From the NCBI GenBank assembly GCA_024401055.1, contig JAKSLT010000016.1:1-41910 (forward strand): DNA of 41,910 bases, read 5' to 3'. Position 1 is the first letter of the stretch; each line of letters opens with the position of its first letter. Below are positions 1 through 41,910 of the stretch, in pieces. A program made the translations under genes and the position numbers. The notes beneath the pieces were generated by a model. The model did no database searches and was not told the origin of the DNA. It was given only the letters and a program-made list of their open reading frames with translations. Origin of the DNA: Bacteroidaceae bacterium. GTDB lineage: Bacteria > Bacteroidota > Bacteroidia > Bacteroidales > Bacteroidaceae.

Positions 1-78
1 AAGATATCTCGGGGCTTGCGGATATATAGCCGTACACGGCTGTTAAATGTCATTTCTAACAAACATTATAAAGAAGTT

Positions 79-231
79 ATGTCAGTATTTGGATCAATAA
101 TTGTTGTTTTAGTTCTATTCTCTTTGTTCAGTGGGTCAAAGGATGACTCAAAGACTAATGAGAACAGAAAGAAACATACAACCAAAGTGCATCACAAGAT
201 GCGATACGATCCCTACGACGAAGAGTTTTAA
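79..231 (+). CDS. Small single-span membrane protein, possibly the 3' end of a longer gene
   Basis: The ORF encodes 50 residues from the ATG at 79, which follows an AAAGAAG-like purine stretch. An in-frame TTG at 16 would give 71 residues. The frame is open to the left edge of the window, so this may be the end of a larger gene. One hydrophobic helix (IIVVLVLFSLF) lies near the N-terminus and is followed by a hydrophilic, Lys/His-rich tail ending in acidic residues. I recognise no family. A strong terminator starts 30 bases after the stop, which supports a real transcription unit ending here. Function unknown. Confidence 0.45.
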   Translation: MSVFGSIIVVLVLFSLFSGSKDDSKTNENRKKHTTKVHHKMRYDPYDEEF

Positions 232-260
232 TTTTTTTGTCATTTCATCACAGAGGATTC

Positions 261-298
261 AGTGTTATCTTTGCAAACGTAAAGATAACACTTTTTTA
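261..298 (+). terminator. Rho-independent terminator after the small membrane protein
   Basis: A perfect 11-bp stem, GTGTTATCTTT (262-272) against AAAGATAACAC (281-291), encloses an 8-base loop. A flanking A-T pair extends the stem, and six T follow at 292-297. The T run lies on the plus-strand side, so it ends rightward transcription from the small gene rather than the minus-strand glycosyltransferase. Confidence 0.85.
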
Positions 299-346
299 TT
301 ATGGGATTTGGAACAGAAGTAAGGGAGATAATCCTGAAAGTAAATC

Positions 347-1300
347 TCACCCCTTCACCCTCATGATAGCCTTTTGTTTGAGGCAGAAAAGAGTGTAGGG
401 GAGGCGGTGCTTGCCGAGGCGGTCGAGGCGGAGGGCGTCGTAGGCCTCGCGCAGCGTTTCGGCAATCTCTTCCTCTTGTTCTTCGGAGAGGTATGTTTCC
501 TTGCGCAGTCGCTGCATCTGGCGGTAGATACCCACGTATAATGGCCAGCAGTGCGACTCACACACGCGGAGCCCCTCCTCGTCAATGCCGTATTCCTCCA
601 GTTGCGAGCGGAGCTGCATATTGGCGCGCAGGAACTGCAGACGGTTGTACGTGGCGGAGTGAGTGCACGACTCCGAGTGCTGGCGGTAATAGTATATGCC
701 GTCGGAAAGGGCCACCTTGCGGGAAAAGAGATAATGGTAGCGGCACGTGTTGTCGTCGGAGTAGATGCGGCACGACGTGTCGTAGGGTATGCGCTTGTGG
801 AGGTCGGTGCGCACGGCATAGTAGCCGTGCAGGCGCCAGTCAATGGCGTAGAGGCAGGCCTCATAGCCCGTCATCAGTGCAGGGATGGGCGTGCCGGAGG
901 GATGGGAGTAGCCCCACTCGCGGCCGTTCTCGGTCATAATGACTTTGTTCACCACGCAGTCAATGTCGTCGGCCTGTTTGTAGGCCGCCCACATCTTTTC
1001 CAGACAGTCGGGCGCCAGCCAGTCGTCGGCGTCCACCATCATGGTGAGTTCGCCGGCGGCGTATTGCAGACCGAGGTTGCGGGCTTCGGCCTGGCCGGAG
1101 TTCTGAGGCGTGTGGAGCACCAGCACGCAGTTCTCCCTCACCTTCGTGTAGGCCTGCTCCAATGCTGCCGAATTGTCGGTGGAGCAGTCGTCGATGACGA
1201 TGACTTGCACGCTCTTCTCCGTTTGGTTGAAGAGCGAGTCAAGGCACTGCTCCAGGTATTTCTGGGCGTTGTAGGCCGCCACGAGGATGGTGAATTTCAT
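347..1300 (-). CDS. Family 2 glycosyltransferase (GT-A fold)
   Basis: A 317-residue protein with the classic GT2 N-terminus: FTILVAAYNAQKYLEQCLDS, then VIVIDDCSTDNS at about 34-44 (nucleotide-sugar binding), NSGQAEARNLGL at 67-78 and the DXD-type metal site VDADDW at 89-94. It should transfer a sugar from a nucleotide donor to a growing glycan on the cytoplasmic face of the inner membrane. No membrane span is evident, so it is probably membrane-associated through its C-terminal half, which is Arg/Glu/Leu-rich. It is divergent from a second glycosyltransferase and a flippase, so a capsule, O-antigen or exopolysaccharide role is likely. The donor sugar cannot be read from sequence. Confidence 0.9.
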   Translation of the reverse strand: MKFTILVAAYNAQKYLEQCLDSLFNQTEKSVQVIVIDDCSTDNSAALEQAYTKVRENCVLVLHTPQNSGQAEARNLGLQYAAGELTMMVDADDWLAPDCLEKMWAAYKQADDIDCVVNKVIMTENGREWGYSHPSGTPIPALMTGYEACLYAIDWRLHGYYAVRTDLHKRIPYDTSCRIYSDDNTCRYHYLFSRKVALSDGIYYYRQHSESCTHSATYNRLQFLRANMQLRSQLEEYGIDEEGLRVCESHCWPLYVGIYRQMQRLRKETYLSEEQEEEIAETLREAYDALRLDRLGKHRLPYTLFCLKQKAIMRVKG

Positions 1301-1378
1301 ACTCTTTTAACGCGGCGAGGTCCATTTTATTGTCTTGCGCGTACAATAATAATATATTTTTTGCGTTTTGAGGGTAGA

Positions 1379-2458
1379 ATGCTGAAGAAGATAACCTCTC
1401 ACTTAGAGCGCCGCCTGCTCCAGAGCAGCCGCTACCGCTGGTATTTTTTCACCCCGCGCGTCAGCCGCGAGACGATACAGCCCTTGCTGTGTCGCTATGG
1501 GACGTATGCTGCCGGCGGCCACTACAAGAAGTCTTCCTCGATGGAGGGCAAGTACACCCCCGTGCCCCACAGTCAGCTGCGGGCCAACCGCGAGATTCGC
1601 GAGAAGCGCATCGTGTATCTCTGCGACGGCCAGACCATCTACGGCGGCTTGGCCGACCGCATGAAGGGCATCATCAGTCTCTTCGCCATCTGCCAGGAGC
1701 TGGGCTACGACTTCCGCATACATTTCGTGTCGCCCTGTCGTCTGGAGGACTACCTTGAGCCTGCCACTTACGACTGGCGTATTTCCCCCTCCGACCTGCA
1801 CTGCGACACGGCGGCCATGCTCGTGCTCGAGAACACCGACGATGCCCGCTATCAGACGCGCAAGCAGGCCGAGTGGCTCCGCCATCGCCTTCAGGAAGGC
1901 CCGGAAGAAATCCACGTCATCACCAACGCCAACTACGCCTACGAGCTCGACTATTCCGGCCTCTTCCGTCAGCTCTTCCGCCCCTCGCCCCGCCTGCAAG
2001 AAGCGCTGGAGAAGGAACTCGCCGCCCTGTCGGGGCCTTTCGTCAGCCTGAGCACCCGCTTCCTCACCCTCCTCGGCGATTTCCGCGAGACGAACGGCTA
2101 CTACGTGCTCCCCGAGGATGAGGCCGAAGACCTCATCCGGCGCACCCTCCACGAGGTGGAGCGCCTCCATCGCCACCACCCCGAAAACCGCCTCCTCGTC
2201 AATTCCGACAGCGTGCGTTTCCTCTCGCGCGTGGCCGAGTTGCCCTATGTCCATGTGGTGAAGGGCGGCGTGGCCCACACCGACCTCATGCCCAGCGAGA
2301 ACGCTGAGCAGATGCATCTCAAGCTTTTCCTCGACTTCCTCCTCATCTCCCGCGCCAACTACGTCTATCTCCTGCGTTCCGGCCTCATGCGCGAGAGCGG
2401 CTACCCCTATGCCGCCTCCCGTCTCGGCGGAAACGGATTTGAGGTCGTGGAGTATTAA
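1379..2458 (+). CDS. Putative fucosyltransferase-like glycosyltransferase
   Basis: The protein is 359 residues from the ATG at 1379; the open frame extends far upstream, but that part lies antisense to the GT2 gene. The recognisable signature is YGGLADRMKG at about 88-97, preceded by a short hydrophobic strand (RIVYLCDG). A GGLADR/GGLGNR-type loop is the GDP-fucose-binding hallmark of several GT-B fucosyltransferase families and related bacterial polysaccharide enzymes. A second strand/loop (LLVNSDSVRFL) resembles the C-terminal donor-site region of such enzymes. It lies 78 bp from the divergent GT2 gene and upstream of a flippase, which fits surface glycan synthesis. The enzyme class is fairly likely; fucose specificity is inference. 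Confidence 0.6.
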   Translation: MLKKITSHLERRLLQSSRYRWYFFTPRVSRETIQPLLCRYGTYAAGGHYKKSSSMEGKYTPVPHSQLRANREIREKRIVYLCDGQTIYGGLADRMKGIISLFAICQELGYDFRIHFVSPCRLEDYLEPATYDWRISPSDLHCDTAAMLVLENTDDARYQTRKQAEWLRHRLQEGPEEIHVITNANYAYELDYSGLFRQLFRPSPRLQEALEKELAALSGPFVSLSTRFLTLLGDFRETNGYYVLPEDEAEDLIRRTLHEVERLHRHHPENRLLVNSDSVRFLSRVAELPYVHVVKGGVAHTDLMPSENAEQMHLKLFLDFLLISRANYVYLLRSGLMRESGYPYAASRLGGNGFEVVEY

Positions 2459-2499
2459 AATCGTGCCGCGCCGCCCCTCCCCCCCGCTCGCAGAGCGGA

Positions 2500-2562
2500 C
2501 TCTTGCCCCAATAGGGGAAAGATGGCGGCAGCCAGAAAGGGGCTGGGAGGGGAGAATACTCT
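2500..2562 (-). repeat. Degenerate copy of the dispersed REP-like element
   Basis: The stretch with CCCCAATAGGGG, GGCGGCAGCC and AGAAAGGGGCTGGGAGGGG has the same order of blocks as the reverse-oriented copy upstream of pyrF (CCCCTATGGGG, then GGTGGCGCGG, GCAGCC, GAAAGGGGCTC). It is clearly decayed, so this is a tentative member of the family described at 5445, 13214, 13771, 14691 and 14791. Confidence 0.4.
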
Positions 2563-2598
2563 CAAGGGTAAGGAAAACTCTCAATACTTCGCTTTCTC

Positions 2599-2640
2599 AC
2601 TTTTCACTTTTTACTTTTTACTTTTTATTTTTTATTTCTT
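2599..2640 (+). repeat. Heptanucleotide tandem repeat upstream of the flippase gene
   Basis: A 7-bp unit is repeated head to tail: ACTTTTC once (2599-2605), ACTTTTT three times (2606-2626), then the decayed units ATTTTTT and ATTTCTT. It lies 33 bp before the chosen start of the flippase. Otherwise the 2459-2672 gap holds only the degenerate REP-like copy. Confidence 0.8.
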
Positions 2641-2672
2641 TCTTGTCTCCCATCCACACATACCGCAGCATC

Positions 2673-4139
2673 ATGAAGGGTACGGCCCTCTTCGGCGGCA
2701 CGCAGGTAGTGAACATCCTTGTGAACATCCTGCGGGGCAAGCTCGTGGCCATTCTCCTCGGCACGCTGGGCATGGGCATCTCGGCGCTCTATATGAGCAC
2801 GCTGTTGCCCCTTCAGCAACTCTTTTCGCTCGGTATGCCCCTGGCCGTGGTGAGCGTCATCGCTGCCGCCGACGCCTCTAAGGCCGGCGGCCGCCATCTC
2901 ATGCGGGCGAAGGTAGAAGCCTACCGCCGCTGCCTCGTCGTGCTGGCGCTGCTGGGCGCCGCCGTGATGCTGATAGGCGCACCGCTTTTCAGCCGTTCGG
3001 CCTTCGGCGACACGGGCCACACGCGGGCCTTCATGTGCCTCGCCGCGGCCCTCGTCTTCCTCATTCTCGAGGCCGGCGAGACCGCCGTGCTGCAGGCGCG
3101 CCGCCAGATGCGGCAGGTGGCCGTGCGCAGCGTGGTCAACGCCGTGGGCAGCCTCCTTATCGGCGTGCCGCTCTACTATTTCTTCGGCGTGCGCGGCATC
3201 GTGCCCGCCATTGTGCTGACGGCCGCCGTCGTGTGGGGCTACTCCCGCTGGCAGACGCGCCGCCTGTTCCTTTGCCAGCCCTCCCAGAGCTGGAGCGCCA
3301 CGTGGTACCTCGGCCGCGGCATCATGGCCCTCGGCTTTTTCATGATGCTCGCCGCCCTCTTCGGCAACCTCACCAATTACGCCCTCAACGCCCTCATCCG
3401 CAGCCTCGGCGGCGTGTCGGACGTGGGCCTTTACCAAGCCGCCAACAGCATCACCTCGCAATATGTAGGCCTCGTGTTCGCCGCTATGGCCACCGACTAT
3501 TTCCCCCGCCTGGCTTCCCTCAAGGACGACCGCGAGGGCTTCCACACCCTCGTCCACAAGGAGTACGAACTCGTGATGCTCATCGTCGCACCCCTCGTGG
3601 CGCTGCTCATTCTCACGGCTCCGCTGCTCATCCGCGTGCTCCTCACCACCGAGTTCCTTCCCCTCACCGGCGTCATCCGCCTCATGGGTCTTGCCATACT
3701 CTGCAAGGCCGCCTGTTTCCCCCTCGACTACGTCAGCATGGCCCACGGCCGCAAACGCTATTTCTTCTGGATGGAAGGCGTGTGGTGCAACGTAAAGACA
3801 TTCGCCGTCATGGCTCTCTGTTATTACTTCTGGGGTCTCCAGGGACTGGGCTGGGGCGCGCTGCTCAGCGGTCTTATCGACGTAGTTGTCACCACCGTCA
3901 TGACGCACTGGTTCTTCGGCATCACCACGTCGCGTCTGCAAATCCGCTTTTTCATTCCCCTCATGCTCTCCCTCGGCGCGTGTGCAGCCTTCTCGCTGTG
4001 CCCCAACGCCGTCGTGGCCTACGGCGGCATGACGCTCCTCACCGCCGTCCTGAGTCTCGTGTGCCTGCGCCTTCTCGCCCGCCGCGTGAACCTGATGGAG
4101 TGGCTGCGTGGAAAGTTGCATTTCGGCTTTCGCCGATAG
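2673..4139 (+). CDS. Wzx-type polysaccharide/lipid-linked oligosaccharide flippase (MOP superfamily)
   Basis: A 488-residue, strongly hydrophobic protein with about 12-14 predicted membrane spans. It starts with GTALFGGTQVVNILVNILRG, the typical first helix of Wzx/RfbX-like flippases (oligosaccharidyl-lipid branch of the MATE/MOP superfamily), and length fits that family. It should move an undecaprenyl-linked glycan from the cytoplasmic to the periplasmic face of the inner membrane. I chose the ATG at 2673 because the first helix begins right after it and because the in-frame upstream extension translates the heptanucleotide repeat. Two glycosyltransferases lie just upstream. No polymerase (Wzy) gene is in the window. 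Confidence 0.85.
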   Translation: MKGTALFGGTQVVNILVNILRGKLVAILLGTLGMGISALYMSTLLPLQQLFSLGMPLAVVSVIAAADASKAGGRHLMRAKVEAYRRCLVVLALLGAAVMLIGAPLFSRSAFGDTGHTRAFMCLAAALVFLILEAGETAVLQARRQMRQVAVRSVVNAVGSLLIGVPLYYFFGVRGIVPAIVLTAAVVWGYSRWQTRRLFLCQPSQSWSATWYLGRGIMALGFFMMLAALFGNLTNYALNALIRSLGGVSDVGLYQAANSITSQYVGLVFAAMATDYFPRLASLKDDREGFHTLVHKEYELVMLIVAPLVALLILTAPLLIRVLLTTEFLPLTGVIRLMGLAILCKAACFPLDYVSMAHGRKRYFFWMEGVWCNVKTFAVMALCYYFWGLQGLGWGALLSGLIDVVVTTVMTHWFFGITTSRLQIRFFIPLMLSLGACAAFSLCPNAVVAYGGMTLLTAVLSLVCLRLLARRVNLMEWLRGKLHFGFRR

Positions 4140-4288
4140 GGGAGGCATTGGCGCGTAGTCCTCGCTGTAGGGAAAGCGCCGAAGGTGCGGCAGATTGGAG
4201 AATAGGGCGCGAGCCCTACCCTCTATTATGCCGTCCTTTCAGGACTTACAAGTATTACAAATTATTGTTGTCGGGTAAAAAGTACCGG

Positions 4289-4484
4289 CGATACCCCGAA
4301 GGGGTTAAACAACCCAGACAGGGGCAACGCCCCTGGTACATAGTGCTGTAATTACGGCCGCCCCAGCGGGGCACAACAGCAAGAGCCTGTGGATGTTGTG
4401 CCCCGCCGGGGCGTGCATGGTTGTCGCACTTGCGACCAGGGGCGTTGCCCCTGTCTGGGTTGCGTACCCCCTTCGGGGCATACG
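4289..4484. repeat. ~196-bp composite palindrome (REP-like hairpin cluster)
   Basis: Outer arms of about 50 bp are inverted copies. Within them 28 bases (4310-4337 and 4435-4462) are exact reverse complements and contain the small hairpin AGGGGCAACGCCCCT and the flanking CAACCCAGAC; the arm ends carry CCCCGAAGGGG. Nested inside are inner arms 4360-4378 and 4394-4412 (with GCGGGGCACAACA), differing at one base, around a 15-base loop. The whole can fold as one long hairpin or as several small ones. It sits between the convergent flippase and dut genes. Repeats of this look are common in Bacteroidales genomes, as far as I recall. Confidence 0.85.
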
Positions 4485-4530
4485 TAAGCCCCCTCACATA
4501 GATATCTTCGGGTCAAAACAGTTTTTGTGT

Positions 4531-4620
4531 TCGCCTAGTCCTGCATTTAGTCGCGCGAAAACGGGCTTCTTTTTCGCTTAGTCCTGCATTTAATTGCGCG
4601 AAAACGGGCTGTTTTTGTGA
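4531..4620 (+). repeat. Two 43-bp direct repeats containing the CTAGTCCTG motif
   Basis: Two successive units share TAGTCCTGCATTTA, then GCGCGAAAACGGGCT and a T-rich end. The motif CTAGT begins at 4535 and the matching TTAGT at 4578, a 43-bp spacing. The first half of each unit matches the unit of the 21-bp array that follows about 100 bp later and of the larger array at 30738, so this looks like a diverged, longer-period relative. Confidence 0.75.
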
Positions 4621-4702
4621 AAAATCGGGTTTTAGCGGGGCGATTTTGGCTTCGGATTGGGCGTTTTGCGCCCGGATTTTTGCGCTGTTTTCATTAAAAT
4701 GT

Positions 4703-4890
4703 CACTAGTCCCCTTTTAATTTTCGCTAGTTCCCTTTTAATTTTCACCAGTTCCCTTCCGCTAAAAATTAAATGGGAAGTAGTACAAATTAAAAGGGGAC
4801 TAGTTCAAATTAAATGGGAAGAAGTTCAAATTAAATGGGAACTATTTTGAATTAAAAGAGGACTAGTTCAAATTAAAAGGGAACTATTTC
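4703..4890. repeat. 21-bp-phased repeat array 1 (3 forward + 6 reverse units)
   Basis: Forward units carry CTAGT, CTAGT and CCAGT at 4705, 4726 and 4747, each followed by CCC and usually TTTTAATTTT. From 4765 the same unit appears in the opposite orientation, with the AAATT core starting at 4765, 4786, 4807, 4828, 4849 (as GAATT) and 4870. All spacings are exactly 21 bp. Each unit thus has a CTAGT-like core, a C/T run and an AATT block. Unit sequence varies while the spacing does not. TAG and TAA stops fall inside units, so it is not coding. Confidence 0.92.
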
Positions 4891-4925
4891 GCACGGAAAG
4901 GGGCTTATTTTCAGGCAAAAAAGGC

Positions 4926-4954
4926 AAAAAAAAATCCCGGCGCGGGGCCGGGAT
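4926..4954 (-). terminator. Rho-independent terminator of dut
   Basis: Read on the minus strand, an 8-bp stem ATCCCGGC/GCCGGGAT (plus-strand 4934-4941 and 4947-4954) with a 5-base loop is followed by a run of nine T (plus-strand A 4926-4934). It lies 46 bases downstream of the dut stop. Confidence 0.9.
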
Positions 4955-4999
4955 AGGGTATAGGCCGGGACTTTGCCGGCAAAGGGGCAGGGCAGGGCG

Positions 5000-5434
5000 C
5001 TACTTCGTGCCGGAATGGCCGAAACCGCCTGCGCCGCGCTCCGTCTCGGGGAGAACTTCCACGGGCTGCCACTCCACTCTTTCGTGGCGCGCCACCACCA
5101 TCTGGGCAATGCGCTCGCCGTCCTCCACGATGAAGGGCTCGCCGGAGAGATTGACGAGAATGACGCCCACCTCGCCGCGATAGTCGGCGTCGATGGTGCC
5201 GGGCGTGTTGAGCACGGTGATGCCTTTCTTCAGGGCCAGTCCGGAGCGGGGACGCACCTGCGCCTCGTAGCCAGCGGGGAGGGCGAGGAAGAGGCCGGTG
5301 GGGATGAGGCGGCGCTCCAGGGGCTGCAGCGTGACGGGGGCGTCGAGATTGGCGCGCAGGTCGAGGCCGGCACTCAGCGGAGTGGCGTACTGGGGCAGGG
5401 GATGGTGGGAACGGTTGATGACAAGGAGATTCAT
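5000..5434 (-). CDS. dut: dUTP diphosphatase (dUTPase, trimeric type)
   Basis: This 144-residue protein has all five motifs of trimeric dUTPases: SAGLDLRA (21-28), RPRSGLA (61-67), [19 protein letters not shown] (77-95, catalytic Asp84), [11 protein letters not shown] (~108-118) and the C-terminal Gly-rich lid [12 protein letters not shown]. It hydrolyses dUTP to dUMP and pyrophosphate in the cytoplasm, keeping uracil out of DNA and feeding dTMP synthesis. I chose the ATG at 5434; a longer in-frame start would translate a REP-like repeat that lies just upstream. It is divergent from dgt and has its own terminator. In several Bacteroides genomes, as I recall, dut is instead co-directional with the TPR-DUF4292-envC genes that here follow dgt. 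Confidence 0.97.
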
Positions 5435-5444
5435 AAGATTTTGA

Positions 5445-5517
5445 GCCTCACCCCGTCGCGGCTGCCTCTGGCACCGCGCCACCCCTCCTCCATAGGGAGG
5501 GGATTATAGCCTAAAGA
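5445..5517 (+). repeat. REP-like dispersed element, copy A (in the dut leader)
   Basis: It carries the family blocks in order: CACCCCGTCGCGGCTGCC, GGCACCGCGCCACCCCTCC, then CCATAGGGAGGGG and GCCTAAAG. It forms two hairpins: one around CGCGGCTGCC...GGCACCGCG and one around CCCCTCC...GGGAGGGG. It begins about 10 bp upstream of the dut start codon, between that start and its predicted promoter, so it would be transcribed as part of the dut 5' leader. Confidence 0.85.
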
Positions 5518-5592
5518 TAGGACAGGGGGAGAGAATTTAGTGATTAATATTGAGCGAAGGAGAAAAAGGAAGGCGGGGGCGAAAAACTTTTG

Positions 5593-5626
5593 CAAAGTTA
5601 ATAAAAAATTTTAATATCGCGCCAAA
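5593..5626 (-). promoter_or_regulatory. Predicted dut promoter
   Basis: On the minus strand a TTTG (plus 5623-5626) is followed after 22 bp by TAACTTTG (plus 5593-5600), a perfect match to the Bacteroidetes -7 consensus TAnnTTTG. The predicted leader is about 150 bases and includes repeat copy A. Confidence 0.6.
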
Positions 5627-5667
5627 AAAATATAAAAATGTGCCGTGTGCGTTCTTTTTTGGAAAAA

Positions 5668-5701
5668 AAGACGGAAATGTGCGGGATTTTTTGTAATTTT
5701 G
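5668..5701 (+). promoter_or_regulatory. Predicted dgt promoter
   Basis: A TTTG at 5668-5671 is followed after 22 bp by TAATTTTG at 5694-5701, matching the Bacteroidetes vegetative promoter. It lies about 45 bp before the dgt start, back to back with the predicted dut promoter. Confidence 0.6.
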
Positions 5702-5747
5702 TAGGCTCAAATGTGTATATGTGAAATAAAGACCAACCGATAGGCTT

Positions 5748-7082
5748 ATGAATTGGCAACAGCTCCTCTCTTCGAAGCGTCTGGGCAAGGACGGCGTGAA
5801 GGCCAGTGTGCACGAGCGCCGCTCGGAGTTTCAGCGCGAATACGACCGTCTGATATTCTCGTCGGCCTTCCGCCGCATGCAAAACAAGACTCAGGTTTTC
5901 CCGCTCCCGGGCAGCGTGTTCGTACACAACAGGCTGACACACTCGCTGGAGGTGAGCAGCGTGGGCCGCTCGCTGGGCAGCGACGTGGCGAGCGAACTGC
6001 TGCGCATCCACCCCGAGCTGGCCGACACGACGGAGGTGCAGAGCATCGGCGCCATAGTAAGCGCCGCGTGCCTGGCCCACGACATGGGCAACCCGCCCTT
6101 CGGCCACAGTGGCGAGCGCGCCATCCGCAGCTATTTCCGCGAGGGAAAGGGGCAGATGCTCAAGGGTATGCTGCCGCCGAGCGTATGGTCTGACATCATC
6201 AACTTCGACGGCAACGCCAACACGTTCCGCCTGCTGACGCACCAGTTCGCCGGCCGGCGTAAGGGCGGCTTCGTGCTGACCTACAGCACGCTGGCCAGCG
6301 TGGTGAAATATCCCTACAGCAGCAGCCTGTGCGGACGGAAGAGCAAGTTCGGCTTCTTCACGGCCGAGCGTGAGGACTACCTCCGCATCGCCAGGGAGCT
6401 GGGGCTCGCGGAGCAGCAGTGCGACGGCGACGGCATACGCTTCTCGCGCCATCCGCTGGTGTATCTCGTCGAGGCCGCCGACGACATCTGCTACGAGATA
6501 ATGGACATCGAGGACGCCTTCAAGCTCCGCCTGCTCTCGTATGAGGAGGCCAGCGGCCTGCTCCTGAACTTCTTCCCCGAGGACGAGCAGGACAAGATGA
6601 AGGCCGCCTATCCGGGATGCACCGACCTGAACGACCAGATGGTGTATTACCGTTCGTGCGTCATCGGTGCGCTGGAGAGTGCCTGCGTGAAGCTCTTCAT
6701 CGACAACGAAGCCAGCATCCTGGCCGGCAAATACGAGGGCTCGCTCATCGACCACGTGCCCGAACGGCTTGGCAAGGCCTACAAGCGCTGCCAGGAGGTG
6801 GCCGTGAAGCGGATTTACAACTGCAAGGAAGTGACCGACATCGACCTGGCCGGCTATCACATCATCTACACGCTGCTCGACCTCGTGACGGAAGCCGTGA
6901 CGCACCCCGACAAAGCCTATTCGCAGTTGCTCCTGGGGCAGGCCAGCAGCCAGTACGAGCTCAGGGCCGACGACCTCGCCACACGCATCATGGCCGTGCT
7001 GGATTACCTGAGCGGCATGACGGACGTGTATGCCCTCGACCTCTACAGGAAGATAAACGGCCACTCTCTGCCGATGGTATAA
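5748..7082 (+). CDS. dgt: Deoxyguanosinetriphosphate triphosphohydrolase (dGTPase), HD superfamily
   Basis: The protein is 444 residues, within the usual range for dGTPases. It shows the family N-terminus FSSAFRRMQNKTQVFP, then NRLTHSLEVSSVGRSLG (metal-ligand His65), the HD dyad CLAHDMGNPPFGHSGE (His111-Asp112, plus His120) and the later VEAADDICYEIMDIEDA helix carrying the last metal-binding Asp. It cleaves dGTP to deoxyguanosine and triphosphate in the cytoplasm. It is divergent from dut, so two enzymes controlling dNTP pool quality share one intergenic region. The TPR gene follows after 41 bp, probably in one transcript. dGTPases can act in phage defence by dNTP depletion, but nothing here points beyond a housekeeping role. 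Confidence 0.95.
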   Translation: MNWQQLLSSKRLGKDGVKASVHERRSEFQREYDRLIFSSAFRRMQNKTQVFPLPGSVFVHNRLTHSLEVSSVGRSLGSDVASELLRIHPELADTTEVQSIGAIVSAACLAHDMGNPPFGHSGERAIRSYFREGKGQMLKGMLPPSVWSDIINFDGNANTFRLLTHQFAGRRKGGFVLTYSTLASVVKYPYSSSLCGRKSKFGFFTAEREDYLRIARELGLAEQQCDGDGIRFSRHPLVYLVEAADDICYEIMDIEDAFKLRLLSYEEASGLLLNFFPEDEQDKMKAAYPGCTDLNDQMVYYRSCVIGALESACVKLFIDNEASILAGKYEGSLIDHVPERLGKAYKRCQEVAVKRIYNCKEVTDIDLAGYHIIYTLLDLVTEAVTHPDKAYSQLLLGQASSQYELRADDLATRIMAVLDYLSGMTDVYALDLYRKINGHSLPMV

Positions 7083-7123
7083 AAAAGAACGGCAGGCGAC
7101 GGACGACGCACAGCGCACAGCAC

Positions 7124-8404
7124 ATGAAGAAACTGCTCTTGTTCATGGTAAGCGTCCTGCTGTTGCAGGCAGGGGCGGGTCTCACGGCCGAGGCCCGCAA
7201 GAAGTCGCGCGCCGTGGCCGGCACGTCGCCGACACTGGCCGACAGCCTCTTCGCCCAGGCCATGCGCCACCATCTGGCCTTGCGCCCCGACGCGGAATAT
7301 GAGATGCTGGACGAATGCCTGCGGCAGGCCCCCGACATGCCCGAGGCCCTCTACTACATGGCTAAGCTGAAGTTGCGCTCATCGGTGCTGCTCGACAGCG
7401 CGACTGTGGCGGCCGGCGACTCCCTCCTGATGAGAGCCTACGCCCTGGACAGCACCAACGAGGACATACGCGACCTCCTCATCTCACGCCTCATCACGCG
7501 GCGCAGCTATGCCGAGGCCACGGCCCTGGTGGAGAAGAAATGCGCACGCCCCCTCATCACGTATTCAGAGCTTTGCGACCTCCTGCAACTCTATAAACTG
7601 CAGGGACGCTATCCTGAGGCCCTGGCCACCGTGGTACGCCTGGAGCAGATACAGGGCGCCACACCCGAGACGGCATGGGAGCGCTATCAGATATACGAGT
7701 GCACGGGGCAGAGAGAAAAGGCCGCCGGCACCATCGACTCGCTGCTGCAGAAAGCACTGCCCGACCCTGCCACGTCGGAATATATGCGCGAGAAACTCAC
7801 ACAGCACCCCCGCTACTACGAGGTGCTGGAAGAGTTGCAGGAACAGATGACGGCCGCGCAAGACTCTGAGGATTACAAGGCCATCGTGGAGCTGTGCAGG
7901 AAAGGAGAGATGTATCGCCCCGACTTCCTCCAGTGCTACTTCTGCGAGGCTTTCAACTGGGTAATCATGGAGGACACCCTTCAAGCCCTCGATGCCTGCC
8001 AGCGCGGCATGAACTACGTCACGCTGCCCACCGATGACAAGATGGCCGCCGAACTCTGCCGGCTCAGCGGCGACATTTATTCCTGCGTGGACAATCTGGA
8101 GGCTTCGACGGAATGCTACGAGATGGCGTTGCAGATAGACTCCACAATGATGATGGCCTGTAACAACTACGCCTACCAGCTGGCACTCCTCGGCCGCGAC
8201 CTTGACCGCGCCGAACGGATGAGCCGCCGCACACTGGAGGAAGAGCCCGACAACCCCACATACCTCGACACCTACGCCTGGGTGCTGCATTGCAGCGGAC
8301 GCTCCAAAGAGGCCCGGCAATACATAGACAAGGCCATACGCCTCAACAAGGAGGACGACGAAACGCTCGCGGAGCATCGCAGGGCAATATATCAGAAAAA
8401 ATAA
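7124..8404 (+). CDS. Secreted tetratricopeptide-repeat protein
   Basis: A 426-residue protein with a Sec signal peptide (KKLLLFMVSVLLLQAGAG, probable cleavage near residue 22-24) and a mostly helical body of TPR-like repeats. Clear repeats include DSLLMRAYALDSTNEDIRDL, ASTECYEMALQIDSTMMMA, and near the end AYQLALLGRDLDRAERMSRR with AWVLHCSGRSKEARQYIDKA. The start at 7124 follows a long in-frame antisense-like extension inside dgt and is supported by the signal peptide. It is separated from the next gene by 7 bp and belongs to the TPR-DUF4292-EnvC cluster, so a periplasmic or outer-membrane scaffold role in envelope maintenance is likely. No enzymatic motif is seen. Confidence 0.85.
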   Translation: MKKLLLFMVSVLLLQAGAGLTAEARKKSRAVAGTSPTLADSLFAQAMRHHLALRPDAEYEMLDECLRQAPDMPEALYYMAKLKLRSSVLLDSATVAAGDSLLMRAYALDSTNEDIRDLLISRLITRRSYAEATALVEKKCARPLITYSELCDLLQLYKLQGRYPEALATVVRLEQIQGATPETAWERYQIYECTGQREKAAGTIDSLLQKALPDPATSEYMREKLTQHPRYYEVLEELQEQMTAAQDSEDYKAIVELCRKGEMYRPDFLQCYFCEAFNWVIMEDTLQALDACQRGMNYVTLPTDDKMAAELCRLSGDIYSCVDNLEASTECYEMALQIDSTMMMACNNYAYQLALLGRDLDRAERMSRRTLEEEPDNPTYLDTYAWVLHCSGRSKEARQYIDKAIRLNKEDDETLAEHRRAIYQKK

Positions 8405-8411
8405 AAAAGGA

Positions 8412-9044
8412 ATGAAGAGAATATGCTATATCCTGGCGGCCGTGATGCTGCTCGCCTCCTGTTCGGCCAGCCGCCACGCCACAGAGACGGGCGGAACCCC
8501 CTCTACCGCCACCGCCACCGCCACGCAGGCCGAGGCCGTCACCGCACGCATAGGCCTCAGCGTCTATGACAGCGACCTCAGCTGCTCGGGACGGCTCCGC
8601 ATGCTGCGCGACGACGTGGTGCAACTCAACCTCGTGTTCCTCGGAATGAACATCGGCACGCTGGAGTTCATGCCCGACACCGTGCTCCTCATCGACCGCC
8701 TGAACAAACAGTACGTCAGGGCCCGCTACAGCGACATCGACATGCTGCGGGAGCGGGGCATCGCCTTCAAGGAACTGCAGGGCCTCTTCTGGGGCGCCAA
8801 CATGAACGGCCGTGAGGATGAAAACCTCAGCTGGACGTATGGCGCGTTCAGCAAAGTGAACCGCAGGAAAATACCCTCGGCACATAAGGTGCGCTTCAAG
8901 AGCGGAACGCTGACGACAGGCTTCGACATGGAACTCTCCGAGCTGAACGGCGAGACCGGATGGGCCACGCGCACCACGCTGAACGAAAGTGAATACACGC
9001 GCCGGAACGCCAATGCGCTGTTCAAGGCCTTACTCAATATGTAA
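8412..9044 (+). CDS. DUF4292-type outer-membrane lipoprotein
   Basis: The 210-residue protein starts with a lipoprotein signal: a hydrophobic stretch, then LLASC with the lipidated Cys at residue 17. A Thr/Ala-rich linker (TATATATQ) follows. The rest reads as alternating beta-strands (SVYDSDLSCSGRLRML, VVQLNLVFLGMNIGTLEF, TVLLIDRLNKQYVRARY), like the DUF4292 family that resembles LolA/LolB folds. It sits between the TPR protein and the EnvC-like protein, 12 bp before the latter. LolB-like lipid or lipoprotein handling is an inference from fold and size, not proven. The family name is from memory of this conserved cluster. Confidence 0.75.
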   Translation: MKRICYILAAVMLLASCSASRHATETGGTPSTATATATQAEAVTARIGLSVYDSDLSCSGRLRMLRDDVVQLNLVFLGMNIGTLEFMPDTVLLIDRLNKQYVRARYSDIDMLRERGIAFKELQGLFWGANMNGREDENLSWTYGAFSKVNRRKIPSAHKVRFKSGTLTTGFDMELSELNGETGWATRTTLNESEYTRRNANALFKALLNM

Positions 9045-9056
9045 AGACACCCTACG

Positions 9057-10427
9057 ATGAAAAAGTTCTTCCTTCGCATCTTCATCATCGGCGCGCTGCT
9101 GCTGGCCTGCGGCACGACGGCGCCGCAAAAGGCGGAAGCCCAGAAGGTGACCAACAGCAGCATAAAGAAACTGCAGAAGCAGCAGGCCGCCTTGCAGTCG
9201 AAGATAAAAGAATCGGAGCGGCAGTTGAAAACCACCAAGAAGAGCGTGCAGGCACAGCTCTCCACGCTGATGGAAATCAACTCGCAGATTACCGAGAAGA
9301 AGAACTACGTGGCCGGTATTCAGCAGCAGGTGGACACGATGGCTCGCAAGGTGGCCGTGCTGGAGCAGGAACTGGCCCGCCTGCAGAAGGACCTCGACGT
9401 GTGCAAGGCCCGCTTCCAAAAAGGCGCGATGTATATGTATCGCAATAAGATGATGCAGAATAAACTAATGTTCATCTTCTCAGCAAAGAGCTTCCGCCAG
9501 ATGTATAAGAGGATGCGCTATATGCTGGAATATACCAAATATCAGCGCGCCCAGGGCCTCATCATCAAGGAAAAGGAGGAGGCCGTGAAGAAGAAGCGCG
9601 AGGAGGTGGTGAGCGCCAAGACCGAGAAAGAACGCCTCGCCGCCCAGGGCCGCGCAGAGCAGAAACAGCTGGAAGGAAAGCAGGTGGAGCGCCAGAAAGT
9701 GGTGGACGAACTCAACAAAAAGAGCAAGCAGCTCCAGAGCGCCATTGCGGAGAACAAGAAAAAGAACGCCAATCTCAACGCTAAGATAGACCAACTCATA
9801 CAAGAGGAAATACGCCGCCAGGAAGCTAAGCGCAAAGCCGAGGAAGCCAAGCGCAAGGCCGAGGAAGAGCGCCGAAAGGCCGCCGAGGCCGCTGCCGCAC
9901 AAGGCAAAAAGGGCGGCAAAGGAGGCAAGGGCAAAGGAAAGGCAGAACCATACGTCAACGGTAATGCGGGAAGCGGAGGAAGCTTCCGTCCTGCCGACAA
10001 TGCCGACCGCCAGCTCTCCAATAATTTCGCCAGCAACAAGGGAAGGCTGCCCGTGCCCATCACCGGCCCCTACCGCATCACCGGCCGCTACGGCCAGAAC
10101 GCCATTGAGGGCCTCAGCGGCGTAAGTATTCCCAACAACGGCACCAACTACACCGGCCAGGCCGGTGCCCAGGCCCGCGCCGTCTTCGATGGCGAGGTGA
10201 CGGCCGTGTTCTCCTACGGTGGAATGACCAACGTCATCATCCGTCACGGCAGTTATATGAGCGTTTACTGCAACCTCAGCGGCGTGAGCGTGAGAAAGGG
10301 CCAGAAGGTCAGCACCCGCCAGACCATAGGCACCGTGGCGCGCGACGCCTCCGGCGGCTATACGCTGCAATTCCAGCTCAGAAAGGAAACGAGCAAGCTC
10401 AATCCCGAAGGATGGATAGCCCGCTGA
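9057..10427 (+). CDS. EnvC-like murein hydrolase activator (coiled coil + degenerate LytM/M23)
   Basis: This 456-residue protein has an N-terminal export signal, a long coiled coil (about 35-290, rich in Lys/Glu/Gln, with KRKAEEAKRKAEEERRKAAE), a Gly/Lys linker (GKKGGKGGKGKGK) and a C-terminal LytM domain (about 330-456). The LytM active-site residues are lost: the usual GxxxD segment reads GVSIPNNG and the HxH strand reads YTLQFQLRK. That is the pattern of EnvC, which activates amidases during division rather than cutting peptidoglycan itself. The signal is ambiguous, since LLLAC could be a lipobox or cleavage may follow AEA. It is the last gene of the dgt-TPR-DUF4292 cluster. Confidence 0.88.
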   Translation: MKKFFLRIFIIGALLLACGTTAPQKAEAQKVTNSSIKKLQKQQAALQSKIKESERQLKTTKKSVQAQLSTLMEINSQITEKKNYVAGIQQQVDTMARKVAVLEQELARLQKDLDVCKARFQKGAMYMYRNKMMQNKLMFIFSAKSFRQMYKRMRYMLEYTKYQRAQGLIIKEKEEAVKKKREEVVSAKTEKERLAAQGRAEQKQLEGKQVERQKVVDELNKKSKQLQSAIAENKKKNANLNAKIDQLIQEEIRRQEAKRKAEEAKRKAEEERRKAAEAAAAQGKKGGKGGKGKGKAEPYVNGNAGSGGSFRPADNADRQLSNNFASNKGRLPVPITGPYRITGRYGQNAIEGLSGVSIPNNGTNYTGQAGAQARAVFDGEVTAVFSYGGMTNVIIRHGSYMSVYCNLSGVSVRKGQKVSTRQTIGTVARDASGGYTLQFQLRKETSKLNPEGWIAR

Positions 10428-10521
10428 CGCGCAAGCAGCGGCCGGCGGAAACGCTGCCGGAATTATGCGAGAAAGAATGAGAAAAAACAACAAACAACAA
10501 ATAACAAATTAAAAATCAGAA

Positions 10522-12087
10522 ATGACAAAAAAACGTTTCAACATGTTGGGCGTTCTGCTCCTGCTGGTTTGCGCCGTGCAGGCCCAGGCTCCCTCCGGCT
10601 ACTACTCCGCCGCTGATGGCGCAAAGGGGGCCGCTCTGAAGACAGCGCTCTTCAACATCATCTCAAATCACACAAACCTCGGCTATGACGGCCTCTGGAA
10701 TGCTTACAAGACCACCGACTGCCGCCCGGACGGCAAACTGTGGGACATGTACTCCAATACGACGAACTACGATATAGGCGGCTCCGCCCAAGGCAAGAAC
10801 TACAAAAAGGAAGGCGACGCCTACAACCGTGAACACTCCGTGCCGCAGAGCTGGTTCAACGAGGCCTCGCCCATGAAGGCCGATGTCTTCCACGTATATC
10901 CCACTGACGGCTATGTGAACAACCGCCGCAGCAATTATCCCTTCGGTGAGAACGCCGGAGAGGAATATAAGAGCAACGGCGGCTTCAGCAAACTCGGCAA
11001 ATGCACCACGCCGGGCTACAGCGGCCGCGTCTTTGAGCCCGCCGACGAGTATAAGGGCGACTTTGCCCGCTCCTATTTCTATATGGCCACCTGTTACGAG
11101 GACAAAATCAACGGCTGGGACGGCGTGTTCGGCTGTGGCAAATACCCCGGCATCGCTGACTGGAGCCTGAAGATGTTCCTGCGCTGGGCAGAGCAAGACC
11201 CCGTGAGCCAGAAGGAGATTGACCGCAACAACGCCGCCTATAAACTGCAGAAAAACCGCAACCCCTTCATCGACTACCCCGGTCTGGAACAGTATGTCTG
11301 GGGTACGAAGACCGGCACGGCCTTCAGCGTCACGGCTTACGTCAATCCGTTTGACGGCACCCAGGGCGGTGGCGGCGAAGGCGGCGATGACGGCGGCGAA
11401 GGCACCGGCGGCGAAGGCACTGGCGGCGGAGATGACGGCGGTGGCGGCACTATCGACCCCGTAATTCCGCCCGTGCAGGGCGAGAACGAGTATGTTCTCC
11501 TGACTTCCGCCTCACAACTCGTTGACGGCGCCTCTATACTCGTCGTCTGCGGCGAAAAGAGCGTGGCCCTCGCCGAGAGAGGCACCGATATCCGCGGATA
11601 TGCCGAGGTAAGTATCTCCGACGGCAAGATAACCACCGAGACCGGTCGCTCCGGCAAGCCCTACGCCCTCACCCTCGGCGCCAGCGGCAGCCATTACACG
11701 CTCTACGATGCCGTGGAGAAGGGCTACCTCGGCCTGACCGGGAGTGCCAACAAACTGCACATGCTTGAGACCGCCACGGATGAGGCCCTTTGGAATATTA
11801 GTATAAAGAATAGCGGCGAGGCAACCATACAGAGCAATGCCCGCTCCAATTACTGGATTCAGTACAACAGCGGCGCTCCCCGTTTCTGCTGCTACAAGAG
11901 CGGGCAGACTGCCGTGCAGATTTATCAGGGCAACGTCCCGGGCCATGGCGGTGACGAGACGGGCATCGGCAGCCCCCGCACGACGTCCGCTTCTGCCGTT
12001 CTGTATGACGTGCAGGGCCGTGCCGTAAAGGGCAACGCCACCCGCGGCGGCCTCTATATCCTCAACGGTAAAAAGATTCTACGCTAA
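10522..12087 (+). CDS. Secreted endonuclease I with T9SS C-terminal signal
   Basis: A 521-residue protein. A Sec signal (LLLLVCAVQAQA) precedes an endonuclease I/NucM-like domain (about 25-275) with the His-metal finger YNREHSVPQSWF (101-112, catalytic His105) and DVFHVYPTDGYVNNRRSNYPF. A Gly/Asp/Glu linker (about 280-310) joins a second beta-rich domain (ENEYVLLTSASQLVDG...), and the end has the Por-type sorting tail VQGRAVKGNATRGGLYI...KKILR. It should be exported to the surface by the type IX system and degrade DNA non-specifically, for nutrient or biofilm DNA. The second domain's function is unknown; it may bind ligand or substrate. It lies 21 bp before prfA but is probably functionally unrelated to it. 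Confidence 0.9.
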   Translation: MTKKRFNMLGVLLLLVCAVQAQAPSGYYSAADGAKGAALKTALFNIISNHTNLGYDGLWNAYKTTDCRPDGKLWDMYSNTTNYDIGGSAQGKNYKKEGDAYNREHSVPQSWFNEASPMKADVFHVYPTDGYVNNRRSNYPFGENAGEEYKSNGGFSKLGKCTTPGYSGRVFEPADEYKGDFARSYFYMATCYEDKINGWDGVFGCGKYPGIADWSLKMFLRWAEQDPVSQKEIDRNNAAYKLQKNRNPFIDYPGLEQYVWGTKTGTAFSVTAYVNPFDGTQGGGGEGGDDGGEGTGGEGTGGGDDGGGGTIDPVIPPVQGENEYVLLTSASQLVDGASILVVCGEKSVALAERGTDIRGYAEVSISDGKITTETGRSGKPYALTLGASGSHYTLYDAVEKGYLGLTGSANKLHMLETATDEALWNISIKNSGEATIQSNARSNYWIQYNSGAPRFCCYKSGQTAVQIYQGNVPGHGGDETGIGSPRTTSASAVLYDVQGRAVKGNATRGGLYILNGKKILR

Positions 12088-12108
12088 AACAAACAGAACC
12101 TCTTTTAG

Positions 12109-13212
12109 ATGACAACTCTTTTAGAAAAACTCGACGGCCTCCGCTCTCGCTTTGCCGAGGTCAGCACGCTCATCACCGACCCCGCCGTTATCGCCGACCA
12201 GCAGCGCTACGTACGACTCACGAAGGAGTATAAGGACCTGGAGGAACTGATGGCCGTACGCAAGGAGTATGCCGACCTCCTCGGCAACCTTGAAGAAGGC
12301 AAGGACATGCTCATCAACGAGACCGACCCCGACCTTAAGGAAATGGCCCGCGAGCAGGTGGCGGAGTGCGAGCAGCGCCTCCCCGCACTGGAGGAGCAAA
12401 TAAAGATACTTCTCATCCCCAAAGACCCCGAGGACAGCAAGAACGCCATCCTCGAGATACGCGGCGGCACAGGCGGCGACGAGGCCGCCCTCTTTGCCGG
12501 CGACCTCTTCCGCATGTACGTCAAATACTGCGAGCAGAAGGGCTGGCACCTTGAGGTAAGCAGCTACAGCGAAGGTGCTGCCGGCGGTTACAAGGAAATA
12601 GTGTGCAGCGTGACGGGCGTAGATGTCTATGGCACGCTGAAATACGAGAGCGGCGTGCACCGCGTCCAGCGTGTGCCCGTCACCGAAACGCAGGGCCGCG
12701 TACACACCTCCGCCGCCACCGTAGCCGTCCTCCCCGAGGCTGAAGCCTTCGACGTTGTCATCAACGAGGGCGAGATAAAGTGGGACACGTTCCGCTCCTC
12801 CGGCGCCGGCGGCCAGAATGTAAACAAGGTGGAGTCCGGCGTGCGTCTGCGTTACAACTGGAAAAATCCCAATACGGGCGAAGTGCAGGAAATTCTCATA
12901 GAGTGTACCGAGACGCGCGACCAGCCGAAGAACAAGGAACGTGCCCTTGCGCGCCTGCGTACCTTTATTTATGATAATGAGCACCGCAAATATACGGAGG
13001 ACATCGCCAACCGCCGTAAGTCCCTCGTCAGCACGGGCGACCGCTCGGCCAAGATTCGCACATACAACTACCCCCAGGGCCGCATAACCGACCACCGCAT
13101 CAACTACACCATCTACAATCTCGGCGCCTTCATGGACGGCGACATCCAGGACTGCATCGACCACCTCATCGTGGCGGAGAATGCAAATAAATTGATGGAG
13201 GCGGAGTTGTAA
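12109..13212 (+). CDS. prfA: Peptide chain release factor 1
   Basis: The 367-residue protein has the catalytic GGQ loop (SSGAGGQNVNKVESG, Gly234-Gly235-Gln236) that triggers peptidyl-tRNA hydrolysis in the ribosomal P site. It also has the RF1-type codon-recognition motif PVT (190-192, within RVPVTETQGRVHTS), which distinguishes it from RF2 (SPF). It reads UAA and UAG. The late segment RTYNYPQGRITDHRI is typical of RF1. In related Bacteroidales, prfA usually lies directly beside pyrF, as I recall; here a DUF559 gene with flanking repeats separates them. Confidence 0.97.
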   Translation: MTTLLEKLDGLRSRFAEVSTLITDPAVIADQQRYVRLTKEYKDLEELMAVRKEYADLLGNLEEGKDMLINETDPDLKEMAREQVAECEQRLPALEEQIKILLIPKDPEDSKNAILEIRGGTGGDEAALFAGDLFRMYVKYCEQKGWHLEVSSYSEGAAGGYKEIVCSVTGVDVYGTLKYESGVHRVQRVPVTETQGRVHTSAATVAVLPEAEAFDVVINEGEIKWDTFRSSGAGGQNVNKVESGVRLRYNWKNPNTGEVQEILIECTETRDQPKNKERALARLRTFIYDNEHRKYTEDIANRRKSLVSTGDRSAKIRTYNYPQGRITDHRINYTIYNLGAFMDGDIQDCIDHLIVAENANKLMEAEL

Positions 13213-13213
13213 A

Positions 13214-13287
13214 GGCCCCACCCCGTCGTGGCTGCCTTCGGCACCACGCCACCCCTCCCCCATAGGGAGGGGGATATACCCTAAAGT
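13214..13287 (+). repeat. REP-like dispersed element, copy B (left of DUF559)
   Basis: It starts one base after the prfA stop with GGCCCCACCCCGTCGTGG and contains the hairpin GTGGCTGCCTTCGGCACCAC and the palindrome CCCCTCCCCCATAGGGAGGG, ending in GATATACCCTAAAG. It is in the same orientation as copies A, D and E and opposite to copy C, so copies B and C form imperfect terminal inverted repeats around the DUF559 gene. Confidence 0.9.
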
Positions 13288-13350
13288 TTGTAAACGCGCG
13301 GGAAATTGATGCGGGCGAAGCACCAAAGGTTGGAAACGCTGCTGAATTAG

Positions 13351-13734
13351 ATGAGTAATAAAAGCTTCTATTGTACAAGCTCTCCGGATAGGTATGAGAT
13401 ATTGAAGGAGTTCGCGAAACAAAACAGGGCTCATCTCACCTTGGCGGAGGATTATATTTGGAGCGAGTTGAAGGATCAGGCTCTGGGCGTAAGATTCCGG
13501 CGTCAGTGTATCATTGGCGATTACATCGTGGACTTCGTGTGCCTGTCCAAAAGGCTCATCATAGAAGTGGACGGCGCTTATCATTTTGAACTTGAGCAAC
13601 AGGAGCGTGATTTTGCCCGCACGGCATCGCTTGAAAGGATGGGCTTTACCGTAATTCGCTATACAAATGAGGAAGTCCTCAACAACCTTCCTTCAGTCGT
13701 CAATCAAATTCAAACAATCATACATAATATATAA
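13351..13734 (+). CDS. DUF559 family endonuclease-like protein (Vsr-like PD-(D/E)XK fold)
   Basis: The 127-residue protein matches the DUF559 pattern: a helix with LTLAEDYIWSELKDQ (29-43), the Arg pair of GVRFRRQ (46-52), then IIGDYIVDFVCLSKRLIIEV (54-73), DG, and the C-terminal RMGFTVIRYTNEEVLNNL. Probable catalytic residues are Glu33, Asp61, Glu72 and Asp74, as in Vsr/restriction-like nucleases. The family's true substrate is not established. The gene is visibly more AT-rich and less codon-biased than prfA and pyrF and is flanked by inverted copies of a dispersed palindromic repeat, which suggests recent acquisition or mobility. An alternative is a stand-alone repair or restriction nuclease. 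Confidence 0.88.
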   Translation: MSNKSFYCTSSPDRYEILKEFAKQNRAHLTLAEDYIWSELKDQALGVRFRRQCIIGDYIVDFVCLSKRLIIEVDGAYHFELEQQERDFARTASLERMGFTVIRYTNEEVLNNLPSVVNQIQTIIHNI

Positions 13735-13770
13735 TAACAATCCTTTTATCCCCATTTGTCACCCCTTCCA

Positions 13771-13852
13771 CCTTTAGGGTATTTCCCTTCCCCTATGGGG
13801 GGAAGGTGGCGCGGTGCGTAGCAGCCGCGACGGAAAGGGGCTCAGGGGGCTC
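13771..13852 (-). repeat. REP-like dispersed element, copy C (right of DUF559, inverted)
   Basis: Read on the minus strand it gives GAGCCCCCTGAGCCCC, CCGTCGCGGCTGC, CACCGCGCCACC, CCCCCATAGGGGAAGGG and TACCCTAAAGG, the same block order as copies A, B and D. It begins 36 bp after the DUF559 stop and ends about 9 bp before the pyrF start, so it occupies the pyrF leader. Confidence 0.85.
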
Positions 13853-13860
13853 TTTATCTT

Positions 13861-14685
13861 ATGACCTACCTACAACTTGTCAACCAAATCCGCGCAAAGA
13901 AATCTTTTCTCTGCGTAGGGCTCGACACCGACCTGAAGAAGATTCCGCAGCACCTTCTCGCGGAGGACGACCCCATCTTTGCCTTCAACAAGGCCATCAT
14001 TGATGCCACCGCGCCCTACTGCGTGGCCTACAAACCCAACCTCGCCTTCTACGAATGCTTTGGCGTGAAAGGCTGGATGGCCTTTGAGAAGACCATTAAG
14101 TATATACGCGAGAACTATCCCGAGCAATTCATTATCGCCGATGCCAAGCGCGGCGATATCGGCAACACTTCCGCGATGTACGCCCGCGCTTTCTTTGAAG
14201 ACCTTGACGTGGACGCCCTCACCGTGGCCCCCTATATGGGCGAGGACTCCGTGGCCCCGTTCCTCACGCATGAGGGTAAATGGGTCATCCTCCTGGCCCT
14301 CACCAGCAACAAGGGCTCCCACGATTTCCAACTCACCAAGGACGACCGCGGCGACCGCCTCTTCGAGCGCGTTCTCGACCTCAGCCAACTCTGGGGCGAC
14401 AAGACGCAGATGATGTACGTCGTCGGCGCCACGCAGGGCACCCTTCTGGCAGAAGTGCGCAAGCACGTGCCCACGCATTTCCTCCTCGTCCCCGGCGTAG
14501 GTGCCCAGGGCGGTAGCCTGGAGGAGGTGTGCAAATACGGTATGACGCGCGACTGCGGCCTCATCGTCAATTCCTCGCGCGGCATCATCTATGCCGACAC
14601 CACCGAACGCTTTGCCGAAGTGGCCGGCGAGAAGGCCCATGAACTGCAGCAGCAGATGGCGGCATTGCTGCCGTTTAGGGGGTAA
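13861..14685 (+). CDS. pyrF: Orotidine 5'-phosphate decarboxylase
   Basis: A 274-residue protein of the longer bacterial OMP decarboxylase subgroup. It shows the substrate-phosphate strand FLCVGLDTD (about 16-24), YKPNLAFYE (about 59-67, Lys network), the catalytic [12 protein letters not shown] (92-103, Asp94-Lys96-Asp99) and the C-terminal [10 protein letters not shown] phosphate loop. It converts OMP to UMP, the last step of de novo pyrimidine synthesis, in the cytoplasm. REP-like elements lie just before its start (copy C) and 5 bp after its stop (copy D). A hairpin this close to the start could affect translation, but no riboswitch is recognisable. Confidence 0.96.
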
Positions 14686-14690
14686 TTAAA

Positions 14691-14765
14691 GCCCCTCCCC
14701 GTCGTGGCTGCCTGCGGCACCACGCCACCCCTCCCCCATAGGGAGGGGGATATACCCCTAAAGGT
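14691..14765 (+). repeat. REP-like dispersed element, copy D
   Basis: It starts just after the pyrF stop with GCCCCTCCCCGTCGTGG, then GCTGCCTGCGGCACCACG, CCACCCCTCCCCCATAGG and GATATACCCCTAAAGG. It is nearly identical to copy B over its central 50 bp. It could also serve as a hairpin transcript end for pyrF, though no T run follows. Confidence 0.9.
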
Positions 14766-14790
14766 CGCATAATAAGGAGTGGAATTTTGT

Positions 14791-14832
14791 CAGTCCCCCC
14801 ATAGGGTGGGGGATATACCCCTAAAGGTCGCA
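14791..14832 (+). repeat. REP-like dispersed element, copy E (3' part only)
   Basis: Only the right half of the element is present: CAGTCCCCCCATAGGGTGGG, then GGATATACCCCTAAAGGTCG. Its last 28 bases, ending CATAA, repeat those of copy D, so a local duplication or a truncated insertion is likely. The rest of the gap up to 15004 is AT-rich and holds no clear promoter or gene. Confidence 0.8.
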
Positions 14833-15004
14833 TAAACAGGAAGTTTCGTGTGCGCTTTTAGGGGTGTATTTTTTTCTTATGAAGGAAGAAAAGGCGCGAA
14901 TTGCTATGCAAGAACAAGAAAAAGGAATTTTTTCTGTAGTAAATAGTTTTCTTTTTGCGTCTAACGGGTAAAAGCCTTTCAAAACAAGGATAAAGAAACA
15001 AACA

Positions 15005-15487
15005 ATGAACGAACAAGAACGCGAATTTACCGCTTTCGTCAAAAAACACAAGGGTACGATTTACACCGTGTGCCTTATGTTCTCCGACGACCAGCCGGAA
15101 GTGGACGATCTCGTGCAGCAAGTCCTCATCAATCTCTGGCAGGGATTTCCCTCCTTCCGCCGCGACAGCAGCGAGCGCACCTGGGTGTGGCGCGTGGCCA
15201 TGAACACCTGCATCAGCGCCGACCGCAAGAACCGCCGTCGCACCGACACTACCTCCCTCGACGTCATCGGTCTCGCACAGGCCGACGCCGCTACCGACAC
15301 GGCGGACGACAAGCAGATACGCCTGCTCCACGACCGCATCCATCGCCTCGGCTATTTCGACCGCGCCATTGTGCTCCTATGGCTCGAGGACCTCTCCTAC
15401 GAAGAGATAGGCCACATCGTGGGCATCTCCGCTAAAAATGTCAGCGTGCGCCTCGTACGCATCCGTGAACAACTTAAAAATATGTAG
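15005..15487 (+). CDS. ECF-type RNA polymerase sigma factor (sigma-70 family)
   Basis: A 160-residue protein with region 2 at about 10-75 (FSDDQPEVDDLVQQVLINLW and FRRDSSERTWVWRVAMNTCI, the -10-binding helices) and region 4 at about 110-155 (FDRAIVLLWLEDLSYEEIGH, then IVGISAKNVSVRLVRIREQL, the helix-turn-helix for the -35 element). It should direct RNA polymerase to a specific regulon. The next gene, 4 bp away, encodes a four-helix membrane protein, which suggests a co-expressed membrane partner that may restrain the sigma factor. It does not look like a classic FecR-type anti-sigma factor, so that link is inference. Confidence 0.93.
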   Translation: MNEQEREFTAFVKKHKGTIYTVCLMFSDDQPEVDDLVQQVLINLWQGFPSFRRDSSERTWVWRVAMNTCISADRKNRRRTDTTSLDVIGLAQADAATDTADDKQIRLLHDRIHRLGYFDRAIVLLWLEDLSYEEIGHIVGISAKNVSVRLVRIREQLKNM

Positions 15488-15491
15488 AGCA

Positions 15492-16121
15492 ATGAACAAC
15501 ACTCCCCTTTCCTCCGCCCCCGATACCCTTGACGAGATGCGCCAGCAACTCTCCCTGCTCCAGCACCGCCTCGACCATCAGGTGGAAATCTCCGACCGCC
15601 AGATGCGCAAGGCCGTCACCTCCCGCGTCGCCTCGCTCCGTTCCTTCCATAATATGGGTATCGTATTCAGCATTGTCTGTGCCTTTATCGTGACATTCGG
15701 CGTCTATGAGCAAGGTGTGCGCCTCCCGTTCCTCGTGGCCACCATCGTGTTTTTCACTCTCAACACCGTCTCCGGCTTCTTCCTCCAAGCTCGCAAGCAA
15801 GACTGCCGCACCGCCGGCGACATGATAGCTGCAGCACGCAGCATGCAGCGCTATAAGAAGCTCAACAACCGCTACCTCTCGTGCGGCATTCCCGTAGTTA
15901 TCATGTGGGCCATATGGTATGTGTACGAGATATGCCTCGTGGCCGGCTACACCACGACGAAGGCCTTCCTCGGTCTGCTCCTCTGCTGCACCGTGGGCGG
16001 CGTGATAGGCGGCCTCATCGGCTACTACACCTTCCATCGTCCCGCCATGCGCCGCGCCGACAAGATTATCGAACAGGTGGAGGAATACACCGCCGCCGAA
16101 GGCCTCGAAAAGGAGGCGTAG
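15492..16121 (+). CDS. Four-helix integral membrane protein, partner of the ECF sigma factor
   Basis: The 209-residue protein has an N-terminal cytoplasmic helix rich in Gln/Arg (LDEMRQQLSLLQHRLDHQVE, then a basic segment to about residue 50). Four membrane spans follow at about 54-74, 77-98, 135-155 and 160-182, and the tail is acidic. I chose the ATG at 15492 because it lies 4 bp after the sigma stop; the in-frame start inside the sigma gene would add an unlikely N-terminus. I recognise no family. The soluble N-terminal helix could contact the sigma factor, as membrane anti-sigma proteins do, but no anti-sigma domain is visible. A strong terminator follows. Confidence 0.8.
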   Translation: MNNTPLSSAPDTLDEMRQQLSLLQHRLDHQVEISDRQMRKAVTSRVASLRSFHNMGIVFSIVCAFIVTFGVYEQGVRLPFLVATIVFFTLNTVSGFFLQARKQDCRTAGDMIAAARSMQRYKKLNNRYLSCGIPVVIMWAIWYVYEICLVAGYTTTKAFLGLLLCCTVGGVIGGLIGYYTFHRPAMRRADKIIEQVEEYTAAEGLEKEA

Positions 16122-16144
16122 GCACTGATACTTTAGGCCTTAAG

Positions 16145-16175
16145 AAGGGCGAGCCAATCATGGCTCGCCTTTTTC
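16145..16175 (+). terminator. Rho-independent terminator after the sigma factor/membrane protein pair
   Basis: A 9-bp perfect stem GGCGAGCCA/TGGCTCGCC (16148-16156 and 16161-16169) with loop ATCA is followed by TTTTTC at 16170-16175. It lies 23 bp after the membrane protein stop. Confidence 0.92.
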
Positions 16176-16284
16176 TTTGCTCTGGCGGGCGACCGGCGGC
16201 GGGGCAAGGCGACCGGCGGCGAAATAAAAAAGGAAAAAGACCTGCGGGAGACCCTCTTTTTACAAGGGATGCCGACCCGGTGTG

Positions 16285-16344
16285 TTTTTAACAGCTGTTG
16301 AAATTGTTTTTAACAGCTGTTGAAATGAAATTAAAAGGGAAGTA
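16285..16344 (+). repeat. Two AACAGCTGTT palindromes 22 bp apart, plus one stray 21-bp-array unit
   Basis: The 22-bp segment around the perfect palindrome AACAGCTGTT occurs twice (palindromes at 16290-16299 and 16312-16321), each preceded by TTTTT and followed by GAAAT. Right after it, AAATTAAAAGGGAAGTAG (16327-16344) matches a reverse unit of the 21-bp arrays at 4703 and 30738. The two palindromes sit on the same helix face and could be an operator or a dispersed repeat; no known regulator is assigned. Confidence 0.7.
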
Positions 16345-16411
16345 GGAAAAACGCGGAGAAATCAGGGTCTGCGCAAGTCAGAGAAGGCGCTCTTTCCTTC
16401 GTTTTTTCTTC

Positions 16412-16603
16412 GCTTTTTCGTAACTCTGGCCTTCGGCCCAAGTTACTTGTGCTCGGAAAAAAAAGAAAAACATTGTTTCTCTTTGTTTTTCGCTCGCTTT
16501 TTCGTAACTCTGGCCTTCGGCCCAAGTTACTTGTGCTCGGAAAAAAAAGAAAAATATTGTTTCTCTTTGTTTTTCGCTCGCTTTTTCGTAACTTTGCACG
16601 CGG
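16412..16603 (+). repeat. Tandem promoter-region duplication upstream of dnaG (85 + 84 bp + partial third copy)
   Basis: Copy 1 (16412-16496) and copy 2 (16497-16580) are nearly identical and start CTTTTTCGTAACTCTGG; a third copy begins at 16581 as CTTTTTCGTAACTTTGC and then diverges into the dnaG start. The 1-bp length difference is an extra A in AAAGTTAC of copy 1. Each copy carries TTTG and a -7-like box; these read TAACTCTG in the first two copies and TAACTTTG in the last. Each full copy also has a GGCCTTCGGCC-centred hairpin. The stretch 16176-16284 holds nothing I can identify. Confidence 0.9.
16566..16596 (+). promoter_or_regulatory. Predicted dnaG promoter
   Basis: TTTG (16566-16569), 19 bp, TAACTTTG (16589-16596): an exact match to the Bacteroidetes vegetative consensus. 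The start codon is only 15 bp beyond the -7 box, so the 5' leader would be about 10 bases or less, close to leaderless, and no Shine-Dalgarno site is seen. Confidence 0.8.
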
Positions 16604-16611
16604 AATATAGT

Positions 16612-18627
16612 ATGATAGAACAAAGCACCATAGACCGCGTGCTAGCGGCTGCCGACATCGTAGATGTTGTAAAGGATTTCGTGGCTCTCAAAAAGGCGGG
16701 GGCTTCGTACAAGGGGCTGTGCCCTTTCCACGAGGACCGCACGCCTTCGTTCATCGTGACGCCGGCGAAGCAGCTCTGCAAGTGTTTTGCATGCGGAGCG
16801 GGCGGCAACGTAGTGAAATTCGTGCAGATGCACGAGCAAATGACGTGGCCCGAGGCCATACGCTACTTGGCTAACAAGTACGGCATAGAAGTGGAGGAGA
16901 GCGGCCGCACGGATGAGCAGAAAGAGCGCTCGAAGGAGAGGGAATCGCACTTCGTGGTGAACGAATGGGCGCGCGACTGGTTCTCCCGCATGTTGCATGA
17001 AGACTCCGACGGCATTGTGGTGGGCATGGGCTATTTCCGCGAACGCGGGTTCCGCGATGACACCATCCGCAAGTTCCAGCTGGGCTACTGCCCCGACCGT
17101 CGCGACGCCATGTCGCAGGCTGCGCAGAAGGCCGGCTACGAGCAGAGCCTTCTGGTGAACGATGCTGAGACGCGACAGGGCACGGGCGTGTGCTTCAAGA
17201 ACGACCGCGGGGGGCTGACCGACCGTTTCCGCGGGCGCGTCATCTTTCCCATTCACACGGTGAGCGGCCGCGTGGTGGGCTTCGGCGGCCGCGTGCTGGC
17301 AAAGGCCACGAAGGGCGTCAGCCAGAAGTATGTGAACTCGCCGGAGAGCATCATCTATTCCAAGAGCCGCGAGCTCTACGGCCTCTTCCAGGCTAAGCAG
17401 GCGATAGCCAAGCAGAACTGCTGCTATCTGGTGGAAGGCTACACCGACGTCATCAGTATGCACCAGAGCGGCGTGGAGAACGTGGTGGCCTCCAGCGGCA
17501 CGGCGCTGACGGAGGGGCAAATCGCCCTCATCCACCGCTTCACCAACAACGTGACGATGATATACGACGGCGACGATGCCGGCATACACGCCGCCCTTCG
17601 CGGAACCGACATGCTGCTGGCGCAGGGCCTCAACATAAAGGTGCTGCTGCTGCCCGACGGCGAGGACCCCGACTCCTTCGCCCGCAGCCACAGGGCCGAG
17701 GAGTTCCGCCAGTACATCGCCGACCACGAGGTGGACTTCATACGCTTCAAGACGGAAATCCTGATGAAGGACTGCAAGGGCGACCCGGTGAAGAAGGCCG
17801 AAGTGGTGAACGACATCGTGCAGAGCATCGCCGTCATCCCCAACGACATCCTGCGCCAGACCTACTCGCATGAGTGTGCCGAGCAGATGCGTATGGCAGA
17901 AAGCGTCATCGTAAAGGCAGTGGCCGACCGCCGGGCAAAGAGTATCGTCCCCTCCATGCGGTCTGCCGCGCAGCCGCAGTCGGATGCGACGGCTGCCGCC
18001 ACGGCTCCCCAGACCCCGGCCCCGACGGAGAATCCACAGGAAGGCGGGAACGCCGCGCCGCAGCAGAAGATGCTGGTGGAGGAGCGCAACCTGGCCTTCG
18101 CCCTTATCAAATGGGGCAGCCTGAGCTTCCGCTTCTATGGCGAGGAAGAAGACCTGAACGTCACGGACTTCATCACCGAGGAACTGGAAATGGACGACAT
18201 ACGGCTGGAGCATCCCCTTTGCGCCCGGGTGCTGCAACTGGCACAGCAGATGCGCGGGGAGGAGCAGGGCCTCGACGTGAAGGCCTGGGTCATGCGCTTC
18301 ACGATGAATGAGGATGAGAAAGTGGCCACAATGGCTGACGTGGCGACAAACGACAAGTACCGCCTCTCGGAAAAACAACGGGAGCAGTTGCGCCCCGACG
18401 AGGAGCGGCTGACGGAAATCGTGCCGCGCCTGGTGTATGAACTGAAGTATCACATCATTTCCGAGCAGGTGAGGGAAGCTCAGCTCCGCCTGCGGCAGCC
18501 GGAGGTGGTGAGCGATTCCGCGCTGATGGCCCGGCTCATGGCAGAATATCGCGACCTGTCGGCCATAAAGCGGGAAGTGGGCCGCATGCTGGGTGCCCGC
18601 ACCGTGAAGCGTCCGGCAGCACGATAG
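16612..18627 (+). CDS. dnaG: DNA primase
   Basis: This 671-residue protein has the CHC2 zinc-ribbon (Cys37, His40, Cys58, Cys61: CPFH...CFACG), then a primase core with the Toprim glutamate motif VEGYTDVI (274-281) and YDGDDAGIHAALRG (from about 318; Asp319, Asp321 and Asp322 area). A Pro/Ala/Gln-rich linker (about 445-480) leads to a C-terminal helicase-binding-like domain. It makes RNA primers on both replication strands and binds the replicative helicase. I chose the ATG at 16612; the in-frame upstream extension would translate the promoter duplication. It is followed after 19 bp by tamB. Its length and domain order are normal. Confidence 0.97.
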   Translation: MIEQSTIDRVLAAADIVDVVKDFVALKKAGASYKGLCPFHEDRTPSFIVTPAKQLCKCFACGAGGNVVKFVQMHEQMTWPEAIRYLANKYGIEVEESGRTDEQKERSKERESHFVVNEWARDWFSRMLHEDSDGIVVGMGYFRERGFRDDTIRKFQLGYCPDRRDAMSQAAQKAGYEQSLLVNDAETRQGTGVCFKNDRGGLTDRFRGRVIFPIHTVSGRVVGFGGRVLAKATKGVSQKYVNSPESIIYSKSRELYGLFQAKQAIAKQNCCYLVEGYTDVISMHQSGVENVVASSGTALTEGQIALIHRFTNNVTMIYDGDDAGIHAALRGTDMLLAQGLNIKVLLLPDGEDPDSFARSHRAEEFRQYIADHEVDFIRFKTEILMKDCKGDPVKKAEVVNDIVQSIAVIPNDILRQTYSHECAEQMRMAESVIVKAVADRRAKSIVPSMRSAAQPQSDATAAATAPQTPAPTENPQEGGNAAPQQKMLVEERNLAFALIKWGSLSFRFYGEEEDLNVTDFITEELEMDDIRLEHPLCARVLQLAQQMRGEEQGLDVKAWVMRFTMNEDEKVATMADVATNDKYRLSEKQREQLRPDEERLTEIVPRLVYELKYHIISEQVREAQLRLRQPEVVSDSALMARLMAEYRDLSAIKREVGRMLGARTVKRPAAR

Positions 18628-18646
18628 GAAAGAGAAGAAACGCGAA

Positions 18647-21600
18647 ATGAAGACGCTCGACAACATACTGCGCGTGCTGGTGGTGACGGCCTTGGCCATC
18701 TACCTCGCACTGATCACGCTGGGCAATACCGGGGTGGGGGAGCGCTGGCTGGCACGGCAGGTGAGCGAGCAACTCTCCAGCATGGTGGGCGCCCGGGTCA
18801 GTGTGGAGCGCGCCAACCTCGGGCTCTTCAATCAGGTGACGCTCCACGGCGTGAAACTCGATGACCCGGAGCGAAACGAGGTGCTGCGGGGAGATTATAT
18901 CAGTGCGAAGATAGACGTATGGCCGCTGCTGTCCGAACACAGGGTGATACTGCGCTCCGTGGCGCTCCTCGATACCGACGTGAAACTCCGGCGCAAGGCC
19001 GACGGAAAGCTCAATATACAGTATCTCATCGACGCTTTCAGCAATCCCAACGACACGACGCCCACGCACCTTGACCTGACGGCCGGCGTGGTGCTCATGC
19101 GCAGGTGTACCGTGGACTATTCCGACGCCCTGAACCCGCAGCGCGAGATAGGGCTGCGCGACATAGACCTCAACGTGCAGTTGCGCCACCTGACGAATGA
19201 CAGCCTGTTGTTGCGCGTGAGGAACTGCGCCATGAAGGAACTGCGCGGCCTTGACGTGAAGCGCCTCACGCTGGCACTGGAAGCCGGCAAGAAAGGCGGA
19301 AGCGTGAGCGACTTGGAACTGCGCCTGCCCGGCTCGTATGTGAAGGTGCCCAAACTCACGGCCCACTACGACGGCGGCCCGCTCAACGTGGAGCATCTGA
19401 TACGCAGCGCGGAGGTGGAACCCTTCCGGCTGGAGGCCCACGTGCAGAGTGCCGACTTGGCGGGCCTGCTGCCGGACAAGGCCCTCAGGGCCCTGGGCGG
19501 AGAGAACGCCGAGGCGGACGTGAAACTTGAGGCAGCCATGGCGGATCAGCACTTGAAGGTATCGCGCATCAACGTGGAGGCCACGCCGGGACAGATAGCA
19601 CTCCGCGCCAGTGGCGATGCCCGTCTGGAGGGAACCTCACTGGCGGGCTTCAATGCCAATGTCGAAAAGGCAGAGGCAGACATGCCCTATGTGGGAAAGA
19701 TATACAGTGCCCTGAGCGGCAAGACGCTGCCCGACGCCGTGAAGGCAATGGGAAGGGCAAGCGTGAAAGGCACCCTCGGCAGTAAGGGCCGGCAGAACGC
19801 CGACGCAACCTTTGACCTGCTTACGGATATAGGAAAGGCTTACGGGCAAATCAGTAAAAACGGACAGCGGCTGGCCGGAAAGATAACTTGCAACGGCCTT
19901 CAGCTGGCCAAAGCCCTACCCGGGAAGAATGTCCCCGAGCAGCTGGACTTCAACTTCGACGGCAGCGGCACGGCAGACGGCGAGAGCGTGGCCGGCGTGC
20001 TGGACGTCAGACACCTGACGTGGCGCGGGCACAGCTATTCGGGAATTCATGCAAAGGGTGCCGTGGCCAATGGTGCGTATGACCTGCAAGTCCTCTCGAA
20101 AGACCCGATGATGAATCTGGCCTTGGACGCCAGTGGCGACACAGGGCTGAATAATGCCGAGGTGAAAGCCGTGATACAGAAATGGAGTGCCTTCCTGCCA
20201 AAGAACTTCAGGGACGTGAGCGGCTCCGTCAACGCTTCGCTCCATAATATCAAGGGCGGCATACCCTCGGGCCGCATAGAACTTAACGACGTGGACGTGA
20301 CTGTCAACGCGGGCGACTCGCTGACAGTGCAACACATCGGCAACCTCACGGCCGAGAGCACCCCGTCGGGAGAAAACAGCGTCAACGTGAGGCTCAACAG
20401 CGATTTCCTGCAAGGAACCTGGCACGGCTCAACCGACATTGCCGCCATCAAAACTGCAGCCTTGAGTATCGTCAACAGGCACGTGCCCAACCTCATCGTA
20501 CCCCAAGCCTCGGGAAACGCCAACGGCCGATGGTCCTTCGCCCTCAACGTGCTGGATGGCCAACTCCTGCAGTCGCTCTTGAAAATCCCCGTGGAGGTGA
20601 ACGCGCCTATGAATCTCGAAGGATACATCGACGGCACCGCACAGCGGGCACTGCTGCAGATGGACGCCCCGAGCCTCAGCATCAAGGGCAACGACCTGGA
20701 GCGCGTAAGACTCTTCGCTGCATGCAATCCGGAGGGCGGCGAGACACTGCTGCAAGCCGACAAGGCCACGGGGAAAAAGAAAATGAACTTGAACCTCCGC
20801 ACCGTCCTCAACAACGGAGGGCTGCTCACCACCCTGAACTGGCGAGAGCCTGCCGAGCAACACTACTATGGCGAGGTGGGCCTGCTTACGGATTTCGGCA
20901 AGACGGCCGACGGCAAGCAGACGGTGGACATGAAACTGATGCCGACGGACTTCGTGGTGAACGACACCGTGTGGCACGTGACGGGAGGCGAACTGCGCTA
21001 TGCCAACAACCGCCTGGACGTGAACAGTTGCGAGGTGGCGCAAGGCATCATGCAGCATGCCCGTATCGACGGCTGCTATTCGCGTCAGGAAAGCGACAGC
21101 ATCGTGGCCCATCTCAAGGGAATAGACATTGAATACATACTGGACCTCGTCAACTTCCACGCCGTGGACTTCGCAGGAAAGGCCAACGGCACTGCCGTGG
21201 TGAAAATGCAAAGCGGAAGGCCGCACGTGGACTTCGACCTGCTCATACCGCGCTTCCTGTTCAACAATACCAATATGGGCGAGGCCAACGTGGTGGGCGA
21301 CTTTAACGCTGAGCAGAAACGCATCAACCTCAGTGCCCGCATGATTGAGCAGGGAGAGGGGAGCACTATGACCCGGGGATATGTGAGTCTGGCCGACAAG
21401 GCCCTGGACCTGCATTTCCAGTCCAACAGAACGCCGTTAGGATTCCTCAACCGTTTCGTGAGCGGCATCCTTGAGGACATAGAGGGACGTGCCACGGGTA
21501 ATCTGCACCTCTATGGCGGATTTAAGAAACTGGACTTCGGCGGGTCGATGGTGGCCGACGCCTCGCTCACTATCCCCGTGACGCGAGTGCGCTATAACAT

Positions 21601-23068
21601 CACCTCGGCCAAGGCAGACTTCACGCCGGGGCTGATAGCCTTCCGCGACGGACATTTCAACGACGGCCATGAGGGCACCGGCACCGTGGAGGGCACGCTC
21701 CGCCATGAGTATATCAAAAATATGCGTTACCACTTCGAGGCAGAGGTAAACAACGCCTACGTCTATGATGTGCCCCAGCAAATAGACTGGAACTTCTTCT
21801 CTACGGCACGTGGTAACGGTCGCGTGGTGCTCGACGGTCGGCCCGGACGCCTGCAGACCGACATAAACTTCACGCCGACACAGGGCACGGACTTTACGTT
21901 TATAAATGACACGCCTGAGACCGTGACGAACGGGCAGTTCGTGCACTTTGGCAGTAAACGTCAGGAGAATTATCTCCCTGCCGCAGCGGCCGACACACTG
22001 CAAGCCCCTGCCACTCTTCCCGAGGCTCCGAAGATGGACATATATCTAAACTTCAACATCAATGTCACACCCGATGCCGCCCTTCATATCGTGATGGATG
22101 AAAAGTGCGGCGACATCATCAACCTCTACGGCCGCGGCAACGTAATGGCCACATGGTATAACAAGGGCGACTTCCAAATGTACGGCAACTGCCTGGTGGA
22201 TCATGGAGAATACCGCTTCAGCATTCAGGACGTCATCCGCAAGAACTTCCAGCTGAAGCCTGGAGGCGAGGTGACCTTTGCCGGCAATCCCATGGATGCC
22301 AACCTTGACGTGCAGGCTATCTACACCGTGAACTCCGCCTCCTTGGCCGACCTTAATGCCGGCGCCAATTTCTCAGATAACACAGTCCGCGTGAACTGCC
22401 TGCTGAATATCCAGGGGCGTGCCGGTGCGCCGGAAATCAGTTTCGACCTGGACCTGCCCAACGTCAACGAGGACGAAAAACAAATGGTGCGCAAGCTCAT
22501 TGCTACGGAGGAGGATATGAACATGCAGATTATTTATCTGCTGGGAGTGGGGCGCTTCTATACCTATGACGCAGCCTCGCAGAGCGAAAACGGATTAAAC
22601 CAGTTGGCTACTAACTCCGTAAATTCCTTTATAAGCAATACGCTGAGCAGCCAGCTAAATGAAATGATCAGCAACGCCCTTCATACCAACAACTGGAGCT
22701 TCGGCGCCAACTTGGCTACGGGACAACAGGGATGGAACGACATGGAGGTGGAAGCCCTGCTGAGCGGACGTCTCTTCAACAACCGCTTGCTGCTTAATGG
22801 TCAGTTTGGCTATCGCGACAAGGCTACACTTGCGACAAATACAAACTTTATCGGCGACTTTGATATTCAATATCTCCTGACAAAGAGCGGCAACGTGCGA
22901 CTGAAGGCCTACAGCGAGACGAACGACCGCTACTTTACAAAGTCCGCCTTGACGACGCAGGGCATCGGCATCATGTTGCAGCGAGACTTCGGCCGTATTG
23001 AAGACAAACTGAAGCGCCGCAAACAGAAACAACAGAGTAAAGAATCCAGCGAAACAGAGCAACAATGA
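18647..23068 (+). CDS. tamB: TamB-like translocation and assembly protein (DUF490/AsmA-like)
   Basis: The protein is 1473 residues. An uncleaved N-terminal membrane anchor (about 6-25, LRVLVVTALAIYLALITLG) is followed by an AsmA-like start (VGARVSVERANLGLFNQVTL), a very long run of beta-strand repeats of the TamB 'beta-taco' type, and a C-terminal DUF490 domain (from about 1150, VDHGEYRFSIQDVIRKNFQL and DLDLPNVNEDEKQMVRKL) with an amphipathic tail. TamB-like proteins span the periplasm and move phospholipids and/or assist outer-membrane protein assembly. The tail is Lys/Gln-rich. The last 4 bases overlap the next gene (ATGA), so translational coupling is likely. Confidence 0.92.
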   Translation: MKTLDNILRVLVVTALAIYLALITLGNTGVGERWLARQVSEQLSSMVGARVSVERANLGLFNQVTLHGVKLDDPERNEVLRGDYISAKIDVWPLLSEHRVILRSVALLDTDVKLRRKADGKLNIQYLIDAFSNPNDTTPTHLDLTAGVVLMRRCTVDYSDALNPQREIGLRDIDLNVQLRHLTNDSLLLRVRNCAMKELRGLDVKRLTLALEAGKKGGSVSDLELRLPGSYVKVPKLTAHYDGGPLNVEHLIRSAEVEPFRLEAHVQSADLAGLLPDKALRALGGENAEADVKLEAAMADQHLKVSRINVEATPGQIALRASGDARLEGTSLAGFNANVEKAEADMPYVGKIYSALSGKTLPDAVKAMGRASVKGTLGSKGRQNADATFDLLTDIGKAYGQISKNGQRLAGKITCNGLQLAKALPGKNVPEQLDFNFDGSGTADGESVAGVLDVRHLTWRGHSYSGIHAKGAVANGAYDLQVLSKDPMMNLALDASGDTGLNNAEVKAVIQKWSAFLPKNFRDVSGSVNASLHNIKGGIPSGRIELNDVDVTVNAGDSLTVQHIGNLTAESTPSGENSVNVRLNSDFLQGTWHGSTDIAAIKTAALSIVNRHVPNLIVPQASGNANGRWSFALNVLDGQLLQSLLKIPVEVNAPMNLEGYIDGTAQRALLQMDAPSLSIKGNDLERVRLFAACNPEGGETLLQADKATGKKKMNLNLRTVLNNGGLLTTLNWREPAEQHYYGEVGLLTDFGKTADGKQTVDMKLMPTDFVVNDTVWHVTGGELRYANNRLDVNSCEVAQGIMQHARIDGCYSRQESDSIVAHLKGIDIEYILDLVNFHAVDFAGKANGTAVVKMQSGRPHVDFDLLIPRFLFNNTNMGEANVVGDFNAEQKRINLSARMIEQGEGSTMTRGYVSLADKALDLHFQSNRTPLGFLNRFVSGILEDIEGRATGNLHLYGGFKKLDFGGSMVADASLTIPVTRVRYNITSAKADFTPGLIAFRDGHFNDGHEGTGTVEGTLRHEYIKNMRYHFEAEVNNAYVYDVPQQIDWNFFSTARGNGRVVLDGRPGRLQTDINFTPTQGTDFTFINDTPETVTNGQFVHFGSKRQENYLPAAAADTLQAPATLPEAPKMDIYLNFNINVTPDAALHIVMDEKCGDIINLYGRGNVMATWYNKGDFQMYGNCLVDHGEYRFSIQDVIRKNFQLKPGGEVTFAGNPMDANLDVQAIYTVNSASLADLNAGANFSDNTVRVNCLLNIQGRAGAPEISFDLDLPNVNEDEKQMVRKLIATEEDMNMQIIYLLGVGRFYTYDAASQSENGLNQLATNSVNSFISNTLSSQLNEMISNALHTNNWSFGANLATGQQGWNDMEVEALLSGRLFNNRLLLNGQFGYRDKATLATNTNFIGDFDIQYLLTKSGNVRLKAYSETNDRYFTKSALTTQGIGIMLQRDFGRIEDKLKRRKQKQQSKESSETEQQ

Positions 23069-24081
23069 AGCAGATACTGTTTATTGTGAACCCTATTTCG
23101 GGTAAAGGACGACGTGAAGACGTGGCCTCTCTTGTGGAGTCGCGTCTGGACCATTCTTTGTTTGAGTCACAAGTGGTCTATACTGAATATGCGGGCCATG
23201 CGGCAGAGATAGCAGCCAGCGCCGCCAATAGAGGTGTGGATGTCGTAGTGGCCGTGGGAGGCGACGGCACGGTAAACGAGGTGGCTCGCTCTCTCGTTCA
23301 TACTTCCACCGCTCTGGCCATCCTGCCTTGCGGCAGCGGAAACGGTCTGGCGCGACACCTGCAGATTCCTATGGACATGGAGCGCGCCATAGACATAATC
23401 AATCAGGATTGTGTCCACACTCTGGACTATGGCCGCATCAATGGTTTTCCGTTTTTCTGCACCTGCGGCATGGGCTTCGACGCCTTCCTTTCCCAAAAGT
23501 TCGCCGAGGCCGGAAAGCGCGGGCTCTCCACATACATAGAGAAGACACTTACCGACGGCCTGCGCTATAAGCCCGAGACCTATACGATAACGTCAATCAA
23601 CTCCGACGGCAACACAGAGCTCTTGTCCCAGAAGGCTTTTTTGATTACCTGCGCCAATGCCACACAGTTCGGTAACAATGCCATGATAGCCCCCCAGGCA
23701 TCGATGAAGGACGGACTGTTGGACATCATCGTCATTGAACCTTTCCTTGCCATCGAGTCGCCCGCCATTGCCGTCCAGCTTTTCAACGGCACGCTGCAAC
23801 ACAATTCCCGGGTGAAGACATTCAAGGCCCGTGAGCTGACCATCCGCCGCAACAATGAGGGACCCGTGCACTGCGACGGCGACCCCTTCACCACAGGGCA
23901 GGACATAAACGTAAGCATCGTGCCGCAGAGTTTCAAGGTCGTGGTGAACCCCGAGGCCAATGGCCATAACGAAAACGGGATGATGATAATAGGCGAGTAT
24001 ATGCAGCAGTGGCGCAAACAAGCCCGGCGTGACATTAAACGCATCAACAAGGCCCTGCTGGAACGCCTCAGGAAAAAATAA
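23065..24081 (+). CDS. Diacylglycerol/lipid kinase family protein (YegS/DgkB-like)
   Basis: The 338-residue protein has the DAGK catalytic motifs: VNPISGKGRR (8-17), the ATP-binding VVAVGGDGTVNEVARSL (about 60-76) and LPCGSGNGLARHL (about 88-100), plus the C-terminal CDGDPF loop. It should phosphorylate diacylglycerol, a sphingoid base or a related lipid at the inner membrane, using ATP. The exact lipid is not readable; Bacteroidales make sphingolipids, so a sphingosine-type substrate is possible. It overlaps tamB by 4 bp, so lipid recycling and lipid transport functions are co-expressed. The 189-bp gap after it shows a small GACGG/CCGTC hairpin but no clear promoter or terminator. Confidence 0.9.
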   Translation: MKQILFIVNPISGKGRREDVASLVESRLDHSLFESQVVYTEYAGHAAEIAASAANRGVDVVVAVGGDGTVNEVARSLVHTSTALAILPCGSGNGLARHLQIPMDMERAIDIINQDCVHTLDYGRINGFPFFCTCGMGFDAFLSQKFAEAGKRGLSTYIEKTLTDGLRYKPETYTITSINSDGNTELLSQKAFLITCANATQFGNNAMIAPQASMKDGLLDIIVIEPFLAIESPAIAVQLFNGTLQHNSRVKTFKARELTIRRNNEGPVHCDGDPFTTGQDINVSIVPQSFKVVVNPEANGHNENGMMIIGEYMQQWRKQARRDIKRINKALLERLRKK

Positions 24082-24270
24082 GCATCACTGGTGCGCCCCT
24101 TCTTGACTCTGGCGCTGAAACACGGGCTGCCGACGAGCGAGACAGACAGGAGCCCCCTATATATATTATATGAGTAGTGTCCGTCACGAAAGGAAAGACG
24201 GCCTTCAATGAAAAATATAAAATCTTTGTGAAATAAGGACGGCAAAAAGAAAATCAAACTCCCTCATAAC

Positions 24271-26292
24271 ATGAAAAACAACAAAGAAATACTCAATCGC
24301 GCCGCCGACAACATTCGTGTGTTGGCTGCCAGCATGGTGGAGCGTGCCAAGAGTGGCCATCCCGGTGGCGCTATGGGCGGTGCCGACTTCATCAACGTGC
24401 TCTTTTCCGAATTTCTCACGTATGACCCCGATGATGCCGCATGGCCCTGCCGGGACCGCTTCTTCCTCGACCCCGGCCACATGTCGCCCATGCTCTATTC
24501 CCAGCTGGCCTTGATAGGCCGCTTTAGCCTTGATGAGCTGAAGCAGTTCCGCCAGTGGGGCTCGCCTACTCCGGGACATCCAGAGCGCCAGGTGGAGCGC
24601 GGCATTGAAAATACCAGCGGGCCGCTCGGCCAAGGACATGTGTATGCCGTAGGTGCAGCCATCGCGGCGAAGGCTCTCTATGCCCGCACGGGAAATCCGG
24701 GATTTCTGCGCGAGAAAGTGTATGCCTATATATCCGACGGGGGAGTACAGGAGGAAATATCTCAAGGCGCAGGGCGTCTGGCCGGTCATCTGGGCCTGAA
24801 TAACCTTATCATGTTCTATGATTCCAACGAAATACAACTTTCTACAGAGACCGCCGAGGTCTTCAGTGAGGACACGGGGCAGAAGTACCGTGCTTGGAAT
24901 TGGAATGTCATAGAAATCGACGGCAACGACTGCGAGCAAATTCGCGAGGCTCTTTCGGATGCCCGCCGGGAGACTTGCCGCCCCACGCTCATCATAGGCC
25001 ATTGCGTGATGGGCAAGGGCGCTCTTCGGGCTGACGGCACCAGCTACGAACGTTGCTGTGCCACTCACGGCGCTCCCTTGGGCGGTGATGCTTATGCCAA
25101 CACTGTCAGGAACCTCGGTGGCTCGCTTGATGAACCTTTCTGCATCTGGCCCGACGTCGCCCAGCTCTATGCCGCACGGGCAGAGGAACTGCGCGATGAG
25201 GTGAAAGCTTTGCGCTCGGAGGAGCAGACTTGGGCAGAAACTCATCAGGAGAAAGCCTCTCTGCTGTCCGATTGGCTGGCAGGTCGCCTGCCCGACATTC
25301 CCTGGCAGGATTTGCAGCAGAAACCCAATCAGGCCACACGTGCCGCTTCGTCAGCTTGCCTGCAGATGCTGGCCCAGCATGTGCCCAATATGATAGTGAG
25401 CAGTGCCGACCTCTGCAATTCCGACAAGACGGACGGCTTCCTGAAAGGCGGCGCGGCCGTGATAAATCGCGACGACTTCAGCGGCGGATTTCTGCAGGCC
25501 GGCGTGAGTGAACTCACGATGGCTTGTGTGTGCATCGGCATGATGCTCCACGGCGGCATAATCACGGCTATGGGCACGTTCTTCGTCTTCTCCGATTACA
25601 TGAAGCCCGCCGTCCGTATGGCTGCCTTGATGAAAGTGCCTGTGAAGTTCGTCTGGACGCACGATGCCTTCCGCGTGGGAGAAGACGGCCCCACTCATGA
25701 ACCCGTAGAGCAGGAAGCCCAAATCCGCCTCATGGAGAAACTCCGCAATCATGCCGGAGAGGACAGCGTGAGGGTGTTCCGCCCCTGCGACGTCCACGAC
25801 ACTACGGAGTGCTGGCGCCTCGCCATGGAAAACAACGCCACCCCCACTGCCCTCATCCTCTCCCGCCAGAACCTTACGGACATGCCGGAGGGCACGAAAT
25901 ACCTCACGGAAAAAGGTGCCTACGAAGTGGTTCACAGTGATGCCCCCGACGTGATACTCGTTGGCAGTGGCTCTGAAGTGGGAACCCTGGTCGGCGCCGC
26001 CGCACTGCTGAAGGTTGAAGGCGTGGAGAGCCGTGTTGTGAGCTGCGTCAGCGAGGGACTCTTCAGACGGCAGGACGCAGACTATCAGGAGACCCTCTTG
26101 CCGCGCGATGCCCGCATCTTCGGCCTCACTGCCGGCTTGCCCGTCACCCTTCTCGGCCTTGTGGGCGCGCATGGCCATATATATGGTATGGAGTCCTTCG
26201 GTTTCAGCGCCCCGTACAAAGTGCTGGACGAGAAACTTGGCTTCACGCCCGAGCATATCGCCGAAGAAATCAAGAAGTACCTCAAGGCATAA
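24271..26292 (+). CDS. tkt: Transketolase
   Basis: This 673-residue enzyme has the transketolase signature ERAKSGHPGGAMGGADF (about 24-40), the GPLGQGHVYAVGAA loop (about 117-130) and the thiamine-diphosphate/Mg site YISDGGVQEEISQGAGRLAG with YDSNEIQLST. SDGG replaces the common GDG, and I recall the same in other Bacteroides transketolases. The pyrimidine domain (about 355-530) holds SNSDKTDGFL-like and TFFVFSDYMKPAVRMAAL. It moves two-carbon units between sugar phosphates in the non-oxidative pentose phosphate pathway. It is followed after 44 bp by rpiB, which supplies one of its substrates' precursors, so the two are likely co-transcribed. Confidence 0.97.
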   Translation: MKNNKEILNRAADNIRVLAASMVERAKSGHPGGAMGGADFINVLFSEFLTYDPDDAAWPCRDRFFLDPGHMSPMLYSQLALIGRFSLDELKQFRQWGSPTPGHPERQVERGIENTSGPLGQGHVYAVGAAIAAKALYARTGNPGFLREKVYAYISDGGVQEEISQGAGRLAGHLGLNNLIMFYDSNEIQLSTETAEVFSEDTGQKYRAWNWNVIEIDGNDCEQIREALSDARRETCRPTLIIGHCVMGKGALRADGTSYERCCATHGAPLGGDAYANTVRNLGGSLDEPFCIWPDVAQLYAARAEELRDEVKALRSEEQTWAETHQEKASLLSDWLAGRLPDIPWQDLQQKPNQATRAASSACLQMLAQHVPNMIVSSADLCNSDKTDGFLKGGAAVINRDDFSGGFLQAGVSELTMACVCIGMMLHGGIITAMGTFFVFSDYMKPAVRMAALMKVPVKFVWTHDAFRVGEDGPTHEPVEQEAQIRLMEKLRNHAGEDSVRVFRPCDVHDTTECWRLAMENNATPTALILSRQNLTDMPEGTKYLTEKGAYEVVHSDAPDVILVGSGSEVGTLVGAAALLKVEGVESRVVSCVSEGLFRRQDADYQETLLPRDARIFGLTAGLPVTLLGLVGAHGHIYGMESFGFSAPYKVLDEKLGFTPEHIAEEIKKYLKA

Positions 26293-26336
26293 CCCCGTCT
26301 CGGCATAAGAACACAATCATTAACATACAAGCGAAA

Positions 26337-26774
26337 ATGACAGGCTTAGCAAGCGACCATGCAGGGTACGCCCTGAAAACCTACGTTAAAGAATATCTTG
26401 CAAGCATAGGAGAGGAATATATGGACTACGGCTGCCCTTCAGAAGAGAGCTGTGACTATCCCGACTATGCCCATGCGCTGGCCGACGGTCTGGCCAGAGG
26501 CGAGTGTCAGCGCGGCATTGCCATCTGCGGCAGTGGCGAGGGTATCTCCATCGCGCTCAACAAGCATCAGCACGTCCGTGCCGCACTTGTCTGGCGCCCG
26601 GATATCGCACGTCTTTCCCGACAGCATAACGACGCCAACGTACTCGTCATGCCGGGACGCTTCATAACTCAGGACGAAGCGCGCGAAATCATGTCGGAAT
26701 TCCTTTCAACGCCGTTTGAAGGTGGCAGACATCTGCGGCGAATAGAAAAAATACCCGTAAAAGTGAAAAAATAA
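26337..26774 (+). CDS. rpiB: Ribose-5-phosphate isomerase B
   Basis: The 145-residue protein opens with GLASDHAGYALKTYV (phosphate/substrate-binding Asp-His), has DYGCPSEESCDYPDYAHALA, and carries the catalytic Cys in AICGSGEGISIALNKHQHVR, where the active-site loop is CGSG as in Bacteroidales RpiB. The HNDANVLVMPGRF block and the final basic helix follow. It interconverts ribose-5-phosphate and ribulose-5-phosphate. Together with the adjacent tkt it forms a compact non-oxidative pentose phosphate unit. The ATG at 26337 lies 44 bp after tkt and no promoter is evident between them. Confidence 0.95.
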   Translation: MTGLASDHAGYALKTYVKEYLASIGEEYMDYGCPSEESCDYPDYAHALADGLARGECQRGIAICGSGEGISIALNKHQHVRAALVWRPDIARLSRQHNDANVLVMPGRFITQDEAREIMSEFLSTPFEGGRHLRRIEKIPVKVKK

Positions 26775-26807
26775 CGGCCAAACTGTTTATATTCTAATAT
26801 TTTTTTG

Positions 26808-26815
26808 TACTTTTG
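26808..26815 (+). promoter_or_regulatory. Predicted HU promoter -7 box
   Basis: TACTTTTG matches the Bacteroidetes -7 consensus TAnnTTTG exactly and is followed by GCATCCGCA, a common initiation context. The upstream -33 element is weak (GTTTA at about 26785-26789, 18 bp away). It lies 35 bp before the HU start and would drive HU, the small basic protein and RNase G. Confidence 0.6.
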
Positions 26816-26850
26816 CATCCGCATATTCAAAAATTCTAAAACTTAATACA

Positions 26851-27123
26851 ATGACAAAAGCAGAAATCGTAAAAGAAATTGCCAAAGAGACTGGCATTGA
26901 AAGCACCGCCGTACTCTCCGTTGTAGAGTCCTTCATGGGCACTGTAAAGAATCACATGATTGCTGGCGAGAACGTCTATCTCCGTGGCTTCGGTAGCTTC
27001 ATCCTCAAAAAGCGCGCTAAGAAGACCGCTCGCAATATCAGCAAGAACATCACCATTGAGATTCCCGAGCACAACATTCCCGCTTTCAAGCCTTCGAAGA
27101 GCTTCTCCAGCAAAGTGAAGTAA
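26851..27123 (+). CDS. hup: HU/IHF family nucleoid DNA-binding protein
   Basis: The 90-residue protein has the HU fold: helices MTKAEIVKEIAKETGI and AVLSVVESFMGTVKNHMI, then GENVYLRGFGSFILKKRAKK (the beta-arm entry with the conserved GFGSF) and the C-terminal PAFKPSKSF (Pro-containing arm tip region and helix). It binds and bends DNA as a dimer with little sequence preference. It is followed after 66 bp by the small basic protein and then RNase G, an order I recall as conserved in Bacteroidales. Its GFGSF-type sequence and short basic tail are normal. Confidence 0.95.
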   Translation: MTKAEIVKEIAKETGIESTAVLSVVESFMGTVKNHMIAGENVYLRGFGSFILKKRAKKTARNISKNITIEIPEHNIPAFKPSKSFSSKVK

Positions 27124-27189
27124 GCTATTACCCATAGCTTTTCCCACTAACATATCATAATACATACCATAATTATTTAATCAAGCATC

Positions 27190-27279
27190 ATGCCTAACGG
27201 TAAAAAGCACAAGCGTCACAAGATGTCGACGCACAAGCGCAAAAAACGTCTGCGCAAGAATCGTCACAAGAGCAAGTAA
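27190..27279 (+). CDS. 29-residue very basic ribosomal-type protein (AURKAIP1/COX24-like)
   Basis: This ORF of 29 codons begins MPNGKKHKRHKMSTHKRKK and ends RLRKNRHKSK; about two thirds of residues are Lys, Arg or His. It is the short Bacteroidales protein usually annotated with an AURKAIP1/COX24 domain, related to the C-terminus of the mitochondrial small-subunit protein mS38, so a role as a small ribosomal protein is likely. The family assignment is from memory of the pattern, not a search. It lies between HU and RNase G, 27 bp before the latter, and shares their promoter. Such a short gene is easy to miss in automatic annotation. Confidence 0.85.
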   Translation: MPNGKKHKRHKMSTHKRKKRLRKNRHKSK

Positions 27280-27306
27280 GCTCCCGACCTTTAGCACTAT
27301 TCTACT

Positions 27307-28908
27307 ATGACGAGCGAACTCATTGTAGATGTGGCTCACGACAAAGTGTCCATCGCCCTCCTGGAAGACAAGCGACTCGCAGAATTCCAACAAGAAGGGC
27401 GCATGGCTCATTTTGCCGTGGGAAACATTTATCTCGCCAGGGTGAAGAAAATCATGCCTGGCCTCAACGCTTGTTTTGTGAACGTAGGAAGCGAACGCGA
27501 CGCCTTCCTGCATTATCTCGACCTCGGCTTCCACTGGCCGTGGATGGAAAAGTATTATTCCCATACCCTCTCCAAGCGGCGCTACCAGACTTTGCAACAG
27601 GTGCCGCGCAGTGAGGACGAGTGTGGGAAGGATGGCCATATCCAGAACGTACTCAAGGCACAGCAGCAAATGCTCGTGCAAATCGTCAAGGAGCCTATCT
27701 CCACGAAAGGCCCCCGCTTGACGTGCGAAATAAGCTTCGCCGGAAGATTTCTCGTCCTCATGCCGTTCAACGATAAGGTGAACGTAAGCACGAAAATAGT
27801 CAGCCGCTCCGAAAGGGCGCGCCTGAAGCAAATCGTGCAGGGACTGAAGCCCAAGAATGTGGGCATAATCATCCGTACCGTGGCAGAAGGCTGCGCGGCC
27901 GCCGATCTGGAACAAGAAATTAACCTCCTCTATCAGCGCTGGGAGAATACCATGAAGAAGGCCGTGCAGTCGGCCTCGTCCGAAAAGCCCACGATGGTTT
28001 ATGAGGAGACGAGCAGGGCAGTGGGCCTGCTTCGCGACATTTTCAATCCCAGTTTTGAGAACATCTACGTCAACGACGCTGACATCTACAGGGAAATAGC
28101 CGACTATGTGGGCCAGATTGCCCCCGACTGTCGCAACCGCGTGAAACACTACACCGGTCAGTTGCCCATCTTCGACAATTTCAACGTCACGCGCCAGATA
28201 GCCGGCTCCTTCGGCCGCATTGTGGGCTATCAGCACGGGGCATACATGTATATTGAGAGCACGGAGGCGATGCACGTCGTGGATATTAACTCCGGCAATC
28301 GCTCAAAGCAGAACGACGAGCAGGAACTCAACGCCCTCGACGTGAACCTCGCTTCCGCCGATGAACTGGCGCGCCAGCTGCGTCTTCGCGATATGGGCGG
28401 CATAATCGTCGTGGACTTTATAGACATGGCCGAGCCCGAGCACCGCCAGGCCCTCTATGAGCGCATGTGCGAGAATATGCAGCGCGACCGTGCCAAGCAC
28501 ACCATACTGCCGCTCTCGAAATTCGGACTCATGCAGATTACGCGTCAGCGCGTACGCCCTGCGATGGAAGTAAAGGTGGAGGAAAGCTGCCCGACGTGCC
28601 ACGGCACCGGCGTAATCAAGAGCGCCCTTCTCTTTACCGACACCCTGGAAAGCAAGGTGGAGCAGGTGACGGAAATGCTTGGCGAGCGCCGCGTCACGTT
28701 GCAGCTTCATCCTTTTGTATATGCCTTCGTGACCAAGGGACTCTGGAGCCTGAAGCGTCGCTGGCAGATGCATTACGGCTGGGGACTGCGCGTAATTCCC
28801 AATCAGCAGCTTTCGTTCCTCCAGTATCGCTTCGTGAAGCGCGACGGCGAGGAAATCGACCTGCATGAGGTGGAAGAACTTCCCCAAGACCCCTGTCGCG
28901 GTCATTAA
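27307..28908 (+). CDS. rng: Ribonuclease G (RNase E/G family)
   Basis: The 533-residue protein has an N-terminal S1-like RNA-binding part (GNIYLARVKKIMPGLNACFV, with the ERDAFLHYLDLG block), an RNase H-like/5' sensor region and the catalytic Mg-binding strands VVDINSGNR and GGIIVVDFIDMA. The Zn-link CPTCHGTG (about 424-431) holds the dimer of dimers. It cuts single-stranded RNA with 5'-end dependence and matures 16S rRNA and mRNAs. It lacks the long C-terminal degradosome scaffold of RNase E. Co-transcription with a ribosomal-type small protein and HU suits a translation/RNA-processing operon. A strong hairpin terminator follows. Confidence 0.95.
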   Translation: MTSELIVDVAHDKVSIALLEDKRLAEFQQEGRMAHFAVGNIYLARVKKIMPGLNACFVNVGSERDAFLHYLDLGFHWPWMEKYYSHTLSKRRYQTLQQVPRSEDECGKDGHIQNVLKAQQQMLVQIVKEPISTKGPRLTCEISFAGRFLVLMPFNDKVNVSTKIVSRSERARLKQIVQGLKPKNVGIIIRTVAEGCAAADLEQEINLLYQRWENTMKKAVQSASSEKPTMVYEETSRAVGLLRDIFNPSFENIYVNDADIYREIADYVGQIAPDCRNRVKHYTGQLPIFDNFNVTRQIAGSFGRIVGYQHGAYMYIESTEAMHVVDINSGNRSKQNDEQELNALDVNLASADELARQLRLRDMGGIIVVDFIDMAEPEHRQALYERMCENMQRDRAKHTILPLSKFGLMQITRQRVRPAMEVKVEESCPTCHGTGVIKSALLFTDTLESKVEQVTEMLGERRVTLQLHPFVYAFVTKGLWSLKRRWQMHYGWGLRVIPNQQLSFLQYRFVKRDGEEIDLHEVEELPQDPCRGH

Positions 28909-28960
28909 AGTCCCGTCGTTTGCGCGGGCAATCCCCTCGTTCACAAAACCTATCACACAT

Positions 28961-28998
28961 AAAAAGCGCGATACCCCTCGAGGGCATCGCGCTTTTTT
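28961..28998. terminator. Bidirectional terminator between rng and the ECF sigma gene
   Basis: A long stem pairs AAAAAGCGCGAT at 28961-28972 with ATCGCGCTTTTT at about 28986-28997 (one internal A/C mismatch next to CCC/GGG) around a 5-base loop. A on the left and T on the right make it usable from both sides: rng ends 52 bp to the left, and the minus-strand sigma gene ends about 120 bp to the right. The rest of the 28909-29119 gap is GC-rich with many small GCCGG-type palindromes but no gene. Confidence 0.85.
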
Positions 28999-29119
28999 AT
29001 TTCAGTGTGCTGTGGACGGTTTTTCCTGTCGGCGGGCGCCGGATGCGCTTCGGCGTGGCCGGTGTTCCGACGCCGGTTTGCCGGGATGGCGGCGCGGCGG
29101 CAGGGTGGGGCAGGGCGGG

Positions 29120-29707
29120 TCAGTCCACGAAGATGTGGGAACTGTTAGCCATTCTGCGCATGTTGATGAGTGCGTAGTGCATGCGGCCCAGGGCGGTGTT
29201 GAGGGGCACGCCCGTCTCGTCGGCAATCTCCTTGAAGGAGAGATCCTGGTATATGCGCATGAACACGACGCGGCGCTGCTCTTCGGGGAGCTTTTCCATG
29301 AGGGCTTTCACGTCCTCGAGAACCTGCTCGTTGATGATTTCCGTCTCGCGGCTGTTGGTGGCGAGCTGCAGGTCGTTGAACAGTGCACCGTCGGTGTCCT
29401 CGTCGGAGGTGGTGGGCATGTTGGCGGCATCGCGGAACTCGTCTAAAATAATATTGTGTGCGATGCGCGTGAGCCAGCCGTAGAATTTGCCCGACTCGGT
29501 GTAGCGTCCTTGGCGGATGGCCATGATTACCTTAACGAACGTCTCCTGAAAGACGTCGTTGGCGTGGTCTTCGTCGTGGACGATGAACTGTATGTAGCTG
29601 AAGAGCCTATCTTTGTATCGGTCAAGTAAAACATCAAAAGCGCAGTCGTTTCCTTCCGCGTACATTTTAACCAACTTCTCGTCGGTCAGTTTCTGGATGT
29701 CGTTCAT
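29120..29707 (-). CDS. ECF-type RNA polymerase sigma factor (sigma-70 family)
   Basis: The 195-residue protein has region 2 (about 20-85: YKDRLFSYIQFIVHDEDHAN, DVFQETFVKV, GWLTRIAHNIILDEFR) and region 4 (about 130-180: PEEQRRVVFMRIYQDLSFKE, then IADETGVPLNTALGRMHYAL, the helix-turn-helix). It should direct RNA polymerase to a specialised promoter set. No anti-sigma gene lies beside it; the upstream neighbour across 1.7 kb is the FAS1-SusCD operon in the opposite direction, so it could control that, but no evidence links them. It has its own consensus promoter. Unlike the other ECF gene of the window it stands alone. Confidence 0.95.
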   Translation of the reverse strand: MNDIQKLTDEKLVKMYAEGNDCAFDVLLDRYKDRLFSYIQFIVHDEDHANDVFQETFVKVIMAIRQGRYTESGKFYGWLTRIAHNIILDEFRDAANMPTTSDEDTDGALFNDLQLATNSRETEIINEQVLEDVKALMEKLPEEQRRVVFMRIYQDLSFKEIADETGVPLNTALGRMHYALINMRRMANSSHIFVD

Positions 29708-29807
29708 TGTAGCTTAATGATTTATGTTAAGCGTAGAGTGTACCGATAGGCTGTAATTTTTGAGGTTAATAATACTTGACTGATGACTTCTTTTTGGAAA
29801 TCGCCGG

Positions 29808-29838
29808 CAAAGTTACGATTTTTTGTGTTACGGACAAA
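29808..29838 (-). promoter_or_regulatory. Predicted promoter of the stand-alone ECF sigma gene
   Basis: On the minus strand TTTG (plus 29835-29838), 19 bp, TAACTTTG (plus 29808-29815): an exact consensus match, identical in both boxes and spacing to the dnaG promoter. The leader is about 95 bases. Confidence 0.8.
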
Positions 29839-29984
29839 ATATTTTGCGTTTTTTTTCGTTGTGCTAAGAATTCCGTGCTGCGTAATGGCCCGTCGGAGGT
29901 GGCAAAAACAGCAGTCGCGCGGCGAATCCGCACTCAGCGCATGCGGCATATTTTTTTGTGACGATATATTACTTGGCACAACAT

Positions 29985-30188
29985 GTTTTTATTTATCAAG
30001 AATTTAAGAATTAAGGAATTTTGTATTGTGTTCTGATAATAAATTTTTAGGAATTATGCAGTGCTGTGCATTGCTGAATTGTTGTCCGCAGGAATTCTGC
30101 TGCATCAAGCAGCTAATTCAAAAGAATTCCAGGCAAGAAGGCTAACGAAATAATTCTTTAATTCTGTAATTCTTGATAAAAATAAATG
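29985..30188. repeat. MITE-like element with ~38-bp terminal inverted repeats
   Basis: The left arm (about 29985-30022) contains TTTATCAAGAATTTAAGAAT and the right arm (about 30149-30188) its near reverse complement, ending TTCTTGATAAAAATAAATG. The interior is AT-rich with GAATT-type repeats and the small hairpin GCTGCATCAAGCAGC (about 30100). No ORF or transposase is inside. Size (about 204 bp) and structure fit a non-autonomous mobile element, but no target duplication could be confirmed. Confidence 0.65.
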
Positions 30189-30344
30189 ACAGATAGGTTT
30201 GTGCCCCAAAATATATCATTGCCATTTTTTTTGAATTTAGCCTTGCGCGTTTGAAAAGTTTTTTGTATCTTTGCAGATGTCGGTTCCCGTTGCGCCTTTC
30301 TTCCCATTCCCTTCACTTTTCCCTCAATATCTTCCCCGGTCTCT

Positions 30345-30407
30345 TCAATCATTTTGCCATTTCGCCCAATCATTTTTCCATTTTCCTCAATCATTTTCCC
30401 ATTTTTC
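30345..30407 (+). repeat. Three 21-bp direct repeats (CAATCATTTT type)
   Basis: CAATCATTTT begins at 30346, 30367 and 30388, each followed by a CCATTT-type block. The period is exactly 21 bp, as in the CTAG arrays, but the unit is different. A -7-like box TATCTTTG (30266-30273) lies upstream without a correctly spaced -33 element. Confidence 0.8.
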
Positions 30408-30415
30408 TCAAAAAT

Positions 30416-30694
30416 ATGTATTACTCTCTCATTTGCGTGTTCGTATGTCTGCCGGGCCTTCCAGGTGTCCGCTTGGGCGCGGTGTGCCGTGGCCTGAAGT
30501 TAGGCGGGGCGGCCAACCTGCATGAAGGCCTCCTGCTGTGCCCCGTGCGTTCCCTTGTCGGAACGGGGGTGGGGGAGGCTGCCGCACTGGCTGACGCAGT
30601 TCCTGCAAATGGAATGAGTGATTTCGCTCGCGGCATCATCCTCCTTGCGGAATGCTGCGCTGATGGGGCCGGTCGGCGACTTTCTCTGCCTTGA
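30416..30694 (+). CDS. Doubtful 92-residue ORF, Cys/Gly/Leu-rich
   Basis: The ORF starts at ATG 30416 and ends at TGA 30694. Its codon use (CTG, GTG, GGC, ATC) is like that of real genes in the window, and residues include many Cys, Gly and Leu (VCRGLKLGGAANLHEGLLLC). No domain, signal peptide or family is recognisable. It is the only gene-like stretch in the otherwise gene-free 29708-31402 region and could be a decayed gene remnant. I would not rely on it. Confidence 0.2.
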   Translation: MYYSLICVFVCLPGLPGVRLGAVCRGLKLGGAANLHEGLLLCPVRSLVGTGVGEAAALADAVPANGMSDFARGIILLAECCADGAGRRLSLP

Positions 30695-30737
30695 AAATCT
30701 TGTGCAAGGCTGTTTCCTGTTTCTCATTCGGTAAGAA

Positions 30738-31007
30738 TTACTTCCCTTTCGCTTTGGACTAGTTCCCATTTAATTCGCACTAGTCCTCTTTTAATTCGCA
30801 CTAGTCCTCTTTTAATTCTCACTAATCCCCTTTTAATTCGCACTAGTCCTGATTTAATTCGCACTAGTCCCCATCTAATTTGAATTAGTCCTGATTTAAT
30901 TTGAATTAGTTCCCATTTAATTTTTCACTACTTCCCTTTTAGTTTTTGGCGAAAGGGAACTAGTGAAAATTAAATCAGGACTAGCGAAAATTAAATCAGG
31001 ACTAGTG
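30738..31007. repeat. 21-bp-phased repeat array 2 (10 forward + 3 reverse cores, CTAG type)
   Basis: Forward units start at 30738, 30759, 30780, 30801, 30822, 30843, 30864, 30885 and 30906 (all 21 bp apart), then 30928 (22 bp). A typical unit is CTAGTCCTCTTTTAATT plus a four-base spacer, often CGCA. Reverse-oriented CTAG cores follow at 30960, 30981 and 31002. At the switch, CACTACTTCCCTTT (30926-30939) pairs with AAAGGGAACTAGTG (about 30952-30964), making a hairpin. More distant relatives (CACTAGTGCCGATTTAAT at 31095) lie just downstream. Unit type and overall layout match array 1 at 4703. Confidence 0.92.
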
Positions 31008-31254
31008 CAAAGCGGTAGCCGTTTGCTGCGGGAGCGGACGGTTTTAGTCGGGATTTAACGCGGCGAAGGCCGTGGCCGTCGGCGAGTGGCGGCGCACTAG
31101 TGCCGATTTAATCCTGCCAAAACGTCCATTTTGATTAAAAAATCGGCCCGCTACTTCCCTTTTGCGGTTTTCGCCTTGTCTGGGGGCTCGGAAGGGGGCC
31201 GCGGAGGAAAAGTAAATCTTAAAAAAACTTAATTATTGACTTTTCTTTGTTAAT

Positions 31255-31289
31255 TTTGTTCGCTAAAGTGAAAAAAATGACTAAATTTG
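31255..31289 (+). promoter_or_regulatory. Predicted promoter of the FAS1-SusCD operon
   Basis: TTTG (31255-31258) is followed after 23 bp by TAAATTTG (31282-31289), matching both boxes, slightly longer than the usual spacing. A second perfect -7 box, TAATTTTG (31251-31258), lies upstream but lacks a good -33 element. The leader would be about 110 bases. No riboswitch or SusR-type operator is recognisable. Confidence 0.55.
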
Positions 31290-31402
31290 CATGCTGAAAA
31301 ATTATAGGAATTGCGCGCGTATATAATGCGCACGGCAAAATACGCCGGAATATCCGTTTGACAACATTTAACAATTCACAACAATATCAACAAATTAACA
31401 GT

Positions 31403-34400
31403 ATGAAAAACCGTTTTTGCAGAACGGGCAAGAGCATGCTCTATGCCGCTTGCCTTCTTTCGGCTCTTGGGTTGTCGTACTCCTGTTCGGACGATTATGA
31501 TCTGGATGACACAATGCCAGACTATCTCGGTCAGAGTATTTACAGCGAACTGAGTGCCAGAAACACCTTCAAGAAAACAATCCGACTGATTGATGACTTG
31601 AACTACAAGGACGTGTTGGACATGACGGGCAGTAAGACGCTCTTCGTAGCGCCCGACACCGCTTTCGACACGTTCTTTAAGGACAACCCCTGGGGTGTGC
31701 GCTCCTATGAGGAGCTGACCCTTCCCCAGAAGAAGTACCTGCTTTACAACGCCATGTTGAACAATGCCTACGTGATGGAAATGATGTCCAACACGGAGAC
31801 CAACGGCAACATGGGCAACGTAAATTTCGTCAGCGGCAAGAACATGTGTCTCCGTCAGGGCTCCGCCTCCACGGCCACGGACACCATCCCGTACTTCCAC
31901 TGGTATGAGCTGCCCAACAACCAGAACCTCGCTACCGACGATGACGAGGGCGATGCCAAGTATGGCAAGTTCTGGGAAAAGTATCGCCGCCAGGACCAGA
32001 AGGAAGGCATCTTCCTCGTGTGCGACAACACGACGCCGATGATGACCCACTTCCTGGAGAACAACCTGAAGTTTAAGAATATCACCAATGACGACGTAGC
32101 CTTCATCCTCGGCGTGCCCACCTACGGCACGGAGAACCGCAGCTACATCTACGGCGCCCGCGTGATAGAGCAGGACGTGACCTGTATGAACGGTTACTAC
32201 GACGTGCTCGACCGTGTGCTGCTGGCTCCCAGCAATATGGCGGAAATGATTCGCACGAACGGCAAGACGAACCTGTTCAGCCGCATTCTGGACCGTTTCA
32301 GCGCTCCCGTGTATGACGCCACGCTGACCAACAACGCCCAGGCCCTGTATGCCAGCGTCACGGACTCCGTCTTCGTGAAGCGCTACTTCAGCACCCGCTC
32401 CCAGAACGGCAAGTTCAACACCAACCCCGTGACGAAGAACGCCATGGCCGACTTCCCCGTGCTGAACTTCGACCCGGCCTGGAACGCCTACACCTCCAGC
32501 ACCACCGCAGCCGCAACTGAGGATATGGGCGCCATGTTCGTGCCCAGCGACGATGCCCTGAAAGCCTACTTCCTGACGGGCGGCGGCCGCGTGCTGATGG
32601 ACCGTTACGCCGTGGAGCGCCCCGTGACCGAGGCCAACCTCGAACTCAACATGGATCAGGTGCCTCTGGACATCATCAGCGCCCTGGTGAACAACCTGAT
32701 GAAGGCCTCCTTCTGCGAGACGGTGCCCTCGAAGTACCTGACCATCATGAACGACGCCCGTGACCAGATGTTCAACGGCGGCGACTATCCTTCGCTGGAC
32801 AGCTTCAAGGCCTCCATCGACAAGTGCCTGCTGGCCAACAACGGTGTCGTTTACGTGATGAACAAGGTCATCTCCCCTGCCGACTACGCCTCCGTAATCG
32901 CCCCCGCCCTCTACAGTAAGAACACGAAGGTGGTGCGCGCCGTCGTTCGCGCCGACGAAAACTTCATCCAGGGCTCCGACTACGGCAACGCTCCCTTGCA
33001 GAAATACTTCAGCACCTACCTGAAGGCCATGCAGAGCAGCTTCTCGTTCTTCGTCCCCGTTGACGAGGGCCTCGGCACCTACGGCTATGTCGATCCTGCC
33101 TCCATCGCCACCCAGAACCCGCGCAACTACCGCTACTGGGTATGGACCTATGCCACGGGCAGCAGCGGCACCAACAGCGCCAAGACCATCTCCGTGCAGG
33201 CCGACGCCTACAACTACGACCTCACCACCGGTCAGCCCGACCAGCTGAACGAGAAGGACTGGAAGGGCAGCTCCTTCCGCTCCGCCTACTCGCAGCCCGT
33301 CACCCAGGGCTACGGCGAAACCAAGCGCGCCCTGCTGACCGAGATGATCAACCAGCATATCATCGTGCACGACAACAATGACAACAACGGCGTGCTGAAC
33401 AACTCCCGCAAGTTCTACCTGAGCCGCGACGGTGCCCCCGTCTATATCAAGAGCGGCAACGCCGGCAACGGCGAGAACATGGTTCTGGCCGGCGGCTGGC
33501 AGTTGCAGCTGGAGAATGACACCATCCAGGGCAACGAGCATCAGTGTAAGGTAATCGAGGCCTACGACCAGTCGAAGAGCACCAACGGCTACGGTAACGG
33601 TCACACCTTCCTCATCGACCGTCCCATGCAGCCCTCCATGCAAAGCGTCTATGGCATCCTCGATGCCAACGAGAGCTTCAGCGCCTTCAAGGACCTCTGC
33701 AACGGCTTTGACGCCCAGCTCCTGCAGGAAGCAGGCTTCAAGGACAAGGCAGCTGCCGAGGCCGTGGCCAGCGGCAGTATCACCGATCCCTCTTCCTATA
33801 CTGATGCCGACTGGCAGAGCGCTGCCGAACTCTACAAGATTTTCGGCGAAGGCGAAGTGAAGGCTGGCAGCAAGACCATTGCCAAATACTTCGGCACCGA
33901 CAAGCTCGTGCGCTCCTTCAATAACTACAACTACACCGTCTATGTTCCTACTAACGAAGCAGTCCAGAAGGCTCTGAGCCTGGGTCTCCCCACTTGGGAC
34001 ACCATTAAGGACTTCGTGGACGCCCACATGGAGCAGCAGCTCGACTCCCTGGGCCAGCCTATGACCGATGATGCCGGCAACCCCGTGATGGCACTCTCCG
34101 CCGACAACAGGGTGAAGGCACAGGCCATGATAACGATGCTGACCAACTTCATCCGCTACCACTTCCAGGACAACAGCCTCTTCGTGGACAACGTGACGGA
34201 TACCAATACGAAGCAGACCGCCTGCATCGACGAGGTCAACAACGTTTACCTGCCCGTAGTAGTCAGCCAGACTCCCAACGCCATGAGCGTGAAGGACAAT
34301 GCCGGCAACAGCCGTCAGGTAGTGACCTCCGGCGGTAAGTATAACCTCCTGGCTCGCGACGCTCACTTCAACGTGAATCCCCGCACGAGCGCAACCTCAT

Positions 34401-34552
34401 GTAAGCTTGTAGAGACGAGCAGCTATGCAGTGGTACATCAGATTGACGATGTGCTGAACTTTACCAAACTCACGGGCGGCCGCTACGACAGCGCCTGGAG
34501 CACAGCTGCCAAGGCAAAGAAGTTCGTCAAGAAGTTCCAAATCAAGAAATAA
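31403..34552 (+). CDS. Multi-domain fasciclin (FAS1) surface lipoprotein
   Basis: The protein is 1049 residues. I chose the ATG at 31403 because a lipoprotein signal follows it directly, with the lipobox ending LSYSC (Cys28) and then SDDYD, the acidic type of motif that marks surface-exposed lipoproteins in Bacteroidetes. FAS1-type 'H1' strands recur: KTLFVAPDTAF (78-88), AMFVPSDDAL (~377), FSFFVPVDEG (~549) and YTVYVPTNEAV (~844), so about four FAS1 units are present, with VVYVMNKVISP-like closing strands. FAS1 domains mediate adhesion or ligand binding. It is the first gene of an operon with SusC and SusD and a second FAS1 protein (9-bp gap to SusC), which suggests a partner that captures ligand or anchors the complex. 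Confidence 0.88.
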   Translation: MKNRFCRTGKSMLYAACLLSALGLSYSCSDDYDLDDTMPDYLGQSIYSELSARNTFKKTIRLIDDLNYKDVLDMTGSKTLFVAPDTAFDTFFKDNPWGVRSYEELTLPQKKYLLYNAMLNNAYVMEMMSNTETNGNMGNVNFVSGKNMCLRQGSASTATDTIPYFHWYELPNNQNLATDDDEGDAKYGKFWEKYRRQDQKEGIFLVCDNTTPMMTHFLENNLKFKNITNDDVAFILGVPTYGTENRSYIYGARVIEQDVTCMNGYYDVLDRVLLAPSNMAEMIRTNGKTNLFSRILDRFSAPVYDATLTNNAQALYASVTDSVFVKRYFSTRSQNGKFNTNPVTKNAMADFPVLNFDPAWNAYTSSTTAAATEDMGAMFVPSDDALKAYFLTGGGRVLMDRYAVERPVTEANLELNMDQVPLDIISALVNNLMKASFCETVPSKYLTIMNDARDQMFNGGDYPSLDSFKASIDKCLLANNGVVYVMNKVISPADYASVIAPALYSKNTKVVRAVVRADENFIQGSDYGNAPLQKYFSTYLKAMQSSFSFFVPVDEGLGTYGYVDPASIATQNPRNYRYWVWTYATGSSGTNSAKTISVQADAYNYDLTTGQPDQLNEKDWKGSSFRSAYSQPVTQGYGETKRALLTEMINQHIIVHDNNDNNGVLNNSRKFYLSRDGAPVYIKSGNAGNGENMVLAGGWQLQLENDTIQGNEHQCKVIEAYDQSKSTNGYGNGHTFLIDRPMQPSMQSVYGILDANESFSAFKDLCNGFDAQLLQEAGFKDKAAAEAVASGSITDPSSYTDADWQSAAELYKIFGEGEVKAGSKTIAKYFGTDKLVRSFNNYNYTVYVPTNEAVQKALSLGLPTWDTIKDFVDAHMEQQLDSLGQPMTDDAGNPVMALSADNRVKAQAMITMLTNFIRYHFQDNSLFVDNVTDTNTKQTACIDEVNNVYLPVVVSQTPNAMSVKDNAGNSRQVVTSGGKYNLLARDAHFNVNPRTSATSCKLVETSSYAVVHQIDDVLNFTKLTGGRYDSAWSTAAKAKKFVKKFQIKK

Positions 34553-34561
34553 TAAAATATC

Positions 34562-37500
34562 ATGAAAAATACAAAGTATCTTCTGACGCTCATCCTCTGC
34601 TTCGTGTGTGTTGCGGGATTCGCCCAGCAAAAGCGAATCTCCGGTCATGTGTGGAGCAAGGGCGATGGGTCAATCATGATGGCAAATGTCGTTGAGAAGG
34701 ACGCCAACGGCCGTATCATCTCTGCCGTGCAGACTGATATGAACGGTAATTTCTCTCTCACCATCAAGAACCCGGCCAACAAGCTGGAAGTATCATATAT
34801 CGGCTATCAGAAGAAAACGATGTCCATCGGTGCGCAGACCACATTCCGCGTAGAACTGATAGACCGTAACACTCTGGCAGAAGCCAAGATTACGCAGACG
34901 CGTAAGACCAAGAGCGGTGGCCTGACCATTCCCGAACGCGAATTGAGTACCGCCACCCAGACCCTCGATATGGAAAACATGCAGGGTCTGTCGTTCGAGA
35001 CCGCCGGTGAAGCCCTTCAGGGCCAGATTGCCGGTCTTGACATCGTGAGCAACTCCGGTAACCTGGGTGCCGGCTCAAGCATGCGCCTGCGCGGTACGAG
35101 TACTATTAATGGTAATCAGGAACCCCTCATCGTGGTGGACGGCTATCCCTTGGAAGACCGCAGCACCGAGGACCTCGACCTGACCGATATGGAAAACACC
35201 GAGCAGTTTGCTACGCTGTTGCAGGTAAGCCCTGACGACATCAAGACGATTAAGGTGTTGAAGGACGGTGCCTCCACCGCCGTTTGGGGCTCTCGCGGCG
35301 CCAACGGTGTAATTGAGATTACCACGAAGCGTGGCCGCCGCGGCAAGACGCGCGTGGAATTCAACTACCGCTTCACGGGTGCCTGGCAGCCCGAAGGCCG
35401 TAAGCTGCTCAACGGCGACGGCTACACCATGATGCTGAAGGAAGCCTACTTCAACCCCCGTCAGAGCGACGCCGCTTCCGGCATCGTAGAGTTGATGTAC
35501 CTTCAGGACCATCCCGCCTACTACGGCAACTACAACAAAAACACCGACTGGGTGAAAGAAGTGACGCAGTTCGGCCAGACCCATGACTACGGACTGAGCC
35601 TCGCCGGCGGTGGCGAAAAGGCTACCTTCCGTATCGCTGCCAACTACAACCACGCCACGGGTACCATCATCAAGCAGTCGATGGACCGCTTATACACCCG
35701 TCTCGCCTTGGACTACTACGTGAGCGACCGCATTACGTTCCGTTCCAACTTCGGTATGAACTATACGAAGAACAACAAGAACTACGGCAACGACATTCTC
35801 AGCCGCGCATACTCCGCCATGCCTAACATGGCTATCACGCGCCAGGAATATGACAACGTGACCGGTGAATATTATGACACCGGCGAATACTACCTCATGC
35901 CTAAGGCTGCTGGTGCCGCCGGCCTCCTCGACAACTCGAGCGGCCTGTCCAGCTACTATCTGAACGACATGGTAAGTAACGGCAACCCCGTGGCCCGCGC
36001 CAACCTGGCCAAGGCCGTGGAGAGCAACTACAGCATCACGCCGCAGTTTGACATTGAGTACAAGCTCCTTGGCAAGGAAGACGATGAGTATCATCTCGAC
36101 TACAAGGGCTCCGTACAAATCTCTGCCGGTACCCTGTCCAACGATACTTATTTCCCCGCAGCCCTCAGCTATGACGACTGGAGCAGCGGTCTGAACGCCA
36201 CTTCCAACTCCGAGTCGAAGAGCTTCCGCTTCACTACTCAGCACCAGCTCACCTTCATCCCCGTGTTTGAGAACGAGAACCATCAGTTCCAGATGCTGGG
36301 CCGCTATGAACTTGTGACGAGCAGCAACTCCGGACAGTCCACCACCACCACGGGTGTGAACGGTGGCATCACCGACCCCACGGTGCCCGGCTATCTGAGC
36401 GGCCTCTCCTCTTCCACTGGCAAGTCCCGCGAAATTGACTTCATCGCTCAGGCTCACTACAGCTACATGTCAAAATATAACCTTGACTTAGCCCTCCGTG
36501 CTGACGGTAGCAGCTACTACGGCTCCGAGCAGAAATGGAAGCTCAACGCCGGTGTGTCCGGCCGTTGGAATATCAGCGACGAAAAGTTCTTCCAGCCTCT
36601 CACGAAGGTAATCAGCATGCTCTCCATCCGCGGCGGCTGGGGTCTGACCGGTAATCCCGTTTCCGACCAGGGCCTTATGTTCAACAAGTATAGCACTCTG
36701 GGCAACTACAACGGCGTGCAGGGCCTGTATCCCTCCAGCCTCCGCCTCGTGGAAATCCGTCCGGAGAAGGCCATGGACTGGAACATCGGTGCTGACCTTC
36801 ACTTCCTCAACGACCTTATCAACATCGACTTCAACGTCTATGACAAGAAGAACAGCGACCTGCTGATGCGCGGCGTGGCCATACCTACTACCACTGGCTA
36901 TAGCTCACTGAGCTGGAGCAACGTCGGCGAAATGGAGAACCAGGGTTGGGAACTTAACATGTGGACCCGTCCTATCTTCAAGGTGGGCAAGTTCTCTGCT
37001 GTGCTCCGTGCCAACTTCGCCCAGAACATCAACTCCATCAACTCCATGGATGCCAATGTGCTGAACTCAATGAATGACGACTTCAACTACAACGGCGGTA
37101 ACGAGCAGATCCTGAAGCGCTGCCAGATAGGCAATGCGCTCGGCGGTATCTACGGTTTCCACTTCAAGGGCGTCTATGTGTATGACTACGACCACAACGG
37201 TTACTTCGACCCCCGCACGGGCAAGAATGACTATTATGACGCACAGGGCGTGGAGAACACCGCAGCCCATGCTCTCGCTGCTGGCTATGAAGGCGTGAAT
37301 ATCTACAACGCCGCTCCTGTGGCCCGCGACGCTGAAGGCAAGGTCATCTATGACAAGAGTGGCAATCCTCTGCCTATTATATATAATTATGGAGGTGTCA
37401 ACTATCAGTTCGGTGGCGGCGATGTGGCTTATGAAGATATCAACCACGACGGCCAGATTAACGAACTTGACATCCAGTACCTCGGTTCTTCCAGCCCGAA

Positions 37501-37993
37501 GTTCAACGGCGGTTTCGGCGTTGACCTTACCTACGGACGCTGGACGCTGAAGTCCAACTTCAACTTCCGCGTGGGCAACAAGATTATCAACATTGCCCGC
37601 ATGAAGTCTGAGGATATGCGCAACAACCATAACCAGAGCGCAGCCGTAAACTGGCGCTGGCGCAAGAACGGTCAGGTGACTGAGATACCTCGTGCCCTGA
37701 GTACTAAGATTGACGCTTCCTACAATGCCCTCGTAAGCGACCGCTACGTGGAGAAGGGTGACTATCTGCGCTTCCAGTACCTGCAGCTGGGCTACAGCCT
37801 CGACCCGAAGGTCATCAAGAAGGCCGGATTCTCACAGATCCGTTTTACCGCTTCAATCAATAACCTCTTTGTATGGAGCAAGTACACAGGTGCAGACCCT
37901 GACCACACTCAGTCGCAGTATGGTCCCTGTACTGACAATGACACCACGCCCCGTTCCCGTTCGTTCACGGCCGGTGTAGTAGTAGGCTTCTAA
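34562..37993 (+). CDS. SusC/RagA-like TonB-dependent outer-membrane transporter
   Basis: The 1143-residue protein has a Sec signal (LLTLILCFVCVAGFAQ), a CarboxypepD_reg-like N-terminal domain (about 25-100, RISGHVWSKGDG...YIGYQKKTMSIG), then the TonB plug (GEALQGQIAGLDIVSNSGNL, SSMRLRGTSTINGNQEPLIV, VDGYPLED, KVLKDGASTAVWGSRGANGV) and a 22-strand-type beta-barrel ending with an aromatic residue (GVVVGF). No STN domain precedes the plug, so it is not a direct FecA-type sensor. With SusD it should import a glycan or peptide across the outer membrane, driven by TonB-ExbBD. The FAS1 partners make the ligand unclear; no glycoside hydrolase is in the window. Confidence 0.95.
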   Translation: MKNTKYLLTLILCFVCVAGFAQQKRISGHVWSKGDGSIMMANVVEKDANGRIISAVQTDMNGNFSLTIKNPANKLEVSYIGYQKKTMSIGAQTTFRVELIDRNTLAEAKITQTRKTKSGGLTIPERELSTATQTLDMENMQGLSFETAGEALQGQIAGLDIVSNSGNLGAGSSMRLRGTSTINGNQEPLIVVDGYPLEDRSTEDLDLTDMENTEQFATLLQVSPDDIKTIKVLKDGASTAVWGSRGANGVIEITTKRGRRGKTRVEFNYRFTGAWQPEGRKLLNGDGYTMMLKEAYFNPRQSDAASGIVELMYLQDHPAYYGNYNKNTDWVKEVTQFGQTHDYGLSLAGGGEKATFRIAANYNHATGTIIKQSMDRLYTRLALDYYVSDRITFRSNFGMNYTKNNKNYGNDILSRAYSAMPNMAITRQEYDNVTGEYYDTGEYYLMPKAAGAAGLLDNSSGLSSYYLNDMVSNGNPVARANLAKAVESNYSITPQFDIEYKLLGKEDDEYHLDYKGSVQISAGTLSNDTYFPAALSYDDWSSGLNATSNSESKSFRFTTQHQLTFIPVFENENHQFQMLGRYELVTSSNSGQSTTTTGVNGGITDPTVPGYLSGLSSSTGKSREIDFIAQAHYSYMSKYNLDLALRADGSSYYGSEQKWKLNAGVSGRWNISDEKFFQPLTKVISMLSIRGGWGLTGNPVSDQGLMFNKYSTLGNYNGVQGLYPSSLRLVEIRPEKAMDWNIGADLHFLNDLINIDFNVYDKKNSDLLMRGVAIPTTTGYSSLSWSNVGEMENQGWELNMWTRPIFKVGKFSAVLRANFAQNINSINSMDANVLNSMNDDFNYNGGNEQILKRCQIGNALGGIYGFHFKGVYVYDYDHNGYFDPRTGKNDYYDAQGVENTAAHALAAGYEGVNIYNAAPVARDAEGKVIYDKSGNPLPIIYNYGGVNYQFGGGDVAYEDINHDGQINELDIQYLGSSSPKFNGGFGVDLTYGRWTLKSNFNFRVGNKIINIARMKSEDMRNNHNQSAAVNWRWRKNGQVTEIPRALSTKIDASYNALVSDRYVEKGDYLRFQYLQLGYSLDPKVIKKAGFSQIRFTASINNLFVWSKYTGADPDHTQSQYGPCTDNDTTPRSRSFTAGVVVGF

Positions 37994-38012
37994 CATTAAA
38001 GCATAAAGAGAA

Positions 38013-39857
38013 ATGAAAATGAATAATATATATAATAAGGTGTTACTTGGCGCAGCCATAGTATGCACCGGGTTGATGGCATCCTGCGAGGACTATCTGA
38101 CAATCTTGCCTACCGACTCCATCCCAGAGGAAAACTTCTGGCAGAGCAAGGGTGACGTGAACAACGTTTGTGCATCCGCTTATTATAAACTGACACAGGA
38201 GGACGCTCTCTCCAGGATTCTCTATTGGGGTGAGTTCCGTAGTGATAATGTAGAACTGAAGGACATGACCAACACTTCCATCAGCCACATGATGGAAGGT
38301 GTGCTCCAGCCTACTGAAAGTATGTTCAAGTGGGATGCGTTTTACAGCGGTATTGCCTATTGCAACAAGGTTCTTGAGAAGGGTCAGGAAATGATATACA
38401 AGCAAACCGATGATACCTTCCAGCCGGGCGAATGGCGCTCTATCAGGGCAGAAATGCTCAGCTTGCGTGCCTTGTATTATTTCTATCTGGTACGTGCCTA
38501 TCGTGACGTGCCCTTTATAACCAAGACAATCAGCACCGATGCTGAAGCTCTTGAAGCACGTAAGGGCGTCCCCGCCACTCAGGGCGTAGTAATTCTTGAT
38601 ACCCTCATTAACAATCTCGAAGAGTGTAAAGACCATGCCGCCATGAACTTCGGCAACAGCCTTGACAACAAGGGCCGCTTTACAAAGCGCAGTGTGCGCA
38701 TGCTGCTGGCAGACATATATCTGTGGCAGGGCTGCATGCTGAAGCACGGCATCGACAAAGGCTATGTCCTCCTTAACGAGCAGGGTGATACTATCAAGAC
38801 ACAGAGCGAACTGGACACCAAGGCCACTGCCAACTTCCAGCGCGCCATTGAACTTTGCGATGAAATATTGGCTGAGATGAATAGCGATTACAAGAAAGAA
38901 ATCGATAAGAACCCCAACCAATATACAGAGGAAGAGAAGAAACAGCCCTATCCTCTCTATCAGATATCCCAGAGTGGTAATACTACCGATGATAAAGTTT
39001 ATAACAAGATATGGGGTGCCGGTAATTCTGACGAATCCATCTTCGACCTCCAGTATGACGGTGATCAGAACAGCAACACCGTGCTGGGTTCTATGTACTA
39101 CAAAACTTCCAGCAAGTCTGCAGCCAAGATGGTGGGTAAGCCTTCTCTCTTCACCACTATCAACACGATTGACAACGACGGAACGCTGAAAGGCTTCGGC
39201 AAGACTGATATTCGCCTCCATGAGTCCGTGTCTTTCACAGAACTTACGCAGTCGGAGTATCCTATCTGGAAGAACTCTGTAGAGAGCGTAAGCTTCAAGG
39301 ACAAGGAAAACATGATGGAAGGCGGCGATGCTGAGCCTCGTGCTACGGCTAATGCCAACTGGCCTATTTACCGTCTCAGCGACCTCATGCTCATCAAGGC
39401 CGAGTGTATCGCTCGCCTGGCCTATAAGGAAAACACCCCCGAACTTGTTGAAGGCTTCCGCCTTGTCAACAAACTGTTCGAGCGCTACAATCCCGGTCTG
39501 GACTCCACAGGCTCCGGTATGGCCAACACCTCCGATCGTTTGAAGTATGATTACTTCAAGGACAAGAGCGCCAGCGCTCTGCTTGAACTCGTCTATCGTG
39601 AGCGTCAGCGTGAGTTCTTCTCCGAAGGCAAGCGCTGGTTCGACATCGTGCGTCAGGCTGAGAGCGTAAACGGTACCTCTGAGGTCCTGAGCAGTTGGGT
39701 AGGCGCAAGCAAGAGCGTTCAGACTCGTCTTCGCAAACTGATTGCTATGTATGTGCCTTATTATAACGACGAGCTGAAGGTCAACCCGTCTCTCGTGCAG
39801 AACGAGGTGTGGGATAAGTACACACCCAATAGTAGTAAACCCACAGAGAATCAGTAA
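38013..39857 (+). CDS. SusD/RagB-like surface lipoprotein
   Basis: A 614-residue protein with a lipoprotein signal (lipobox LMASC, Cys25, followed by EDYLTILP) and the SusD start PTDSIPEENFWQSKGDVNNV. The N-terminal TPR-like helices (ALYYFYLVRAYRDVPFITK, the typical SusD 'RAYRDVPF' block) and the C-terminal RERQREFFSEGKRWFDIVR motif are clear. It caps the SusC barrel and binds the ligand on the cell surface. It is 19 bp from SusC and 5 bp from the next FAS1 gene. It is longer than many SusD proteins (about 500-560), with extra sequence in the middle (about 270-420). Confidence 0.95.
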   Translation: MKMNNIYNKVLLGAAIVCTGLMASCEDYLTILPTDSIPEENFWQSKGDVNNVCASAYYKLTQEDALSRILYWGEFRSDNVELKDMTNTSISHMMEGVLQPTESMFKWDAFYSGIAYCNKVLEKGQEMIYKQTDDTFQPGEWRSIRAEMLSLRALYYFYLVRAYRDVPFITKTISTDAEALEARKGVPATQGVVILDTLINNLEECKDHAAMNFGNSLDNKGRFTKRSVRMLLADIYLWQGCMLKHGIDKGYVLLNEQGDTIKTQSELDTKATANFQRAIELCDEILAEMNSDYKKEIDKNPNQYTEEEKKQPYPLYQISQSGNTTDDKVYNKIWGAGNSDESIFDLQYDGDQNSNTVLGSMYYKTSSKSAAKMVGKPSLFTTINTIDNDGTLKGFGKTDIRLHESVSFTELTQSEYPIWKNSVESVSFKDKENMMEGGDAEPRATANANWPIYRLSDLMLIKAECIARLAYKENTPELVEGFRLVNKLFERYNPGLDSTGSGMANTSDRLKYDYFKDKSASALLELVYRERQREFFSEGKRWFDIVRQAESVNGTSEVLSSWVGASKSVQTRLRKLIAMYVPYYNDELKVNPSLVQNEVWDKYTPNSSKPTENQ

Positions 39858-39862
39858 TAGTC

Positions 39863-41910
39863 ATGAAAACAACACAATTTCTTTCTATTGCAAGCAAAGG
39901 GGTACTGTATGTAACCTTATCCCTTGCGTTGGCACTGGGCTTCCAAAGCTGTTCTGAAAATATTGATGACAGCGACTTCGCAATCAAAACCGAGCAGACC
40001 ATAGCCGACTTCCTCCAGACCAATGCTGAATTCAGCGAAATCTGTGAGATTTTCAGCGAAGTGCCCTTGGGTACCAAGGCCGAGGCTTCACCAATCCTCA
40101 GTGCTTTGTCAGCACGCGGCAACTACACCGTGTTTGCTCCCACCAATGAAGCCGTGGAGGCTTTTGCTGCGGCATGCGGCCATTCTTCTTACAAGGAACT
40201 GAGCTCAGAGGAAAAATACCTCATCGCTTATAGTTGTATTATAGACAATGGTACAAATGAAGCTTACGAAAGCCCGGAATTCCCTCAGGACGGTAGCGCC
40301 TTTGCCCTGCCCGACCTGAATGACCGTCTCATTACCTGCCAGCTGGTAGATTCTACTGACCAGTATGTTCTCAATGGTACCAGCCTCCTGACAAAGACAG
40401 ACATCGAACTCGGCAACGGCTACCTGCACGTTGTCGGTGACAGCCCTATTGCTCCCTCCAACGAGAGCGTGGCCGACCTTATCAAGGACTCCGGCAATAT
40501 GAAGGGCATGAGCATCCTGCTTGAACTTACGGGCTGGGATCTCACGATGAGCACCGACTCTGCCGACTTGGATCCTGCTTACGAACAGGTGGAGCACGAT
40601 GAGCACCTCAATATCAAGAACCTCGCCACCTTTAACATTGCCCAGCATCGTTATCAGGGATACACGGCTTTCGTGGAGACCGACGATGTCTTTGAGCAAG
40701 AGTTAGGCGTAAGTCCTTCCGATCAGGAGGCATTCCTCCAGGCCATCACCGCTCGCGCAGAAGCCGTTTACGGCACAGTGGCAAAGGGAGACCTGAAGAA
40801 TCCCGACAATGCGGTAAACCGCTTTGTGGCCTATCACATCCTGCCTGCAAAGGTCGCCTTCAACAATCTTGTACGCCACTTCAACGAGTACGGCTACAAG
40901 TATGGTGACATGAAGAATCCTCAAACCAACGTTCTCAGCGTAGATGTATGGGACTACTATGGCACAGCCGGAGAACATCCCGCACTTCTCAAGATCAGCC
41001 AAGAAGGTGACGCCCCCGAGCGTGAGACTTCTCACAACATCTATCTGAATCGTATCAACAAATACGAGACAAAGTCATACTCCACTATCGCTTGCGTCTA
41101 TCCCGGCGTTCAAGTTACGGCTTACAACGTTGATGAAAGCGGTGAGAGCTTTGACAATAATGCCAAGAACGGTTTCTACTATCCCATCAAGGGCATACTT
41201 GTTGACGATGCCAGTAATCAGAATGCCCTCGGCAGCGAGCGCATACGTTTTGACATCACGACGATTCTGCCCGAGCTGATGAGCAACAATGTCCGCGGTG
41301 GCGTTTACACCCATTTCCCTAACGGCTACTTCGATTGCATCACCAACGAGAGTTCCGACACCAAGCTTCTCTATCTCAACTCCGCAGCTGTAGGTGGCAC
41401 TGCTTGGCGTGACTATCAGGGTGACGAGTTTATGGCTTGTGGCGTGTTTGACTTCATCCTCCGCCTTCCTCCCGTGCCCAAGACCGGTACCTATGAGCTT
41501 CGCTTCGGTACCAGCCACAACGAGCTTCGTGGCATGGCACAGCTCTATCTCGGCGATGATCCCAACAACCTGCAGCCCGCAGGCCTACCTTACGACATGC
41601 GCCAGAGTGTGACCGGTAATGACAATATCGGCTTCGTGTCCGATGGCAATGACGATAATGTCAACGCCGAAAACGATCGTAACATGCGTAACCACGGCTT
41701 CATGAAGGCCCCCCGCTACGCCATGCTTCCCGATGGTTCCGGCACAAGCACAGTGCTGCGCCGCGTAGAATCTTCCACTGGATGTCTCCGCCGCATCATT
41801 GCTCAGCAGACCTTCGAGAAAGGCAAGACCTACTACCTCCGCTTCAAGAGCGCACTGGAAAAGAACGATGCCCAGTTCTTCCTGGACTATTTTGAGTTCT
41901 GTCCCACTGA
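39863..41910 (+). CDS. FAS1 surface lipoprotein, partial (cut by window end)
   Basis: The ATG at 39863 opens a lipoprotein signal ending LGFQSC (Cys30) with SENIDDSD after it, so surface exposure is likely. 682 complete codons are present and the frame runs off the right edge. FAS1 domain 1 spans about 40-195 (NYTVFAPTNEAVEAF near 87, closing strand NGYLHVVGDSPI). FAS1 domain 2 spans about 200-455 (TAFVETDDVF near 266, FVAYHILPA, FYYPIKGILVDD). A beta-sandwich-like C-terminal part follows (TYELRFGTSHNEL, GMAQLYLGDDP, TYYLRFKSAL), resembling jelly-roll ligand-binding modules. It is the fourth gene of the operon, 5 bp after SusD. Confidence 0.88.
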   Translation, partial: MKTTQFLSIASKGVLYVTLSLALALGFQSCSENIDDSDFAIKTEQTIADFLQTNAEFSEICEIFSEVPLGTKAEASPILSALSARGNYTVFAPTNEAVEAFAAACGHSSYKELSSEEKYLIAYSCIIDNGTNEAYESPEFPQDGSAFALPDLNDRLITCQLVDSTDQYVLNGTSLLTKTDIELGNGYLHVVGDSPIAPSNESVADLIKDSGNMKGMSILLELTGWDLTMSTDSADLDPAYEQVEHDEHLNIKNLATFNIAQHRYQGYTAFVETDDVFEQELGVSPSDQEAFLQAITARAEAVYGTVAKGDLKNPDNAVNRFVAYHILPAKVAFNNLVRHFNEYGYKYGDMKNPQTNVLSVDVWDYYGTAGEHPALLKISQEGDAPERETSHNIYLNRINKYETKSYSTIACVYPGVQVTAYNVDESGESFDNNAKNGFYYPIKGILVDDASNQNALGSERIRFDITTILPELMSNNVRGGVYTHFPNGYFDCITNESSDTKLLYLNSAAVGGTAWRDYQGDEFMACGVFDFILRLPPVPKTGTYELRFGTSHNELRGMAQLYLGDDPNNLQPAGLPYDMRQSVTGNDNIGFVSDGNDDNVNAENDRNMRNHGFMKAPRYAMLPDGSGTSTVLRRVESSTGCLRRIIAQQTFEKGKTYYLRFKSALEKNDAQFFLDYFEFCPT

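Follow-up and report, generated by a model that had tools for sequence, protein, structure and literature searches.

The locus studied here, a row of 21-bp repeats (array 2) lying in the gap before a FAS1–SusCD operon, raises the question of whether such an array serves the operon that it adjoins, as a sequence-only reading of the same DNA had suggested, or is one copy among many of a system with another meaning. The window, by which we refer to the whole stretch of 41,910 nucleotides that was analysed, is contig 12 of the source genome (G000; Bacteroidales, 2.3 Mb, 103 contigs, 83% complete).

The array reported at 30738–31007 is real: it is made up of 21-bp units, nine in forward and two in reverse orientation, with partial copies besides (Table 1). 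With at most four mismatches to ACTAGTTCCCNTTTAATT, the forward units start at 30758, 30779, 30800, 30821, 30842, 30863, 30884, 30905, and 30927, successive starts being 21 bp apart in seven instances and 22 bp apart in one, and a tenth, weaker copy stands in register at about 30739, in agreement with the near-constant spacing originally claimed. TRF described the forward arm as 7.9 copies of period 21 (score 190) and the reverse arm as 2.5 copies. Throughout the window, substitution-only matching at the same threshold yielded 23 units, whereas none of 20 mononucleotide shuffles had more than one. Among the stray units listed earlier, those at 16329 (−) and 31096 (+) were recovered; the one at 4535 found no match with up to six substitutions, and by eye that site holds a variant one base longer than the unit, which variant appears again 44 bp further on. 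Beside the stray at 16329, TRF also detected an exact 22-bp tandem unit (16283–16326, 2.0 copies) and an 84-bp tandem unit (16403–16593, 2.3 copies).

The gap of array 2 is divergent, with the sigma factor on one side and FAS1 on the other, and the end and the start of the array lie 275 and 544 bp, respectively, before the promoter-like TAAATTTG, which figures fit the 250–550 bp first estimated. The CAATCATTTTNCCATTT unit of the second array in that gap had one more match in the stretches fetched from G000, in L033. In addition, the gap carries a dispersed repeat of about 270 bp (29953–30224) that is 89% identical to L029 3449–3719, which segment is matched by L043 and L057 at 87–90% and in part by L050 at 97%. 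Elsewhere in the window, at 4261–4491, a GC-rich repeat matches segments of L020 and L035 on both strands (76–84%), and those segments are matched by L031 and L079 as well.

Table 1. Coordinates in the window of the repeat arrays, the stray units, and the genes and promoter-like site around array 2.
Feature	Position	Strand	Remarks
Array 2, forward arm	30737..30944	+	21-bp units, nine of them from 30758 onwards, preceded by a weaker one
Array 2, arm switch	30945..30967	.	partial reverse unit at 30947-30964, which could pair with the last forward unit
Array 2, reverse arm	30968..31006	-	two units, starting at 30968 and 30989
Stray unit	31096..31113	+	3 mismatches
Stray unit	16329..16346	-	2 mismatches
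Array 1 (naked, like array 2)	4692..4888	.	adjoins a dUTPase gene
Second 21-bp-period array, in the same gap as array 2	30346..30411	+	another unit, CAATCATTTTNCCATTT
ECF-type sigma factor gene	29120..29707	-	left of the array 2 gap
Presumed promoter-like TAAATTTG	31282..31289	+	before FAS1
FAS1 (fasciclin) gene	31403..34552	+	right of the array 2 gap
SusC-like gene, then SusD-like gene	34562-37993, then 38013-39857		3' of FAS1

The count of two arrays given by the sequence-only reading proved far too low. The unit pattern, at no more than two mismatches, occurs 300 times in G000 (164 forward and 136 reverse; the reversed control gave 0), and in the 71 stretches fetched around array sites among the matches listed (about 100 of the 300, plus two further listings), together with the window, we found at least 68 clusters of two or more units. 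Six further sites, most of them at contig ends, hold a single unit, and two more arrays (L093, L094) were reached through the boundary motif described below, so that the total in the genome is about 75 sites, a lower bound, with many arrays ending where contigs end. None of the arrays overlaps a predicted gene beyond a 30-bp tolerance, the gene calls being those of our own codon-usage script. In 60 other genomes the pattern is near chance, the reversed control giving matches of the same size; among 36 congeners three have one two-mismatch match each, which is the chance level; and other genomes of the order have at most four matches each. The two-unit pattern gave 0 matches in genome_contigs and 0 in viral_contigs, from which collections records very near the genome of the window may be left out.

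A boundary motif, TTTTGTCAAAATWTTTTACA, lies near 38 of the 68 arrays (TTTTGTCAAAATNTTTTACA, at most four mismatches, within 420 bp); the remaining 30, both window arrays included, are naked. In G000 the motif has 99 copies at no more than one mismatch, often near contig ends, and, where both copies of a pair are at hand, these run in the same direction and are 390–673 bp apart. Two pairs of elements, L013/L025 over 562 bp and L011/L069 over 576 bp, are each 97.7% identical at different sites, thus indicating that the family disperses. A target-site duplication was not visible by eye in the element alignments, which had no empty site. A small repeat around TGCCTGCGGCGCTACATGAATTAGGAATAAATT is present by eye in inverted copies on both sides of some bounded elements, outside the boundary motifs of L027, L028, L071, and others, and is in tandem at some.

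The same motif, when sought with at most two mismatches in 41 genomes of the genus, gave 101 matches in G000, 37 in G010, 16 in G062, and 10 in G001, with one to three in five others and none in 32; a variant of the pattern gave 47 matches in G001 and 46 in G062. At the loci retrieved from G010, G062, and G001, the motifs are paired in the same direction 213–375 bp apart. As an observation apart, the boundary motif also occurs inside holA (peptide IVKYFDKNQ) and in a nearby XRE-HTH gene in both G000 (L092, contig C9, 1564 and 3341) and G010 (L101, contig C120, 1966 and 4018); the xre of G001 (L285) carries the motif variant of G001 and G062, and in species where elements of this kind were not detected the holA/xre stretch has diverged. 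That the ends of the elements might follow the XRE-HTH stretch was not borne out in G003, whose stretch is one base from the G001-type end: eight matches were found there at no more than three mismatches, none of them paired, and one of the eight was the xre itself.

The proposal of a family with a fixed geometry, for its part, was supported by this larger sample. Forward units precede reverse units in 61 of the 66 clusters with at least three units, the five exceptions including both window arrays, array 2 only through the stray at 31096. Consecutive same-strand spacings (66 arrays, 462 units) are multiples of 21 in 327 of 335 instances, the other eight being shifted, and the spacings at the arm switch, taking the 12 commonest values, equal 20 modulo 21 in 52 of 54 positive instances; three more arrays, with units out of order, gave negative values. 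The letters are held less tightly. Adjacent units differ at a mean of about 4.5 of 21 positions, with an identity of 0.785, to be compared with 0.753 for other same-strand units of one array, 0.696 between the arms of one array, and 0.724 between arrays; positions T3, C8, and T12–A15 are nearly fixed, with a few recurrent words in the middle. Since only 12 of 297 adjacent pairs are identical, and adjacent units are barely more alike than those of different arrays, the pitch is not simply the trace of fresh duplication; rather, the in-phase spacings, persisting despite the divergence of the units, indicate that the pitch is held more tightly than the letters. The flanks of the bounded elements provide a measure of what decay alone might do: in 60 pairwise alignments we counted 67 gap openings versus 1450 substitutions, which ratio predicts about 82% of unshifted adjacent pairs.

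When we compared relatives, the strongest autocorrelation of the element interiors was at lag 21 in G000, G010, G062, and G001, with different unit letters in each. The z values were 32.1 in G000 (21 elements with both ends), 12.5 in G010 (9 elements), 8.9 in G062 (4 of 6 fetched loci, two one-motif loci being dropped), and 5.9 in G001 (3 elements), where lags 42–44 and 22–23 were also raised; 11 of the 20 arrays of G009 were included in that sample too. At a TRF score of 60, the 17 loci of G010, G062, and G001 contain a single noncoding 21-bp array, so that the period there is seen only through autocorrelation. Two other congeners, the nearest among those searched by HolA identity (G009, 69%; G063, 67%), share a 22-bp near-palindromic unit, ACTAGTGTATAGACTAGTTTTC, with 42 and 26 matches, which unit has single two-mismatch matches in G004 and G014 and none in G000 and 36 others. 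By eye, the units of G009 and G000 have common ends (ACTAGT ... TARTTTTC) and a different middle, and on those letters the two are likely homologous. The sequence-only reading had held that relatives devoid of arrays would speak against a functional family; 36 congeners do lack arrays of this sequence, but arrays of 21 or 22 bp with other sequences are present in the genus and in the order. Because relatives keep nearly the same repeat length with different letters, spacing seems to matter more than sequence among them, in line with the comparison of spacing and sequence proposed at the outset.

The signal extends to the order. In 80 Bacteroidales loci (1.12 Mb), all lying around RNase G genes, noncoding-like arrays with a TRF score of at least 60 number 33 for periods 21–22, two for periods 17–20, and nine for periods 23–26, and 26 of the 80 loci have such an array; in an Escherichia coli control (250 kb of one strain) two arrays were called, one with period 33 and the other with period 98. 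The unit showed unusual dyad symmetry (p ≤ 0.05) in 9 of 22 period-22 arrays versus none of 13 period-21 arrays. These comparisons bear on the possibility that the arrays are neutral minisatellites, spreading and decaying with no function for host or element, which their restriction to one species, their intergenic setting, and their variable number of units would fit. Decay at the observed divergence, however, predicts many more than 8 shifted spacings in 335, and the same 21-bp pitch is written with other letters in three more species, so that we consider this explanation improbable.

With the family so delimited, the relationship of array 2 to its neighbouring operon can be weighed. A regulatory or insulating function specific to FAS1–SusCD, as the sequence-only reading had it, would agree with the short distance to the promoter-like site and with the orthologous gap of G009 (Candidatus Equimonas faecalis, the closest named relative, whose RNase G is 79% identical), in which sigma factor and FAS1 are again divergent neighbours with about six 22-bp units between them (L234, ~3990–4125). 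In that gap the sigma-side and the FAS1 promoter-side parts align with the window, TAAATTTG lying in a conserved stretch, and the array itself lies where no alignment with the window (29855–31214) was obtained. Nevertheless, the at least 68 arrays of the same family stand beside other genes, in dozens of gaps, and the congeneric FAS1 regions speak likewise. A FAS1 match was obtained in 45 of 58 genomes of the genus, and loci for 30 of these: upstream of FAS1, four or more copies of period 21–22 occur in only five (G000, G009, G027, G007, and G078), weaker rows of period 20–23 in four (G021, G032, G065, and G024), and no such array in 21, the loci of G005 and G021 ending upstream at a contig end. 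We therefore regard a function in that operon as very improbable. Array 2 looks like an ordinary member of the family and not like a dedicated SusCD regulator, which dedicated control is not needed to explain it; and its case is a caution against taking an array of this kind to control the operon next to it.

The correspondence at the sigma/FAS1 gap, where two species each carry an array, though of differing units, also touches on a second possibility: that the arrays are fixed and not mobile, being host chromosomal sites, as for nucleoid organisation or domain boundaries, of a fast-evolving DNA-binding protein. In favour of such sites are the phase, kept beyond the indel rate of the flanks, the nearly fixed unit positions, and the genes flanking the arrays, which pair between G009 and G000 in 8 of 14 instances versus 2 of 18 for other genes (Fisher p 0.008, on a G000 sample chosen around arrays). 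Of the 20 arrays of G009, five are in gaps whose two flanking genes adjoin in the G000 stretches, and of those five gaps the sigma/FAS1 one alone is occupied in both; for three of the remaining four, G000 has its array beyond one of the flanking genes. Positions thus turn over while retaining some locality. That turnover, the array-less majority of FAS1 regions, and the movement attested by the 97.7% identical bounded elements all count against fixed host sites, which we accordingly hold to be rather unlikely.

Yet another reading would have the arrays act as RNA, in the form of long hairpins at the ends of genes, where they would terminate transcription or shield the mRNA. The predicted fold of 30738–31007 is indeed far below that of 200 shuffles (z −11.2), and in codirectional gaps naked arrays lie towards the upstream gene, close to its 3' end (n = 14, mean relative position 0.25, p 0.0002), no such bias being seen for arrays with a motif (0.44, n = 17, p 0.19); these p values, like the others given here, are guides, copies of one element not being independent. 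Units that would pair, however, are not more alike than others (identity 0.749, n = 85, versus 0.756, n = 351), and array 2 itself sits in a divergent gap. Nor is array 2 an intrinsic terminator, the lone terminator-like site of 30600–31300 being at 30658–30678, outside the array, and shuffles giving 1.3. To an action as RNA we attach very little credence.

We lean, on balance, towards reading array 2 as one naked member of a dispersed repeat family, peculiar to this species, whose behaviour resembles that of a BrickBuilt-like, minisatellite-bearing miniature mobile element and whose units are putative phased binding sites. Twenty-one base pairs equal two helical turns of DNA, and the units would most likely be binding sites placed at that distance, along which a protein, whether the host's or the element's own, might load on one face of the DNA over both arms; a recombinase may act on the boundary motif, and the naked arrays would either have arisen out of bounded elements or be propagated by that same machinery. 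This mobile-element reading is weakened by the 30 arrays without a motif and by the retention of some positions, such as the sigma/FAS1 gap; in addition, the two ends carry one near-palindromic motif in direct rather than inverted orientation, which arrangement counts against MITE-like ends. A broader proposal, which we put forward with reserve as possible but not probable, is that of a genus-wide system whose DNA-binding protein would alter its recognition sequence from species to species in concert with its sites on the chromosome; the system would keep the two-turn pitch, the intergenic setting, and some positions, that of the present locus among them, and would reside partly on elements bounded by direct TTTTGTCAAAAT-type motifs. 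If true, that system would be a bacterial satellite-like one, conserved in its geometry.

In bacteria, intergenic repeats are usually defined through their sequence. The property kept here is the pitch, of 21 bp in four congeners with different letters and of 22 bp in two others, and the excess of 21–22-bp noncoding tandem arrays in the 80 Bacteroidales loci fits that view. If this is correct, pitch would offer a means of detecting related systems overlooked by searches for sequence, and it would become testable whether Bacteroidales chromosomes bear phased nucleoprotein arrays at dozens of sites, and what binds them.

With respect to known systems, the iterons of replication origins have units of about 17–22 bp with a pitch near two helical turns, but the 21-bp arrays described here, unlike those of origins, occupy dozens of chromosomal gaps. 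A CRISPR array was ruled out, the units being contiguous and devoid of unique spacers, and no known structured RNA of Rfam matched the window at the gathering score. The REP, BIME, and REPtron families resemble the present one in being high-copy intergenic inverted or palindromic units, and differ from it in that the present arrays have a tandem 21-bp pitch and no GTAG-tagged hairpin, the REP type being marked by GTAG-tagged palindromes of 20–40 bp beside a RAYT gene (PMC3733652). Four Y1_Tnp (RAYT-like) genes exist in G000 (L080–L083; contigs C61, C16, C82, and C22), and the repeats near them belong to families other than the 21-bp unit; a REP tied to a RAYT gene was rejected, as array units occur in only L080 among the four 3.3-kb loci, and away from the gene-flanking repeats. 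MITE464/PgRS of Porphyromonas gingivalis, also a Bacteroidales MITE-like element with internal tandem repeats, has a unit of 41 nt, not 21 bp (PMC4596501).

Our literature search listed no paper describing, for this genus, phased arrays of 21 or 22 bp, the nearest system being the BrickBuilt MITE of P. gingivalis. In the portion of the account available, BrickBuilt has 23-nt contiguous tandem units at 19 intergenic loci, with a leader, a tail, and short inverted ends resembling the termini of the IS5 family (PMC4596501). Shared with it, within that portion, are the order, the contiguous short tandem units at many intergenic loci, the restriction to a species, the copies with and without flanking parts, the predicted long stem loops, and the signs of mobility (PMC4596501). 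The differences, on the same partial account, are a unit of 21 bp in G000 and 22 bp in G009 instead of 23 nt, a count of no fewer than 68 arrays, an in-register layout of two arms, and ends that consist, when there are any, of a single motif in direct copies, the separation being made by length and ends and not by unit letters; a leader and tail with inverted terminal repeats were not found, the window arrays having no boundary motif within 420 bp (PMC4596501). Because unit length and ends differ, the arrays are not a demonstrated member of the BrickBuilt family; the best reading is that they are a variant of the minisatellite-bearing miniature mobile elements, among which BrickBuilt is the closest.
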